A DNA stretch of 64,000 bases from Fibrobacter intestinalis (GCF_900167415.1 NZ_FUWU01000012.1:1-64000), one strand, 5' to 3'. Counted from the first letter of the stretch, positions 1-64,000 are shown. Made by a program: numbers and translations. The notes: generated from the sequence alone by a model not told the origin.

Positions 1-345
1 TACCGCGGACAAAAGGAATCCGGAACGACAAAGATCGTGATACCGGACGTCCCGAAGAAAAACGCGACCTACTACCAGAAGAAAAAGGCTCACAAGCTTT
101 TTTGCAAGAGGGCTGGCATCGAACCAATCAATGGTCACTTGAAGAGCGACCACCGCATGGGTCGCAACTTCTACAAGGGAATCTTTGGAGACATGCTCAA
201 CGCAAAGCTTGCAGCAGCGGCGTTCAACTTCAAGAGGGCCATGAGGCGCTTTTTTGTTCTGTTGGAATGGCTGTACTGTTTTTGCCTTCTGTGGAACGGA
301 ATGAACAAAAAATGCGAACGTCCTTATCTTGCGTTCGCAAAGTGA
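1..345 (+). CDS. IS5-family transposase, C-terminal part (cut by window start)
   Basis: The frame is open from base 1, so the gene begins upstream of the window. The visible 114 residues carry the IS5-type catalytic signature F-(2)-R-(3)-E-(6)-K within FCKRAGIEPINGHLK, which holds the last acidic residue of the DDE triad. This is followed by the usual tail around HRMGRNFYKG and AAAFNFKRAMRR. The final codons are folded into a perfect 8-bp hairpin at 313-339. The family is clear, but whether the element is intact cannot be judged because its left end is missing. I could not place the right terminal inverted repeat with certainty. Confidence 0.85.
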   Translation, partial: YRGQKESGTTKIVIPDVPKKNATYYQKKKAHKLFCKRAGIEPINGHLKSDHRMGRNFYKGIFGDMLNAKLAAAAFNFKRAMRRFFVLLEWLYCFCLLWNGMNKKCERPYLAFAK

Positions 346-350
346 CTTTT
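313..350 (+). terminator. Hairpin at the end of the transposase gene
   Basis: TGCGAACG (313-320) and CGTTCGCA (332-339) pair perfectly over 8 bp around an 11-nt loop. A short T run (346-351) follows just after the stop codon. It may end transposase transcription or may belong to the end of the element. Confidence 0.4.
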
Positions 351-483
351 TAAGGGATGACTAAATAGTCAAAATGGTTTCGCCGAAATGAAGCGAGAGA
401 GTTTTTTTGGTGCGAATTCCGATTTTCAAAAATGTATTTCGATACAAGGGAAAATGAATGAAAGGAATTTTGACTCCTGGAAT
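346..483. other. Spacer between transposase and sulfatase gene
   Basis: No gene is visible. GACTA-AA-TAGTC (359-370) is an imperfect palindrome near where the end of the insertion element would be expected. I could not identify a target-site duplication because the other end lies outside the window. Confidence 0.4.
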
Positions 484-2436
484 TTAAAATCCCGTTTCTA
501 ACGTGTAATCTGAAATGCGGATTAGCGTGTCGAGAATGGCTTCAAGTTCTTGGACGGTTTCCGTTTTTTGAGAAGCGAGATTTTGTTTTTGGTGCGTGTC
601 GCTTTCGGCAAAAAGACCATCGACATTGCCCGAATTGAGCGGATAGCGGGCAATCAAACGGTATCCTTTGAATCCGATGTCGGCGACCTTAGAGTAAGCT
701 CCGAGGGAAAGCCCGCTGCCATATCCACGCAACAAGTTGTGCCCCATAAAAATGTTGGGGACAGCGATGCCGGCGAGTTCCAAAATCGTGGGGGCGATAT
801 CGATTTGCGCTGCGGTGGCCGTGTCTTGGGCAGGAACAATGCCATTTCCATGGATGATGAAGGGAATCCATGTCGCATTGGAAAAAGCGCTGCCGTTCAT
901 GGTGGAAACGCCGTTCTCTCCAAGGGGAAATCCATGGTCGGCCAAAATGACGAGGTATGTATTTTTATACCAAGGTTCGTTTTGTATGGATCGAATGAAG
1001 CGTGCCAGTTGCCTGTCTGTATAATTCATGGTGATTTGAATTCTTTCGGTCAAGGGCTTTTGTTTATCGGCATCGGACATTCCCGCTGCAAAATTAAACG
1101 GGTAATGATTTGAACGGCTCATGATTGTAGCGAGGAAAGGCTTTTCACGATGGGCTAGACTGTCGAGAATAAAGGATGCCGTGTAGTCAAAGAACGTGGA
1201 ATCGTCTTCGCGGGAACGATCATAATGTTCCGCATTGTACCATTTTGCCATCCATACGCCTAGATTGTCCCAAGCAGGATCTGCTGCGGAAAAATAATGG
1301 GTCGCATAACCGGAATCGCTCAAGACAGAGGCGAAACTGGGAAGATTGACGTGGGCAAGGTCTGTTGCTTCGGCGAGTTGGGAATGGTGAGGAAGTCCCA
1401 AATGGGATGTGAGAACTCCTCCCGTTGTCGGTAAACCGCTTGTGTGCATCCGAAACCAGGCGCGGGAATGGGCGGCAAGGGAATCGAGAAATGGGGTCGG
1501 CGAGGGCTTTCCCGGATTGAGGTATCCCACGTTCATGCCGCGGTGAGATTCCAAAAAGAATACAATGAAATTTGGTTTTTGATGGTGCTTTGCTTGTAGC
1601 TCTTCGTTGCTTGTAAGTGCTTCGCTTGGAATGCGATAAAGCGGCAATTTTTTTCCTGTTTCATTTTGCGGAAAAATCCACAGCGAATCTCCTTCCACTT
1701 GCTGCCATAAATTTTGGTAGGCGGAGCCGAGAATGGCCAGTTCGTTGGAGCTTAAACGGTCGATTCGTTTTGCATCAAAAAGTTCATTGTAAACCAGAGA
1801 AACAACTGGCCGGAGCTTTGTCATGCGGGCGTTTCCCGTCCAAATCACATAGACAAAAAGGTAAGAAGCGACGTAGAAAATCGCCATCGCTATCAGGGGA
1901 ATTTTCAACGATTTTCCCGCGAGAAATTTTTGAATTAGACGGAAGCATACATAGGTTGCGGGTAAAATCAACGCCAGCACAAAGAACTGCAAAAAGGGAA
2001 CGGAATAATCGTTGGCAACGTAATCCCAGAACATGACGATGGAAGAAGTGTCCTTGTAAGTATCGACGAGACCAAAAGAAAGATGGCTTCCTAAAAAACG
2101 TTGAACTTCATGATCGAGAAGGGTGAACAGCAGGATGACGGAATGAAATAAGGCAAAGAGAATTGCCGAGATGTTGCCGTAAATGGGATAAGTTTTTTTT
2201 GAAATTTTCTGTTGGACGAAAGAAATTAAAGCGGTTAAAAGGCTAAAAGCGATAAGGGAATTGAAAATCCACAAAAAGTCCAGACAAACAGCGTGGAAAA
2301 TGTACCAGTCCGGTTTACTGACAAAGGCGAATCCGTAAGGATTGCTGCGGAATAGGAGAAGGCTTCGCAAAAAAATATGCGCAATCCAAAAAGCGAGAGC
2401 GATAAAAATCAATCGAGAGGGAATAAATTTTTTCAT
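484..2436 (-). CDS. Membrane sulfatase, LTA-synthase/phosphoglycerol-transferase-like
   Basis: A 650-residue inner-membrane protein. It has five hydrophobic segments (about 10-29, 48-75, 88-107, 147-168, 179-199) and then a large extracytoplasmic sulfatase-fold domain. Visible active-site elements are FFLESHRG (E296, metal), GLPTTGG (T337/T338, nucleophile position), SRSNHYPF (H444) and LADHGFPLGE (D500/H501, metal). This is the layout of LtaS/MdoB-type enzymes, which move phosphoglycerol-like head groups from phospholipid onto glycans or other acceptors. The acceptor cannot be read from the sequence. A Gram-negative host makes an envelope-glycan modification more likely than true lipoteichoic acid. 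It stands alone on the minus strand with a weak ribosome-binding site. Confidence 0.8.
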   Translation of the reverse strand: MKKFIPSRLIFIALAFWIAHIFLRSLLLFRSNPYGFAFVSKPDWYIFHAVCLDFLWIFNSLIAFSLLTALISFVQQKISKKTYPIYGNISAILFALFHSVILLFTLLDHEVQRFLGSHLSFGLVDTYKDTSSIVMFWDYVANDYSVPFLQFFVLALILPATYVCFRLIQKFLAGKSLKIPLIAMAIFYVASYLFVYVIWTGNARMTKLRPVVSLVYNELFDAKRIDRLSSNELAILGSAYQNLWQQVEGDSLWIFPQNETGKKLPLYRIPSEALTSNEELQAKHHQKPNFIVFFLESHRGMNVGYLNPGKPSPTPFLDSLAAHSRAWFRMHTSGLPTTGGVLTSHLGLPHHSQLAEATDLAHVNLPSFASVLSDSGYATHYFSAADPAWDNLGVWMAKWYNAEHYDRSREDDSTFFDYTASFILDSLAHREKPFLATIMSRSNHYPFNFAAGMSDADKQKPLTERIQITMNYTDRQLARFIRSIQNEPWYKNTYLVILADHGFPLGENGVSTMNGSAFSNATWIPFIIHGNGIVPAQDTATAAQIDIAPTILELAGIAVPNIFMGHNLLRGYGSGLSLGAYSKVADIGFKGYRLIARYPLNSGNVDGLFAESDTHQKQNLASQKTETVQELEAILDTLIRISDYTLETGF

Positions 2437-2573
2437 TGCCTAAAAATATAAAAGACGCGCTTTGAATGCAACAAAGGTGCTGTGAAAGAGGATTCACGGA
2501 ATAGGAAATCATTTCATTCTTTGTCGCATTTCTGAATGCTAGGAATAAAAATTTGTCGGACGAAAGTTATATT

Positions 2574-3956
2574 ATGGACATGAATAACGGTTTTGACCAT
2601 TTGAATGTGCAAAAGATTGAAGTCGCGGGATTTATTCGTGAAGTCTTCGGATATATAACGCGTTTTAAAGGACAGCTTTTTGTGCTGAAAATAGAGGATA
2701 GCCTGATGGAGCATCCTCTGTTTCCCGTTTTAATTCGGGACATTACGCTTTTGCATAAAATCGGCGTCAAAATTTTAATTGTCCCCGGGACGCGGAAAAG
2801 TATTGACCGCCAACTCAAGGCATGGGAAATCAATTCCGAATTTCACGGCGGTGTTCGGCTGACCAGCGAAGAGGCTCTTCCGCTGATAGAACAAGCTTCC
2901 CTTGGTGCTGCTCAACGCATTATGAGTCATTTGACTGCTGGCGGCTGCCATGGCATGCAGGGGAATTGGGTCGCCGCTCGTAGCATGGGAATTATCGATG
3001 GCATAGATTATATGCGGACAGGACGCATTGAACGGATTGAAAAAAATATTCTGGAACATCTGCTTTCCGAGGATTACATTCCGATCATTCCGCCCATCGG
3101 ATGGAATAAAATCGGCCATGCGTACAACATTTCCAGTACAGAACTCGCAATGGAACTCTGCAAGTATTTGACAGTCAGCAAGTTGTTCTTTATCGGCAGC
3201 GAAAACGGCATCCGGGCAGAAGGATTGAATTCGGGAATGAATACCAAATATCTGGATGTGACGGATAGCGGAGTCATTTCGGCATTGGACATTGAACAGG
3301 CTCAAGAAATTCTGGATTTAAATCCTGACAAGTTGAATTTTGCACAAGTGGATTATTTAAAAAATGCCATTAGTGCTTGCAAAGCGGGAGCGAAACGCGT
3401 TCACTTGATTAGCGGTGAAACGCAGGGCAGTGTTTTGCAAGAAGTCTTTTCCAGCCGCGGCGATGGAACCATGGTTTATGCGAACCAGTATTCGTGCATC
3501 CGTTCGGCAACAACGGACGATATTCCGGATATTTTGCGGATGATGCAGGATTATATTGCGAAAGGCTATTTGATTCCGAGAACGCAGGAATCCATTTCGG
3601 AAAAATTGTCGGATTATGTCGTTTATGCAATAGACAATGCGATTCACGGTTGCGGAGCACTTCATGCGTTTGAAGATAATACGGCGGAAATCGCAGCGAT
3701 TGCGGTAGCGGCGAATTATCGCAAGTCGGGAGTCGGCGCGGCAATTGTGCGCCACTTGATTGCAACCGCTCGGATGCGTGGCTACCGGATGGCATTCTTG
3801 CTTACAACGCAAGCGCTCGACTGGTTCTATCAACTGGGATTCCGGGACGGTGCGCTGGAAGATTTGCCTCAATCTAAACGTGAACATTACAATCGCAAAA
3901 GAAATTCGCGAATTTTGGTAATGGATTTGCAAAAGCCGTCTTCTAGCAAAGAATGA
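2574..3956 (+). CDS. argA: N-acetylglutamate synthase (amino-acid N-acetyltransferase)
   Basis: About 460 residues with the classical two-domain ArgA layout. The N-terminal amino-acid-kinase-like domain (about 20-290) includes an LIVPGTRKSIDRQL segment. The C-terminal GNAT acetyltransferase domain (about 305-450) has the acetyl-CoA loop YRKSGVGAAIV and a WFYQLGF motif. It catalyses acetyl-CoA plus glutamate to N-acetylglutamate, the first step of arginine synthesis. The frame is open from a TTG at 2553. The ATG at 2574 is preferred because a GAAAG sequence lies about eight bases upstream; the next ATG at 2580 is an alternative. No other arginine gene is adjacent. Confidence 0.85.
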   Translation: MDMNNGFDHLNVQKIEVAGFIREVFGYITRFKGQLFVLKIEDSLMEHPLFPVLIRDITLLHKIGVKILIVPGTRKSIDRQLKAWEINSEFHGGVRLTSEEALPLIEQASLGAAQRIMSHLTAGGCHGMQGNWVAARSMGIIDGIDYMRTGRIERIEKNILEHLLSEDYIPIIPPIGWNKIGHAYNISSTELAMELCKYLTVSKLFFIGSENGIRAEGLNSGMNTKYLDVTDSGVISALDIEQAQEILDLNPDKLNFAQVDYLKNAISACKAGAKRVHLISGETQGSVLQEVFSSRGDGTMVYANQYSCIRSATTDDIPDILRMMQDYIAKGYLIPRTQESISEKLSDYVVYAIDNAIHGCGALHAFEDNTAEIAAIAVAANYRKSGVGAAIVRHLIATARMRGYRMAFLLTTQALDWFYQLGFRDGALEDLPQSKREHYNRKRNSRILVMDLQKPSSSKE

Positions 3957-4160
3957 GTAATTTTGGAAAATCATGCTGAAATTTTGAAATACGCACGACC
4001 GGCAACGGATTACGAAATCGCCGAATTTCAGAGTATTCAAAAATGGGACATGAGCTTCCCAGCGTTGTGAACAGAACATTGGGAAAAATGCTTTCGCCTG
4101 TTGGTTGGATGGCGTAAAAATTGCCGATTAAAAAAAAGAGTTCCGTTGCTTTGCTCGAAT
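3957..4160 (+). pseudogene. Possible EcsC-family remnant
   Basis: Two short frames in this gap together resemble the N-terminus of EcsC-family proteins. One reads YEIAEFQSIQKWDMSFPAL (frame of 3963) and stops at about 4070. The continuation VNRTLGKMLSPVGWMA is in another frame and stops at about 4118. EcsC proteins typically begin with a YE..(8-10)..I..W segment followed by a P..(N)..LGK..(P)V.W segment, which fits if one frameshift is allowed. Nothing recognisable follows. The match is by eye and weak. Confidence 0.3.
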
Positions 4161-4242
4161 TTTTCCCGTAGGTTGTGTTAAAGGCAAACGCACGGAAAGC
4201 GATTTTATTTGTGCATGGAGTAGAACTTCTTTCGTGTCTTTT

Positions 4243-5364
4243 TCACTGTTCCAACAATTTTTGGATATACTCTTTCATCCGGGTTTCTGCGGTGGTATTT
4301 TGCGGGGCTGTGCCGAACGCTTCCGGGTGGTAAAACGCGGAAACGGCGACGGCCTCGTTTGCGATCGAAGGGAAGGTTTTGCTATCGAACGGAATGTTGA
4401 AATTTCCCAAGTAATAGGGGACATCGGCAAATCGCTTAAAACAATCGATGTAGCAATAATAGGGCAATTTTTCTGGATTGACATCGACTGCGTTAGCGCA
4501 TCGCTCTGCAAGGAAAGTCCGGCTCCGTTTTAAGGCGTTGATGTCCCGCAGCGTATAAAAGAGGATTTCTTTTGCGTAGCGTTTTTTGTGCGGGTACTTC
4601 TCGATGAAATCAGAGACGTAATCCCAACTGGATAGGGAAAATTCGTCCCCCTCCACGGTGCGGAATTTCATGTCGCAAACATCGTCGTAACGCAGCCCCT
4701 CGCCGGGCGTTCTCTTGTATAGCCCGACAAGGACGGGAAAGCCGTTCATTTTGGATGTATTTGCAAATTCCTGACTGTTGAAAACGATATGCTCCAGCAG
4801 CTGATAATTTCCGAAGAATTTTTTTGTCGCCGAAAAATTCGATCGCTTGATCAAATACGATAGCGGGTGCAGAATCGCCACATAATCCGCTTGAAGTTTA
4901 TTATAGGAAAGCAGAAAGGAAATTCCCAAATCGCGGGTTTTGATGTCCGAATCGATTTCGAATTCGCTCTTTTTGATACGCTGGTTGATTTGCGAAGTCA
5001 CGTCATTGTAGGGCGGATTTCCGACGACGACAAGGCTTTGCTTTTCATCGATATGATATTGGCTTCGGCTGACATGGGACAACGCGTTGACATTGAATGT
5101 TTGAACAGATGGAAAAATCTTGGAGACTTCTCGGACAGCAAAAGAATCTACGTCATTTCCGATATATTGATTATTGGGCAGGAATTGCTCCAGTTCAAAA
5201 AAAGCGCCGTAGCCACATGAGCTGTCTAAAACGATATTTCCGGAGTCGATTTTGTGTTTTATCAGCCAATCCTTGATCAAGAGAACATACCGAAATGGTG
5301 TGTAAAAGCTGCCGAGATTCACTCGACCTTTATCGTTTAAGTGCGATTGGATATGTAAATCCAT
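4243..5364 (-). CDS. Orphan adenine-specific DNA methyltransferase
   Basis: A 373-residue class I SAM-dependent enzyme. It has NLGSFYTP near the N-terminus (YTP box, residues about 17-23), SAM motif I LDSSCGYGAF (about 47-56) and catalytic motif IV GNPPY (115-119), the NPPY of N6-adenine or N4-cytosine methylases. The order motif I then motif IV indicates the gamma class. The ATG at 5364 is chosen because GGAGA lies eight bases upstream, although the frame is open to 5430. No restriction endonuclease is recognisable next to it. It may therefore be a solitary regulatory or anti-restriction methylase, or the relic of a lost system. The recognition sequence cannot be deduced. Confidence 0.8.
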   Translation of the reverse strand: MDLHIQSHLNDKGRVNLGSFYTPFRYVLLIKDWLIKHKIDSGNIVLDSSCGYGAFFELEQFLPNNQYIGNDVDSFAVREVSKIFPSVQTFNVNALSHVSRSQYHIDEKQSLVVVGNPPYNDVTSQINQRIKKSEFEIDSDIKTRDLGISFLLSYNKLQADYVAILHPLSYLIKRSNFSATKKFFGNYQLLEHIVFNSQEFANTSKMNGFPVLVGLYKRTPGEGLRYDDVCDMKFRTVEGDEFSLSSWDYVSDFIEKYPHKKRYAKEILFYTLRDINALKRSRTFLAERCANAVDVNPEKLPYYCYIDCFKRFADVPYYLGNFNIPFDSKTFPSIANEAVAVSAFYHPEAFGTAPQNTTAETRMKEYIQKLLEQ

Positions 5365-5498
5365 TTTGAATGTCTCCAAAAGAAAAATAATAAAGTTTCT
5401 AAATTTTGAAGTTTGAATTCCGAATTTCAAAAGAGCGATACGGAGCTTTATAGCAATTATCCTATCGGGAATTTCATTTTAATGCGACTCTCTCTTCC

Positions 5499-5527
5499 TT
5501 GCTCTTTTCGGTGTTCTGTTCTATATT
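5499..5527 (+). promoter_or_regulatory. Sigma-70-type promoter of the small ArfA-like gene
   Basis: TTGCTC (5499-5504) and TATATT (5522-5527) are separated by exactly 17 bases. The expected start at about 5534 gives a leader of about 25 nt to the ATG at 5559. The same TATATT -10 occurs in other good promoters of this window. Confidence 0.7.
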
Positions 5528-5558
5528 TGGTGGGCTTGCACAAACAAGGGAGAGGAAA

Positions 5559-5834
5559 ATGGCTCGCAAGAAAAATCAAGAGACTCGATTGAAACATTCG
5601 ACAGCTCTAAGCAAAGAACCCGAAGTCCTCCGCAATCTGCGCATTCGGGAATCTCAAAATGGAGCGACGCTTCGAACGAGAATCATCGACAATAAAAAAC
5701 AATACAACAGAAAACAGAAACACAAGAAATCCTTCGCCTCTGCGGAGGATTTTGCTTTTCAAATGTCTTTGGGTCTTGTGCTTTCAAGAACAAAAGGCCG
5801 AGAAACGAGATACGTTTATTTTGGAAAATGCTAA
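5559..5834 (+). CDS. Small basic protein, candidate ArfA-like ribosome-rescue factor with in-gene terminator
   Basis: Starts at the ATG at 5559 behind a strong AGGGAGAGG site. Read to its stop it is 91 residues, but an intrinsic terminator (5726-5760) lies inside the frame at codons 57-67. The main transcript would therefore end with no stop codon and encode about 66 residues. The last part before the hairpin, LRTRIIDNKK followed by QYNRKQKHKK (residues 38-57), resembles the ArfA core FRQRVEKNKKGKGSYNRKGKH. ArfA of gammaproteobacteria and BrfA of Bacillus are both made from terminator-truncated non-stop mRNAs and rescue stalled ribosomes with RF2. The read-through tail contains a hydrophobic MSLGLVLS stretch, as the unstable full-length ArfA tail does. 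The gene has its own promoter and terminator and so is a free-standing unit. The gene is real with good confidence; the function is inferred. Confidence 0.75.
   Translation: MARKKNQETRLKHSTALSKEPEVLRNLRIRESQNGATLRTRIIDNKKQYNRKQKHKKSFASAEDFAFQMSLGLVLSRTKGRETRYVYFGKC
5726..5760 (+). terminator. Intrinsic terminator inside the small basic gene
   Basis: AATCCTTCGC (5728-5737) pairs with GCGGAGGATT (5742-5751) over 10 bp, with one G-T pair, around the loop CTCT. The outer A5727-T5752 pair extends it. TTTTGCTTTTC follows. It lies about 80 bases before the stop codon of the frame it sits in, and about 85 bases before folE. Confidence 0.75.
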
Positions 5835-5844
5835 ATTTACCGGC

Positions 5845-6414
5845 ATGGATTTGAATAAAATGGAAAACGGATTTCGCATGATTCTTGAAGGAATGGGCGA
5901 AGATCCAAGTCGCGAAGGCCTGCTCGACACGCCGAAACGCGTGGCGAAAATGTATGCGGAACTCATGACCAGTCTGCGGAGTGAAAGCAATCCGTCTGAA
6001 ATTTTGAAAACCCGCTTTCATGAAAAATATGATGAAATGATTGTGGTCCCCAATATCGAGTTTGCCAGTATGTGCGAACATCATTTTTTGCCGTTTACAG
6101 GTCGCGCTTTTGTCGCCTATATTCCTGGAGATTGCGTGGTGGGACTGTCAAAAATTCCTCGCGTGGTCGAGTATTTTGCCCGCATGCCGCAAATCCAGGA
6201 ACGCATGACCCGCCAGATTGCGGAACTGATTCAGAAGGAGCTGAATCCCAGAGGCGTTGCCGTCTTATTGGAAGCGAGCCACATGTGTATGACAATGCGG
6301 GGAGTCAAAAAACCTGGGGCAACCATGGTAACGACGCAGCTTTTGGGGCGTTTTAAAACCGATGAAAAGACCCGTGCTGAATTTATGACTTATATCCACC
6401 GGGAAGGTTGCTGA
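5845..6414 (+). CDS. folE: GTP cyclohydrolase I
   Basis: 189 residues from MDLNKMENGF, which matches the usual N-terminus of the short bacterial form. The frame is open upstream to 5659, but that stretch overlaps the preceding gene and its terminator and is not FolE-like. Zinc ligands are C77 and H80 in MCEHHFLPF and C148 in HMCMTMRGV. The substrate loop VVGLSKIPRVVEYFA and the C-terminal MTYIHREG are present. The enzyme converts GTP to 7,8-dihydroneopterin triphosphate, the entry to tetrahydrofolate or to queuosine precursors. No SD is obvious at the right distance, and no separate promoter is clear in the 85 bases after the terminator. Confidence 0.93.
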   Translation: MDLNKMENGFRMILEGMGEDPSREGLLDTPKRVAKMYAELMTSLRSESNPSEILKTRFHEKYDEMIVVPNIEFASMCEHHFLPFTGRAFVAYIPGDCVVGLSKIPRVVEYFARMPQIQERMTRQIAELIQKELNPRGVAVLLEASHMCMTMRGVKKPGATMVTTQLLGRFKTDEKTRAEFMTYIHREGC

Positions 6415-6494
6415 AATTGAATTTGCTGGAATCGGGCAAAGAGCAGAATTTTAAGAAAGATTTTTGCCCTCACTCCTCGCCATGACTTTCGTAT

Positions 6495-6602
6495 GGGTTG
6501 GTGAACTTGTCGAACCATGGTTAGTGCACTTCGGCAAGCTCGGTAACCGCTTGTCGAACTAGTCGGAGCACGGTTGCTGAGCATGTCGAAGCATTACCGA
6601 GG
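6495..6602. repeat. REP-like dispersed repeat cluster
   Basis: Degenerate units built on GTGAACTTGTCGAACC, GCTTGTCGAACTAG and TGAGCATGTCGAAGC alternate with an inverted CTTCGGCAAGCTCGG. The core GAGCTTGTCGAA / TTCGGCAAGCTC is a common theme of dispersed extragenic repeats in many bacteria. It lies between folE and gltB, in non-coding DNA. Whether copies occur elsewhere in this genome cannot be tested here. Confidence 0.6.
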
Positions 6603-6659
6603 CCATTTTTTTAGAAGTGATCTATTGAGAAAACGACAAAAACGGCAAGATTTTGAACA

Positions 6660-6699
6660 ACAAAAATGTAAAATTCAGCAAAGCGTGTTACATTTTTGT
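6660..6699. promoter_or_regulatory. Perfect 12-bp inverted repeat upstream of gltB
   Basis: ACAAAAATGTAA (6660-6671) and TTACATTTTTGT (6688-6699) are exact inverted copies separated by 16 bases, ending 106 bases before gltB. There is no T-tail after it in the gltB direction. An operator or a dyad bound by a dimeric regulator is therefore at least as likely as a terminator. The rest of the 6415-6805 gap holds the repeat cluster and no gene. Confidence 0.5.
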
Positions 6700-6805
6700 A
6701 GGCTGAAAATTTCAAAACCCCTTTACTTCGCTGGCGAGCTCTAGTAATTTTTCATACCGAAAACGGCAAAGAAGATGGATTCTTTGCGATGACGATAGGA
6801 GATAT

Positions 6806-9800
6806 ATGAAGGCTCAAGGCTTGTACAATCCGCAGAACGAACACGATGCTTGCGGTGTCGGCTTCGTTCTCAACATGAATGGCAATCGGGAACACACTAT
6901 TGTTGAAAAAGGCGTAAAGGTTCTCTGCAATCTTCTTCACCGGGGGGCGACGGGCGCGGATGTCAATACGGGCGACGGCGCTGGTTTGCTTGTCCAGATT
7001 CCGGATAATTTTTTCAAGAAAACGCTGAAAATGAAATTGCCCGCTTTGGGGCATTATGCGGTCGGGATGCTTTTTTTGCCGCAGAATCAAGAGAAACGCG
7101 AATCCGTGCTGGATTTGCTGGAAAAAATTGCCGTCGAGGAAAATTTTAAGGTCTTGGCTTGTCGGGATGTTCCTGTTGTCGCTTCGGCGGTAGGGGATTC
7201 CGCTCGTGCGGAAATGCCTTTTATTGCGCAAGTATTTTTGCAGCCGAATCAAAATTTAACCGGCGAAGATTTGGAACGAGCCTTGCTTGTTTTGCGGAAA
7301 CGTGCCGAACACGAATCGGGTCTTTCTGCCGAAGGGGCCGACGGATTTTACATTGCCAGTTTGTCGGCTCGGACGATTGTTTACAAAGGTATGATGACGG
7401 CTCCACAAGTTCCCGTATTCTATCCGGATTTGAATGACTCGAATTTTGAAAGTGCTGTAGCGGTAGTGCATCAGCGTTATTCCACAAATACGTTTCCCAG
7501 TTGGCCTTTGGCTCAGCCTTTTCGCTTTATGGCGCACAATGGAGAAATCAATACGATTCGCGGAAACCGTAATTGGATGGCCGCACGGGAAAAGAATTTG
7601 GCGTCGCCGCTTTTTGGTGAAAATATCCAGAAGTTGACTCCTATTTTGGAAACGGGTTCGAGCGATTCAGGAAACTTGGACAATGTGTTGGAACTTTTGA
7701 CTCTTGGCGGTCGGGAAGTCGGGCATTCCATGATGATGCTCATGCCGCAGGCCTGGGGAAAAAAGCATGCGATGGGTCCGGATCTTCGCGGATTTTTTGA
7801 ATTTCATGCAGGGATTATGGAACCGTGGGATGGCCCTGCCGCTGTGGCGTTTACCGATGGCGAATGGGTTGGCGCAACTTTGGACAGAAACGGTCTTCGT
7901 CCGGCGCGCTATACGATTACAAAAAACGGGTTTATGGTTTTTGCTTCGGAAGCGGGCGTTCTCGATATTCCGGCGGAAGACGTTGCCGAAAAGGGTTCGC
8001 TCCGTCCGGGACAAATGCTTCTGGTGAATTTGGAAACGGGACGTTTTTATAAAGATCGCGAAGTGAAGACTCGCTTTGCCCGCAAGGAACCGTATCGCCG
8101 CTGGGTCAAGGAAAATCACATTGATATTCACGGCTTTTTTAATGCGGTTGGCGAAGTCGCTGTAGATGAAAGTTCTCTTTTAAAACGCCAAATGCTTTTC
8201 GGCTACACGCGAGAAGATTTGGACATTATTTTGAATGCGATGGCCTCTACCGGTGTGGAACCGATTGGTTCGATGGGTTCAGATCAGCCGCTTGCTGTGC
8301 TTTCCGAAAAACCAAAACTTCTTTACTGGTATTTCAAACAGCTTTTTGCGCAGGTGACAAATCCGCCGATTGATCCGATTCGCGAAGAATTGGTGATGAG
8401 CTTGATGACTTATCTGGGCATTCACGACAACGTACTTGCTGAAGAACCATCTCAGGCACGTCTGGTAAAATTCCGCTATCCGGTGCTTTCTAATGAAGAT
8501 TTGGGTCGTTTGCGCACGTTGAATCAAGATGATTTCAAATGCGTGACGGTGCAGATGGGATTTCCGGTTCTTTCCGATACCCTTTCTGCCGGAAAGCTTT
8601 TGGAAATGGCCCTGAACGAACTTTGCAAAAAAGTGGAAGCGTTTGTTCGCAGTGGCCATAAGATCATCATCTTGAGCGATAAGGATCTCCCCGATGAACT
8701 GTCTCCGATTCCGGCGATTCTTGCTGTGTCCGCAGTAAACCAGCATCTGTCTCGAATTGGGATTCGCACGAGTTGTGGCTTGATTTTGGAAACGGGTGAA
8801 GCTCGGGAAGTCATGCACGTGGCAAGCCTTTTGGGATTTGGCGCGACGGCGATCAACCCTTATCTCGCCTTTGAAACGATTGCGGATCTTAGTCGCACGC
8901 ACCAGTTGAACAAGCAGGTCGGTGTTACTGAGGCTATCGAGCATTACATTGATGCGATGAACAAGGGATTGAAAAAAGTGATGAGTCGCATGGGAATTTC
9001 GACTCTCCGGAGTTACCGCAATGCGCAGGTCTTTGAAATTGTAGGCCTTTCCCGCGAAGTCGTCGATAAATTCTTTACGGGAACGGCAAGCCGCGTGGGA
9101 GGAATCGGTCTGGAAGAAATTGCCAAGGAAGCATTGATGCGCTGGCGCTCGGCGATAGAAAGCAAAAGTCCGCTGCTTCCGTCCGGTGGGGAATATCGTT
9201 ATCGTAAAGACGGGGAACGACATTTGTGGACTCCCGAAGCGATTTCGAATTTACAACGCGCCGTTCGCACGGGAGACCAGAAACGGTATGATACTTATGC
9301 GGAACTCATCAACGACCAGACCGTGCACCAGAGTACTCTTCGCGGATTGTTCACGTTCAAAAAGACGGAAGCGATTCCTTTGGACGAGGTGGAACCCGCT
9401 TCGGAAATCATGAAGCGTTTTGTCACGGGCGCGATGAGTTATGGGGCGATTTCTAACGAAGCGCACGAGGCGATCGCTATTGCGATGAACCGGATTGGCG
9501 TCAAGAGCAACTGTGGCGAAGGCGGCGAAGACCCGGAACGCTATATCCCTCTTTCTAACGGGGATTCGCTTTCGAGTGCCATCAAGCAAGTGGCGAGCGG
9601 GCGTTTTGGCGTAACGGACGAATATCTGGTGAACGCCAAGGAATTGCAGATTAAAATTGCACAGGGCGCAAAACCGGGAGAAGGTGGTCAGTTGCCCGGA
9701 CATAAGGTCAGCGAGCAGATTGCGAAAGTGCGCCATTCGACTCCGGGTGTTACCTTAATCAGTCCGCCGCCGCATCACGATATTTATTCGATTGAAGATA

Positions 9801-11290
9801 TCGCGCAATTGATTTTCGATTTGAGAAATGCCAACGACAAGGCTCGTATTTCGGTAAAGCTCGTTTCGGAAGTTGGGGTCGGAACGGTCGCGGCAGGAGT
9901 TGCCAAAGCCAGAGCGGATGTGATTCTGATTTCTGGTTATGATGGAGGTACTGGAGCTTCTCCGTTGTCGTCCGTAAAGCACGTCGGTGCGCCTTGGGAA
10001 TTAGGACTTTCTGAAGCCCAGACGACGCTTGTGCTGAATAAATTACGCAACCGTGTTCGCCTTCAGGTGGACGGTCAGATGAAAACGGGTCGGGATGTGG
10101 TTATAGGAGCTCTTCTCGGTGCAGAAGAATTTGGCTTTGCAACTACGATTCTGGTGGTGCTGGGCTGTGTGATGATGCGGCATTGCCATTCGAATACTTG
10201 TCCGGTCGGCGTTGCTACGCAGGACCCGGAACTTCGCAAACGGTTCAAGGGAAAGCCCGAACACATTATTCAGTATTTGCATTTTGTCGCCGAAGAAGTT
10301 CGTCATTATATGGCTCAACTCGGTTTCCGCACATTTGACGAAATGGTTGGACGCAGCGACTTGCTGGAAATGAACCGGGCTATCGATTTTTGGAAGGCCA
10401 AAGGTTTGGACTATTCCGGCATTCTTTATCAGGCATCGACCAAGCCAGAAGAAATTCGCTGCACGCACTCGCAAGAGACGGGACTGGACGGTGCCGCGGA
10501 CTACGAAATTTTGAAGAAAGCGGAAGCCGCCATTGAAACAAAGAAATCGGTTTCGTTGTCGTTCTCCATTCGCAATACCAATCGCACGTTTGGAACCATT
10601 GTTTCCAGTCGCATTGCGCAAAAGTATGGTTACGCGGGACTTCCTGATGATACGGTTTCCATTCATTTGCAGGGTTCTGCCGGTCAGAGTTTTGGTGCGT
10701 TTGGAGCGCATGGTCTGACTTTGGAATTAGAAGGCGAAGCCAATGATTATGTAGGCAAAGGTCTTTCGGGCGCAAAGATTATTGTGCGTCCGCCAAAGAG
10801 AAGCTCTTTTGCTCCAGAAAATAACGTCATTGCGGGCAATGTGATTCTTTACGGGGCCACATCGGGCGAAGTCTATTTGAATGGTTGCGCAGGAGAACGC
10901 TTTGGCATTCGCAATAGTGGAGCGCTTGCCGTTGTGGAAGGTGTGGGCGATCATGCTTGCGAATACATGACTGGAGGACGCATCGTTGTTCTGGGTCCGA
11001 CGGGAATCAATTTTGGTGCGGGAATGAGCGGAGGCATCGCTTACGTCTATGATGAAGGCGGTCAATTTGACAGTCTTTGCAATACCGATATGATTGATTT
11101 GGATCCGTTGAATGCAGCCGACGAAAAGGAACTCAAAACACTGATTGAAAATCATGTGAAGTACACGGGAAGCCCAAAGGCCAAGAGAATTTTGGAAAAC
11201 TGGGACAGGGAATGCGAATTTTTTGTCAAGGTTTTCCCGATGGAATATCGGCGGGCTTTGGAAATGATGAACCAGCGAGAACACGGCTAA
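6806..11290 (+). CDS. gltB: Glutamate synthase (NADPH) large subunit
   Basis: 1494 residues, the usual length of the bacterial alpha chain. The short propeptide ends before C16 (DACGVGF), the amidotransferase nucleophile. The order is class II glutaminase domain (about 16-430), central domain (about 470-760), FMN-binding synthase domain (about 820-1200) and GXGXG beta-helix domain (about 1260-1450). C1121, C1127 and C1132 form the C-(5)-C-(4)-C 3Fe-4S site. With GltD it makes two glutamates from glutamine plus 2-oxoglutarate. The start has AGGAG just upstream. gltD follows after 13 bases and a sigma-54 activator comes next, so the three probably form one nitrogen-assimilation unit. Confidence 0.97.
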   Translation: MKAQGLYNPQNEHDACGVGFVLNMNGNREHTIVEKGVKVLCNLLHRGATGADVNTGDGAGLLVQIPDNFFKKTLKMKLPALGHYAVGMLFLPQNQEKRESVLDLLEKIAVEENFKVLACRDVPVVASAVGDSARAEMPFIAQVFLQPNQNLTGEDLERALLVLRKRAEHESGLSAEGADGFYIASLSARTIVYKGMMTAPQVPVFYPDLNDSNFESAVAVVHQRYSTNTFPSWPLAQPFRFMAHNGEINTIRGNRNWMAAREKNLASPLFGENIQKLTPILETGSSDSGNLDNVLELLTLGGREVGHSMMMLMPQAWGKKHAMGPDLRGFFEFHAGIMEPWDGPAAVAFTDGEWVGATLDRNGLRPARYTITKNGFMVFASEAGVLDIPAEDVAEKGSLRPGQMLLVNLETGRFYKDREVKTRFARKEPYRRWVKENHIDIHGFFNAVGEVAVDESSLLKRQMLFGYTREDLDIILNAMASTGVEPIGSMGSDQPLAVLSEKPKLLYWYFKQLFAQVTNPPIDPIREELVMSLMTYLGIHDNVLAEEPSQARLVKFRYPVLSNEDLGRLRTLNQDDFKCVTVQMGFPVLSDTLSAGKLLEMALNELCKKVEAFVRSGHKIIILSDKDLPDELSPIPAILAVSAVNQHLSRIGIRTSCGLILETGEAREVMHVASLLGFGATAINPYLAFETIADLSRTHQLNKQVGVTEAIEHYIDAMNKGLKKVMSRMGISTLRSYRNAQVFEIVGLSREVVDKFFTGTASRVGGIGLEEIAKEALMRWRSAIESKSPLLPSGGEYRYRKDGERHLWTPEAISNLQRAVRTGDQKRYDTYAELINDQTVHQSTLRGLFTFKKTEAIPLDEVEPASEIMKRFVTGAMSYGAISNEAHEAIAIAMNRIGVKSNCGEGGEDPERYIPLSNGDSLSSAIKQVASGRFGVTDEYLVNAKELQIKIAQGAKPGEGGQLPGHKVSEQIAKVRHSTPGVTLISPPPHHDIYSIEDIAQLIFDLRNANDKARISVKLVSEVGVGTVAAGVAKARADVILISGYDGGTGASPLSSVKHVGAPWELGLSEAQTTLVLNKLRNRVRLQVDGQMKTGRDVVIGALLGAEEFGFATTILVVLGCVMMRHCHSNTCPVGVATQDPELRKRFKGKPEHIIQYLHFVAEEVRHYMAQLGFRTFDEMVGRSDLLEMNRAIDFWKAKGLDYSGILYQASTKPEEIRCTHSQETGLDGAADYEILKKAEAAIETKKSVSLSFSIRNTNRTFGTIVSSRIAQKYGYAGLPDDTVSIHLQGSAGQSFGAFGAHGLTLELEGEANDYVGKGLSGAKIIVRPPKRSSFAPENNVIAGNVILYGATSGEVYLNGCAGERFGIRNSGALAVVEGVGDHACEYMTGGRIVVLGPTGINFGAGMSGGIAYVYDEGGQFDSLCNTDMIDLDPLNAADEKELKTLIENHVKYTGSPKAKRILENWDRECEFFVKVFPMEYRRALEMMNQREHG

Positions 11291-11303
11291 AAGGAGGTTG
11301 GAC

Positions 11304-12725
11304 ATGAATGCGAATAAACCATTTATGACGATTCCTCGCCGGGAAGCAGAAGAACGTCCCGTACAGGAGAGAGTCCGCGATTACAAGAAAACCGCAAAAG
11401 AGATGACTCAGGAACAGATAATGGAGCAAGCTCTGCGCTGTATGAATTGCGGAGTTCCGTTCTGTCATTCTTATGGTTGTCCTTTGCTGAATGCCATTCC
11501 GGAAATCAACCGTTCCGTTAGTCGTGGCGAATGGCGCAAGGCTCTGGATTTATTGTTGGATACAAGTCCTTTTCCTGAATTTACCGGAATAGTCTGCCCG
11601 GCTCTTTGTGAAGGTTCTTGCGTCAATGGTCAGGATGGAGATGCGGTGACGAATCGGGAAATTGAGCATCGGGTGATTGAAACCGCTTATGAAAATGGCT
11701 GGGTTCAAGCGAATATTCCGCAAATCCGAAGTGATAAAAGGGTTGCCGTTATTGGTTCTGGACCTTCGGGACTTTCCTGCGCGGAATTTTTGAATCGCGC
11801 CGGCATTCAAGTGACGGTTTACGAAAGTGCAGAACACGCTGGCGGTTTTATGCGTTACGGCATTCCGGATTTTCGCTTGCCTAAATCGGTGATAGAACGC
11901 CGCATTGCGTTGATGCGCCAAGAAGGAATCCGCTTTGAAATGAACGTGTGCGTTGGCAAGGACGTGTCTCCGGAATATCTCCTTCGCCATCATAACGCGA
12001 TTGTGCTTTGCTGCGGTTCGCGCAAGCCTCGGGATTTGAAAGTTCCGGGGCGGGACTTGTCCGGCATCCATTTTGCCGTGGACTATCTTACTCAGCAGAA
12101 CCGTATTAACGGTGGAGAAATGTTCGAATACGACGAAACAAAAAATGCAAAAGGCAAGCATGTTGTTGTTGTAGGTGGCGGGGATACGGGCGCAAACTGC
12201 ATTGGAACCGCTATTCGGCAAGGAGCTTTGGACGTAACTCAGATTGAAATTATGCCGAAAGCACCAGATACGCGTGCTTCGAACAATCCTTGGCCTGAAT
12301 GGCCTCGCATATTCAAAGAAACTCCCGCTCATCAAGAAGGCTGCAAACGGCAGTGGAATGTCAATACGTTAGAAGCCATCGGCGAAAATGGAAAGGTCAA
12401 GGCTTTGCGTTGCACGGAAATCGAATGGAAACGCGGCGAAGATGGTCGAATGTTCAATGTGCCAAAGCCGAATGGAAACTTTACTCTTCCCGCCGATTTG
12501 GTTCTGCTTGCCATGGGATTCGTCGGTCACGATATTCCAGATATTGTAAATGCATTTAAATTAAGAGCGGATGAACGCGGACGCATTTTTCGAGACGAAT
12601 CGGGAATGACATCGGTAAAAGGTGTTTACATCGCTGGAGATTGCGCTACTGGGCAATCTTTGGTTGTGCGGGCGATTGCAGATGGAAAACGCGTGGCAAA
12701 AGGCATTGTTCAAGCGCTTCTATAA
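11304..12725 (+). CDS. gltD: Glutamate synthase small subunit
   Basis: 473 residues from the ATG at 11304. AAGGAGG (11291-11297) sits six bases upstream, so an in-frame TTG at 11298 is disregarded. The N-terminal iron-sulfur cysteines are in CMNCGVPFC and SYGC. The FAD fold starts with VIGSGPSGLSCAEF and the NADPH fold with VVGGGDTGANC. The C-terminal GVYIAGDCATG closes the flavin site. It passes electrons from NADPH through FAD and 4Fe-4S clusters to the FMN of GltB. It is tightly coupled to gltB upstream and to the NifA-like regulator 15 bases downstream. Confidence 0.96.
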   Translation: MNANKPFMTIPRREAEERPVQERVRDYKKTAKEMTQEQIMEQALRCMNCGVPFCHSYGCPLLNAIPEINRSVSRGEWRKALDLLLDTSPFPEFTGIVCPALCEGSCVNGQDGDAVTNREIEHRVIETAYENGWVQANIPQIRSDKRVAVIGSGPSGLSCAEFLNRAGIQVTVYESAEHAGGFMRYGIPDFRLPKSVIERRIALMRQEGIRFEMNVCVGKDVSPEYLLRHHNAIVLCCGSRKPRDLKVPGRDLSGIHFAVDYLTQQNRINGGEMFEYDETKNAKGKHVVVVGGGDTGANCIGTAIRQGALDVTQIEIMPKAPDTRASNNPWPEWPRIFKETPAHQEGCKRQWNVNTLEAIGENGKVKALRCTEIEWKRGEDGRMFNVPKPNGNFTLPADLVLLAMGFVGHDIPDIVNAFKLRADERGRIFRDESGMTSVKGVYIAGDCATGQSLVVRAIADGKRVAKGIVQALL

Positions 12726-12740
12726 AAACGGAATGGATAT

Positions 12741-14270
12741 ATGGCGATAAAAGACGATCAAAAGATAAAGGAACTGGAACTGCTTTATCGGGTGGGCCAG
12801 ATCCTTGATGAAAGCATGGATATGCGAAATGTCTTGCGACCGGTGATGAACACTCTCGGCGAACACATGGGTTTTAAACATGCTACGGTAACTCTTTACA
12901 ATCGACAGACGGGTGAAATCTCCATTGAGCTTGCGACTGGGCTTTCTCCGCTGCAAACGAAAAAAGGACGTTACAAGGTTGGTGAAGGAATTACAGGAAA
13001 AGTCGTAGAAACCGGCAAGCCTATTGTTGTGCCGGATGTGACGAAGGATCCGAATTTTTTGGATCGCACGGGTCGCGGAAAAGTCTCGGGAAAGGCCTTC
13101 ATCTGCGTGCCAATCGCCATTGAAAAGGAAGTTGTCGGCGCTTTGAGTGTCGATGAATTTAATTCTTCCGCAGACCAGCTAGATGATGATCTGCGTCTGT
13201 TGGAAATCATTGCGATGATGATTGCTTCTGCTGTCAAGTTGCGTCGTCAAGCAGAAGAAGAAACGGAAATTCTTCAGGCGGAAAATGAGCGGCTTCGTTC
13301 GGAATTGAAAGATCGTTTTCGTCCGTCGAACATTGTGGGCAATTCTCGGGAAATGCAAATTGTCTATGACCAGATCGCTCGAGTTGCCAAAAGCCCTTCG
13401 ACGGTATTGATTCTCGGTGAAACAGGGACGGGTAAAGAGTTGGTCGCCCAGGCGATTCACTACAACTCCGATCGAGCCAACCGTCCTTTTGTCCGCGTTC
13501 ATTGCGCAGCACTTCCAGAAAATATCATTGAAAGCGAATTGTTCGGACATGAAAAAGGGGCTTTTACCGGAGCGATTTCCGAGCATAAAGGCCGTTTTGA
13601 AATGGCGGATGGCGGAACGATTTTTCTCGATGAAATTGGGGAAATTTCGCCAACGCTTCAGGTGAAACTTCTCCGTGTCTTGCAGGAACATGAATTTGAA
13701 CGCGTCGGCGGAAATAAAACGATTCATGTGAATATCCGCGTGATTGCGGCGACCAACAAGGATTTGCTGCAAATGGTTCGCGATGGAAAATTCCGGGAAG
13801 ACCTGTATTATCGTCTGCACATTTTCCCGATTTACGTCCCGCCTCTGCGCAAACGGAAAAGCGACATCGTTCTTCTAGCGGATCATTTCTTGGATCGTTA
13901 TAATAAGATTCTGGGCAAGGAAATCCGTCGCCTTTCGACGGGAACGATTGATATGCTGATGAGCTACCACTGGGCGGGAAATGTTCGTGAATTGGAAAAT
14001 TGCATTGAGCGAGCCGTTCTTGTTGCCGAAGGGAATGTGATATATCCGCATCATTTGCCTTCGACATTGCAGACAGCGGAATCCACGGGTGCTCCGATTC
14101 GTGGCGACTTGAAAAGCATGGTCGAGACGTATGAACGCGATATCATTTGCGACGCTCTCAAAAGTGCCAAAGGCAAGGTCGCACCGGCGGCAAGAGCTCT
14201 GGCGACGACGCAGCGTATTTTGGGTTATAAAATCAAAATGTTGGGCATCAACCCGAAAAGATTTGCCTGA
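12741..14270 (+). CDS. NifA-type sigma-54-dependent transcriptional activator
   Basis: 509 residues. The GAF sensor domain covers about 20-165, followed by a coiled linker (about 168-192). The AAA+ domain has Walker A GETGTGKE (226-233), the sigma-54 contact loop GAFTGA (273-278), Walker B FLDE (295-298) and the [10 protein letters not shown] sensor region. The C-terminal Fis-type helix-turn-helix is at about 463-505 ([20 protein letters not shown]). The domain order is that of NifA, not of NtrC, because there is no receiver domain. It is placed directly after gltBD, so control of nitrogen assimilation is likely. A strong -24/-12 promoter at 48863 is a candidate target. The ligand of the GAF domain is unknown. 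Confidence 0.9.
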
Positions 14271-14385
14271 TTTTTGCTCAGCGGTTTTTGTGAAACTTGC
14301 TTTGTGAAAATCTGGGCAAAGCGGTACAATTCATATACGCCGATAATTTGTATATTTGCTCTGGTTTAGCGCAAATAGGAATTGT
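14271..14385. other. Gap between the regulator and bioF
   Basis: A TATATT hexamer (14351-14356) could be a -10 element for bioF, but no convincing -35 lies 16-18 bases before it. No terminator is evident. Confidence 0.3.
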
Positions 14386-15498
14386 ATGCTGGATTTGAAA
14401 AAGGCGAAGTCGGCAGGCTCTTATCGCGAGTTCAAACAGACCGCTTCATTTGAAAAATATATTCGATTTGAATCGCAAACGCTTTTGAATCTTGCGAGTA
14501 ATGATTATTTGGGAATTGCGACAAGTCGAAATTTACGCGATGAATTTTTGGATACGGTCAAAGCGATGGATGTTTTTTTTGGTTCGGGCGCAAGTCGTTT
14601 GGTTTACAATTCCAGCGAGGCCTTTTATAATCTTGAAAACTGGTTTGAATCTCGTTTCCAGAAAAAAGCTCTGATTTTTAATTCGGGTTATTCGGCAAAT
14701 TTGGGAATCATTTCGGCATTGGCCGACCCTAAAACGCTTTTTATTGCCGACAAACTCATTCATGCCAGCATGATAGATGCGCTTCAGCTGTCGCGGGCCA
14801 ATTTTAAACGGTTTGCGCACAATAATATAGAAGCTCTTTCCCGATTGTTGGAATTGCACCATTCGGAATACGAAACGATTATCGTGCTGACCGAAGCGGT
14901 TTTTAGCATGGATGGCGATTTTGCGGATTTGCCCGCGATGATTGCTTTGAAAAAGAAATATCCGAATGTTAAATTGTATGTAGATGAAGCGCATTCGTTT
15001 TTCGCTTTGCATGAGTTGGGACTTTCTCGCGCATTAAATCTCGATGCAGATGTGGATTTTATTCTTGTTACGCTTTCCAAGGCACTTGGCGGTTCTGGAG
15101 CGGTATTTCTTTGCAACGATGAAATTCGGCAGATTCTTATCAATTCGGCGCGAAGCCTCATCTTTTCGACGGCGATTCCCAGCATTGATGTCGCTTGGAC
15201 GCATTTTGTCCTTTCCAAAGATTTTTCTGCACGTCGGCAAATTTTACACGATTCGATTCGTTTTTTGGAATTGAGCGATTCGCAAATCTGTCCTTTCATT
15301 GTGGGCGAAAATGAAGATGCGCTCTTGCTTTCTCGAAAGTTGCTGCAACAAGGCTTTTTTGTTCCCGCGATTCGTCCTCCTACGGTTCCCTTGCACACTG
15401 CGCGTTTACGAATCAGTTTGCGTGGCGATATCACGCCAGAGGAGCTGGCTTATTTAAAGGAAATTCTCGATGCGTATAAAGCAGCTCACGCCGGATAG
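14386..15498 (+). CDS. bioF: 8-amino-7-oxononanoate synthase
   Basis: 370 residues of the fold-type I PLP alpha-oxoamine synthase family. Visible elements are the glycine-rich FFGSGASRLVYN, DKLIHASMIDAL, the aspartate in YVDEAHSFF and the PLP lysine in VTLSKALGG. It condenses pimeloyl-ACP (or -CoA) with alanine to make KAPA for biotin. The ATG at 14386 with AGGA upstream is preferred over an in-frame TTG at 14356. Glycine C-acetyltransferases look similar, but the overlap with bioG and bioC settles the assignment. It overlaps bioG by 29 bases. Confidence 0.9.
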   Translation: MLDLKKAKSAGSYREFKQTASFEKYIRFESQTLLNLASNDYLGIATSRNLRDEFLDTVKAMDVFFGSGASRLVYNSSEAFYNLENWFESRFQKKALIFNSGYSANLGIISALADPKTLFIADKLIHASMIDALQLSRANFKRFAHNNIEALSRLLELHHSEYETIIVLTEAVFSMDGDFADLPAMIALKKKYPNVKLYVDEAHSFFALHELGLSRALNLDADVDFILVTLSKALGGSGAVFLCNDEIRQILINSARSLIFSTAIPSIDVAWTHFVLSKDFSARRQILHDSIRFLELSDSQICPFIVGENEDALLLSRKLLQQGFFVPAIRPPTVPLHTARLRISLRGDITPEELAYLKEILDAYKAAHAG

Positions 15499-16102
15499 AG
15501 AAAATCGTCCACTCGCCTTGATTTTTTTAGGCTACGCTTTTACTCCGGAATGTCTTTCCTCTGTGGATTTTGGAAATTATGATGTCTCTGTCGTTTATGA
15601 TTATCAAACTTTAGAATTTGAAGATCTGATGGCGTGGGAAAAAATTCAGAATTCAAAAAGAGAAATTTTTTTGATCGCTTGGTCTATGGGTGTTTGGGCG
15701 GCAAATCGTTTTGCTTCTGGCTTGGAATTTCAAAAAGCGGTTGCGATCAACGGAACGCCTTTTGGCATTCATGAAAATTTTGGGATTCCGCCGGAGACAT
15801 TTCAAAATTCCATCGAACATTTTGATTTTGAATTGTTTAAAAAGTGGTGTTTTTTGAATGATAGGGCGCAGGCCCATTTTGCGTTTTCTGATCATCCGAA
15901 AATCGAATTGCAAACTTTATTCAAAGCCTCCAAAAATGTGGCGCAAAATCGAATTCGCTGGACAAAAGCGATTGTTTCCAAAAAGGATGTCGTTTTTCCT
16001 CCCAAGGCAAGTTCCTGTTTTGAATGTCCTATGCAGACCATTCTTGCACCGCATTTCCCATTTTTTAAAATGAATTCGCTGGAGGACATTTTTGCGATTT
16101 GA
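15470..16102 (+). CDS. bioG: Pimeloyl-ACP methyl ester esterase, BioG type
   Basis: A 210-residue alpha/beta-hydrolase of the BioG (DUF452) family. The nucleophile is S72 in AWSMGVW, and the late histidine is likely in the LAPHFPFF segment. It removes the methyl ester put on by BioC and so releases pimeloyl-ACP for BioF. BioG replaces the E. coli BioH in several lineages. The gene starts inside the end of bioF and its stop overlaps the start of bioC, so the three are translationally coupled. Confidence 0.85.
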   Translation: MRIKQLTPDRENRPLALIFLGYAFTPECLSSVDFGNYDVSVVYDYQTLEFEDLMAWEKIQNSKREIFLIAWSMGVWAANRFASGLEFQKAVAINGTPFGIHENFGIPPETFQNSIEHFDFELFKKWCFLNDRAQAHFAFSDHPKIELQTLFKASKNVAQNRIRWTKAIVSKKDVVFPPKASSCFECPMQTILAPHFPFFKMNSLEDIFAI

Positions 16103-16775
16103 ATCCGCAAAAAATTATGACGAGTTTGCGGTAGCGCAAAAACAAGCTGCTCGGGATTTGTATCATGCGCTTTTTCAATATGTAAAACGAGCTGACCGCA
16201 TTTACGAAATTGGCTGTGGCTCGGGAATTTTTACTCATTACCTTCTTCGCCATTTCGCTTTTCGTCAATTGTTCCTGAACGACCTCTACCGCTGCCCTTT
16301 GATGGAGCGTTATCCCTCGCAAATCGGAGATGTTTGTGAACAGGAAATTCCCTCAAATTTGGATTTGGTCGTTTCCAGTTCTGTTTTCCAGTGGATTATC
16401 CCTTTGGAAGAACTTTTCAAAAAAATCGCTGCTGCTTTGAAACCGAATGGATTTTTTGCTTTTTCAATGTTTGTCGCCGGGACGCTTTGGGAATTGGAAT
16501 CGTTTACGCATCAGGGTTTGCCGTATAAAACGCCACAGCAAATAAAAGAAATTTTGGCCCGCCATTTCGATATTGTTGAAGGGAAAGAAAATTTTTGTAT
16601 GCTCTCTTTTCCGGATTGTTTCGCTCTTCTCCATAGCTTGAAGCAAACCGGAGTGAATAATTTGCAAGGAGATTTTCGGCTGACAAAAACTTCTTATCGA
16701 AAATTGGATGAATCGTTTGATGGCAAATATGAACTGACATATCGCTATGGGGTATTTGTTGTTCGGAAAAAGTAA
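16092..16775 (+). CDS. bioC: Malonyl-ACP O-methyltransferase
   Basis: 227 residues. Starts with TTG at 16092; GGAGG (16081-16085) is exactly six bases upstream and the protein start RFESAKNYDEFAVAQ matches the BioC N-terminus, so the rare start is well supported. SAM motif I is YEIGCGSGIFTHYLL. BioC methylates malonyl-ACP so that fatty-acid synthesis can build a disguised pimeloyl chain, which BioG unmasks. The start codon lies within the end of bioG. bioA, bioB and bioD are not in this window; birA is about 30 kb away. Confidence 0.88.
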   Translation: MRFESAKNYDEFAVAQKQAARDLYHALFQYVKRADRIYEIGCGSGIFTHYLLRHFAFRQLFLNDLYRCPLMERYPSQIGDVCEQEIPSNLDLVVSSSVFQWIIPLEELFKKIAAALKPNGFFAFSMFVAGTLWELESFTHQGLPYKTPQQIKEILARHFDIVEGKENFCMLSFPDCFALLHSLKQTGVNNLQGDFRLTKTSYRKLDESFDGKYELTYRYGVFVVRKK

Positions 16776-16842
16776 GGATTTGCAAAATAGACTTTGGCAA
16801 TCGTTCAAAATGTCTGCACGAGAAATTTAAGGATTTTACTTC

Positions 16843-16862
16843 AAAAGAACGTTTCTTTTTGG
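16843..16862 (+). terminator. Weak AT-rich hairpin after bioC
   Basis: AAAAGAA (16843-16849) and TTCTTTT (16853-16859) pair around CGT and run into T residues. The stem is AT-rich, so it may be only a weak terminator of the biotin operon, lying before tyrS. Confidence 0.35.
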
Positions 16863-16940
16863 ATTGTCTATTTCACCCACTTCTGCCTTTTACTCAGATT
16901 TTGTATATTGTAGAGAACCATTTTATAAAAGGATTTTTTT

Positions 16941-18158
16941 ATGCAATTCCGGCCTGTCAAAGAACAATTGGACATTCTACTTCGCGGTGTAGCCGAGATC
17001 ATTCCGGCAGATGAACTGGAACAGAAACTTCAAAAATCTTATGACACGGGAATTCCTCTGCGTGTAAAACTCGGCGTGGATCCAACGGCTCCCGATGTGC
17101 ATTTAGGGCATACGGTTGTGATGCGCAAATTGCGTCAATTTCAAGATTTAGGACATACGGTTGTTTTGATTGTCGGCGATTATACGGCGCAAATCGGAGA
17201 TCCGTCCGGTCGCAATAAAGCACGTCCGCGCCTTTCTCACGAGCAGGTTTTAGAAAATGCCAAAGAATATCAGCAACAGTTTTTCCGCGTTGTGCGGGAA
17301 GATCGGGTGGAAATTCGTTATAATGGTGAATGGTTTAGCAAGTTGCCGTTCTCTAAAGTGACGGAATTGATGGGGCAGTTTACTGTTGCTCAAATGCTAG
17401 AACGGGAAGACTTTCACAATCGCTATGTCTCCAACAGTCCGATCAGTTTGCACGAGTTTATGTATCCGATGATGCAGGGCTATGATTCCGTCGCCATCCA
17501 AAGTGACATTGAACTTGGAGGAACGGACCAGAAGTTCAACGTTTGCCGCGGCCGCGATTTGCAAATGTTCGAGAAAATGCCTCTTCAAATCGGTATGTTC
17601 ATGCCCATTCTTTTGGGAACGGATGGAAAAGCCAAGATGAGCAAGAGCCTTGGCAATTATGTGGGCGTGAACGAACCAGCCGACGTGATGTATCACAAGA
17701 TATACAATTTGGCGGACTCCATTGTCGAAAATTGGTTCGAGCTTTTGACCGATGTTCCTCTGGCGGAAATCAAACAGATGATGACGGACGTGGCTTCTGG
17801 AAAGCTGAATCCGAATGTGGCGAAAGATCGCCTGGCCAAGAATATCGTAGCCCAATATTACGGGGCTGAAGCCGCTGAAGCCGCAGCCGTCAAAGAAAAA
17901 GAAATTCACAGCGGTAACGCCATTCCGTCCGATGCAAAGGAATGCCGGTTGGATGCGGGCGAGTATAAAATTTTGGATCTTCTTGTGCAAGTGAAAGCGT
18001 TTTCGTCTAAAGGCGAAGCGCGCCGCATGGTGCAGAACGGCGGCGTCAAGTTGGCTGGAGAAAAAGTTTCCGATCCGATGATGGAAGTGAAAGTTTCCGG
18101 TTCCGACCAACTTCTGATTCAAATCGGCAAACGCAACTTTTTCAAGGTCAATTTCTAA
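16941..18158 (+). CDS. tyrS: Tyrosyl-tRNA synthetase
   Basis: 405 residues, class I synthetase. The HIGH-type motif is HLGH (54-57), the KMSKS loop is at 232-236, and a C-terminal S4 RNA-binding domain begins near FSSKGEARRMVQNGG. The length and the KMSKS form fit the TyrZ-like group of bacterial TyrRS. The SD AAAGGA lies seven bases before the ATG. The stop codon overlaps the start of the next gene (TAATG). Confidence 0.96.
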   Translation: MQFRPVKEQLDILLRGVAEIIPADELEQKLQKSYDTGIPLRVKLGVDPTAPDVHLGHTVVMRKLRQFQDLGHTVVLIVGDYTAQIGDPSGRNKARPRLSHEQVLENAKEYQQQFFRVVREDRVEIRYNGEWFSKLPFSKVTELMGQFTVAQMLEREDFHNRYVSNSPISLHEFMYPMMQGYDSVAIQSDIELGGTDQKFNVCRGRDLQMFEKMPLQIGMFMPILLGTDGKAKMSKSLGNYVGVNEPADVMYHKIYNLADSIVENWFELLTDVPLAEIKQMMTDVASGKLNPNVAKDRLAKNIVAQYYGAEAAEAAAVKEKEIHSGNAIPSDAKECRLDAGEYKILDLLVQVKAFSSKGEARRMVQNGGVKLAGEKVSDPMMEVKVSGSDQLLIQIGKRNFFKVNF

Positions 18159-19117
18159 TGAACGGCGACACTTTGATCTTGGGATTGAATCCGACCTGGC
18201 AGCGTCTGTTTCTTGTGGACGAGTTTCGACCGGGCGAAGTCAATCGTTTGTCCAAGGTAGAGGAATTTGCTTCGGGCAAAGGGATCAACTGTGCACGGAT
18301 TTTGCGCAAACTGGGCGGTGATTTTATGCTTGCCCATTTTCTGGGCGGCGAGCGCAGCGTTTCGATTTGTGATGAAATCGCCGCAGCGGGAATTCGTCAA
18401 GTTCCGATTTGGATAGGCGATTCCACTCGGCTTTGCACGACGATTATTTCCAAAGGTGATACGACGGAATTGATTGAGCCGTCCCCTCAAATTACAGAAG
18501 CTGAAAATAAGGATTTTTCGCAAACCATTGGCGAAGTCTGGAATGATGTCTTAAATATCGTGCTGTGTGGTTCTTTCCCTTCGGGATTTCAAAAGGAAAT
18601 TTTGAGCCAACAGAATTTGACGGGTAAACGCCTGTTTATCGATGCTGTGGATGGCATTGATACGTGGCTGGAGCAGGGGGTGGAACTTCTGAAAATCAAC
18701 TTGGACGAATACTGCAAACTCTTGCAGCGTTATGGAATTCCGCAAATTACTTCGAGTCCGCAGTTTTGGAAAATGACCGCTTCTACGCTTCTCGATCGTT
18801 TACCGATTCGTCATTTGGTCGTTACGGACGAGGATGCTCTGGTTCATGCTTTTTACCGTTTAGAAGGCAAGTTCATGGGGCTTGAACTCCAGCCTCCGCA
18901 AATTAAAGTGGTTAATGACATTGGTGCCGGTGATGCTTTTCTTGCCGGTTGGCTTTCCGCTGATTTTTTAAATCTGCCGATCAACCATTGCCTCGCCAAG
19001 GCCACGGCGGTTTCGGTGGCTCGCTGTGAAGTCGATCGCCCATGGAATCTGGATATTTCTCGGGTGTCCGCTTTGGAAACGGAATTGCTTTCTCGGATTG
19101 TTAAAATGACGGATTGA
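18158..19117 (+). CDS. PfkB-family sugar kinase (1-phosphofructokinase/tagatose-6-phosphate kinase type)
   Basis: 319 residues. The N-terminal FASGKGINCARILRKLGG is the substrate loop of the FruK/LacC branch, and the C-terminal DIGAGDAFLAGWL contains the catalytic base D259. It phosphorylates a sugar phosphate with ATP. The exact substrate is not readable, and no PTS or sugar operon surrounds it. It is translationally coupled to tyrS by a one-base overlap and followed one base later by mqnB, so the grouping looks like an operon of convenience. Confidence 0.85.
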   Translation: MNGDTLILGLNPTWQRLFLVDEFRPGEVNRLSKVEEFASGKGINCARILRKLGGDFMLAHFLGGERSVSICDEIAAAGIRQVPIWIGDSTRLCTTIISKGDTTELIEPSPQITEAENKDFSQTIGEVWNDVLNIVLCGSFPSGFQKEILSQQNLTGKRLFIDAVDGIDTWLEQGVELLKINLDEYCKLLQRYGIPQITSSPQFWKMTASTLLDRLPIRHLVVTDEDALVHAFYRLEGKFMGLELQPPQIKVVNDIGAGDAFLAGWLSADFLNLPINHCLAKATAVSVARCEVDRPWNLDISRVSALETELLSRIVKMTD

Positions 19118-19118
19118 T

Positions 19119-19775
19119 ATGCGGACTCTCCGAAAGACTCTGCTAGCGGTTCCTTCTTCCGTGGAATGGAAAGTCCTCTTTCCAAAAGTTCCGTATGAAA
19201 ATAGTGTCCAAAAGCCGTTTGTTTTGAGTTCGTCATTGGAGGCGGCTTGTGTCGGGGTCGGGCTGGTCGGTTTTGCTTCGGGATTTACGCAACTACTCGG
19301 TTCTCGGCAATACGCAAAGGCGATTCTTGTCGGGATTGCTGGCGCTCTTCCGTTCAGCGGGCTTTCATCGGGAACAATCGTTCGGGTAGATGCAGAATGT
19401 GTTGGCGATGTCGGCTATTGGAATGACGGTGTCTTTTCTCCATTTTCCAAACGCCCGTATTGTTTTAAAGCGACTTCATCAAAATGGGCTCCTCCGTCCA
19501 TCGCCCAACTCTCCGGTGTTCGGGGCGTTTCGGTCAATACGATGACTTCCTGCGAGCAAGTTTTGGAATTTCGTGCTCGCTTTTACAAGGCCCAAGTGGA
19601 AGCCATGGAAGGCGCTTCGGCATTTGCCATTGCTAAAGCGCTGGGAATTCCTGTTTTTGAAGTCCGAGCCATTAGCAATTTTGCTGGCGACAGAGATGTT
19701 TCTGGCTGGAATATCAAACAGTCTCTTCAAAAAGTTCGGAAACAAATTATCGATCCGATGGTGGAGAAATTTTAA
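19119..19775 (+). CDS. mqnB: Futalosine hydrolase
   Basis: 218 residues in the nucleoside phosphorylase/MTA-nucleosidase superfamily. The core is VGIAGALP, then SCEQ, VEAMEGASAFAIAKALGIP and ISNFAGDRD, where the ME and D residues form the nucleosidase active site. It splits futalosine into hypoxanthine and dehypoxanthine futalosine in the alternative menaquinone pathway. The assignment is supported by mqnD about 90 bases downstream. Confidence 0.85.
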   Translation: MRTLRKTLLAVPSSVEWKVLFPKVPYENSVQKPFVLSSSLEAACVGVGLVGFASGFTQLLGSRQYAKAILVGIAGALPFSGLSSGTIVRVDAECVGDVGYWNDGVFSPFSKRPYCFKATSSKWAPPSIAQLSGVRGVSVNTMTSCEQVLEFRARFYKAQVEAMEGASAFAIAKALGIPVFEVRAISNFAGDRDVSGWNIKQSLQKVRKQIIDPMVEKF

Positions 19776-19865
19776 TGAACTCTCAAAAACTTATTTTCAG
19801 AAATTGACACATCGCTCTATCTCATTGGATTTTTCTTTATCAAAATAGTCTTTAGAGGTTGCCTT

Positions 19866-20666
19866 ATGCAAAAATTGCGCTTGGGAATTTCGACTTGCCC
19901 AAATGATACTTTTATTTATGAAGCTCTGGTTCAAGGCCTTATTCATTCCGAATTCGCGTGGGAAGTCACTTTTGCGGACGTCCAGACTTTGAATGAAATG
20001 GTTCTTGCTGGAAATCTCGACGTGGCGAAAGTCAGCTGCGGGGTTCTTCCGCAGATTCAATCGAATTATCGCTTGCTTTCTTGCGGCGGGGCTATGGGCT
20101 ATGGTTGCGGTCCGCTTCTTTTGTCGTCTCGGAAAAGCGCTTCTTTTGATCCGGCAAGCAAAACTTTTCTTCCTGGAAAAAATACGACAGCAGCCGCTTT
20201 ATTTTTCTTTTGGTTCGCGACGACGCAAGGTGGCCGACGGCCTATTGTTTCTTATGCTTTTTTTGATGAAATATATCAAAAGCTTCTTTCTGGCCAATGT
20301 TTTCAAGGGGTGGTTATTCACGAAAAACGATTCACTTGGGAACAGGATGATTTAAAATCGCTGGTGGATTTGGGTGCTTTTTGGGAAGCAGAAACCCGTT
20401 CTCCGATTCCGTTGGGTTGTACGGTAGCCAAAAAAAATCTAGAATCGCCTGGGATTCTGGCGGTTGAAAACGAAATTCGCCGGAGCTTGGATTTTGCCTG
20501 GAAACGTCCGAATCTTGTTTCGGATTTTATCCGCAAAAAGGCGCAAATCGCGGACAATTCAGTAATAGAAAAGCATATTCGTATGTTTGTTACGGAATTT
20601 ACCCGCGACATAGGCTCGGATGGAGAAAGATCTCTCGATTACTTAATGAAACATCTTACTGTGTAA
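19866..20666 (+). CDS. mqnD: 1,4-dihydroxy-6-naphthoate synthase
   Basis: 266 residues with the MqnD/periplasmic-binding-protein-like fold. It opens LRLGISTCPNDTFIYEALV, typical of the family, with TFADVQTLNEM and KVSCGVLPQI after it. It converts cyclic dehypoxanthine futalosine to 1,4-dihydroxy-6-naphthoate. Together with mqnB it shows the host makes menaquinone by the futalosine route. mqnA and mqnC are not in the window. The later prenylation and methylation genes are at 43420-45553. Confidence 0.92.
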   Translation: MQKLRLGISTCPNDTFIYEALVQGLIHSEFAWEVTFADVQTLNEMVLAGNLDVAKVSCGVLPQIQSNYRLLSCGGAMGYGCGPLLLSSRKSASFDPASKTFLPGKNTTAAALFFFWFATTQGGRRPIVSYAFFDEIYQKLLSGQCFQGVVIHEKRFTWEQDDLKSLVDLGAFWEAETRSPIPLGCTVAKKNLESPGILAVENEIRRSLDFAWKRPNLVSDFIRKKAQIADNSVIEKHIRMFVTEFTRDIGSDGERSLDYLMKHLTV

Positions 20667-20792
20667 AAAGAAATAAACAAACGAAAAGGGAGGGCGTAAA
20701 AAAAATCTTTTTTTTGAAAAATTTACATTGAACCGAAATTTTGACCAAAACTTTATTTATTTTCGAGAGAAATCTATTTAAGGGAGTTTCTT

Positions 20793-21002
20793 ATGGATTT
20801 GGTTCAGCAACTAGAACAGGAGCTTGTGGCGTTGAAGCACGAGTACGAAAAGTTCATCAAAGGCAATAAATCCGCGGGAACACGCGCCCGTAAGGTTCTG
20901 CAGAATATCAAACGTACCTGTCAGGATCTTCGTGTTTCTATTCAAGGAGTGAAGAAGGAATCGGACGGAAAGAAACCGGAAGAAGAAGGAGACGCATCCT
21001 AA
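20793..21002 (+). CDS. Histone H1-like DNA-binding protein
   Basis: A 69-residue basic protein resembling the conserved N-terminal part of chlamydial Hc1 and its relatives. A helical LEQELVALKHEYEKFIKG segment is followed by the signature KSAGTRARKVLQNIKR and then QDLRVSIQ. The tail is lysine- and glutamate-rich. Such proteins bind and compact DNA. It starts at an ATG behind AAGGGAG. The gene stands alone, in AT-rich flanks. Confidence 0.8.
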   Translation: MDLVQQLEQELVALKHEYEKFIKGNKSAGTRARKVLQNIKRTCQDLRVSIQGVKKESDGKKPEEEGDAS

Positions 21003-21071
21003 TTTTTGGAAACAAAAGCGTGAAATGCTCTAAAAAAATGTTTTTTTTCAAAGATTTATCATTAAAACTAT

Positions 21072-21100
21072 TTGACTAAAGCCATTTTTGAAGGTATATT
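21072..21100 (+). promoter_or_regulatory. Strong sigma-70 promoter of the OmpA-family gene
   Basis: TTGACT (21072-21077), a 17-base spacer and TATATT (21095-21100). The expected start at about 21107 leaves a leader of roughly 90 nt before the ATG at 21198. Confidence 0.75.
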
Positions 21101-21197
21101 CCACGTTGTGATTTGGTACACAGAGAGTGGTTCCCCTTGTATCCGGTCCGAATGGATGTGTAGAAATTATGTTTTATGATTGGAGAAATCTAGCAGT

Positions 21198-22718
21198 ATG
21201 ACCCTAAAGAAAGTATTCGTAGTTCTTGCCGGGACTATGCTCTTCGCGGGATACGCTTCGGCAAAGGCTATTAACGTGCCGGGCGATTACGTAAAGATCG
21301 CAGACGCTCTGGGCAACGCAGACGCTGGCGATACCATTTTTGTCAAGCGCGGAACGTACAACGAAAACATTACCCTGATCATGGGCGTTGTTCTTAAGGG
21401 TGAAGACCCTTTGACGACGATTATTGATGGCGGGCGTCGTGGGCCTACCGTAATGGGAACGTCTGGAGCGGAAATGTCGCACTTTACCATTCGGAATGGT
21501 ATAGAAGGCATTCTCTGCGAAAATGCGGCTCCCTATATCCATCATTGCTATGTCATGGACAACAAGGCGACTGGCATCGCCGCGTTCATTTCTCTCCCTA
21601 ATTTGCGCAACAATGTCGTGTACGGCAACCGCTGGTCCGGCATTCTTGCTTGGGGCGCAAAGTCGCTGGACGCTTATGTGGAACAGAACGTTGTTTTGCG
21701 GAATGGTTATTCGGGACTTACCCTCAAGGGACCGACAAATCTTGTTGCCCGGAACAACATTTTCATGGAAAACCATTATTATGGTGTCTTTGCCGATCCT
21801 GCTGCGGGTCAGACAAAGATTGAATACAATAACATCTATAAGAACTACTACCCGTTCAATCGCTTTATTAAGGTAAACCGGACGAATGTTTCGCTGGATC
21901 CGAAATTCGTTAATCCTTCGCTCGGCAAACCGAATTTTTACTGCAATTCCAAATCTCCGATGTTGAAACGTGGCAAGGGCAAACTGGATATCGGTTTGCT
22001 TGCTCATGACGTTCTCCCTGAAAAGGAAGAAGAAGTCAATGAAACGCGCAATCCGGATACCGATGGTGACGGAATGTGTGATCCATGGGTTTCGGAAGAA
22101 AATGTTTTGGATAAGTATTCGGCGGTTTGTGCCGGCATTGACCAATGCCCGGAAGACGCTGAAGATGTGGATGGCTTCCAAGATGATGATGGCTGCCCCG
22201 ACCCGGATAATGATCGTGATGGCATTTGCGATCCGTGGGTAGAAGCTGGCGGTCTGCTGGATAAGTATGCTCACACCTGTAAGGGTGCAGATGCTTGCCC
22301 GGATAATGCGGAATCCTTAAATGGTTATAAGGATGAAGATGGCTGCCCGGATGAAGTTCCCGTTCCGCCGAAGAAAGTATTCATTCTTGAAGGTGTTAAT
22401 TTTGAATCTGGCAAGGCTGTCATCACAAAGGATTCTGAAGTTTCCCTCCGTAAGGTTATAGACATTATGGAAGCTTTCCCGGAAATTTCCTTTGAAATCG
22501 TGGGCCACACCGATAATGTCGGTAGTGCAGAAAAGAACAAGAAGCTTTCTGCGGAACGTGCTGAAGCGGTGAAGACGTTCTTCGTGGAAAACGGAATTGC
22601 CGAAAATCGTATGGTGACCCGTGGTGCCGGCGATACACAGCCGAAAGCTTCCAACAAAACGCCGGAAGGCCGTGCCCAGAATCGTCGCATTGAATTCACT
22701 CGCACGGACATTAAGTAA
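21198..22718 (+). CDS. Outer-membrane OmpA-family protein with beta-helix and TSP3 repeats
   Basis: 506 residues. The order is signal peptide (1 to about 23, ending YASA), a right-handed beta-helix of pectate-lyase-like coils (about 25-260: IHHCYVMDNKATGI, LRNNVVYGNRWSGI, VARNNIFMENHYYGV), a calcium-binding TSP3-like segment (about 285-385, with two DxDGDGxCDPW-type repeats and DEDGCPD) and a C-terminal OmpA peptidoglycan-binding domain (about 392-500, with GHTDN and NRRIEF). The helix would face outward and the OmpA domain would anchor to murein. It is followed 15 bases later by the barrel-TPR gene. The ATG at 21198 is chosen because a signal peptide follows directly. Confidence 0.85.
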   Translation: MTLKKVFVVLAGTMLFAGYASAKAINVPGDYVKIADALGNADAGDTIFVKRGTYNENITLIMGVVLKGEDPLTTIIDGGRRGPTVMGTSGAEMSHFTIRNGIEGILCENAAPYIHHCYVMDNKATGIAAFISLPNLRNNVVYGNRWSGILAWGAKSLDAYVEQNVVLRNGYSGLTLKGPTNLVARNNIFMENHYYGVFADPAAGQTKIEYNNIYKNYYPFNRFIKVNRTNVSLDPKFVNPSLGKPNFYCNSKSPMLKRGKGKLDIGLLAHDVLPEKEEEVNETRNPDTDGDGMCDPWVSEENVLDKYSAVCAGIDQCPEDAEDVDGFQDDDGCPDPDNDRDGICDPWVEAGGLLDKYAHTCKGADACPDNAESLNGYKDEDGCPDEVPVPPKKVFILEGVNFESGKAVITKDSEVSLRKVIDIMEAFPEISFEIVGHTDNVGSAEKNKKLSAERAEAVKTFFVENGIAENRMVTRGAGDTQPKASNKTPEGRAQNRRIEFTRTDIK

Positions 22719-22733
22719 GGAGAAAGTTAGACG

Positions 22734-24977
22734 ATGACACGCTTTAGCTTCATCAAGACAACAGCTATTGGGCTTATCTGCACGAGTGCAGCGTTTGCTT
22801 CTCCCTCGTACGCCCCCCATAAGTATCAGCAGAACGACTGGTTCGGCGAATTTGGCAGCAACAATACTTCGATGTATGTGAACCCCGCAGGAATCGCTGA
22901 AACAGATCAAATAGAACTTTCTATCGGCTTTTTCAGCACGATAAGTGGCGAAGCTTCTCAGGAATACGGTTCGATTACGATTCCGTTCGGCTATGATCAT
23001 ACATTAGGCATTTCATTCTTTGAAAACGGTGCCGATGTGGATGGCGGCTATTCCTATGTGGAAAACGCCTATATGATTGGTTACGCTTATCGTCTGATGC
23101 ATTGCTTGGCTTTGGGCGTTGACCTCTCTATCCTTCAGATCAACCAGTTCGATGCGAATAAGCAATTGACTTTGGGTGCTGATGTGGGTATCAGTTGGAA
23201 TCCGATTTCCAACTCCCGTTTTGGTAGTCTGACTGTTGGTGTTGCTTTCCAGAACGCTGTAGCTCCGGCTATTAGTACGGAAGCGGACAATTCCTCTTAT
23301 CATTTTGTATTCATGGGAGCCGATGAATCTTACAAGGTTCCGAGCAACTTGAACTTTACCCTGTTCTATCGCGGCTTTAACCGGATGCTGGAAGCCAAAG
23401 CGGAATTTTCCGTGATTGACGTCCTGCATGAAAGCTCTGAAGGTGGAGACGGAACAAGTTTGGAAACGAGCTTTACCTTGACGTATTATCTGAGTACTCA
23501 TTTGGGTGTTCGTCTTCGCTTTACAAAGGAAGGCTATCCGGTTCTTGGTGCTACAGTCAATGTCAAAGACGTCACGATTTTCCGCTATCTGGCTCTGGAT
23601 TTGGAAATGTCGCACGACGATATTGTTGAAAAGAAAAACCGTGGCTTCATCTGGGCTGTAAAGCTGACTTCTCGTTTTGGCAATACGCGTGAAGAAAACA
23701 TCGGTGAAGATCGTTATCGTCGTTTGAAAATCGAACCGGAAAACGATTATCGTGCTGCCATGCGTTTATATTTGAACCGTCAATTCCTGGAAGCGGCTTA
23801 TGCTTTTGGCAAGGTTCAGACGAAGTATCCGGCATTCCATTTGGTGGACCAAGCTGCTTTCTATAAAGGCAAGTCCTTTGAAAATATGCGTATGCACAAA
23901 GCTGCCAAAGCGGTTTATGAAGATGCCATCAAGCGTTATCCGCAGAGTGACCAACGCGCCAAGTATCATTTCCAGTTGATGAATATCGATTATAAGGAAG
24001 GCAAATTCAACGATGCAATGGTGAAGTACCAGTATATTGTTCAACATTTCAGCGAAAGCGATGTGAAAGCGGATGCGGACTATATCGCTGGCCAGATTAA
24101 GTTTGAACAAGGGCTTTATCAAGAATCCATCGACCTTCTTTCTGCGATTCTTCCGGGTAACGCTAACTATTTCTATGCGCGTTATACTATGGGCATTGCC
24201 AACAGCCGTATGGGCAAATGGGATGAAGCCGAAAACTGCTTCCGTGACATTATCGATCAGCCGGCTTCCAACCAATCCGAAATGGATTTGCAGGATGCGG
24301 CCAAGGTCAAACTGGGACATATCTATTTCTCGGGTGACAATCCCAACATTCCAGAAGCGGCTGGGCTTTATGGTCAGGTAAAACCGGGTTCTCCTGTTTA
24401 CGATGAAGCGATGTTGGCTCTGGGATGGTCTTTCTTGAAGGTGAATAAACCGGATGAAGCGATTAAATTTGCTCAGTGGATCATCAAGAATATGCCGGAT
24501 TCCTTCCTCCTGTCCGAAGCGTATCTTGTTGAAGGCTATTGCTACTACATGAAGAAGGATTTTGATCGGGCTGAAAAGTCTTTGAGCAATGCGGAAAAAT
24601 TGACAGAACAGCCCGTGGTTTCTATGGCTGCTCGCGATAGTGCCCGCAAAGTTTATGAAGATAACGAAGCGCATTTTGACAGTGTACAAGCAAAAGCTTT
24701 GGATCTTTCCCGTCAGCTCCCGACTCCTCGTGTTCAGATGAAACGCGATCAGCTCCGTCCAGACTTTGACAAAGCGAATCAGGCGATTGACGATTACGCG
24801 AAATTTATGCAGCGTTCTCAACAGAGCGATCGTTTTGAATCGAACCGTAAGCGAGTTTTGGAAGACGCCGGATTCACGTTGGCGACGGTGAAGACCAAGA
24901 AAGCCGAAAGCGGGGGATCTGGATCGACAAATTCTCAAGAACTTCAGCAGTTGGAAGAATTGGAAGAATTGGAATAA
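22734..24977 (+). CDS. PorV-like outer-membrane barrel fused to TPR domain
   Basis: 747 residues. The signal peptide covers about 1-22. A PorV/FadL-like beta-barrel region (about 23-305) opens with SMYVNPAGIAE, the typical start of such barrels, and has alternating aromatic strands. From about 335 to 690 come tetratricopeptide repeats (EAAYAFGKVQTKYP, AAKAVYEDAIKRYPQSD, DAMVKYQYIVQHF). The tail is rich in Ser, Gly and Leu-Glu-Glu. The barrel would sit in the outer membrane with the TPRs in the periplasm as a docking scaffold. It has an AAGGAG site and is in one operon with the OmpA-family gene. Confidence 0.75.
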   Translation: MTRFSFIKTTAIGLICTSAAFASPSYAPHKYQQNDWFGEFGSNNTSMYVNPAGIAETDQIELSIGFFSTISGEASQEYGSITIPFGYDHTLGISFFENGADVDGGYSYVENAYMIGYAYRLMHCLALGVDLSILQINQFDANKQLTLGADVGISWNPISNSRFGSLTVGVAFQNAVAPAISTEADNSSYHFVFMGADESYKVPSNLNFTLFYRGFNRMLEAKAEFSVIDVLHESSEGGDGTSLETSFTLTYYLSTHLGVRLRFTKEGYPVLGATVNVKDVTIFRYLALDLEMSHDDIVEKKNRGFIWAVKLTSRFGNTREENIGEDRYRRLKIEPENDYRAAMRLYLNRQFLEAAYAFGKVQTKYPAFHLVDQAAFYKGKSFENMRMHKAAKAVYEDAIKRYPQSDQRAKYHFQLMNIDYKEGKFNDAMVKYQYIVQHFSESDVKADADYIAGQIKFEQGLYQESIDLLSAILPGNANYFYARYTMGIANSRMGKWDEAENCFRDIIDQPASNQSEMDLQDAAKVKLGHIYFSGDNPNIPEAAGLYGQVKPGSPVYDEAMLALGWSFLKVNKPDEAIKFAQWIIKNMPDSFLLSEAYLVEGYCYYMKKDFDRAEKSLSNAEKLTEQPVVSMAARDSARKVYEDNEAHFDSVQAKALDLSRQLPTPRVQMKRDQLRPDFDKANQAIDDYAKFMQRSQQSDRFESNRKRVLEDAGFTLATVKTKKAESGGSGSTNSQELQQLEELEELE

Positions 24978-24988
24978 ATCAACTTATG

Positions 24989-25030
24989 GGATAGGCCTGG
25001 TATAATAACTTGGGTCTATCCTTATTTTAA
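24989..25030 (+). terminator. Hairpin between the two TPR genes
   Basis: GGATAGGCCT (24989-24998) pairs with GGGTCTATCC (25012-25021) over 10 bp with two G-T pairs. TTATTTTAA follows. The loop contains TATAAT, but no matching -35 was found. It is probably a partial terminator setting the ratio of the two gene products. Confidence 0.5.
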
Positions 25031-25052
25031 AAGCCGATAGGTAGGATATTCA

Positions 25053-28000
25053 ATGAAAAAACTCTTTTTGATCGCTTTATCCGTGTTTGTTTGCGCTGGC
25101 GTATCCTTTGCGGATCCGTGCAAAGACAAAACGAATGAAGCTAAAAATATGCTTGCCAAGTGCAAAGCAATGAAAAAAGGCTCGTCCGAATACAAGCAGT
25201 GTGCTAGTTCTTACAACTTGTTGAAGACAAAAGCGCAGCAAGCTTGCCGTTCTGGAGGCATGGACGAAAATGAAATGCAGGCCGCTATTAAACAGTGGCG
25301 TACGCAAGTGGATCGCTGCAAAGGAAAGCAAAGTTCTCGTTGCGCGAGTGCCCTTCAGCAATTAGGCAACTACCAGTATCGCCTGGAAGAAAAATACCAG
25401 GTCGATAAAATGGTTCAGTATGAAGAAGATGTTGCTTGGTGCGAAGACCGCGACAACGAACCGGCTAAGTGTAAAAATTTAGGTTCGGGACCGAAAGTGG
25501 ATCACTCCAAGTCCTTGGGTTATTTCTTGGAGTATATTGATAAGTATCCGAAAGAGACTAGAACTCCAAACGTGATGTATCAGGCTTCTTTTGTGTATGA
25601 AGCAAGCGGCGAAGAAGAAAAGGCTTATAAGCTGCGGATGCGTTTAGTGAAGGAGTTCCCGGATAATGGGCTTGTGCCGAAAACGTGGTTACGTATTGCG
25701 GAATACCATTTCATGAACAGAAAATTCCGCGATGCTATCGATGCTTATAAGCGTGTGACTGGTTTTGAAAATTTGACGGGTAAAGAAGCCGCGCTGGCCA
25801 TGTACCATTTGGCTGAATCCTATTACAATATCGCTGAATATGAAATTGCCGCAAAAACGTATTACACATACATTGTTGGTTCCGATGCGGGTAAATACCC
25901 GAACGATTTGCGCTTGGAAGCGATGGACTTTATGGCCGCTTCTTTCTCGGATATCGATGATGGTGTTCGTGTCGCCGCAAAATTTTTGAAAGACAAAAAT
26001 GTGAAATTTAAAGACTCGCTCTATTATCGTATCGGTATGAAGAATAAGGATCATGACCGTAACGAAGAAGCGGTGCAGTCTTTCAAATATTTGTTGGACA
26101 TCAATCCGGATTATGTTGATGCCCCGCTCGCCGATGTTGCAATGGTTGAAATTCTCATCATTCAGCAAAAATTCGACGAAGCCCAGGAACAACGTAAACT
26201 TGTCGTGAAGCGTTATAGCAAGAATTCTTCTTGGTTTAAAAAGAACAAGCAGTATCCTAAGTCTGTGGAAAATGCGGAAAAAGCTATTCGTGCTGCAATG
26301 CTTGATATTCCGCAGTATGATCATTCTCAAGCTGCAAAATTGATGAAAGAAGGCGATACAGAGGCAGCTAAAAAACGTTATGCGGTTGCTATCAAGGGAT
26401 ATAATGATTTCTTGAACCAATACAAGAACGAACCTTCTTGGGATGAATATAAAGTGTATGCGAATTTGGCTCTTGTTTATCAGGAAATGGATCAGTTTGC
26501 CAAAGCCGCCGAAATGTTTAACAAAATTGTGGACGCGGATACAAATCGCTATGGTCGTCGGGCTTTGGGTTCTGCTGCTCCCTACAAGAAGGAAGACGCA
26601 GGCTATAATGCCGTCTTGATGATGGACAAGGCTCGTGTTACCGCGCAGCAGACTAAAGTTCAGGACGATCCGGTTAAGGCTTACGAGCTTCCGGAAACCA
26701 AAGCGTATTTCGCTCAGGTTGATAAGTATATGGCCAAGTTTGCTTCACAGAAAGAAGCGGTTGAATTGGCCTATAACGCCGCAATCGTTCGTTATCAAGC
26801 TAAACAATACAAGCAGGCTGTCGTTGATTTCCGCAATCTGAAAACGAATTATCCGAACAATCAATACATTCTTCTTATCAGCCGTATGCTGGCGCAATCG
26901 CTTTTGGAATCGGATCAGCTGGATGAGTCCCAAAAGGAATTTGAATGGCTGTTGAAGCAGTACACCGAAGTCAAGGCGACTCGCAACGATTCGATGGCAA
27001 AGATTATCCGCACTTCGATTGCCGCAGTCCTTTTCCAGAAAGCGGATCGTGCGGTGAAAGCCGGACAATTTGAACAGGGCGCTGCCGCTTATTTGGATCT
27101 GGTTAAGCACTATCCCAAAGAAGCTTTTGCAGACAAGGCTGTGTTTGAAGCGGCTACTGCTTATGAAAAGGCCAATAATTACGACAAGGCCGCCCAGACC
27201 TTTATGATGCTTCCGATGAATTACGGTTCCTCGCCGCTCACCATTAAGGGTATCCTTCGTGCTGCTTTGGCTTACAAGAAAGCAGGTAAGCCAGAACAAG
27301 CTGCACAGACATTCCTTTTCATTACGAATAATTTTGAAAAAGATTCGATGGCCTTTGCGGCGATTGGATTTGCCGCTACGACTTATGATTCGATTCCGAA
27401 TAAGAAGATGGCTGCGCAGACCTATGAAATCGCTTATAAGAAATATCCCAATCACGAAAAAACTCCGGGAATGCTTTATAGCGCTTGCTTGACTTACGAT
27501 GAAGCAAAACTTCCTGAAGAAGCTATTCGCTGTTCGAAGGATCTCGTTCGCGATTATCCGAAGAGTTCCTACGCTCTCGATGCGGCCTTTAGCATTCCTA
27601 TCGCTTATCAGAACGCCAAGCGTTGGAACGAAGCCGTGGAAGCTTATATTTTCTTTGCCAAGACTTATACGACGGATAAGGAAAAGCTGATTGCCGCTTA
27701 TATTGGAACCGCTCGCGCTTATCGTGAATTGAAGGACGATAAGAATGCTGCCGTTTATTATAAGAAGACGATTGAAGCTTATGACAAGTATGGTCTGCAA
27801 ATTAAGAATGCGGATCCGGGAGTGCCGGCGGAAGCGGCTTTCTATCTGGGCGAAATGGAATTTGCCAAGATGGACAACGTTCAGGTTTCTGGCAAACAGA
27901 AACAAAAGGACGCTGCGGTCAAGCAGTTGACGGAGATTTTGAAGAATGCGGTCAGTCATTACTCGAAATCGGCGACTTATGCTTCGGAACAGTGGACTTT

Positions 28001-28802
28001 CCGTGCGACGAACAAGATTGGCTTCCTTTTTGTGACTATGGCGGCCAAGATTCGTGAACAGGAACTGAACGGAAAAACAGATGAAGAACAGTTTGCCGAA
28101 CGAATTGGCATTGTTCAGCAGTTGCCGGGTTATTATGATCAAGCGCAGCCGATTTTCCAGAAGAATATCGATTTGGCGCGCGATCAGGGCTTCTATAACG
28201 CCGACGTCATTGCTGCAGAAGAAGGTTATATCGAAATGTATTACCAGGGCTGCGCCGTGTTTGTCGAAGTTGGAGACGCTTTTGCCAAGTCGCCGCTGCC
28301 GGATAGCGTGGAAATAGTTACGCAATATGTGGAATATGAAGGCATGACCAAAGAAGACGCTGAAATGGCTGCAGGCGAAGATTTGCAGGCTTATCGCGAA
28401 GAATTGGAAAGCCGGTCGAATGCGGCTCGCGAAGCTGCGGTTCCCCGTTGTGCTACAGGCATCCGCGCTTCGGAACATTATGGCATTGACAACCAATGGA
28501 CTCAAAAGCTGTATGACCTCCTTCGTGAATTAGACGATCAGAACGAAGCTCTTCAGATCAAGATCACCAAATTTGATGCTTCGAAGTTGTTCCAAGACCC
28601 GAGCTACTTTAAGACAAAGGCTCGCTTGGAACAGGTTCGTTCTTCCAAGGTCATGACTCAGCAGGAACAGCTGGCTACGTATCAGGAAATTTTGAAGGAT
28701 GCTCAGGCTGAAAATGAAAAGCTGCGTGCAGAACTCAAAGAACTCCAGGCTCGGCTTGCTCCGCCGCCATCAGCGGCTCCCGCTGCTCCAGTAGCTCCAT
28801 AA
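25053..28802 (+). CDS. Giant periplasmic TPR protein of the envelope cluster
   Basis: 1249 residues. The signal peptide is 1-20 (ending VSFA). The first mature stretch has several cysteines (about 23-100) and could be disulfide-bonded. At least a dozen TPR or TPR-like units follow between about 160 and 930, for example FRDAIDAYKRVTGFE, QAAQTFLFITNNF and EAYIFFAKTYTTDK. The C-terminal part has a coiled coil (about 1205-1235) and a Pro/Ala tail. No enzyme motif is seen. It resembles in design the TPR proteins of the myxobacterial gliding cluster (AglT/GltE type), a structural scaffold in the periplasm. Confidence 0.75.
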   Translation: MKKLFLIALSVFVCAGVSFADPCKDKTNEAKNMLAKCKAMKKGSSEYKQCASSYNLLKTKAQQACRSGGMDENEMQAAIKQWRTQVDRCKGKQSSRCASALQQLGNYQYRLEEKYQVDKMVQYEEDVAWCEDRDNEPAKCKNLGSGPKVDHSKSLGYFLEYIDKYPKETRTPNVMYQASFVYEASGEEEKAYKLRMRLVKEFPDNGLVPKTWLRIAEYHFMNRKFRDAIDAYKRVTGFENLTGKEAALAMYHLAESYYNIAEYEIAAKTYYTYIVGSDAGKYPNDLRLEAMDFMAASFSDIDDGVRVAAKFLKDKNVKFKDSLYYRIGMKNKDHDRNEEAVQSFKYLLDINPDYVDAPLADVAMVEILIIQQKFDEAQEQRKLVVKRYSKNSSWFKKNKQYPKSVENAEKAIRAAMLDIPQYDHSQAAKLMKEGDTEAAKKRYAVAIKGYNDFLNQYKNEPSWDEYKVYANLALVYQEMDQFAKAAEMFNKIVDADTNRYGRRALGSAAPYKKEDAGYNAVLMMDKARVTAQQTKVQDDPVKAYELPETKAYFAQVDKYMAKFASQKEAVELAYNAAIVRYQAKQYKQAVVDFRNLKTNYPNNQYILLISRMLAQSLLESDQLDESQKEFEWLLKQYTEVKATRNDSMAKIIRTSIAAVLFQKADRAVKAGQFEQGAAAYLDLVKHYPKEAFADKAVFEAATAYEKANNYDKAAQTFMMLPMNYGSSPLTIKGILRAALAYKKAGKPEQAAQTFLFITNNFEKDSMAFAAIGFAATTYDSIPNKKMAAQTYEIAYKKYPNHEKTPGMLYSACLTYDEAKLPEEAIRCSKDLVRDYPKSSYALDAAFSIPIAYQNAKRWNEAVEAYIFFAKTYTTDKEKLIAAYIGTARAYRELKDDKNAAVYYKKTIEAYDKYGLQIKNADPGVPAEAAFYLGEMEFAKMDNVQVSGKQKQKDAAVKQLTEILKNAVSHYSKSATYASEQWTFRATNKIGFLFVTMAAKIREQELNGKTDEEQFAERIGIVQQLPGYYDQAQPIFQKNIDLARDQGFYNADVIAAEEGYIEMYYQGCAVFVEVGDAFAKSPLPDSVEIVTQYVEYEGMTKEDAEMAAGEDLQAYREELESRSNAAREAAVPRCATGIRASEHYGIDNQWTQKLYDLLRELDDQNEALQIKITKFDASKLFQDPSYFKTKARLEQVRSSKVMTQQEQLATYQEILKDAQAENEKLRAELKELQARLAPPPSAAPAAPVAP

Positions 28803-28820
28803 AATCTCTTTTGAACAAGG

Positions 28821-28858
28821 AAAATCCCGCGAACGCGGGATTTTCTGTTTGTTTTTTG
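28821..28858 (+). terminator. Strong intrinsic terminator after the giant TPR gene
   Basis: AAAATCCCGC (28821-28830) pairs perfectly with GCGGGATTTT (28835-28844) around GAAC. TGTTTGTTTTTT follows. It separates the three surface genes from the motor genes. Confidence 0.85.
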
Positions 28859-28968
28859 GGGTAATGAAAATTTTACAGCTCAAAAACTTCCCAAAGAGCA
28901 AAAAAAAAAATAAATATGCCTTTACAGGAAACAAAACAACAAATCACTCGTATAAAAGGAGTATTCTA

Positions 28969-29589
28969 ATGTCTAAAATGCTTGAATCCTTCAACCCGTC
29001 TTCTGATGGTTGGCAGTTCATGTGGATCATCCTGGTGGTCGGTCTGATTGGTCTCGGCTTCTCGGTTGAACGTTTTATTTATATCGTCGTGAAGAGCGCT
29101 AAGGGGCGTGCCAAGTTCTTGAATCAGTTTGGTCAGCTCATCAGTGCCAAGCAATACGAACAGGCCTTTGATTTGGCGAATCGTTCTAAGCTCCCCATTG
29201 CGAAGGTTGTCGCCGCTATCGTCAGCAATCGTGATGCAGGTCGTGAAGCGATGCAGAATGCTTCTGATGCAGTCTTCCTTACCGAAGCTCCTCGTCTTAC
29301 TCGTTATATTTCGGTTATTTCCGTGATGGCTTCTATCTCCACTCTTCTTGGACTGATGGGTACGATTTACGGTCTGATCTTTACGTTCGATGCTGTGGCT
29401 AACAAACCGGCTGCTGAACGTCCGAAGGCTCTTGCTGATGGTATTGCTATCGCTATGGGAACGACTCTCCTCGGCCTTATCTGCGCTGTTCCGCTGCTCG
29501 TTCTTGTTGGCATCCTGAATATGAACAGCGAACGTCTGATTCAGGAAATGGAAGAAAAAGGTCTCAAGATCATTAACGCCCTGTCGTAA
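28969..29589 (+). CDS. TolQ/ExbB/MotA-family proton channel subunit
   Basis: 206 residues from the ATG at 28969, with AAAGGAG eight bases upstream. Three membrane helices lie at about 16-38, 113-140 and 155-178. The family hallmarks are ISTLLGLMGTIYGLIFTF and GTTLLGLICAVPLLV. Such subunits form a pentamer around two TolR-like helices and couple proton flow to motion in the periplasm. Two TolR-like genes and a TonB/AgmX-like gene follow with 2-40 base gaps, so these four genes encode one motor. Confidence 0.92.
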   Translation: MSKMLESFNPSSDGWQFMWIILVVGLIGLGFSVERFIYIVVKSAKGRAKFLNQFGQLISAKQYEQAFDLANRSKLPIAKVVAAIVSNRDAGREAMQNASDAVFLTEAPRLTRYISVISVMASISTLLGLMGTIYGLIFTFDAVANKPAAERPKALADGIAIAMGTTLLGLICAVPLLVLVGILNMNSERLIQEMEEKGLKIINALS

Positions 29590-29626
29590 TTGTTGATAAA
29601 AGACAATTATTTAGATAGGAGATAAA

Positions 29627-30514
29627 ATGGCAAAAGAATTCAAGAAACCTGGAAAGCCTGAAGAACCGGATTTGCTTCCGGCGATGGGCTTGTTTACTAT
29701 TCTGATTCCGATGCTGCTCTCCATGACATCGTTCCAGAAGTTGGCTGTTGTAGAAGTCAATTTGCCTGAACGCAGTATGATGCAGATGGATGACCAGACT
29801 CCTCCACCTCCGGATGAGCAAGCATTGAATCTGTCCTTGGCCATTACGAATGAGTATCTCGTTATCGGTGCGCGCGGCGGTTTTCAACCCAATGTCTATT
29901 TTAAGGAATTTTGGGTTTTCCGTTGCAAATCCGATGGACAGCTCGTCAAGTATGCCGCCGAGGATGTAAAAACCCTTGTCAATTCCGGCTCTGCGCCTAA
30001 ATGCAAAGACGGAACTGAAATGGATAAAGAAAAGTACACCTATTTGATCGAAAGAATCGAATTGGATATGATTGAGAAAACATCCGAAGAAGATGTTGGT
30101 CGTCTGATGTGGGGTGTTTATACTTCTCAGGAAGAAGCGCAGCCGGATAGCGTGCTTGTAGATGGCAACAACAACTTCCTCGCTATCGTTGGTGAAGGCG
30201 AGGGTGGATTGACTCCTCCTCCGGCTCTTAAAAAACCGGGTGCGGGTGCTGGTGTTGCTACCCTGGCTCAGAACTCCGCACGCAAGCTGAAACCTGAAGA
30301 TGCTGCGAAGTTGATTATCTATCCGCTCTCGGCGTATGATGAAATCGCAAAGCAGCTGATTGCTATTCATACGGCCTTTATCGATCTGGAAGATGTGGAC
30401 AACATCATTATCGTTGCGAATGACGATGTCCAATTTGATAAGATTATCGCCCTGATGGACCGCGCAAAATCCGCTGGTTTTGTCAAGGTTAACCTTGCAA
30501 AGTTGGGAGGCTGA
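29627..30514 (+). CDS. TolR/ExbD-like protein lacking the membrane aspartate
   Basis: 295 residues, longer than normal TolR. The single N-terminal membrane helix is LLPAMGLFTILIPMLLSM (about 16-33). The residue at the place of the proton-carrying Asp is G21. The periplasmic part is enlarged and contains a PPPP stretch (about 57) and a Pro/Gly/Ala linker (about 200). It ends in a TolR-type fold (AYDEIAKQLIAIH, VQFDKIIALMDRAKSAGF). The SD is AGGAG, seven bases upstream. It overlaps no gene and is followed two bases later by a second TolR-like gene that keeps the Asp. Confidence 0.8.
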   Translation: MAKEFKKPGKPEEPDLLPAMGLFTILIPMLLSMTSFQKLAVVEVNLPERSMMQMDDQTPPPPDEQALNLSLAITNEYLVIGARGGFQPNVYFKEFWVFRCKSDGQLVKYAAEDVKTLVNSGSAPKCKDGTEMDKEKYTYLIERIELDMIEKTSEEDVGRLMWGVYTSQEEAQPDSVLVDGNNNFLAIVGEGEGGLTPPPALKKPGAGAGVATLAQNSARKLKPEDAAKLIIYPLSAYDEIAKQLIAIHTAFIDLEDVDNIIIVANDDVQFDKIIALMDRAKSAGFVKVNLAKLGG

Positions 30515-30516
30515 TA

Positions 30517-31011
30517 ATGGCTCGTAGAATGCGTAAATATAGCGAGGACGTTCCGTTCTCCCTGACTTCGATGATGGATATGATGACCATCATTCTGGTG
30601 TTCCTTATCAAGAACATGGATGCTGAAGGTCAGTTGATTACTCAGGCGGAAAACCTTATCCTGCCGATTTCTACTTCGAAAGTGCAACCGAAAGAAGTTT
30701 CGCTTTCTGTAGTGGTCGATGCTGGCTATGTGGTGGTGGATAATCAGAAAATTATCCCTACGCCTGATGTCATGGCTCAAGAAGACCTCTTGATTACCAA
30801 GGTGGACTCTGTGCTGAAGGAACGGCGCGAGACTGAACGTGAACATGCTTTGAAAGCTGGGCTTCCGGCGGACGAAGCGGGAAACATCATTATCCAGATC
30901 GACAAAAACATCCCTTATGATGTGATGTACAAAGTGATGGCGACGTGTGGTTTTTCGGGCTACACGAATATCTCCTTTGCTGTGATGATGAAGAACGGTG
31001 GAGAGGAATAA
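30517..31011 (+). CDS. TolR/ExbD-family protein with intact membrane aspartate
   Basis: 164 residues. The N-terminal helix SLTSMMDMMTIILVFLI (15-31) carries D21, the proton-binding residue of TolR/ExbD. The periplasmic domain ends with DVMYKVMATCGFSGY. It pairs with the TolQ-like channel. It starts two bases after the preceding TolR-like gene and ends one base before the AgmX-like gene. Confidence 0.88.
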   Translation: MARRMRKYSEDVPFSLTSMMDMMTIILVFLIKNMDAEGQLITQAENLILPISTSKVQPKEVSLSVVVDAGYVVVDNQKIIPTPDVMAQEDLLITKVDSVLKERRETEREHALKAGLPADEAGNIIIQIDKNIPYDVMYKVMATCGFSGYTNISFAVMMKNGGEE

Positions 31012-31012
31012 T

Positions 31013-31954
31013 ATGGCAAAGATGACAAAGAAGAAGGTTCAAGATCCTTTTGTAGCGTCCTTGATGCCGGAATCCGACAAGCGTTTCGCTGGTGTCGCGG
31101 TTATTTCTTTCATTGTTGCAATTTCGTTCTCCCTTTGGGCTTCCATGTATGAAGCTGTCGTGGACGACGTCATTTTCGAAGAAACCGGTGCGGAAGAATT
31201 GACGACAACCATGAAGATTGAAGACAAGAAGGAAGAGAAGAAGGAAGAGAAGAAGAAAGAAGAACCGAAAAAGCCTCGTAAGAAGGCCGGCGGTGGCGGA
31301 AAACCTCGTGGAAAGGGACAGCCCAATGCTCCTCAAACCCGTGGTGTTTTGAAGCTCCTGACGGCTCAGACGACAAAATCCAATTATGCAGCTTATGATT
31401 TGATGAGAGACCAAAAGTTCTCTAAGGATATCAATAAGGTGCTGAAGGATGTCGCGGGTCTCCAGACTACGGGTAAAACCGTTCTTGGCGGTCGTCGCGG
31501 CAAGGCTGACGGTGGATTTAACGAAGGGTACGCTGAAGGCGGTTCCGGTGGTATCGGAGATGGCCTCGGTGGACTTCTCGGCGGTGGCGGCGGTGGCATT
31601 GCTACACGTGCCAAGGGCAATATCAAGACGCCGTCGGCTCGTGATATTGACATGGGCGCTGGTGGTGGCTCTCGTTCTGCGGCGGATATTATGAAAGTTG
31701 TCCGTCAGCGTACGCCGGGTCTTCGTCACATCTACAACAAGTACTTGAAAAAACAGCCGGGTTTCTCGGGCAAGGTGACTCTCCGTTTCACGATTGCTCC
31801 GGGCGGCGACATTATCAGTATCTCTGTAGCCTCTTCGTCGACAGGCTTTGCCGAATTCGACAATGCGGTGAAGAATACGGTAAAGCGCTGGACCTTTAGC
31901 AAGGTCAAGTCGGGAAATACGACGGTAACGATTCCGTTTACGTTCTCGGAATAA
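31013..31954 (+). CDS. AgmX/PglI C-terminal domain (TonB-like) energy coupler
   Basis: 313 residues from the ATG at 31013, behind GAGAGG. There is one membrane helix (about 28-46). Next comes a charged Lys/Glu-rich and Gly-rich periplasmic spacer (about 65-110), and a Gly-rich region around 165-200 (GLGGLLGGGGGG). The C-terminal domain (about 220-313) matches the TonB-like fold of AgmX/PglI proteins (RQRTPGLRHIYNKYLKK, GKVTLRFTIAPGGDI, WTFSKV). It probably carries motor energy across the periplasm to the outer-membrane partners, as TonB and GltJ/AgmX do. It is the last gene of the cluster and a long terminator follows. Confidence 0.85.
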   Translation: MAKMTKKKVQDPFVASLMPESDKRFAGVAVISFIVAISFSLWASMYEAVVDDVIFEETGAEELTTTMKIEDKKEEKKEEKKKEEPKKPRKKAGGGGKPRGKGQPNAPQTRGVLKLLTAQTTKSNYAAYDLMRDQKFSKDINKVLKDVAGLQTTGKTVLGGRRGKADGGFNEGYAEGGSGGIGDGLGGLLGGGGGGIATRAKGNIKTPSARDIDMGAGGGSRSAADIMKVVRQRTPGLRHIYNKYLKKQPGFSGKVTLRFTIAPGGDIISISVASSSTGFAEFDNAVKNTVKRWTFSKVKSGNTTVTIPFTFSE

Positions 31955-31974
31955 TTCTAGAACAGATGGAACTG

Positions 31975-32011
31975 AATGAGCTGGAAGCATCGCTTTCGGC
32001 TCATTTTTTTT
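31975..32011 (+). terminator. Long intrinsic terminator closing the motor operon
   Basis: A 14-bp stem (31975-31988 with 31992-32005, two G-T pairs) around ATC is followed by eight T residues. Between here and 32233 no gene is seen. Confidence 0.9.
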
Positions 32012-32233
32012 ATGCTCCCAAATTTTGACGGAGCTTCTTCAATTTTTGTTTTGGACGGAGTTTTAAAATAGTAGAGGTGATCTGAGGGAAGAAAATTTAG
32101 GATTTGTTTTGAAAAAGTCAGGCATTATACGCTGTTGGAATCCAAGGGACTTTTGAACAAAGGACTTTTTGTTTATTTTTGCTTGCGAATTTATAAAACA
32201 TGAATTAGTTTTATGAAAAAATAGGAGTTGACA

Positions 32234-33520
32234 ATGAAATTGAAAACAGCTGCGGCTTTAGGTCTAACTGTTGGTATCTTTGGCGTGGGGTCGGCTTTTG
32301 CGACTTTTGCCCGTGTGGAATCTATGGGCAAGAATACGACGTATATTATGGATGACGTCAGTATTTTTGATAATCCGGCAAATATCAATTTGTATCCGAA
32401 CTATTTGATTGGCGGTTTTGGACCGTATCTGGATGATGTGGAAACGGGGACGAACAAGGATCCGCAGAATCCTACTTTTGGAGGAATTTTTTCGCTCAGT
32501 TTGGGCAGCGGCGATTCACCTGATCCCCGGATTTCTATCGGCGGTCTTTTTGGACGTAAGGATGCGACTCTTTTCGGATTTTTGCCGGATTACTATATCG
32601 ATGAAAATGGCAACAAACATAAAGTTCCTAATACGGTAACAAATTTTGATGGCTTTTTGGGCGGAACTCTTTCGAATGGCAATGCGATGGGCTTGCACAT
32701 TTACATAGCACATCAGGATGGCGGAGACGAAACGAAAAGTGGGGAATATCAGGTTGATCAGAATGCCTATGCTTCCATTATTCGGGCGGATGCCGGTATA
32801 AATCTCCAGCTTTCCAACACGATTGATTTTGAATTGTCTGGAGGCCTTGCACGAGTTCAGTATGGACCGGAGCATAAAAATTTCTTTGATGACGGAGACT
32901 TCTCGTATTTGGTAAATTCTCGTGCGTTTTTTGCTTTGGACAAAATCGACGGCGAGATTGTGCCTGCAATGAATGCTCATTTTATTAAGGCTCCGGGGAT
33001 GAAGGATACTCATGCCCAGGTCGGCCTTGGGATCAATGTCGGTTTAGATCGGGGATTTTTCTGGTTAGGCGGTGATTTCGTCTGGAATAAGAAGAAAGCC
33101 CGTGATTGGATTGTGGACTACGATAACGGCCTGACGACTTATGATGCTCAGGATGAAAACGGATATTGGGACGAACGGAAGGACATTGGAGGAATTGTCA
33201 GTTTTGGTATTGAACGCAATATCTGGTTTGACTGGTTCGTCATTCGTGTCGGTGGGCAAAAGGCGATTCTTTACACGGAATGCGATCAGGATTCGCGTAA
33301 TCAGGGACGGTCTGGCATTTGCACGGAAGACGGCACCTTTTTCTCGACAAACCCGGTGGGTAACGGTAAAATGGATGACCACGTCGGCTGGGGTTTTGGA
33401 ATCAATATCGAAGAAAAGCTGAAAATTGACGTGACAATTGCAGAGGACTTCTTGTTCCGTAATCCGTTCCAAGGAGAAGGCCGTTGGTTCTCTCGTTTGG
33501 ATGCCACATATTCCTTCTGA
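32234..33520 (+). CDS. Predicted outer-membrane beta-barrel protein of unknown function
   Basis: 428 residues from the ATG at 32234; TAGGAG lies six bases upstream, so an in-frame TTG at 32228 is not used. The signal peptide ends around GSAFA (about 24). The mature part has alternating hydrophobic strands, an early SIFDNPANINLYP motif like that of PorV-type barrels, and a C-terminal aromatic residue (ATYSF), the usual assembly signal for outer-membrane proteins. No specific family is recognised. Confidence 0.65.
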   Translation: MKLKTAAALGLTVGIFGVGSAFATFARVESMGKNTTYIMDDVSIFDNPANINLYPNYLIGGFGPYLDDVETGTNKDPQNPTFGGIFSLSLGSGDSPDPRISIGGLFGRKDATLFGFLPDYYIDENGNKHKVPNTVTNFDGFLGGTLSNGNAMGLHIYIAHQDGGDETKSGEYQVDQNAYASIIRADAGINLQLSNTIDFELSGGLARVQYGPEHKNFFDDGDFSYLVNSRAFFALDKIDGEIVPAMNAHFIKAPGMKDTHAQVGLGINVGLDRGFFWLGGDFVWNKKKARDWIVDYDNGLTTYDAQDENGYWDERKDIGGIVSFGIERNIWFDWFVIRVGGQKAILYTECDQDSRNQGRSGICTEDGTFFSTNPVGNGKMDDHVGWGFGINIEEKLKIDVTIAEDFLFRNPFQGEGRWFSRLDATYSF

Positions 33521-33573
33521 TTTTGTAGGGAGCTTGTTTTTTTCGGAATCTTTTGCTTTCAAATCCCTGCAGT

Positions 33574-33608
33574 AAAAGACGGTTGAGTTTTACTCACCCG
33601 TCTTTTTT
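33574..33608 (+). terminator. Intrinsic terminator
   Basis: AAAAGACGG (33574-33582) pairs with CCGTCTTTT, with TGAG and CTCA pairing inside. Six T residues end the structure. It closes the preceding outer-membrane gene. Confidence 0.85.
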
Positions 33609-33619
33609 ATATTTGAAAT

Positions 33620-33988
33620 ATGCGTTTACCCATATTTTTATCGTTTGCTTTTTTGCTTTTGGCGGCTTGTGCTGAACCACGGGAAAATATCGAAGAAAAA
33701 TTGTCCACCTATTTACAGGACGACTTGAAGTTTATGGTTGCTCAGACATTAAAGGCTAGCCAAGACAAAAGTGCTTTGCTGGATTCCCCCTATTATAAAA
33801 TTCGGGAACTGAAATTTTTTGATGAAGCCCATTCTAAAATGTATTCAGCTTATGCCAATGTTGATTTTTATATCTATCGGGATATTAAAATGTATGAACA
33901 GCGAAAATATCGTTATGACAACCACTATTTGCAGTGGGATCGGTATTTGAAAGTGTGGCATTTTGGAAATGATACCGATGAAAAATGA
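33620..33988 (+). CDS. Small lipoprotein of unknown function
   Basis: 122 residues. The signal peptide ends with the lipobox LLAAC (C17), so the mature protein should be lipid-anchored. The rest is mixed, charged and tyrosine-rich (YIYRDIKMYEQRKYRYDNHY). It is not assigned to a family. It lies 56 bases before mreB in the same direction and might be transcribed with the rod-shape operon. Confidence 0.65.
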   Translation: MRLPIFLSFAFLLLAACAEPRENIEEKLSTYLQDDLKFMVAQTLKASQDKSALLDSPYYKIRELKFFDEAHSKMYSAYANVDFYIYRDIKMYEQRKYRYDNHYLQWDRYLKVWHFGNDTDEK

Positions 33989-34044
33989 AAATAGGGCGTC
34001 ATTTTGTTTTTATATTTTAAATAAAATTTAGAAGGAACTTTACT

Positions 34045-35067
34045 TTGTTCGGACTCTTTTCTTGTGATATTGGCGTTGATCTTGGTACGGCAAACACCCT
34101 GGTTCATGTTGCGGGACAGGGAATTGTCATCAACGAACCCACGGTCGTGGCGATGGACCGCAAAAATGACCGCGTGACGGTAATCGGTGGCGAAGCGAAA
34201 AAAATGCTTGGACGCACACCCGGCAACTTGGCAGCCATTCGTCCGATGAAAGACGGCGTAATTGCAGACTTTCAGTTGGTGGAAATCCTGCTTTCTACAT
34301 TCATCAAGCGGGTTCAGAAATATCCGCTCTTTTTGGTAAAACCCCGGGTCGTCATCGGCGTTCCTTCGGGAATTACGGAAGTGGAAAAGCGAGCCGTGAT
34401 CGATGCCGCTCGTATGGCTGGAGCTAAGGAAGTGCACTTGGTTCATGAACCGATGGCAGCGGCAATCGGCATGGGAATTCCGGTAGATGGTCCTGTCGGC
34501 AATATGATTGTGGATATTGGTGGCGGAACGTCGGATATTGCGGTGATCGCGCTGAATGGAATCGCTTGCAACGCATCGGTGCGTGTGGGCGGCGACGAAA
34601 TGGACGAAGCCGTGGTGAACTATTTGCGCAAGACTTACAATTTGGCTGTAGATGAAAATACTGCAGAACAGATAAAATGGCAAATCGGCTCGGCATCTCC
34701 TTTGGAAGAAGAATTGACGATGGACGTAAAAGGCCGCGATGTGATGGCTGATCTTCCGCGGACGATGACGATTACAAGTCAGGAAATTCGCGAAGCATTG
34801 AATGAACCGGTTACGGCGATAGTAGATGCGGTGAAGCAGGCTTTGGCTTCGACGCCTCCGGCTCTTTCTGCGGACATTTTGGATTGCGGAATTATCATGT
34901 CTGGCGGGGGCTCCAAATTGCGTGGACTGGATGCTCGTATTAGCAAAGAAACGGGCCTTTCGGTAAATGTGATCGACGATCCACTGCTTTGTGTGTGCAA
35001 AGGCGCTGCTCGCATTCTGGAAGATTTGGACAAGTACCGTCCTGTTTTGATTGCCTCCACCGTGTAA
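34045..35067 (+). CDS. mreB: Rod shape-determining protein MreB
   Basis: 340 residues from a TTG start at 34045. AAGGA lies about eight bases upstream, and the first residues FGLFSCDIGVDLGTANTL match MreB. The actin-fold motifs are DLGTANTL (phosphate 1), VDIGGGTSDIAVIAL (phosphate 2) and GGGSKLRGLD (adenosine). It forms membrane filaments that organise elongation-phase wall synthesis. It is first in the mreB-mreC-mreD-mrdA-rodA string. Confidence 0.96.
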   Translation: MFGLFSCDIGVDLGTANTLVHVAGQGIVINEPTVVAMDRKNDRVTVIGGEAKKMLGRTPGNLAAIRPMKDGVIADFQLVEILLSTFIKRVQKYPLFLVKPRVVIGVPSGITEVEKRAVIDAARMAGAKEVHLVHEPMAAAIGMGIPVDGPVGNMIVDIGGGTSDIAVIALNGIACNASVRVGGDEMDEAVVNYLRKTYNLAVDENTAEQIKWQIGSASPLEEELTMDVKGRDVMADLPRTMTITSQEIREALNEPVTAIVDAVKQALASTPPALSADILDCGIIMSGGGSKLRGLDARISKETGLSVNVIDDPLLCVCKGAARILEDLDKYRPVLIASTV

Positions 35068-35084
35068 GGGAATTGCTTTAGAAA

Positions 35085-35921
35085 ATGCAGCTGTTCCACT
35101 TGTTAGGAAGTGTCTTAATCAAGGGACACGGATTAGTTCTTTTCTTCATTCTGCTTTTGGTCGGTTTTGGAATCCGCCATTTGGAAAAAGATGGAAAAGA
35201 AACGCTTGTGGCAGGTGCGCTATCTTCCCTTTATTATCCGGCACAGCTGGTCGTTTCTTCGGTGAACCGGATTCATTCGGTCTCTTATGAAAATGATTGT
35301 TTGAAGCGTGAAAACGCGAAACTGAAGATGGAAAGGGACAATTTGCGTGAAGGTTTGGAGGAGGCCAACCGACTGCGGGTGCTCGTTCATTTTGACAATG
35401 TGTGGGATTATCCGATTGTCACTGCTCGGGTTATTGGGCAAAATCCGGGACGCTTTTTGACAACTTTTGTCGTCAATCGAGGGACGGATCAGGGGATTGA
35501 ATTGGACTTGCCTGTATTTACGACGCAAGGGCTTGTGGGTCGTGTTTCTGCAGTATCGAAAAACCATGCCAAAGTTCAGCTGTTGCCAGACCCTTCGTTG
35601 CATGTTTCTATTCTGGTGCAGAGAACTCGTGTTGTCGGATTTTTGAACGGAGGATCGGCAAATTATTTGCAAGCGTTTGTTCCGTCTTATACCGGAGTGC
35701 GGGAAGGTGACACGTTGGTGACTTCGGGACTTGGCGGCATTTATCCGAAGGGAATTGGAATCGGTGTTGTGCGGTCTTTGGAAAAAGGCGATATTGACGT
35801 GGTGACGAATATCGAAGTCGAACCGTTCCAAAAATTTACTCGTCTGGAAGAAGTTTTTATTATGCAGAAAAAACCGGACTGGATTGTACAGGAGATGTTG
35901 AAGAGTGCTAACGTTCATTAA
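35085..35921 (+). CDS. mreC: Rod shape-determining protein MreC
   Basis: 278 residues. There is one N-terminal membrane helix (about 8-24), a coiled coil (about 63-95: NDCLKRENAKLKMERDNLRE) and a periplasmic beta-rich domain with VNRGTDQGIELDLPVF and VTSGLGGIYPKGI. It links MreB with PBP2/RodA. Its end overlaps mreD by 17 bases. Confidence 0.92.
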   Translation: MQLFHLLGSVLIKGHGLVLFFILLLVGFGIRHLEKDGKETLVAGALSSLYYPAQLVVSSVNRIHSVSYENDCLKRENAKLKMERDNLREGLEEANRLRVLVHFDNVWDYPIVTARVIGQNPGRFLTTFVVNRGTDQGIELDLPVFTTQGLVGRVSAVSKNHAKVQLLPDPSLHVSILVQRTRVVGFLNGGSANYLQAFVPSYTGVREGDTLVTSGLGGIYPKGIGIGVVRSLEKGDIDVVTNIEVEPFQKFTRLEEVFIMQKKPDWIVQEMLKSANVH

Positions 35922-36396
35922 GCATTTCGTGTGCTTTATTTTGGCGGTTGTTTTGCAGACGACGGTTGCTTCTTGGATAGGTATTAGCGGGCAGGAACCG
36001 GATTTTATTTTGATTTTTATCGTTGTGATGGCGTTGTCGAGAGGACCTGTTGCGGGTATGCTGTGGGGATTTTTTGCGGGATTTTCTGCGGATGTATTTT
36101 CTTCGGTAGATTGGCTGGGTGCTCAGACAATCGCTTTTACCTGCGTAGGATTTGCTGTGGGACAATTGGAAGAGAGGTTTCTACGCTTGAATCTAGTTAC
36201 TAAGGTGACTTTGCTGGGGCTTGCTTTTATGTTAAACGATTTGATTTTTTACTGCATTGTGGGAATTGAACAGGAAAAAGTGCTGACTTTCTTTTTGACG
36301 AATACGCTTCCGGAATGCCTTTACACAATGGTATTTGGTGTTTTTTGCTTTTTATTGCTGAACCGCATTGACCGAGCAACCCGTCGTAATGTCTAA
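35905..36396 (+). CDS. mreD: Rod shape-determining protein MreD
   Basis: 163 residues, about five membrane helices. It begins with GTG at 35905 inside the end of mreC, and GGAG lies about ten bases upstream. GQEPDFILIFIVVMAL and GMLWGFFAGFSADVFS are typical of the family. Its stop overlaps the start of mrdA by eight bases. Confidence 0.85.
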   Translation: MLTFIKHFVCFILAVVLQTTVASWIGISGQEPDFILIFIVVMALSRGPVAGMLWGFFAGFSADVFSSVDWLGAQTIAFTCVGFAVGQLEERFLRLNLVTKVTLLGLAFMLNDLIFYCIVGIEQEKVLTFFLTNTLPECLYTMVFGVFCFLLLNRIDRATRRNV

Positions 36397-38248
36397 AAGA
36401 ACGCTGACCGAATTGCAAAATCGCAATGTAAAAACTTTTGTTTTTATGGCTCTGGTCGCTTTGGTTTTCTTTTGCCTTTCGATCCGGCTTTTTTATTTGC
36501 AATCGGTTCGCTACGAACAGAATCTCCAAAGTGCAGATGAAAATCGCTTGCGTCGTGTGGTGTTAAAAGCTGAACGCGGACTGATTTATGACAGGAATGG
36601 AACGCTTTTGGTCGGAAATAGACCCTCTTACCAAATTGTGGTCTTGCCTGCAGAAATTCGCAAAATGCCGCAAAGCCAAAAGGATTCTTTATTTAAACGT
36701 TTGATTCACTTGAAAGATTCGCAGGGTGAAAATCTTTTTGATTCGGCGGTAGTGGATACGATGTTTCAACGAAGTGCGTGGAAATCCCATGGAACGCTTC
36801 GGATTTTAGAAGACGCTTCGGAGGAACAGGTTTCGATTGTTCAGGAACGCTCCGGTGAATTCCCCGGTGTGACGACAGTTGTGGAATCGCGGCGCTCTTA
36901 TCCCTATGGCTCTTTGGCTGCGCATTTATTGGGCTATACGGGGGAAATTTCGGATGAACAATTGGAATTGCCGGAATTTGCTGGCTATTCTTCGGGAGAT
37001 CGCGTTGGACAGAAAGGGCTTGAAAAACAATACGACGGCGAATTTCGCGGAGAGGACGGCGTTAAATTTGTGGAAGTGGATGCGTACGGACGCCATGTGA
37101 GAAACATAGAGGGAATGCAGAACGTTCCTTCTGTTCCTGGATATGGAATGGTCACGACAATCGATTTGGATATCCAAAAAGCGGCGGAAGAAGCAATGCC
37201 GGATTCCGTGCGGGGGGCAATTGTCGCTTTGGATCCTCGGAATGGGGAAATTTTGGCGATGGTTTCTTCGCCTAGGCTGGATCCGAATATCTTTTCCCTA
37301 AAACGTCGGGAGCGCAACAAGGGTTGGGCAAAAGTCGCATTGGATTCGACTCGTCCATTGATGAACCGGGCGATTGCAGGCGTCTATCCTCCAGCGTCTG
37401 TTTTTAAATTGGTGACGTCCGGGGCGGGCTTGGAAAATCGATTGGTAACGGGTGTTACCCATTTGCAAAAATCCTGCACGGGCGGTTTTACTTTTGGTTC
37501 TCGATATCAAAAGTGTTGGGGTGCTCACGGCAATTTGGATTTAGTGAATGCGCTGCGCCTTTCTTGCGACGTGTATTTTTATCAGCTGGGATTGATGTTG
37601 GGAATGGAACGAATCAATGAATTTGGATATCGTTTTGGATTGGGGCATCAGTTGGGCATTGATATTCCCGGCGAAAAACAAGGTTGGCTTCCCGATTCGG
37701 TGTCGTTTAATCAGCGAAATCAACGGAATGGTTGGCGTTGGGCGAAAGGGCTGATTTTGAATTTGGCGATAGGCCAAGGGCAACTGGTGACGCCGCTTCA
37801 GGAAGCAGTGCTGGCGGGTTCTATTGCAACGGGGAAAGGCGTTTTTCGGCCTCATCTGATGAAGGAACTTCGCGATGTCGATGGAAAGCTGGTTGGCCGA
37901 TATATTCCTGAAAAAATCTTTGAAGGGAATATGAACGATTTTACCCATAAGACCCTTTTGGCAGGAATGGATTCCGTGGTGAATCATCCGGGAGGAACGG
38001 GCAAACGGGCGGCGATTCCCGGCATTCGGGTCGGGGGCAAGTCCGGTTCCGGCGAATGGAAAAAGGGCGAAAAGACGCACGCTTGGTTTGTTGCCGTAGC
38101 ACCGCTCTATGATCCCGAAATAGCGGTCGCCGTTATTCAAGAAGCTCAGGGCGGCGGGGGTGCAAAGTCCGCTCCCATTTGTCGCAAGGTGATGGAAGCC
38201 TATTTTGCAAAGGTTCATGGAAAAGATTCGACGGAGGTAAAAAAATGA
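36389..38248 (+). CDS. mrdA: Penicillin-binding protein 2 (elongasome transpeptidase)
   Basis: 619 residues from the ATG at 36389. One N-terminal membrane helix is followed by a dimerisation domain and a transpeptidase domain. The active-site serine is in PPASVFKL (SxxK). The second motif is SCD (in LRLSCDVYFYQLG). The third motif is KSGSGE where most family members have KTGT. It cross-links new murein during elongation with RodA as the glycosyltransferase. It overlaps mreD and, by an ATGA, rodA. Confidence 0.93.
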   Translation: MSKRTLTELQNRNVKTFVFMALVALVFFCLSIRLFYLQSVRYEQNLQSADENRLRRVVLKAERGLIYDRNGTLLVGNRPSYQIVVLPAEIRKMPQSQKDSLFKRLIHLKDSQGENLFDSAVVDTMFQRSAWKSHGTLRILEDASEEQVSIVQERSGEFPGVTTVVESRRSYPYGSLAAHLLGYTGEISDEQLELPEFAGYSSGDRVGQKGLEKQYDGEFRGEDGVKFVEVDAYGRHVRNIEGMQNVPSVPGYGMVTTIDLDIQKAAEEAMPDSVRGAIVALDPRNGEILAMVSSPRLDPNIFSLKRRERNKGWAKVALDSTRPLMNRAIAGVYPPASVFKLVTSGAGLENRLVTGVTHLQKSCTGGFTFGSRYQKCWGAHGNLDLVNALRLSCDVYFYQLGLMLGMERINEFGYRFGLGHQLGIDIPGEKQGWLPDSVSFNQRNQRNGWRWAKGLILNLAIGQGQLVTPLQEAVLAGSIATGKGVFRPHLMKELRDVDGKLVGRYIPEKIFEGNMNDFTHKTLLAGMDSVVNHPGGTGKRAAIPGIRVGGKSGSGEWKKGEKTHAWFVAVAPLYDPEIAVAVIQEAQGGGGAKSAPICRKVMEAYFAKVHGKDSTEVKK

Positions 38249-39516
38249 GGGGCTCCGGACGTTTTCTAAACAACAAGATGAAAATCGACTGGCTCTTTTT
38301 GACGCTGGTTTTTATACTGACTAGCATCGGAATACTTCTTGTCTATTCGGCGACGGCGAATGCGGAAACGGTTTGGTATGCTTCTCGATGGTTTCGTCAA
38401 ATTGTTTATTTTGTTTGTGGTTGCTTGCTGGCTGCGGCTTTGGCGTGTGTTCGGATTGACTATTGGCAGCGTTTAGCTTATCCCTTGTTGTTTTTAACGG
38501 TTCTTGCTCTAGCATTTGTCGCTTTGGGTGGAGGCGATGCGGCGAAGGGAGCCGGTCGCTGGATTGATTTGGGCTTCGTTAAAATTCAGCCGTCTGAATT
38601 TGCCAAGATTACGTTCCTTTTGGCCATGTCCAAATGGCTTTCGACTCACCATGTGGATGTTTTGCAGCCGAAAACTTTCGTTGTTCCTGGGTTGATATTC
38701 CTGGTTCCATTCGCATTGGTGTTGAAGCAACCCGACTTAAGTACGGCTTTGGTTTTTACAGCCGTGACGATTGTTGGGTTTTATTGGGCAGGAGTTTCGT
38801 TATTGGACTTGTGCCTGCTATTGAGTCCGGTGGCGTCGGTCATTTTATCGTATCCGCACATCCCTTATTCGCAAATTTTATGGGGAGTTCTTTTGTGCGC
38901 CGTCTTTTTGCTTTTGTTTTTCCGCAAGATGCCCAAAAAATTTGTGATTTTCATTCTTTTGCTCAATATTGTTTGCGGTTACGCCAGTACGATGGCTTGG
39001 AATTCCTTGGAACATCACCAGCGGGAACGGGTAATGACATTTGTGGATCCGATGCGCGACCCGCGAGGTGCCGGTTATCAGGTTATCCAATCGGAAGTGG
39101 CGATAGGCAGCGGAGGAATTTTTGGTAAGGGATTCGGCGAAGGTTCGCAGACCAATCTGGCCTTTTTGCCCGAAGAACACACGGATTTTATTTTCAGCGT
39201 TTTGGGGGAGCAGTTCGGCTTTGTGGGATGTATGGTGGTTCTCGCTCTCTATTTCTTGTTTCTGTGGCGAGCGATTGCCATCTGCCGTTTGCATTTAGAT
39301 CCGTTTGTCAATCATGTCGTTTCTGGAGCTTGCACCATTTTCTTTTTCCATATGACGGTGAATATTTCGATGACGTTGGGATTGATGCCGGTGACAGGTC
39401 TTCCTTTGCCGTTTCTTTCTTACGGGGGCTCGTTTATGTGGATGTGCATGATGCTGGTGGGAATTCTGGTCAATATGCGTTATCAGGGTAGCCAGCTGGA
39501 AAGCAATTACAATTAG
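38245..39516 (+). CDS. rodA: Rod shape-determining protein RodA (SEDS glycosyltransferase)
   Basis: 423 residues with about ten membrane helices. It starts at the ATG at 38245 behind GGAGG. The family landmarks are GAGRWIDLGFVKIQPSEFAK, the EVAIGSGGIFGKGFGEG loop, FLPEEHTDFIFSVLGEQ and the C-terminal LPLPFLSYGGS. It polymerises lipid II for cell elongation. It is coupled to mrdA by a four-base overlap and is the last gene of the rod operon. Confidence 0.95.
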   Translation: MRGSGRFLNNKMKIDWLFLTLVFILTSIGILLVYSATANAETVWYASRWFRQIVYFVCGCLLAAALACVRIDYWQRLAYPLLFLTVLALAFVALGGGDAAKGAGRWIDLGFVKIQPSEFAKITFLLAMSKWLSTHHVDVLQPKTFVVPGLIFLVPFALVLKQPDLSTALVFTAVTIVGFYWAGVSLLDLCLLLSPVASVILSYPHIPYSQILWGVLLCAVFLLLFFRKMPKKFVIFILLLNIVCGYASTMAWNSLEHHQRERVMTFVDPMRDPRGAGYQVIQSEVAIGSGGIFGKGFGEGSQTNLAFLPEEHTDFIFSVLGEQFGFVGCMVVLALYFLFLWRAIAICRLHLDPFVNHVVSGACTIFFFHMTVNISMTLGLMPVTGLPLPFLSYGGSFMWMCMMLVGILVNMRYQGSQLESNYN

Positions 39517-39585
39517 GCTCTATCCATATTCAAAAATCGGTGGAGATTATCGCGCCGTTTCCATTTCTGCCATGGTTCGATTTCA

Positions 39586-39605
39586 CCGCTTAAGTCATTA
39601 AGCGG
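39586..39605 (+). terminator. Hairpin downstream of rodA
   Basis: CCGCTTAA (39586-39593) pairs perfectly with TTAAGCGG (39598-39605) around GTCA. The T-rich stretch begins only about 20 bases later, so termination is uncertain. The remainder of 39517-39703 shows a GGGG-AAA-CCCC mini-hairpin (39671-39681) just before the comF ribosome site. Confidence 0.4.
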
Positions 39606-39703
39606 CCTTTGCGAAAAAAGCGGATTTTTTTCCTTTTTTTCTGAGTGGAAACGTTATTCTCTGTAGTACAGGGGAAACCCCGTGCTTATGAATGGAGAAT
39701 TTT

Positions 39704-40414
39704 ATGAAATTAAAAAATGATTTTGCCTCTTTTATATTTGGGAATGGCTGCATGGCTTGCCACCGGAGCGGATTGCCTTTAGACCCGTGGCTTTGTCCGG
39801 ATTGCCAAAAGGAGTTGATTCGCCTTGCGCAAGCGCCTCGCCGCCCTAGGCCGGATGTCTTTTGCCTGTATGCGATGACACCTTTGACAAAAGAACTGGT
39901 ACACGGATTAAAATACGGGAATATGTCGGGATTGGCCCGTTATTTGGTTGAAATGGCATTTTCGGAAACGGAGTCTCGGGAGATATTTCGGGAATGGGGA
40001 CGGCGTTTGGCGTTTATTCCGGTACCGCTTCATCCCGCCAGAATGCGGGAGCGCGGCTATAATCAGGCAGAAAAATTGGCGCAGGCGTTGGCTGCTTGTG
40101 TTGGAGGCGTTGTCGTGCCGGCTTTAGAACGAAAAACTTTTCGGGTTTCGCAAACTAAACTATCCAAGTCGGGACGAGCGGATAATGTAGCGGGAGCATT
40201 TGTTTGGAACAGGCGTTGCCGATTTCCAAATTTCCATATCCCTGTCATCGTAGATGATGTTTTTACAACGGGAGCGACCACGTCGGCGTGCCTCTATGCG
40301 CTGGAAAAGAAAAATTTGGCGGGATTCGCCAAGGTTTGCACGCTGATGAACGAAGAAAGCACTACGGCGAAAGCCGATTTTGCCGCAGATTCCGCCATGG
40401 AGTGGAATTTTTAG
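39704..40414 (+). CDS. comF: ComF-family phosphoribosyltransferase-like protein
   Basis: 236 residues. The N-terminal zinc finger has CMAC and CPDC (about 12-35). The double-zinc-finger/PRTase architecture ends in the PRPP loop VIVDDVFTTGATTSA. ComF proteins act in uptake of transforming DNA, although the family also occurs in non-competent bacteria. GGAG six bases before the ATG at 39704 favours that start over the ATG at 39692. Its stop codon touches the 3' end of the convergent tRNA-Ser gene. Confidence 0.85.
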   Translation: MKLKNDFASFIFGNGCMACHRSGLPLDPWLCPDCQKELIRLAQAPRRPRPDVFCLYAMTPLTKELVHGLKYGNMSGLARYLVEMAFSETESREIFREWGRRLAFIPVPLHPARMRERGYNQAEKLAQALAACVGGVVVPALERKTFRVSQTKLSKSGRADNVAGAFVWNRRCRFPNFHIPVIVDDVFTTGATTSACLYALEKKNLAGFAKVCTLMNEESTTAKADFAADSAMEWNF

Positions 40415-40495
40415 CGGAGGAAGAGGGACTCGAACCCCCAAGCCTGACGGCGGCGGTTTTCAAGACCGCTGACTTACCAATTAGCCTATTCCTCC
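40415..40495 (-). tRNA. tRNA-Ser (anticodon UGA)
   Basis: Minus strand. Acceptor stem GGAGGAA/TTCCTCC, D stem GGCT/AGTC, anticodon stem GCGGT/ACCGC with loop CTTGAAA (anticodon TGA). There is a long variable arm (GCC/GGC) as in class II tRNAs, T arm GGGGG-TTCGAGT-CCCTC, and discriminator G. CCA is not encoded. Confidence 0.95.
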
Positions 40496-40500
40496 GAAAA

Positions 40501-40530
40501 TTAAAAGCCCCAGAAAACTAGGGCTTTTAA
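40501..40530 (-). terminator. Terminator between the two tRNA genes
   Basis: TTAAAAGCCC and GGGCTTTTAA pair perfectly over 10 bp. On the minus strand, TTTT follows before tRNA-Ser. It lies 3' of tRNA-Phe. Its position may make tRNA-Ser dependent on read-through or on processing. Confidence 0.65.
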
Positions 40531-40534
40531 AAAG

Positions 40535-40607
<73 letters not shown>

Positions 40608-40620
40608 ATTTCTTGCCCCA

Positions 40621-40649
40621 AATTTAGTCTTAAACGGAAAAGTTGTCAA
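40621..40649 (-). promoter_or_regulatory. Strong sigma-70 promoter of the tRNA genes
   Basis: On the minus strand TTGACA (40649-40644), a 17-base spacer and TAAATT (40626-40621). The expected start is a few bases before tRNA-Phe at 40607. Confidence 0.85.
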
Positions 40650-40744
40650 GGGCTTTTTGTTGTAAACCAAAATTTTAGTGTAAATGGGGAAGCTTTCGTA
40701 TAAATTTGAGCTAAGGGATTGTGTTGGTGCGTTTTGGAGATATG

Positions 40745-43207
40745 ATGAAGCTATCTATTTACGCTATTTGGGCAATTTTTGCAGCATTCCTGATTGCTTG
40801 TTCGGACGATGCCAGCTTGGTTGATGATGACCAATCCTTGGACAATCCATCAGGAGAACTTTCTTCTAGCGGGGAATTTGCCTCTTCGGGCAGCGTCGTT
40901 ACGGACTCGTCTAGTTCGGGGGGACTGATATCTTCATCTTCTTTGCAGTCAAGTTCCAGTAGCGAGCAACTTTGTCTGGCGACCTGGGTTGGCAATTCTA
41001 AAATATCCATCAATGAAATTATGCCGGGGAATCTGGATTGGTATGACGATTTGGGCAAAGATCCGGGTTGGGTGGAATTGCATAATTCCAGCGATCAGCC
41101 GGTGGCTTTAGATGGTTATGCTTTGGTGGAAAACACGATTCGTCCGAGAAAATGGGTTATCGGATCCGACACGATTCCGCCCAAAGGTTTTCGCATTATT
41201 TTTGCTTCGAAAAGAGATGTCGCCACTTTGATTGAAGGGGAGGATTCTGAACTGGCGCATTATCGGTTGCATACGAACTGGAAGCTAGAAGATGAAGGAG
41301 GAAACATTTATTTAATCCAGTCGGATTGTGGAATTGCGGATTCGGCGAGTTACCCGAAGCTGGAAGCGGGAATTAGCTGGGGAAAAACTTCGAGCGGTTG
41401 GCTCTACTTTAAGAATCCGACTCCGGAAAGCGACAATTCGGCGAGTCAGGGAGCTTCGGGCTTTGTCGCCTTGCCTGCTTTTTCTCAAAACGCGGGATTC
41501 TATAAGGATTCTGTTGTGGTATCTCCGCCGAAAACGGATGATGGATCGACGGTCCGCTGTACATTTGATGGCTCCATTCCTACATCGGCTTCTTTAGAAA
41601 TGCTCTCGCCGAAAACATTGACTGCCAACACGGTTGTGCGTTGCGCGGCGTTTAAAGACGGCCTCATTACGAACAAAGTTGTGACGAACTCTTATTTTAT
41701 CAACGAAGAAATTCGAAATATGCCGGTTGTTTCGATTAGCGTGGATTCTCAATTTTTCCAAAAACATTACCTTTATGTGAAAGCGGGAAGTACCAATGGA
41801 CAGAGTCCATCGAGTGCGGATCCGAACAATACGACCCTTTATGCAGATGTGGAATTTCCTGTTCACGTTGAATATTTTGCCAATGGAAGTGGCAGCACCG
41901 GTAAGGATTGGGAAATCGATGCGGGGATTTCTTTGATGGGCGGTTACAGCCGTTTGGAAAAGAAGAAATCTGTAGCTATTAAAATGGGCGAAGAATACCA
42001 GGAAGGCTGGCTCCGTTATCCTCTATTTGAAACGCGGAAAGCGACAAACAGCAAATTTAAAGCGTTCAATCTGCGCAACAATGGCAACCGTTTTGTGAGC
42101 GATTATATAGAAGATGCGATGGGCGGTGCTATTTTGGAAGGTTCCGGAGTGGACTATCAGCGCAGTCGCCAAGTGATCGTTTTTTACGATGGCGTTTACT
42201 GGGGAATTCACGATATGCGGGAACGCTACAACAAGAATTATGTAGAAACGAACTACGGCATTGACGCTTCGGAAGCGACGATTATTAAGCATATCAACAA
42301 AAAAATCGAAGCGAGTAACGGGACGACTGCAGAATACGAAGCATTGCTGAATTTTGTTTACGACAGTGATTTTAGCGGCGAGAAGAATGCGAATTACGAA
42401 ACCGTGAAGCAGCTGATGGATGTGGAAAATTTTGCGGCTTATATGGCTGCGGAAATATATATGCACAACGGAGACTGGCCGAATAATAACGTACGCGCTT
42501 GGAAAAGTCCGAATACCAAATGGAAATTTATGGTTTACGATTTGGATCATGGTTTTGATTGGACGTGGAGCGTTTCGGGATTTTATCAATCCACAAATAT
42601 GTTTGACTGGGTTAAGCAGGGCGGCTATTCTTCTGGAAAATGCTATGGTGGCAAGTCGCCTTCTTGCTTTCACACTTTCTATGTCCAGTTGATCAAAAAC
42701 CCGGATTTTAAGCGGATGTTTATCAATCGTGCGGCCATGCTTTTCCAGAATAATGTCAATGCGGAAAATATTACGAGTACGATCGAAAAAATCGTGGCGA
42801 CTATCGATGCCGACCAAATGTCTCGCGATATGGCGACATTCTTGCAAACCGAACGCTGGTATTCTAATTCCTGCGCCGGCGGCTTTAGCAAGAGCGGTTC
42901 GTGTATGAAGGAATGGGCGGCGGAACGTGACGCAACGATGCAGAAAGAATTTCGTGAAGAATTCGGATTGTCGGAAAATATCGAAGTGACGATTGCGGCT
43001 TCGGGCAACGGCTACGTGACTCTTGACGATATGCTGCTTCCGAATTTGAAAAGTTGGACTGGGACGTTCTTTGGTGGAAATTCCATGCTGCTGACGGCAA
43101 AACCTTCTGGAACGGGAAAATTCGTGAAGTGGGAAGACGGCTCTACGGAAAATCCGCGTCTGGTTTTACCCGCAAATGGGGACAGCTTTGTCGCCGTTTT
43201 TGAATAA
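40745..43207 (+). CDS. CotH-kinase-family surface lipoprotein with poly-Ser linker
   Basis: About 820 residues. The lipoprotein signal ends FLIAC (lipobox). A serine-rich linker (about 28-75, with SSSSS runs) is typical of secreted Fibrobacter proteins. A lamin-tail-like domain (about 82-170: ISINEIMPGN, DPGWVELHNSS, LDGYALVEN) comes next. A chitobiase/hexosaminidase-C-like beta domain (about 235-320, CTFDGSIPTS) is followed by the CotH kinase domain (about 325-690: ISLMGGYSR, WGIHDMRERYNKNYVE, KFMVYDLDHGFDW) and a C-terminal repeat domain (KFVKWEDGSTENPR). CotH proteins are atypical kinases that can phosphorylate secreted proteins; the role here is unknown. The ATG at 40745 fits the SD better than the ATG at 40742. 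Confidence 0.85.
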   Translation: MKLSIYAIWAIFAAFLIACSDDASLVDDDQSLDNPSGELSSSGEFASSGSVVTDSSSSGGLISSSSLQSSSSSEQLCLATWVGNSKISINEIMPGNLDWYDDLGKDPGWVELHNSSDQPVALDGYALVENTIRPRKWVIGSDTIPPKGFRIIFASKRDVATLIEGEDSELAHYRLHTNWKLEDEGGNIYLIQSDCGIADSASYPKLEAGISWGKTSSGWLYFKNPTPESDNSASQGASGFVALPAFSQNAGFYKDSVVVSPPKTDDGSTVRCTFDGSIPTSASLEMLSPKTLTANTVVRCAAFKDGLITNKVVTNSYFINEEIRNMPVVSISVDSQFFQKHYLYVKAGSTNGQSPSSADPNNTTLYADVEFPVHVEYFANGSGSTGKDWEIDAGISLMGGYSRLEKKKSVAIKMGEEYQEGWLRYPLFETRKATNSKFKAFNLRNNGNRFVSDYIEDAMGGAILEGSGVDYQRSRQVIVFYDGVYWGIHDMRERYNKNYVETNYGIDASEATIIKHINKKIEASNGTTAEYEALLNFVYDSDFSGEKNANYETVKQLMDVENFAAYMAAEIYMHNGDWPNNNVRAWKSPNTKWKFMVYDLDHGFDWTWSVSGFYQSTNMFDWVKQGGYSSGKCYGGKSPSCFHTFYVQLIKNPDFKRMFINRAAMLFQNNVNAENITSTIEKIVATIDADQMSRDMATFLQTERWYSNSCAGGFSKSGSCMKEWAAERDATMQKEFREEFGLSENIEVTIAASGNGYVTLDDMLLPNLKSWTGTFFGGNSMLLTAKPSGTGKFVKWEDGSTENPRLVLPANGDSFVAVFE

Positions 43208-43249
43208 TTTGTGATTCTGTGTCGGCGGTGAACTTTTGGTGTGACGCAT

Positions 43250-43268
43250 AAACGGATGCCGTTTTGTA
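43250..43268 (+). terminator. Short hairpin after the CotH gene
   Basis: AAACGG (43250-43255) pairs with CCGTTT (43259-43264) around ATG, with TGT after it. The stem is short and the tail is weak. Confidence 0.4.
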
Positions 43269-43419
43269 AAATGAAATTTTTGCCTCCAAAGGGAATGTAT
43301 TTTTATTGAAATTTTCAGGAGTGTTCGCCGCCGCTGAAATGTTTACAATCTGTTAAATGTTTTCGGTTTGCTGTACTTTTTGGGGAAATCGGATTTTTTC
43401 TGTTTTCTACATTTGCACT

Positions 43420-44100
43420 ATGATTTCTCCTGTGCGAAAAATGTTTGACGAGATAGCAAAAAGCTACGACTTTTTGAATCATACTTTGAGTTGCTTTCAA
43501 GATATTCTATGGCGCAAAGCGTGTTGTCGGGAACTCAAAAAAAGAGAAGCGGGTGGGCGGCTACTGGATTTGTGCGGTGGCACGGGAGATTTTGCTGTTG
43601 AATTTGAACGAATTGTTGGAAAGCCTTCGCTGGCGATTCTTGGCGATTTTTCTTTTGGGATGCTGGAATATTCTCGCGGGAAAAAAATGACGGCAAAGCC
43701 AATTCAACTCGATGCTATGCAGTTGCCTTTTTTAGACTCTTCTTTCGATGTGATTTTGAATGGTTTTGGAATGCGCAATTTGCCGGATGCGACAGGCGGT
43801 CTAGAGGAATCTTTTCGGGTGCTTTCTTCTGGCGGTTATCTCATGGTCTTGGAATTTTTTTCTCCTCGAAATTTTTTCAACAGGTTCTTTTATAAATGTC
43901 TTGCTCCGCTTTTCATTCCGCTTTTGGGCTCGATTTTTAGCGGGAAACGTTCCGCTTATGAATATCTTGTTCAATCGGTTTTGCGCTTTTTGCCCGTGGC
44001 GGATTTTGCGTCTTTAGCAGAAGCAAAAGGATTTCGCGTCGTCTCCATAAGGCCCTGCTTTTGGGGCGTGGCATTTCGCATTTTACTTCAAAAGGTGTAG
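43420..44100 (+). CDS. menG: Demethylmenaquinone methyltransferase
   Basis: 226 residues of the UbiE/MenG family. The N-terminal VRKMFDEIAKSYDFLNHTLS, SAM motif I LLDLCGGTGDFAVEF and the motifs QLPFLDSSFDVILNGFGMRN and FRVLSSGGYLMVLEFFSP fit. It performs the final C-methylation of menaquinone. In this window the futalosine genes mqnB and mqnD show that the quinone is menaquinone. Starts at the ATG at 43420. It is followed two bases later by ubiX. Confidence 0.9.
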   Translation: MISPVRKMFDEIAKSYDFLNHTLSCFQDILWRKACCRELKKREAGGRLLDLCGGTGDFAVEFERIVGKPSLAILGDFSFGMLEYSRGKKMTAKPIQLDAMQLPFLDSSFDVILNGFGMRNLPDATGGLEESFRVLSSGGYLMVLEFFSPRNFFNRFFYKCLAPLFIPLLGSIFSGKRSAYEYLVQSVLRFLPVADFASLAEAKGFRVVSIRPCFWGVAFRILLQKV

Positions 44101-44102
44101 AA

Positions 44103-44657
44103 ATGAGTCGTTTTGTGCTAGGTGTTACGGGAGCTTCGGGTGCTATTTATGCCGCGAGAACTTTATGGCATTTGCAAAAAATGGGATATTCCGTGACGCT
44201 CATTCAAACGACTGCAGGAAAGACGGTAGCCAATTACGAAGGGATGTCCGAAGCGTTGAATCAAGCGGATGCCATTTTGAATATCGATGATTTTTTTGCG
44301 GGTTGTGCAAGCGGAAATTCTAACTTCGCCGGTATGGCGATAGTTCCTTGCAGTATGGGTTCTCTTGGAAAAATAGCGAACGGAATTGCGGACAATCTTT
44401 TGACTCGAACGGCGGATGTTTGTTTAAAGGAAAGGCGTCCGTTGGTTGTTGTGCCACGTGAAATGCCGTACAATTTGATTCACATTAAAAATATGGAACG
44501 TTTGACGCTGGCCGGTGCCGTGGTGATTCCGGCGAGCCCGCATTTCTATTCCCATGCGGCGACCATAGAAAATTTGGTCGATACGGTTGTCTCTAAAATT
44601 TTGCGACATCTGAATGTTCCCAATCAAATTGTTCCAGAATGGGGTTCTGCAAAATGA
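44103..44657 (+). CDS. ubiX: Flavin prenyltransferase, UbiX-like
   Basis: 184 residues. N-terminal FVLGVTGASGAIYAARTL (FMN-binding GASG), then IVPCSMGSLGKIANGIADNLLTR and the RRPLVVVPREMPYN segment. UbiX makes the prenylated FMN cofactor needed by UbiD-type decarboxylases. In the futalosine pathway a UbiX/UbiD-like pair decarboxylates the prenylated naphthoate. The partner UbiD-like gene is not in this window. Its stop overlaps the start of ubiA (ATGA). Confidence 0.92.
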   Translation: MSRFVLGVTGASGAIYAARTLWHLQKMGYSVTLIQTTAGKTVANYEGMSEALNQADAILNIDDFFAGCASGNSNFAGMAIVPCSMGSLGKIANGIADNLLTRTADVCLKERRPLVVVPREMPYNLIHIKNMERLTLAGAVVIPASPHFYSHAATIENLVDTVVSKILRHLNVPNQIVPEWGSAK

Positions 44658-45553
44658 GCTTTTTTTCAAAGATAGTTGAGTATGGGCACTTGGTTCGCTT
44701 TAGCCATTCTCTTTTTGCGATGCCCTTTGCGCTGGGTTCCATGTGGGTTGCTGCGAACGGATTTCGAGAAATGTCGCCGGGTGAAGTTTTTCGGCTGGTG
44801 ATTCTAATCGTCCTTTGCATGGTAACGGCTCGCAATACGTCCATGTCTTTTAATCGACTTGTCGATGCCAAAATGGATGCAGAAAATCCTCGAACGGCCA
44901 AGCGCCATTTGGTGACGGGAAAACTTTCCAAACGTTCCGTAGCGGGATTTGTTGCGGTGAATGCGATTCTTTTTTGCGCCTTGGCGTGGATGCTGAATCC
45001 GCTGGCGGGAATTTGCTCGTTGCCTGTGATAGCAGCACTTTGCTTTTATTCTTATTGGAAACGTTTTTCGTGGCTTTGTCATTGGTATTTGGGATTGGCG
45101 ATTGGGATGAGTCCGCTAGGCGCTTGGATTGCCGTTCGCGGAGAATTTGCGGCGTTTCCGATTTTTTTGATGTTCATTTTGATGCTTTGGATGGGCGGTT
45201 TTGACATTATTTATGCGACGCAGGACGAAGAGATTGACCGCAAGATGGGACTCCATTCCGTTCCCGCCCGCTTCGGTCGTCGCAAGGCTTTGCAAATTGC
45301 GCTGGCGAGCCATCTGATGATGCTTGCGTTGAGTTTTGCCTTTGGACTTTATTGGAAAATGGGAATCGCCTGGTGGAGTGTTTTTGGGCTTATGGCCGCG
45401 GCGATTGCCTATATTCATTTGTTCCGAAGGTCCGATGATTTGGATGCGATGAATCGGGATTTTTTCTTGGCGAATGTCGGAATTAGTTTATTGGTGATGC
45501 TTGGACTTTTGGCGTGGATTTTTTTAGGAGGCGATGCGGATGCGTTACGATGA
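44654..45553 (+). CDS. ubiA: UbiA-family prenyltransferase (menaquinone, MqnP-like)
   Basis: 299 residues, about eight to nine membrane helices. The two Asp-rich motifs are NRLVDAKMDAENPRT and YATQDEEIDRKMGLHS. It attaches a polyprenyl chain to an aromatic ring. Given the menG-ubiX neighbours and mqnBD elsewhere, the acceptor is probably 1,4-dihydroxy-6-naphthoate rather than 4-hydroxybenzoate. Translation is coupled to ubiX by an ATGA overlap, and its end overlaps the next small gene by 14 bases. Confidence 0.9.
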   Translation: MSFFSKIVEYGHLVRFSHSLFAMPFALGSMWVAANGFREMSPGEVFRLVILIVLCMVTARNTSMSFNRLVDAKMDAENPRTAKRHLVTGKLSKRSVAGFVAVNAILFCALAWMLNPLAGICSLPVIAALCFYSYWKRFSWLCHWYLGLAIGMSPLGAWIAVRGEFAAFPIFLMFILMLWMGGFDIIYATQDEEIDRKMGLHSVPARFGRRKALQIALASHLMMLALSFAFGLYWKMGIAWWSVFGLMAAAIAYIHLFRRSDDLDAMNRDFFLANVGISLLVMLGLLAWIFLGGDADALR

Positions 45554-45734
45554 TAAGTTGAAAGTTTGCCGAAGAACCGCAACATGGATTGCCGTGCTTT
45601 CGCTTGCCGATGTCTTGGGAATGGAGTGGGGAATGATCCCAAAAGAATCGGGAGATAGGGCTCTTACGGTTTTCATCGTTTTGCTTGCCGTGGCACTAGG
45701 GGTGAATTTTGTATTGAAATGGCGGGACAAGTAG
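45540..45734 (+). CDS. Small membrane protein of unknown function
   Basis: 64 residues, two predicted helices (about 15-30 and 42-58) and a charged C-terminus (KWRDK). It begins at the ATG at 45540, eight bases after AGGAGG; a second ATG at 45534 lies too close to the SD. It overlaps the end of ubiA. By position it could assist the quinone enzymes, but no family is recognised. Confidence 0.6.
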   Translation: MRYDDKLKVCRRTATWIAVLSLADVLGMEWGMIPKESGDRALTVFIVLLAVALGVNFVLKWRDK

Positions 45735-45797
45735 CGAGATGTTTTTTAAATTAAAAACCAAACACGGAGGAATTCTTCAACTGGAGAAAACTTTGAA

Positions 45798-46348
45798 ATG
45801 ATGCGATATCAATGTTTCTTATTGTTTCTGTTGCTGAATTTACTTTTGGGGCATGCTAGTGCGGCGGAAAATAAGATTTTCTTGGCGAAAAATCCGTTGG
45901 AACAAAATGAAAAAACTTCCGTTGAATGGAATGGCGACAGCGTTCAAATTTACAACAATTTAATTGCTGACGAAAATTTGGAATCTCATTATGGTCCAAA
46001 CGTAGCAGGCATGGTTATCGGTGGTCTTTTGGTGGGAGGCGGAACATTTTTCCTTGTTGGGGGAATATATGGAGTGTGCTATTCTTCAGACGAAGGTGGT
46101 TTGATGTCGCTCTTACGCACGTTGCAGGAGTACTTTTTTTAGCGGCTTCTATCCCTTTTCATTTAATCGGAATACCGCTTTTTTCATACAACACGTATAA
46201 ATTTGCCGTTCGCAAAGGCCATGCGAATCGCCGTGACGAATACATTGATGCACTCAAGCGTTACAAGGAACGGCGTGAAAATTCCGTGCAATGGACAATC
46301 GTTCCTTCGGTGGATTTGGCAAATGCGGATTTGCTCGTGACGTTTTGA
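45798..46348 (+). pseudogene. Frameshifted secreted/membrane protein
   Basis: The first part starts with a signal peptide (FLLFLLLNLLLGHASA) and a hydrophobic glycine-rich segment (GMVIGGLLVGGGTFFLVGG), then stops at 46142. The frame -1 to it, open from 46076, continues sensibly with a second membrane segment (VAGVLFLAASIPFHLIGIPLF) and a basic tail to 46348. The two halves together look like one protein of about 180 residues. The shift must lie between about 46095 and 46140. A run of seven T (46134-46140) sits just before the first stop. It may be a real mutation, a sequencing error or slippage. Confidence 0.6.
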
Positions 46349-46462
46349 AATGAACTCCCTATCGCGCGCTACGCCAATTTCGAGAATCTTCAGTGATTTT
46401 TAACGATTACGAAAAGTTTGTCGAGAAAGTTTGCCACGCCATTTTATCGATATAGTGTCCAG

Positions 46463-47245
46463 TTAAATTTCCAAATCCCCGGTGTAGCGGGAAAGAATTT
46501 CTCCTGATCTCGTACAAAATAATAGGCTGCCGTCGTCGTTAATATCTAAAATTGTTCCTTCTATTGTGGTTTCGCCTTCGACGATGCGCGCTTTGTTGCC
46601 GATAAACTGGTCCATCTTTCGCCATTCTTCAATCCAGGGGCGAATTCCCTGAACACGCGTTGTTTCCAAAGCGGATTTTAAGTTTTGGAGAATTTCCTGG
46701 AGGAGAATTTCCCGATTGACTTTTTTCCCTAGAAGCAGCATAAGGCTGGTGACGGGGCGTTCGATTTCTTTGAAATCCATTTCGCTTGCATTGACGTCGA
46801 TGCCAATACCGATATTCAATAGAGGCTTTCCGTTTTTATTTAGGAGTTCCGAAATCATGCCGCAAAATTTTTTTTTATCGCAGAGAATGTCGTTGGGCCA
46901 TTTGACGCTAGCTTGGATGCCGATTTGACGAACCAGTTGAACAATGGAAATCGCTGTGATTTGCATCAGTTGCGGATATTCTTTTGGAGTAAATCCTTGT
47001 AGCGGATACAGGATGTTGAAATAGAGATTTTTCCCAGCGGGTGAAAGCCAGGTGCGCTCGTGTCTGCCACGTCCGTTCTGTTGAGAATCGGCGACGATGA
47101 CATCGCCCGCGTTCAATTCGCGCAAATGGTCTTTTGTGTAGCGGTGCGTGCTGTTCAAAGAAGAAAAAAGTTTCGCCGGCTTGTCATGAAGACCTTGAAT
47201 TTGCCAAGAGGAAAAAGGTTTTTCTGTAGAAAAGAAATCTTTCAT
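46463..47245 (-). CDS. birA: Biotin-[acetyl-CoA carboxylase] ligase
   Basis: 260 residues, catalytic and C-terminal domains only, so a group I BirA without DNA-binding domain. The biotin/ATP site is QQNGRGRHERTWLSP. KWPNDILCDKKKFCGMISEL contains the catalytic lysine region. The C-terminal SH3-like part ends in GEILSRYTGDLEI. It attaches biotin to carboxylase subunits. Because it lacks the helix-turn-helix it cannot itself repress the bioFGC operon. Confidence 0.9.
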   Translation of the reverse strand: MKDFFSTEKPFSSWQIQGLHDKPAKLFSSLNSTHRYTKDHLRELNAGDVIVADSQQNGRGRHERTWLSPAGKNLYFNILYPLQGFTPKEYPQLMQITAISIVQLVRQIGIQASVKWPNDILCDKKKFCGMISELLNKNGKPLLNIGIGIDVNASEMDFKEIERPVTSLMLLLGKKVNREILLQEILQNLKSALETTRVQGIRPWIEEWRKMDQFIGNKARIVEGETTIEGTILDINDDGSLLFCTRSGEILSRYTGDLEI

Positions 47246-47291
47246 ATTGTAATAGTAGTTAATTGCGCTTGGAGGTTTGGAGGAGCCGGGA

Positions 47292-47396
47292 ATGTTTTTT
47301 TACGCATCGATTTTTTTTGTAAATCTTTTACTTCTTGCGACTCGATTTGTGTTTTTGAACGGAAAATTTTTACTGAAAAAAGTAATTTTGCATTGA
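47292..47396 (+). CDS. Possible small hydrophobic peptide gene
   Basis: A 34-codon frame from ATG to TGA encoding a hydrophobic helix with a basic end (MFFYASIFFVNLLLLATRF, then KFLLKK). AGGAG lies six bases before the ATG. It fits the form of small inner-membrane peptides, but the region is AT-rich and chance cannot be excluded. Confidence 0.3.
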   Translation: MFFYASIFFVNLLLLATRFVFLNGKFLLKKVILH

Positions 47397-47436
47397 TTTT
47401 TACCGTTTTGTGGCGACGGTATTTATTGGAGGTTTT

Positions 47437-48705
47437 ATGGATTTATTGAAATTTTTAGATGAAGCGGTGACGCCGTATCATACGGTTTCGGCTATTTCGA
47501 AAGAACTTCTTCAAGCTGGATTTCAGGAATTGACAGAAACGGAAACGTGGAATTTGCAAAGGGGAAAATCTTATTTCGTAAATAGAGGTGCGGCCTTGTT
47601 TGCGTTCCGTATTCCTTCTGTATTATCTTCAGAAACGCGTTTTCGTTTGGCGGCCTCTCATACGGATTTTCCGACGATGAAAATCACTCCGAATCCGGAT
47701 TTGGAAACTGCGGGCATTCACTTGCTGCATCCAGAAGTTTACGGAGGCGCACTGCTTTCCAGTTGGTTCGATCGGGATTTAGGCATTGCGGGAATGGTTG
47801 TAGTTCGAGAAGAAAATCGTTTGGTGCAAAAAAGAATTCGGATGAATGCTTTGTGCCGAATCCCGGAATTGGCTATCCATTTGAACCGAAATGTCAATGA
47901 AGAAGGCTTTCAAATCAATCCGCAGACGCAGTTGAACGTGTGCTTTTCTGCTGGAAAAACAAAAAATTTTATCTCCGCTTTAGAAGACTTTGTTGGCTCT
48001 CGTGTTGTGGATTTTGATTTGCAATTTTTTGATGCGCAGCCTGCGGCTTTAGGCGGTTTTCATCAAGAGTGGATTTATTCGGGGCGGTTGGATAATTTGC
48101 TTTCGTGCGATTCGATTTTATCTGGAATGGTTGAATCGGGAGAGCCGGAAAATGTTTGCGGAGCGTTGTTTTTGAATAGCGAAGAGGTGGGTTCGGAAAC
48201 GCGGGATGGTGCTGCCGGGAATTTTGGGCTCGTTGTTTTGAATAGAATCGCAAATTCAATACAAATGAAGCAAGGAGAATTGTTTGGCATACTTTCGGAT
48301 TCCTTGCTGTTTTCTTTAGACGTCGCTCATGCGACGCATCCCGCTTATGGAGACAAGATGGAACCGAATCATTCTCCGTTGATGGGTCAAGGCGTTGTGC
48401 TCAAGGAAAATGCCAAAAAGCGTTACGCCAGCGAAGCGATTGCTTGTGCGCAATGCAAAGCGCTTTGCGAAGACTTGCAAATGCCATACCAGATATTCGT
48501 TTCAAGGAATGATATGCCTTGCGGAAGTACGGTGGGCCCATGCCTTTCGGCGGCTTTGGGTATTCCGACGGTGGATTTGGGTGAAGCGATTTTGGGAATG
48601 CACAGCATTCGGGAAATGGGTTCGGTAATCGATCACAAACGAATGTGCCAATTGATGCAATCCTTTTTTAGAAAAAAGGCGATGCATTTAGGGAAAATGG
48701 AGTAG
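47437..48705 (+). CDS. M18-family aminopeptidase
   Basis: 422 residues from the ATG at 47437 behind TTGGAGG. Metal and active-site elements are AASHTDFPTM (His-Asp), SGRLDNLLSCD, FLNSEEVGSETRDGA (two Glu) and DVAHATHP (Asp, His). M18 enzymes are cytosolic zinc aminopeptidases preferring acidic N-terminal residues. It probably recycles peptides. Confidence 0.9.
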   Translation: MDLLKFLDEAVTPYHTVSAISKELLQAGFQELTETETWNLQRGKSYFVNRGAALFAFRIPSVLSSETRFRLAASHTDFPTMKITPNPDLETAGIHLLHPEVYGGALLSSWFDRDLGIAGMVVVREENRLVQKRIRMNALCRIPELAIHLNRNVNEEGFQINPQTQLNVCFSAGKTKNFISALEDFVGSRVVDFDLQFFDAQPAALGGFHQEWIYSGRLDNLLSCDSILSGMVESGEPENVCGALFLNSEEVGSETRDGAAGNFGLVVLNRIANSIQMKQGELFGILSDSLLFSLDVAHATHPAYGDKMEPNHSPLMGQGVVLKENAKKRYASEAIACAQCKALCEDLQMPYQIFVSRNDMPCGSTVGPCLSAALGIPTVDLGEAILGMHSIREMGSVIDHKRMCQLMQSFFRKKAMHLGKME

Positions 48706-48862
48706 AGTGGAATGGCTTGCGTTTTTTGGTCATAACGACAAAGGGCGTTTTGTGTGACGATAAAATGTTTGTTTTGACTTTTTTGTAAAAAGGAAAGACT
48801 AAATTGTTCTAATTTGCGAAAAAAGCATAAATTTTACCCTCTTTTTGGAAAGAAAAGGGGGT

Positions 48863-48877
48863 GGCATGATTTTTGCA
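48863..48877 (+). promoter_or_regulatory. Sigma-54 (-24/-12) promoter of the porin gene
   Basis: TGGCATG-ATTT-TTGCA (48862-48877) has GG (48863-48864) and GC (48875-48876) exactly ten bases apart and differs from the consensus TGGCACG-N4-TTGCA by one base. Transcription should start near 48888, about 29 bases before the ATG at 48917. The upstream 48706-48860 region is AT-rich and could hold activator sites, but I saw no clear TGT-N10-ACA. Confidence 0.8.
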
Positions 48878-48916
48878 ATGTTTATGGTGCGGAATAATTC
48901 AACCAAAGGATACGCT

Positions 48917-50032
48917 ATGAGAAACAAAATCCTCCTCTGCCTTTCTACTTCGCTTGCAGCATCTTTTCTGTTTGCGCAGGACGCTAAAAGCGATGGCCCT
49001 AGTTTTGCCGTTTCGGGCTCTGTCGAGTTTGAAGCGAATACGCATTACAAGCAGGTGGATCCACGCGGCGAAATCGACAATAATGCCGAGGACGACAAAT
49101 GGTTCCACGATTATTCATCGACTTTCGATCTGCTCTTTCAGGTGAAATTCAATGATAAGTGGTCTGCGGAAGCTGCCATCTCCGCTGATGATGACAATAC
49201 AGCTCCAGGCTTTGCTTATGATGGTGCTTTTATCCAATACCAGCTCAACGACAAAATCGCCATTAAAGCGGGCGATATGACCTATTCGGAAGGGGCTTTT
49301 CGGTATTACGATTACGACGATCCGGGTGATGCTGCCGCCGGTATGATGGAACGCAGCATTCGCGGTATTGAAGTGGACGCTTACGGCTTGGTCGTTGGTT
49401 TGGGCTTTGGTACCGATGATGACGATTGCGATGCTTCGGATGCGGGCTGCACGACTTACGATGCGCACGTTGCTTACGAGTTGGCTTTGGGCGATCATAC
49501 AATTCGTCCTTATGTGAATTACAAAAGTTATCAGGTGGAAAACGCCAATAGCTTGCGCGCTGGTGTGACGGCAAACCTGGTGTTTGGGACAATGGCAAAT
49601 GTGCAGCTTGTTTACGGGCTTTATTCCGATGCGCTTTCCGAAGATTCTCCCAAGATGAGCCATGCGTTTACGGTGGAACCGGAAGTGAACTTGGGAAAAT
49701 TTTCAATCAAGGGTACGGCTTACTATGCATTGCTGGACGATGATGATCCGACTCTTGTCGATGCTCCGGAATACATGTTTGCTTACGTGGAACCCCTCTT
49801 TGCCATCAACGATTTACTCTCTGTCGGCGTTCAAGGGGAATATCACACGATGACTTTGGATTCCGATGCGGAGCTGGCGCAGGCATTTATCGGCCCGAAG
49901 GCATATTTCTCTCCGGTGGAAAAACTTTCGATGGATGGATATTTCCGCGCTTGCATTCCATTAGGAGACGACTATGGCGATTCGGATGACGTTTATTTTG
50001 GTGCAGGCGCATCCGTGAGCTTTGAATTCTAA
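48917..50032 (+). CDS. Predicted porin, sigma-54-controlled
   Basis: 371 residues from the ATG at 48917, six bases after AAAGGA. The signal peptide ends SFLFAQ (about 20). The mature part has alternating beta-strands and many acidic loops (DDDDCDASDAGC, LLDDDDPTLVD). The C-terminus is SVSFEF, with the terminal Phe of barrel proteins. The acidic loops suggest passage or attraction of cations. The -24/-12 promoter suggests induction through a sigma-54 activator such as the one at 12741, perhaps in nitrogen limitation. The substrate is unknown. Confidence 0.75.
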   Translation: MRNKILLCLSTSLAASFLFAQDAKSDGPSFAVSGSVEFEANTHYKQVDPRGEIDNNAEDDKWFHDYSSTFDLLFQVKFNDKWSAEAAISADDDNTAPGFAYDGAFIQYQLNDKIAIKAGDMTYSEGAFRYYDYDDPGDAAAGMMERSIRGIEVDAYGLVVGLGFGTDDDDCDASDAGCTTYDAHVAYELALGDHTIRPYVNYKSYQVENANSLRAGVTANLVFGTMANVQLVYGLYSDALSEDSPKMSHAFTVEPEVNLGKFSIKGTAYYALLDDDDPTLVDAPEYMFAYVEPLFAINDLLSVGVQGEYHTMTLDSDAELAQAFIGPKAYFSPVEKLSMDGYFRACIPLGDDYGDSDDVYFGAGASVSFEF

Positions 50033-50058
50033 AACAAAGAAATCCCTTCCTATGGGTT

Positions 50059-50107
50059 CCGTCTCGCCGTTGGCTTTATGCAGGGCGGGGCGGTTTTCTA
50101 TTTTTAA
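50059..50107 (+). terminator. Intrinsic terminator after the porin gene
   Basis: CCGTCTCGCC (50059-50068) pairs with GGCGGGGCGG (50084-50093) over 10 bp with two G-T pairs. TTTTCTATTTTT follows. Confidence 0.75.
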
Positions 50108-50110
50108 ACC

Positions 50111-51049
50111 ATGAAAATTATTTTTATGGGAACGCCGGTTTTTGCGGCTCATTTTTTAGAACATTTGCACAGTGGCTCGCATCAGGTTGTAGCCGTAGTA
50201 ACACAGCCCGATCGTCCAGTAGGGCGTGGGCGAGTTATCACGCCGCCTCCGGTTAAAGAAAAAGCGCTGGCGTTGGGAATCCCGGTGCTGCAACCGGCTT
50301 CAGTGAAAGAGGACTCTTTTGCCGAGGAGCTTTTGCGCTATCAGGCGGATATTTTTGTTGTGGTTGCGTTTTCTATTTTGCCTAAACGCGTTTTGGGGTG
50401 CGCCAAATTTGGGGCGGTCAATGTTCATGGCAGTATGCTTCCCCAATATCGTGGTGCCGCTCCTGTGCAGTGGGCGATTGCGAATGGCGATAAAATGACT
50501 GGTGTAAGCATTTTTTTGTTGGACGAGAAAATGGATCACGGTCCCATTTTGGAACAGCGGAAAATTCCGATTGGCCCTTATGATACCGAAGAAGATATTT
50601 TGAATAAGATGGTCGCCCCCGGTTGCGAAGCGTTGGATTCCGCCCTGCAACGGATTTTTGAAGGAAAATGCGAATCGCTTTCGGAACAGGATCATGCAAA
50701 CGCGTCCCCGGCTCCCAAGTTGAAAAAAGAGGATGGAAAAATTGATTTCTCGCAATCCGCACAACAGATTCACAATCGCATTCGCGCTTTTTTCCCTTGG
50801 CCGGGCGGGTTTTGCAAATTCAACGGCAAAATTGCCTATTTTCGCAAGACCGATGTGGTAAAAGATTTGGCGATTCCTCCGGGTTTTGTCCGCAATGAAA
50901 AAGATCGACTGTTGGTCGGGACAGGAAATGGAACACTCGAAGTGTTGGAAATTCAACTGGAAGGAAAACGTCCCATGCCAGCGGCAGATTTTCTTCGGGG
51001 AATACAAAATAAGAACCAGGAGAATCTGTGCTTCAAAACGATGGATTAA
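50111..51049 (+). CDS. fmt: Methionyl-tRNA formyltransferase
   Basis: 312 residues. The N-terminal KIIFMGTPVFAAHFLEHL and the active site AVNVHGSMLPQYRGAAP (Asn, His) with the later MDHGPIL (Asp) are canonical. It formylates Met-tRNA of initiation using 10-formyl-tetrahydrofolate. The end overlaps rsmB by 22 bases, the common fmt-rsmB pairing. Confidence 0.95.
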   Translation: MKIIFMGTPVFAAHFLEHLHSGSHQVVAVVTQPDRPVGRGRVITPPPVKEKALALGIPVLQPASVKEDSFAEELLRYQADIFVVVAFSILPKRVLGCAKFGAVNVHGSMLPQYRGAAPVQWAIANGDKMTGVSIFLLDEKMDHGPILEQRKIPIGPYDTEEDILNKMVAPGCEALDSALQRIFEGKCESLSEQDHANASPAPKLKKEDGKIDFSQSAQQIHNRIRAFFPWPGGFCKFNGKIAYFRKTDVVKDLAIPPGFVRNEKDRLLVGTGNGTLEVLEIQLEGKRPMPAADFLRGIQNKNQENLCFKTMD

Positions 51050-52269
51050 AAACGAGATTTTCCGCTTTTGGCGCTTTGGTGGATTGGCGAAAAACGGGAA
51101 AGCTCTTGCGGGAACATTCCCTTTCGCCATTTGCCAAGGAACTGGCTTTAGGTGTGTGTCGAAGGCATTTGCGGCTATTGCACGCTATTCGAAAATCGGT
51201 TCGACGGATGCCAGGTTTGGATGTGCAATGTGTGCTGGAAATGGGCATTTATCAGATGTTCTTTATGGATGTCCCCAATCGGGCGGTGATCGATTCCAGT
51301 GCGGAACTTGCTCGCCAGGCAAATCTTGGAGAAGGCTCTGTTAATTTGGTAAATGGGATTTTGCGCCGTTTGGATAGGGACGGACTTCCTTCGCTTCCTC
51401 CACAAAATGTTTTGCGTTTAAGCCTTGAATATTCGATGCCGGAATGGCTTGTGCGTAGGCTTTTGGATTATTGCGGTCCTGTTTATGCCGAAGAGTTTTC
51501 CAAAGAAACTGTGGAACGCCCTAGTCAATGGATGCGCGTGAATGTGCAGAAAATATCGGCAGAAGAATTGCAAAAACGATTGGCACTTTCGGGTCGCATT
51601 TATAAAAATCGATTCATTGAAATTCCGGAAGGAAATCCCCATTTAGGAGAATTATTGGCCAGCAAGGAATTTAAAGAAGGATTTTTTTCCATACAGAATC
51701 CGGCGGCACTTGAAGTGGTGAATTTGTTGCAAATACAAAATGGGATGAGCGTGTGGGATGCTTGTGCTGCTCCCGGTGGAAAAAGCGCATTGCTTGCAGA
51801 AATGTATCCCCATGCGGAAATTCTTGCGTCCGATATTTCGGCAGAACGTTTGTTGCCTATGCAGGATTTGCATTCCCGTCTTTCTCTGTCGAATATAAGT
51901 GTGCAAACTCTGGATGTAACTGCCCATTCTTTTTTTGAACGTTTTGATCGGATTTTACTCGACGTCCCTTGCAGCAATCTGGGCGTTCTTTCTCGCCGTC
52001 CGGAAGTCAAATACCGTTTGTCGCTAAAGGATGTTTTGGATTTGTCCAAAATACAATTCCATATTTTAGAAACGGCAGTTTCGGCGTTGAAGAAAAACGG
52101 CATTCTTGTTTATGCGACATGCAGCCCTGAACCTGTGGAAACCGATAAGGTTGTCAAAAAATTTTTGGAAGCGCATCCCGATTTTGAACAAGTTGGTTTG
52201 CCGGTTCGTATTTCAAAAAATGAATTTGGTTTGGATCGTTTTTTTGCGGCGGCGTTGCGAAAAAAATAA
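51028..52269 (+). CDS. rsmB: 16S rRNA m5C967 methyltransferase
   Basis: 413 residues. It begins with GTG at 51028, five bases after AGGAG. The N-terminal NusB-like domain covers about 1-130. The SAM-dependent domain has CAAPGGKSALLAEM (motif I), DVPCSNLGVLSRRPEVKY and YATCSPEPVETDKVV. The two cysteines (in PCS and in ATCS) are the RNA m5C catalytic pair. It overlaps fmt. Confidence 0.92.
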   Translation: MLQNDGLKTRFSAFGALVDWRKTGKLLREHSLSPFAKELALGVCRRHLRLLHAIRKSVRRMPGLDVQCVLEMGIYQMFFMDVPNRAVIDSSAELARQANLGEGSVNLVNGILRRLDRDGLPSLPPQNVLRLSLEYSMPEWLVRRLLDYCGPVYAEEFSKETVERPSQWMRVNVQKISAEELQKRLALSGRIYKNRFIEIPEGNPHLGELLASKEFKEGFFSIQNPAALEVVNLLQIQNGMSVWDACAAPGGKSALLAEMYPHAEILASDISAERLLPMQDLHSRLSLSNISVQTLDVTAHSFFERFDRILLDVPCSNLGVLSRRPEVKYRLSLKDVLDLSKIQFHILETAVSALKKNGILVYATCSPEPVETDKVVKKFLEAHPDFEQVGLPVRISKNEFGLDRFFAAALRKK

Positions 52270-52286
52270 CGATTGAGGAGAGTTTA

Positions 52287-52844
52287 ATGCCGAAAATTTT
52301 ACTGTTGGCTGTATTCGCTGCGTCAGTTCTTTTTGCCAAAGAGAATGTGCCGACCGAGGAATTTTCTCATGCCGCATTAGCGATGGAAGGTGGAGCTTTG
52401 TATTTGCTAGATGATGCGTCGCAAGGATTTGAAGATTCTTATTACGGTCTTTTGGAATTGGATTACAGTTTTTTCCGAAATTGGGTTGGCATCGTGCAAT
52501 TCGGATATTCCTATTTGCCTACGAAAAGTGGCGTCTCTTATGACGGAACGCATATGGCGATTGGGCGTGTCGGTTTAGATTATCCGATTCCATTTATAAA
52601 ACCCGTACTTGTTGGGGCGGGATTCAGTTGCATTTGGATGCGTGCAGAAGGTGGCGATCTTTCGAAGACGACTTTGGAAGACAACGAATCGGAATTCGGT
52701 TTTTTTGCCCGATTGAATTTGCCGATCATTTCGACGCAAAAATGGCGACTTGGTGCGAAGGTTTATTTTGAACGTTTGTGGACGGCTCCGGAAACTTCGG
52801 AAACGGTCTTGTTTGGTTTCTATATCCAGCGGCAAATTTGGTAG
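52287..52844 (+). CDS. Predicted small outer-membrane beta-barrel protein
   Basis: 185 residues. The signal peptide ends SVLFA (about 17). The remainder has amphipathic beta-strands and ends in an aromatic residue (YIQRQIW). It looks like an eight-stranded OmpW/OmpX-size barrel, but no family is recognised. It is followed eight bases later by another predicted surface protein. Confidence 0.55.
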   Translation: MPKILLLAVFAASVLFAKENVPTEEFSHAALAMEGGALYLLDDASQGFEDSYYGLLELDYSFFRNWVGIVQFGYSYLPTKSGVSYDGTHMAIGRVGLDYPIPFIKPVLVGAGFSCIWMRAEGGDLSKTTLEDNESEFGFFARLNLPIISTQKWRLGAKVYFERLWTAPETSETVLFGFYIQRQIW

Positions 52845-52852
52845 GAGTGAGC

Positions 52853-54577
52853 GTGAATTATCTGAATCATTTCAATAGGATTTTGCGAATACTGCTTTTG
52901 GCTGGTATTTGTGTATTTGCGGAAATCACGCCGGAAACGAAAGGAATGCAAGACACTCGTTTCGATGGAACCTTTTTGACGGCATCGCCGACATTTGTTT
53001 ATGACCGCAATTCTCAAATGGGCGGAATTCATTCGGAAAGTGAAGAATGGACCCCATCAAAAATGCGATACAGAATGCTTGTCAATCGCCTTTCGGCAAC
53101 GCCGTTGTGGGATGTGCAAGATCCTTCGGTGTGGCTTTCTGTGGGGAATGAAATTGGAGATATGATGTATCAGGATGCTCGCGTTGGCGGTTGGAATCAA
53201 GCCGCTCCGAATCGCACGCCGATGCAGGAAGTAGGATTTCGTTCCAAATCTTATGATGGCATTTGGACGACCGCCAGATATTTTCAAGTGGATCATTATT
53301 CGGTCAAATCTCGTGCGGAACGAGAAAGGATGGTCGGCACTACCAGCTATTCTTTATTTGGCGAAAATCTTCCGTTTTTTAGTACTATGTACGCAGGGCT
53401 TGGCTATTCCGCATCGTCTTTTGAAGTGTTGGCGTTGGCGGGGCACGAATATATTTGGGAAATGGGGGAAAGCGGACGCTGGATTCCTGTGGAGCTTAAG
53501 CCTCGCGCAGAAACCCGCTTTGACTCGCGTTATTTTCATGCGAATTTGGTCTTTGAAAATGGGGAATACACTCTTTTAAAAAATAAGACGGTTGGCAACC
53601 GGAAAGAAATCAGCGGCTCGGTAAAAATCGGGGAGGATTCTCTTTCGCAAAGTTTTCGCCTGTGGAATTTGGCGTTGGGAGCGGCATTCCGGGCTGTGGA
53701 TGATAGCGGCGCGGTTCCTTTCGGAATCCGAGACGATTATGTTGTATTTCCATTTTTGGAAATTTCGTTGCGTCCGGCAAAACGCTTAACATTGGCGGGA
53801 TTTATAGGAACCAGTGGACGGGAATTTGCTGGCAAGGACAGCGTAAATTTGGAACTTCCTGCATCGGCATGGGTAAGGACAAATGTCGGTTTTAAAAATC
53901 ATGTCGCATCAACTTTGAATCCGTTGGGTGAAGATTACGAATATTATAATACCGATACCATTCATTTGCGAACGGACGGAGTGATGCAGTTGCACCGTTT
54001 GTATATGGATTTGCGCACTCGGGTGAATTTGTTTGAATTTGGTGTGAATGTGGCAGGTTGGATTGAAAAAGGGGCTGAGACATTTGGCATTGATGAAAAA
54101 GAACCACGAGGCGCAGGAAAAAATCCTTATGTTTATCGGACGGGCGATGTAGATAGAATAGATTCCTGGATTCGAGGCGTTTCCGGAGAAGCGCTGCTTG
54201 CGTATCGTTACGAAAAAATATTTTCTCTTTTGGCGCGTGCGGGGCTAGAACGCATTGATGGCGACGAAGAACGATTTGAAGTAAATCCGGCGGAAGAATG
54301 GGTTTCTATTGGTGCGGAATGGAATCTATGGGATTATTTTTGGATTCAACATTCTTGGTCGTATCGTTCGGATGCAAGGTGGAATCTGCGATCCGAGAAT
54401 CCATTTGTTGTAAAAGGCAGCTGGTATTGGGACGCCTCTTTTACGCAGAATTTCCCTAAATACGGATTGTCATTATCGGCAACATTGGTTCATTCGCTGG
54501 GCAAAAATTTAGTTCAGGTTCCAAATGGCGGCGAAGATGTGACTCGATTCTTCTGTAATATCGTTAAAAAATTTTAG
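52853..54577 (+). CDS. Predicted outer-membrane protein of unknown function
   Basis: 574 residues from a GTG at 52853, five bases after AGGAG. The signal peptide runs to about 23 (ILLLAGICVFA). The mature part is rich in aromatic residues and alternating strands and ends FFCNIVKKF. The frame is open back to 52778, but that stretch overlaps the preceding gene. Probably a large barrel, co-transcribed with the small one before it. Confidence 0.55.
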   Translation: MNYLNHFNRILRILLLAGICVFAEITPETKGMQDTRFDGTFLTASPTFVYDRNSQMGGIHSESEEWTPSKMRYRMLVNRLSATPLWDVQDPSVWLSVGNEIGDMMYQDARVGGWNQAAPNRTPMQEVGFRSKSYDGIWTTARYFQVDHYSVKSRAERERMVGTTSYSLFGENLPFFSTMYAGLGYSASSFEVLALAGHEYIWEMGESGRWIPVELKPRAETRFDSRYFHANLVFENGEYTLLKNKTVGNRKEISGSVKIGEDSLSQSFRLWNLALGAAFRAVDDSGAVPFGIRDDYVVFPFLEISLRPAKRLTLAGFIGTSGREFAGKDSVNLELPASAWVRTNVGFKNHVASTLNPLGEDYEYYNTDTIHLRTDGVMQLHRLYMDLRTRVNLFEFGVNVAGWIEKGAETFGIDEKEPRGAGKNPYVYRTGDVDRIDSWIRGVSGEALLAYRYEKIFSLLARAGLERIDGDEERFEVNPAEEWVSIGAEWNLWDYFWIQHSWSYRSDARWNLRSENPFVVKGSWYWDASFTQNFPKYGLSLSATLVHSLGKNLVQVPNGGEDVTRFFCNIVKKF

Positions 54578-54769
54578 TCCACCTTTGAAAATCCATTTTC
54601 AAAAAATCGGCGTCATTAGAGTGGCTAGTTTTCTCAAGAAATGATTTATACGAATGCTCGGAAGACCGTCCTTTCTTGTTGTTCTACAAAGGCCTTCATT
54701 TTGGGAAGATTCTTTGAAGAAATTCTTTCCGTAGAAAATGCGATAATCAAAATAAGCTAAATTTAAAAT

Positions 54770-55219
54770 ATGAAGCAACTTTCTTCAGCGTGTCATCATT
54801 TGGCCCAAAATTTGTCTCCTCAGAATCTTCTTGGGCAAATATGGCGCTACGGAATTGCCGGGGGCTTGGCGTTTTTGGTGGATTTCGGATTATTTGCCTT
54901 TTGCCTCTACATTTTGAAATGGCATTATTTGATAGCGAATATTTTTGGACTGGCGGGCGGCCTTGTGGTAAATTATTTGGCAAGTGTCAGTTGGGTTTTT
55001 AGGGCGTGCAAACGGAATGTGGAAAAAAAATCGTTGGAATTTTCTCTGTTTGTCGTCATCGGCATTTTGGGTGTTGCGTTCAATCAATTTTTGATGTGGG
55101 CGTTTGTGGATTTTTTAAGTTTGATGCCGATGTTTGCGAAAGTCCTTGCTGCCGTTCTTGTACTTTTTTGGAATTTCGGTGCTCGCAAATTTTTTCTTTT
55201 TAGATCGTTAAAGGATTGA
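54770..55219 (+). CDS. GtrA-family membrane protein
   Basis: 149 residues with four membrane helices and the GtrA landmarks [40 protein letters not shown] and [11 protein letters not shown]. GtrA proteins are thought to help flip prenyl-linked sugars across the inner membrane. It is one base from the next gene and in one operon with a FAD enzyme and a GT39-type glycosyltransferase. Confidence 0.85.
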
Positions 55220-55220
55220 T

Positions 55221-56792
55221 ATGAAAACAGCGATTATTGTCGGTGCTGGACCTGCGGGGCTTACCGCTGCCTATGAACTTTTAAAAACGACGGATGTAAA
55301 ACCAATTGTCTTAGAAGAAAATGATTTTGTCGGCGGAATTTCTCGAACGGCGGTTTACAAGGGAAATCGCATGGATATCGGCGGGCATCGTTTTTTCAGC
55401 AAAAGCGATACGGTGATGGACTGGTGGACAAATATCTTGCCGTTGCAGGGAGCGCCTAGTCGAGATGATCTTGCAATCGGTAGGAAAACTTCTTTGACAG
55501 AAAATGGCCCGGATCCCGAAAAAGACGACCGCGTGATGCTTGTGCGTTCTCGCCTTTCCCGCATTCTTTATACGCGAAAATTATTCGATTATCCGGTGAC
55601 GCTCAATGTGGCGACAATTCGAAACTTGGGACTTTGTCGAATGTTCAAAATCGGCATGAGCTACATCAAAGTCTGCGTTCTTCCCAAGCGCAAAGAAAAA
55701 TCGCTGGAAGATTTTATGATCAATCGTTTTGGCGTGGAACTTTACAAAACGTTTTTCCGGGATTATACGGAAAAAGTCTGGGGAATTCCTTGTCATGAAA
55801 TTAGTGCGGATTGGGGAGCCCAGCGGATTAAAGGCCTTTCGATTGCCAAGACCCTTTTGCACGCTTTTAAAGCGATGCTTCCGAAAAAAACAAATTCTGT
55901 TCGCCAGAAAGATACCGAAACGAGTTTGATCGGGGAATTTTTATATCCGAAACTCGGTCCTGGAGAATTGTGGGAAGTCGTTGCCGATGAAATTCGGAAA
56001 CTTGGCGGTGAAATCCGTTTTGGAGCGAAGGTCACAAAATTTGAACGGTCAGAAAATCGTATTTCGTCGGTGAAATTTACGGAAAACGGCGAAGAAAAAA
56101 CGCTTGGTGCCGATTATTTTATGAGTACGATGCCGGTGAAAAATCTGGTCGGCGCGCTCTCCGGAGTTCCCGATTCGGTGCGGGAAATTGCAAATGGTCT
56201 TGTGTATCGGGATTTTATGACGGTGGGTTTGTTGCTGGATTCTTTGGATATCCCCAATCCGGCAAAGCCCGGAACGCCGGAATGTAAATTGAAATTTGTC
56301 GCTGACAATTGGATTTATGTGCAGGAGTCGGATGTGAAGCTGGGACGGATTCAAGTTTTCAACAATTGGAGTCCGTATTTGGTCTCGGATCCTTCGAAAG
56401 TTTGGATAGGCCTTGAATATTTTGTCAATGAAGGCGATTCGATGTGGAACAGCAAGGATTCGGATTTTATCGACTTTGCGATTTCGGAACTGGAAAAAAT
56501 TCATGTCGCTAAAAAATCTTCCGTTCGGGATGCGGTGCTTTTTCGCGTTCCCAAAACCTATCCCGCTTATTTTGGAACGTATCAGCGATTTGGAGAAGTC
56601 CGTTCCTATTTGGACGCCTTGGAAAATTTGTTTTTGATGGGGCGGAACGGAATGCACAAATACAACAATATGGATCATAGCATGCTGACGGCGATGGAAG
56701 CAGTGAAGTGCATTCGGGAAAATTCGTCCGATAAATCTGCCATTTGGAATGTGAATACCGAAGAGGAATACCACGAAGGGAAAAAAGGATGA
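55221..56792 (+). CDS. FAD-dependent oxidoreductase, UDP-galactopyranose-mutase/amine-oxidase-like
   Basis: 523 residues. The dinucleotide-binding start is [16 protein letters not shown], followed by [21 protein letters not shown], a flavin-family signature. Mid-protein [21 protein letters not shown] and the C-terminal [21 protein letters not shown] resemble UGM-like flavoproteins of polysaccharide loci. The reaction is not certain. The neighbours suggest making or altering a lipid-linked sugar. It overlaps the following gene by four bases. Confidence 0.8.
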
Positions 56793-58534
56793 AAATCTTT
56801 CGTCTGAAAGAATTTTATTTCGCTTTGATCTGCATCGCTTGCGTCGTCTTTTTTCAAACGATAAAAGCGGAATTGAAAAATGTGGCGATTGTTATCGATG
56901 GTGCGGAGCAGTTTGTAGAATTTCCGTACAAAGAAATTTTCCAAAAAGGAGAACGATTCCGCTTTACCTTTGATGTGCGGCATCCTTTGAATCTGGATTA
57001 CGAGTTGCATATTGTTCCGGACGATTGTGCGGAATGGATTGCTGTAAATGGTGAAAGATTCTCTTTGCACGATACGCCGGGGCATTGTGATTATGCTGGC
57101 GGATTTGTATTTTCATTGGATTCGATTTTGAAGGAAATTCCGGCGGACTCGACGCATTTAGAATTGGAAGTTCGCAATAATGGCGGTCTTGGAGGCTTGA
57201 ATATTTCGGCGAAGACGACGAATTTTTGGGTAGAAGCTTCGCGTTTTTTGGCTCTATTCACTTTTGCGCTTTTGCTTTTTTGTTTATTGCGACGTTTGAA
57301 AATCGGGTTCGTTTGTTCTCTGCTTTTATGCTTGGGCGTAGTCCTTCGCATTTATTTTGCTTCGCAAACGCCGTATTCCCGTTTTGCGTATGATGTCGAT
57401 GCCCATGTGGATTATATTCGCTATGTGGCGGAGAATTTTAGCGTCCCAGATAATGAAGAATGTTGGGCGTGCTACCATCCACCAGTGTATTATCTTTTGA
57501 TGGCTCCGGTTTGGAAAATGGCGGAATGTCTGCGCTTTTCGCCTCCTCGGATGATTCAATTTGCCGATTTATTTTTGTCGGCATTTACGCTGCTGTTTGG
57601 ATTTTTGGCGTTGAAAAGATTGCTTTCGGGAAAGGCTCTCGCGTTGGGAACTCTTTTGTGGGTTTTCTGGCCGGGCTTGGTTTTGTGCGCCCCGCGAATT
57701 GGAAATGATCAGCTCTTTTTTCTGTGGCATGCGATTTGCCTGTGGGGATCGCTTTGTTATGTGACAGGAAAAGAGGATGGTCGGGCTAAGTTTATCGGCT
57801 TTGCTGCAGTCGCTGCGTTTTTGGCTTTTTGGACAAAGACAACGGGCATTGTGAGTGTTGGAACCGTAGTGCTTTCTTTTGTGTTGGGATATGCGAATCG
57901 TCGCCGCTTGCGTCCGAAATTTGGAGAATGGTCGGCCCTTGCTGCCATTTTTATTTGGGCTTTGACGGTTATCGTTTTTAAAGTCTTTGGAAATGCTTCT
58001 TTGGTTGATAACGCGCATTCGTTGAATTCCGCTTTGCGTGTGGGAAATTTGCCGGGAAATTATCTGTTCTTTGATTTGCGGGATTTTTTGATGAATGCAT
58101 TTGTCAGCGCTTGGAACGATGCGGGCGGCAGACAGTATTTTTGGAATTACGCGATAAAGACGTCGCTATTTGGAGAATTTTCGTGGACAAATCTTGCTTT
58201 TGGTCAAGGGCTTGCCGTGATAGTCAGCGTATCGGCTTTGGGCATTTTGCTTTACAGTATTCGCGGAATTTGGAAAACCAAATGGAATTTGCCGCTGTTC
58301 ATTATGCTTGTTTCGGGATTGGCGTTTACTGCGGCACTGTTGTTCTTGCGGATAAAAATTCCGTTTTCGTGTAGCAACGATTTCCGCTACATCATGCCGG
58401 TATTGCTTTCGGTTATCTCGTTTTTTGTGGTGGGCGTTTCGCTTCCGGATACCTCTCGGCGTTGGAAAATTTTGGGAGTGCTTTTGGCTATTGTTTTTGC
58501 CGTTTCATCGGTGGCTCTGTTTTTGGTGATTTAG
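56789..58534 (+). CDS. GT39/PMT-like membrane glycosyltransferase
   Basis: 581 residues. One N-terminal helix and a periplasmic beta-domain (about 25-150) precede a multi-helix membrane part (about 155-580). [15 protein letters not shown] with the catalytic-type Asp and [16 protein letters not shown] are typical of the ArnT/PMT (GT-C) fold. It transfers a sugar from a polyprenyl carrier to a periplasmic acceptor. The inserted N-terminal soluble domain is unusual. It is coupled to the FAD enzyme by ATGA. Confidence 0.75.
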
Positions 58535-58567
58535 CAATACGGATTTGAATTTGCTACATTTGCGGCC

Positions 58568-59806
58568 ATGCTCCGACAAACTATTTCAAGAACTGTTTTA
58601 GACAACGGTATCACGGTTCTTTCGGATTTAATGCCGGGAACATATTCGGCGATGGTTGGTGCCTGGATTCCCCGAGGCTCCCGCCATGAAACAGAAGAGA
58701 TCAATGGGCTTTCGCATTTTTATGAACATCTGGTTTTTAAAGGAACCGAAAAACGTTCTTCATTGGAAATCGCACACCTTTTAGAAGATCGCGGCGGTAA
58801 TTTAGAAGCTTATACGACTCGGCAGGAAACGGGATTCTATGCGCAGGTGATTCGGGAAGATTTGCCGCTTGCCGTAGATGTCATTGCGGATATGCTGATG
58901 AGTCCCCGCTTTGATGAAAAGGAAATGGAAAAAGAGCGCAAAGTCATCATTGAAGAAATTCACAGCTATGATGACATTGCCGAAGAATGCGTCGGGGATT
59001 TGTTCAACAAAATCCATTATCGCGGTTGCGGGCTTTCGTTTCCGATTGCGGGCACGGTGAAAAGCGTTCGGGGCTTGACTAGCGAAGGGCTTTGGGAATA
59101 CGAACGCCAGGTTCTAGAAGATTTGCCGATTGTGGTTTGCGCCGTGGGAAAAATCGACCACCGGGAATTAGTGGATTTGGTCGGGCGTTTTTTTGAAAAG
59201 AAAAAATCGGCGAAAAGGCCGTTTGCTAATAGCTATTCGGCAAATGCCCAGCGCAAAACCCTTTTTAAAAAAGAGCTGAGCCAGTCGAATTTATTTTGGG
59301 GAACGAGTTTTGAAAAATCGTTTTTTCAAATGGATTTTATTCGGGCTCTTGGCATTTTCAATGTGGCGTTTGGTGCCGATATGGGTTCGCGTTTGTTTCA
59401 AAAAATCCGCGAAGACCGTGGGCTTGCCTACAGCGTGTATTCGATGACCGATGTCTATACGGATACTCTTGGTTGGGGAGTTTCTTTGGCGACGGCACCG
59501 GACAAGACCGAAGAAGCCTTGGAAATCGCCGCTCGAGAATTTCAAAAATTTTTGAATGACGGATTTGAAAAAGGGGAATTGGAGCGGACAAAAATGAATA
59601 TCATCGGCGGACTTCGGATTGGCGCGGACAGTGCAGAAAAACGATTGATGCGCATGGCGGATCAAATGATGCATTTGGGGAAAATTTTCTCCATTAACGA
59701 GACCGAAGCGCAGGTGAAAAATTTTTCGGAAGAATATCTGGTGGAACTATTGCGCGGGGCTTTTAAGAATGCTCCTTTTGCAACGGCAATGGTCAAACCA
59801 AAATAA
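58568..59806 (+). CDS. M16-family zinc peptidase
   Basis: 412 residues. Inverted zinc motif HFYEH (H50, E53, H54) and the distal Glu in the EKERKVIIEEI stretch. The C-terminal R/Y pair is in FQKIREDRGLAYSVYSM. This is the single-chain bacterial type related to mitochondrial processing peptidase. It lies 11 bases before murD. Confidence 0.92.
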   Translation: MLRQTISRTVLDNGITVLSDLMPGTYSAMVGAWIPRGSRHETEEINGLSHFYEHLVFKGTEKRSSLEIAHLLEDRGGNLEAYTTRQETGFYAQVIREDLPLAVDVIADMLMSPRFDEKEMEKERKVIIEEIHSYDDIAEECVGDLFNKIHYRGCGLSFPIAGTVKSVRGLTSEGLWEYERQVLEDLPIVVCAVGKIDHRELVDLVGRFFEKKKSAKRPFANSYSANAQRKTLFKKELSQSNLFWGTSFEKSFFQMDFIRALGIFNVAFGADMGSRLFQKIREDRGLAYSVYSMTDVYTDTLGWGVSLATAPDKTEEALEIAAREFQKFLNDGFEKGELERTKMNIIGGLRIGADSAEKRLMRMADQMMHLGKIFSINETEAQVKNFSEEYLVELLRGAFKNAPFATAMVKPK

Positions 59807-59817
59807 AAGAGGTGACA

Positions 59818-61140
59818 ATGGATATAGCGGCTCCTGTAGGCATTTTGGGTTTTGGAATCGAAGGCAAAAGTACTTTGCGCTATCTGGTGCGCAAGGGAAT
59901 CCGCGAAATTGTCGTGATGGATAAAAATCCAGTGGAACTGCCGGAACTTCCCGCAGACGTTCATGTGAAAATTTTCAGCGGAGAAAAGTACATGGACGGT
60001 TTGAAAAACGCGGTGACGGTTGTGCGATCCGCGGGAGTCTATCCGCTTCAAAAAGAAATTTTCCACTTTCAGATGAACGGCGGTGCTTTAACAAGTCAGA
60101 TAGAAATTTTTTTGAAAGAAACCAAATCCCGGTCGGTTGTCGGCGTTACGGGAACTCTTGGCAAGGGAAGTACGGTCAGTATGATTCGCCATGCTCTCAA
60201 CGCTTGCGGAATACCGTCCGAAATAGGCGGCAATTTTGGCGTGCCTGCATTGGATCTGCTGGAAAACGAAACGCCCGATCGCATATCGATTTTGGAGCTT
60301 TCATCCTTTCAGCTGATGACTTTGCCCGTTTCGCCGCATGTTGCGGTAGTGCTTCGGGTTTCGACGGAACATTTGGATTGGCACAAATCCGTGGAAGAAT
60401 ACCGGGATGCCAAAGCGAATCTGGTGCGCTGGCAAAAACGCGGGGATTTTTGCGTTTACATTCGGGATGCGGAACCTTCTGCGGCAATCGCTCGTGAATC
60501 CGGAGCGCAGAAGTTGTGCTATGGTTCTCGAGATGCGGATGCCGTATTCTCTTCGGATTCGTTGAAGATCGATGGCTGTACGTTAAAATTGGCGGACTGC
60601 AAAAAAATCGGATCGTTCCAGCTTGAAAATATGGCGGCGGCTCTGCTGGCGGTAAAAGCGCTTGGAGCCGATGTACCGACGGCGTTGCAGTCGTTGAAAA
60701 ATTATGAATCTTTGAAATTCCGCATGGAATTTAAAGGCGAAAAAAAAGGAATCGTTTTTTACAACGATTCTTATGCGACCCGACCCGACGCGACGATGGC
60801 TGCCGTCAAAAGCATGAACCGTCCTTTCGCATTGATTTTGGGAGGCTCCGAAAAGAACGCGGATTTCTCGGAACTGGCTCGGACTCTTGCTGGAATACAA
60901 AATTTAAAACGCATTGCGCTTATCGGAGCGACTGCCGAACGGATGCAGGACGCTTTGCGTCAAGTGGAAACATCTGTGCCGATGAAAATTTTCTCAGGGC
61001 TTGATGAAGCATTTGCAGATGCGTGTTCGGTAGGGAATGGCGGAGCGGTTTTGCTGTCTCCGGCGTGCGCAAGCTTTGGCCTTTTCAAAAATTACAAGGC
61101 CCGTGGTGAAGCTTTCGACAAACTGGTGGATGCGTTTTAA
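59818..61140 (+). CDS. murD: UDP-N-acetylmuramoyl-alanine--D-glutamate ligase
   Basis: 440 residues with the three Mur-ligase domains. The N-terminal UDP-binding fold is GILGFGIEGKSTLRYL. The ATP loop is GVTGTLGKGSTVSM, in which the usual GK(S/T) is GKGS, as in FolC. The centre has LELSSFQL and STEHLDWH, and the C-terminal domain has NDSYATRPDATMAA and LILGGSEKNADFS. It adds D-Glu to UDP-MurNAc-L-Ala in the cytoplasm. No other mur gene is near, though the M16 gene may be co-transcribed. Starts at the ATG at 59818, the GTG at 59812 being part of its SD. Confidence 0.92.
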   Translation: MDIAAPVGILGFGIEGKSTLRYLVRKGIREIVVMDKNPVELPELPADVHVKIFSGEKYMDGLKNAVTVVRSAGVYPLQKEIFHFQMNGGALTSQIEIFLKETKSRSVVGVTGTLGKGSTVSMIRHALNACGIPSEIGGNFGVPALDLLENETPDRISILELSSFQLMTLPVSPHVAVVLRVSTEHLDWHKSVEEYRDAKANLVRWQKRGDFCVYIRDAEPSAAIARESGAQKLCYGSRDADAVFSSDSLKIDGCTLKLADCKKIGSFQLENMAAALLAVKALGADVPTALQSLKNYESLKFRMEFKGEKKGIVFYNDSYATRPDATMAAVKSMNRPFALILGGSEKNADFSELARTLAGIQNLKRIALIGATAERMQDALRQVETSVPMKIFSGLDEAFADACSVGNGGAVLLSPACASFGLFKNYKARGEAFDKLVDAF

Positions 61141-61856
61141 GGCGAGGATTTTTTCTGGCGAATTTCCTGTTTTGCTTTTTGCACCATTTCTAAAAACTGC
61201 GGCTCGGCGCAGAGACGGGCGAAAGCGGCGCTGGCGGCAAGTCTAGCGGCATCGACATCGCTCTGGTAATGGAATCCGGCTATCACACGGCTTTGTCCCA
61301 TTTCGTATCCCATTTTCAGAATTTCGTTTTGATGTGCGGGATCCAGCATCACAAAGAGGAGTGCCACGGCCCAGGCTCTTGTCGTATGCCCGGACGGGTA
61401 CGAAGTAAAATCCGTTGGCGATTCTTCGCTTGGAACGGATGTCGGCTCCTTAAAATCCTGATAGGGTCTGTGCCTCGCGTAGGTCTTTTTAGTTTCTTTA
61501 ATGGTCGCTTTTGTCGCTTTGGAAACACTGCGGACAAGGCTTGCTGTGATGGGGTAATCGTTTTCGTTTAAAGGGATGCCGATGGCGGAGCCAAAAAATT
61601 TCAGCAGGGAGGCGGGCTTGCCGTTGGCGTGCTGGATGGCGGAATCCCCGCGGGGAGAATTTCGTTGCGCTTTTCCTTGCAAATACCGGACGCTGTCCGC
61701 GGAATAGGAAAGGCTTCCTTTTTCTGGTGGCGGCGGTAAAAAAGAAATGGCTTTGGGCATATCCTCTGGTTTGACGAAGTGGATTTTTTCTTTCGCAAAA
61801 CCGAGTGTTACGAGGGCTGTCGCGCTGATGCAGAAAAGGATGGGAAAAAATTTCAT
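61137..61856 (-). CDS. Class A acid phosphatase (PAP2 superfamily)
   Basis: 239 residues. The signal peptide ends LGFA (about 21). The three-part signature is complete: K-(6)-RP in KKTYARHRP, PSGH in SYPSGHTTRAW and SR-(5)-H-(3)-D in SRVIAGFHYQSD. Such periplasmic enzymes release phosphate from many organic phosphates. It is convergent with murD, the two stop codons overlapping by three to four bases. Confidence 0.92.
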   Translation of the reverse strand: MKFFPILFCISATALVTLGFAKEKIHFVKPEDMPKAISFLPPPPEKGSLSYSADSVRYLQGKAQRNSPRGDSAIQHANGKPASLLKFFGSAIGIPLNENDYPITASLVRSVSKATKATIKETKKTYARHRPYQDFKEPTSVPSEESPTDFTSYPSGHTTRAWAVALLFVMLDPAHQNEILKMGYEMGQSRVIAGFHYQSDVDAARLAASAAFARLCAEPQFLEMVQKAKQEIRQKKSSP

Positions 61857-62070
61857 TCTGAGTTCCTGTTTTTCACAATATATTTTTTAACGTGCGGAAC
61901 GGCGTGTGGAAAAACTGACGTTTTTTGTTAAAAAGAACAATTTTGCATTTTTTTTGAGGGATAATGGGTTGAAAGTTCTCCATTTTGTTTAAATTTGAAC
62001 CAATTTAAGTTTTCAAGAAATGGAAAAGTAAATGATTTCGGTTTCGATGAATAAATTTACTCTTGCGTCT

Positions 62071-62085
62071 TCCTGTTCGGCAGGA
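62071..62085 (+). promoter_or_regulatory. Pause-type hairpin in the carB leader
   Basis: TCCTG (62071-62075) and CAGGA (62081-62085) pair perfectly around TTCGG. It lies 40 bases before the terminator stem, whose right arm repeats the TTCGGC of this loop. Confidence 0.4.
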
Positions 62086-62124
62086 TTTTCCGCCCTTCCC
62101 ATTTCTAAATCGAATTGTTTTTGG

Positions 62125-62156
62125 AACGCTGAATCTTTTGGTTCGGCGTTTTTTTT
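62125..62156 (+). terminator. Intrinsic terminator immediately before carB
   Basis: AACGCTGAA (62125-62133) pairs with TTCGGCGTT (62142-62150) over 9 bp with one T-G pair. Eight T residues (62149-62156) end it. No gene on this strand precedes it for over 900 bases (murD ends at 61140), so it most likely acts as an attenuator for carB. The other part of the 61857-62181 gap holds a GATAAT-like box (about 61960) without a clear -35. Confidence 0.75.
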
Positions 62157-62181
62157 ATGGATTTAACTCATGGAGAATTTT

Positions 62182-64000
<1,819 letters not shown>

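Follow-up and report, generated by a model that had tools for sequence, protein, structure and literature searches.

In a 64,000-nucleotide stretch of Fibrobacter intestinalis DNA (the window), we found a four-gene module that encodes a TolQ-like channel subunit, two different TolR-like proteins and a predicted TonB-like force transducer, and in which the first TolR-like protein (TolR1) is devoid of the proton-carrying aspartate that the second (TolR2) retains. Judged from sequence comparisons, the Asp-less subunit is a fixed trait across the phylum Fibrobacterota and, with few exceptions, is accompanied by an Asp-bearing partner. The most likely reading, and one that we consider probable, is a TolQ5:TolR1:TolR2 motor with a single proton site, whose 5:1:1 stoichiometry, step size and load we infer.

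The genes lie at the coordinates, and with the close spacing (gaps of 1–40 bases), that the initial annotation had given:

28819..28846, plus strand: terminator-like site 5′ of tolQ, with a 12-bp stem and a T tail (consensus match only)
28969..29589, plus strand: TolQ/AglR-like channel subunit, 206 aa (P0003; PF01618, 1.7e-22)
29627..30514, plus strand: TolR1, TolR/ExbD-like and Asp-less, 295 aa (P0004), with G21 at the proton site and an enlarged periplasmic domain (PF02472, 35.1 bits)
30517..31011, plus strand: TolR2, TolR/ExbD-like and Asp-bearing, 164 aa (P0001), with D21 and the motif Pro replaced by Ser (PF02472, 53.8 bits)
31013..31954, plus strand: predicted AgmX/GltG/TonB-like force transducer, 313 aa (P0002; NF033768; TonB_C, 2.3e-9)
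31974..32006, plus strand: terminator-like site 3′ of the AgmX gene, with a 15-bp stem and a T tail (consensus match only)

From tolQ to the AgmX gene the intergenic gaps are 37, 2 and 1 nt, and the predicted terminators, as consensus matches only, enclose exactly these four genes. Pfam assigns the products to MotA_ExbB, ExbD, ExbD and TonB_C, and both TolR-like proteins exceed the curated cut-off of the ExbD/TolR family (PF02472, 25.4 bits). Among the NCBIfam models, the AgmX-like protein matches the AgmX/PglI C-terminal domain (NF033768; 79.6 bits, cut-off 40) and scores 60.6 against the full GltG model (cut-off 650). Scores against the Tol-Pal equivalogs stay far below their cut-offs, both for tolQ (46.8, cut-off 221) and for tolR (22.0 for TolR1 and 18.3 for TolR2, cut-off 127.3), and no window protein matched a GldL or GldM profile at E ≤ 1 in Pfam or NCBIfam. 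The same genome has separate TolQ–TolR–TolA-like and ExbB–ExbD–TonB-like sets with a normal Asp in both; the genome's two ExbD/TolR proteins other than TolR1 and TolR2 retain the Asp and have no adjoining TolR-like gene.

The canonical TolR motif consists of N17, P20 and D23. When TolR1 was aligned to Escherichia coli TolR with hhalign (residues 5–56 on 7–57), the helix was free of gaps and G21 fell on D23, bearing out the assignment of G21 to the first TolR and D21 to the second in the initial annotation; the proton-carrying Asp of the ExbD/TolR helix is missing from the former and present in the latter. An AlphaFold2 (AF2) model of TolR1 (pLDDT 78.5) places the transmembrane (TM) helix at residues 17–34, and Foldseek recognized a TolR-like C-terminal periplasmic domain (TolR 5by4, prob 0.99; ExbD 8vgc, prob 0.94), with weak E-values. 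Actin/Hsp70-like Foldseek matches to full-length TolR1 were dropped, as their TM-scores were near 0.2. On the channel side, T132 and T166 of TolQ correspond by hhalign to T145 and T178 of E. coli TolQ, which are close to TolR Asp23 in the structure determined for E. coli by cryo-EM (PMC12215075). The two threonines are conserved throughout the 136 TolQ homologues, and at the fusion loci described below each of the two TolQ copies has them.

Of 151 Fibrobacterota genomes searched with TolR1, 138 had a match, and five more were recovered with a profile; a few of the 138 (for example, G111 and G139) match only through a paralogue of the periplasmic domain. Position 21 of TolR1 was Gly in 34, Asn in 22, Ser in 6, Ala in 3 and Cys in 3 sequences of a first set, in which TolR2 had Asp in 66 of 66. 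Across all loci, setting aside one family with Asp in both proteins (f4, discussed below), the aligned residue of the 122 TolR1-type proteins was Asn in 72, Gly in 36, Ser in 6, Ala in 5 and Cys in 3, and never Asp or Glu. The conservation of Gly21 across the phylum, first put forward as a check, therefore holds for the non-Asp state and not for Gly itself, which is typical only of close relatives of the window; Asn is the commonest residue and may be the ancestral state. Chance and a sequencing or annotation artefact are ruled out because the absence of Asp is conserved in dozens of genomes and genera. We also rejected a shifted Asp that compensates from elsewhere in the helix, as positions 16–34 were free of Asp and Glu in 122 of 122 non-f4 TolR1-type proteins.

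The rest of the motif is divided between the two proteins in a complementary manner. In the main set, TolR1 keeps P20 in 112 of 121 sequences and D23 in none (0/121), whereas TolR2 has Asp in 117 of 117 and its motif Pro replaced by Ser in 116 and by Ala in one. The TolQ, TolR1 and TolR2 genes are contiguous at 109 of the 115 loci with readable flanks, and only at a few loci (L170, L171 and L065) is TolQ or TolR2 missing from the vicinity of TolR1. Such loci count against the one-motor reading, as does the fact that neighbouring genes may serve separate complexes.

An Asp in homologues of TolR1, which the initial annotation had named as evidence against its proposal, was found in f4 (G109 and G148) and nowhere else. 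Here TolR1 and TolR2 each retain the equivalents of N17, P20 and D23, and the G148 locus shares its gene order with the window (TPR, TolQ, TolR1, TolR2, AgmX, outer-membrane protein (OMP) and MreB). In the TolR tree, TolR1 of f4 branches as the sister of the Asp-less TolR1 proteins as a whole (SH-aLRT 83 and 90), although on long branches, and a single change of the Asp suffices; the f4 proteins thus mark the Asp-less state as derived and leave the proposal standing, although the Asp in both of them is a point against it. With moderate tree support for the placement of f4, it appears that the Asp was lost once in the TolR1 line, and we read the history, with similarly moderate confidence, as a probable duplication followed by complementary specialization of TolR1 and TolR2. 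The f4 TolQ falls outside the type I TolQ group in the TolQ tree, so that the motor genes of f4 may have been replaced.

Four paralogous module types occur in Fibrobacterota, each with different partners. Type I, to which the window belongs, has the order TPR, TolQ, long TolR1, TolR2, AgmX and OMP, often followed by mreB. Type II has a short TolR1, with a STAS-domain gene between TolR1 and TolR2 at both loci examined (L179 and L184), and polysaccharide export (SLBB/Poly_export) and Wzc-like kinase genes adjoin all but its short or truncated loci, as they do three related loci (L134–L136). Type III is ordered TolQ, TolQ–TolR1 fusion (about 425–438 aa from mature start to stop), TolR2 and AgmX, with secA adjoining in 16 loci. 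Type IV, which lacks AgmX, consists of TolQ, a short TolR1 and TolR2; seven loci have nearby a gene for a TonB-dependent receptor-like protein with a TonB_C domain of its own. Type I, type IV and the fused TolQ each form one clade in the TolQ tree (99, 97 and 98), and the TolR1 and TolR2 trees give the same module groups, in parallel with TolQ. The enlarged periplasmic domain is a property of type I: its description in the window TolR1 was accurate, but it is not linked to the loss of the Asp, as Asp-less TolR1 proteins of the paralogous modules are short (~160–220 aa).

The TolQ–TolR1 fusion was found in 20 loci. All 17 of those with readable upstream DNA have a standalone TolQ immediately 5′ of the fusion, and TolR2 follows wherever the downstream DNA is readable. 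In an AF2 model (19 sequences; pLDDT 73.8), a long TolQ helix runs to residue 211 and a TM helix spans 239–255, joined by a mostly non-helical linker of ~27 residues. The fusion is, on the predicted protein, a direct link of the Asp-less helix to the channel protein. Because a pore for two cannot take five TolR1 helices, the additional TolQ hints at a ring that mixes standalone TolQ and TolQ–TolR1, in which only some positions would bring a TolR1. The asymmetric TolR pair suggested in the initial annotation is made plausible by these fusions, together with the fixed Asp-less subunit, the complementary motifs and the joint inheritance of the trio.

It is also conceivable, if unlikely, that TolR1 and TolR2 form separate homodimers with the same TolQ, such that TolQ5–TolR2(2) works and TolQ5–TolR1(2) is inactive and serves storage, anchoring or regulation. 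Each protein does have a TM helix and a TolR-like C-terminal domain of its own, and the tandem exbD1/exbD2 genes of Xanthomonas have partly separate roles (PMC3551730). However, the way in which the two lines, with one change each, divide the Pro and the Asp between them suggests paired rather than independent use. At the fusion loci, an exclusive TolQ–TolR1 pentamer would contain five TolR1 helices, and a standalone TolQ and a TolR2 are always present there where the DNA is readable.

The periplasmic parts raise a different possibility. In signal-peptide-like proteins that have no TM helix (L191, L193 and L194), the periplasmic domain of TolR1 is joined to the C-terminal domain of AgmX, and these natural fusions suggest that the two domains touch. 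They would equally suit an arrangement in which TolR1 is no axle subunit but lies next to the channel and connects TolQ/TolR2 to AgmX as an adaptor in the periplasm, as would the enlarged domain of type I and the two small loci (L170 and L171) that pair TolR1 with AgmX without TolQ. We consider this improbable given the strong conservation of the TolR1 helix (M20, L26 and F36 are invariant in alignment A1), which has the TolR-type motif minus the Asp and a small residue at the pore position, and which is the same in short TolR1 proteins without the enlarged domain. That TolR1 also carries protons, through D15 at the cytoplasmic or E35 at the periplasmic end of its helix, so that two proton steps remain, is very improbable: D15 is Asp in 100 of 121 main-set TolR1 proteins where canonical TolR has Asn, and E35 occurs in 42 sequences, but D15 is Asn in 20 of the 121, and thus no obligatory substitute acid, and lies six residues from the site, whereas E35 is missing from the window TolR1 and from the majority of Fibrobacteraceae, and position 35 would be ~14 residues further along the helix than the site, at the edge of the membrane.

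The preferred TolQ5:TolR1:TolR2 complex would be a proton motor of the Mot/Tol/Exb type, with a two-helix axle formed by an obligate TolR1–TolR2 heterodimer inside a TolQ pentamer. The exchangeable proton would reside on TolR2 D21 only, facing T132 and T166 of TolQ, and the TolR1 half, with its small neutral residue (Asn, Gly, Ser, Ala or Cys), would behave as permanently uncharged and fill the second axle position. The D-to-N change in MotB has been described as mimicking protonation (PMC9389320); with Asn the commonest TolR1 residue, TolR1 would thus be a permanently ‘protonated-like’ half. As there are no two Asp residues to alternate, the motor would step by 72 degrees and use about five protons for each turn, rather than by 36 degrees with ten protons as in the standard model. 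The AgmX/TonB-like protein would pass the force to neighbouring TPR and OmpA-domain envelope proteins, the predicted partners that are linked to cellulose adhesion in Fibrobacter. More tentatively, and with somewhat less than an even chance in our estimate, Fibrobacterota may have a family of such one-proton-site motors serving at least four envelope tasks, the type III ring consisting mainly of TolQ with one TolQ–TolR1 tethered to the silent axle half.

The genes surrounding the module indicate where the force might be delivered:

21180..22718, plus strand: parallel beta-helix and OmpA-domain protein, 512 aa, counterpart of FSU_2396 (OmpA, 4.8e-23; Beta_helix, 2.8e-14)
22734..24977, plus strand: 747-aa protein with a barrel-like N-terminal part (by eye) and TPRs, counterpart of FSU_2397 (TPR matches)
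25053..28802, plus strand: large TPR protein, 1249 aa, counterpart of FSU_2398 (TPR/YbgF matches), which adjoins the trio across the phylum
32228..33520, plus strand: outer-membrane-protein-like gene, syntenic with the module, which adjoins AgmX in most type I loci including f4 (weak PopA porin match)

The gene for the 747-aa TPR protein is an upstream neighbour in several families, and the NCBIfam models for GltC, GltD and GltE gave no match in the adjoining TPR proteins. Seven window genes match FSU_2396, 2397, 2398 and 2400–2403 of Fibrobacter succinogenes in order, masses and pI; for example, the masses are 55.99 kDa here versus 55.97 kDa for FSU_2396, 84.5 versus 83.8 kDa for FSU_2397 and 142.2 versus 146.7 kDa for FSU_2398. 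In that species, FSU_2400–2403 (the TolQ, both TolR and TonB counterparts) were co-regulated, at +1.50, +1.46, +1.73 and +1.22 fold on cellulose, and both TolR counterparts were detected by proteomics (PMC6851124). FSU_2396 (OmpA) and FSU_2397 (TPR) have been reported in a multi-protein complex with cellulases. The F. succinogenes counterpart would tie the motor to cellulose adhesion. A role in cellodextrin import was proposed by the F. succinogenes authors; Agl/Glt-like adhesion or surface transport would fit the neighbours at least as well.

In models of MotAB, ExbBD and TolQR, the two axle Asp residues alternate protonation in 36-degree steps (PMC12905483, PMC9389320), and a 2026 review describes the Asp as ‘absolutely required’, with the two TolR Asp swapping protonation states (PMC12905483); a one-Asp axle may therefore not run. 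If the proposed motor is real, an Asp was dropped once and the resulting state was kept across the phylum and through duplications, which would mean either that a single site suffices or that the second helix serves some other purpose. The proposed two-TolR motor of Fibrobacterota would be a natural test of the textbook view that both axle halves carry protons in turn. The fusions are ready-made probes of stoichiometry and full rotation, and a mixed fusion ring, if true, would break the five-fold symmetry assumed by rotary models.

The module shares features with several known systems. E. coli TolQR/TolA and ExbBD/TonB have the channel Thr, the TolR-like helix and periplasmic domain and a TonB-like transducer, but a single TolR/ExbD gene and a homodimer with two Asp. 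Tandem ExbD genes follow ExbB in Xanthomonas campestris and Flavobacterium psychrophilum, and in X. campestris exbB–exbD1–exbD2 the second ExbD is needed for part of the functions (PMC3551730); however, neither a loss of the Asp nor an AgmX/TPR neighbourhood is reported for exbD1/exbD2. The GldLM motor of gliding and type IX secretion is likewise a 5:2 motor in which the axle protein has a large periplasmic part, although the window families contain no GldL or GldM match. A tblastn search of plasmids for Myxococcus AglQ/AglS gave no TolR1 or AgmX match, the TolQ matches examined being Ton-type systems with a single ExbD, and a scan of genome contigs for a GC-rich TolQ motif returned only one Fibrobacterales contig.

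The closest parallel is the AglRQS–Glt/Nfs machinery of Myxococcus xanthus, which, like the window, encodes one TolQ-like and two adjacent TolR-like proteins together, with TPR and OmpA-type partners; it also has a GltG/AgmX-type TonB-like transducer, of which the window protein is a candidate counterpart. Luciano et al. 2011 (PMC3169522) already assigned one Fibrobacteres member (F. succinogenes) to the same agl and glt clades, and a hand-over-hand idea involving two subunits is likewise in print. The literature explicitly leaves open whether AglQ and AglS pair with each other or each with itself (PMC9389320), and Fibrobacterota offer a natural system for this question. In the AglRQS literature examined, only AglQ D28 is reported as tested. 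The two systems differ in that we found no description of a TolQ–TolR fusion for AglRQS–Glt, and in that the Fibrobacterota module appears to be linked to cellulose. More broadly, we found no prior report of Asp loss in one TolR subunit or of a TolQ–TolR or ExbB–ExbD fusion in a search that covered mainly papers available without subscription. The motor design described as unusual in the initial annotation is accordingly familiar in its layout, already seen in AglR/AglQ/AglS, and appears to be new in its Asp-less subunit variant and its TolQ–TolR1 fusions.

Behind the window's motor module comes a further run of genes:

window 32228-36396: OMP gene, then mreB-, mreC- and mreD-like genes, after the module

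The linkage between module and mreB is kept in Fibrobacteraceae and in several further families of the class, and a review of Myxococcus treats MreB together with the gliding motor (PMC9120999). Family f4 (L140, L142) has a module that is fully syntenic with that of the window, with long branches for its motor genes. L140 is the sole case in which an Asp-carrying TolR1 lies beside an Asp-bearing TolR2. In additional f4 clusters (L141, L143), a TolR1-like gene with the Asp accompanies two long proteins that carry AgmX domains, and neither TolQ nor TolR2 was found in their vicinity.

The subunits also occur in other arrangements, including natural fusions and modules without the putative transducer AgmX:

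L132, L150-L168: proteins of about 430 aa in which TolQ and TolR1 are naturally fused (TolQ~TolR1)
L183:6404-9556, with relatives in L169, L174, L175, L178, L181 and L130: type IV modules, without AgmX

A separate TolQ lies upstream of the fusion in all readable cases, TolR2 and AgmX lie downstream, and secA adjoins the module in 16 loci. Near the type IV modules is a TonB-dependent receptor-like protein with its own TonB_C domain; the two together possibly form a Ton system with the transducer domain built into the receptor.

AgmX adjoins a short Asp-less TolR1 in L170 and L171, with neither TolQ nor TolR2 in the neighbourhood of these pairs. In Fibrobacteraceae, signal-peptide-like proteins that lack the TM helix combine the periplasmic domain of TolR1 with the C-terminal domain of AgmX (L191, L193, L194; also L192). 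In L190 only the TolR1 domain is present.

Type II modules, with a short TolR1, form a further set:

L172, L173, L177, L179, L180, L182, L184-L186, L188, L189: type II modules

In L179 and L184, a STAS-domain gene separates TolR1 from TolR2. Genes for SLBB/Poly_export polysaccharide export and Wzc-like kinases adjoin the majority of these modules, a set in which L134-L136 are also included; type II modules and L134-L136 recall the Agl-Nfs spore-coat polymer system of Myxococcus.
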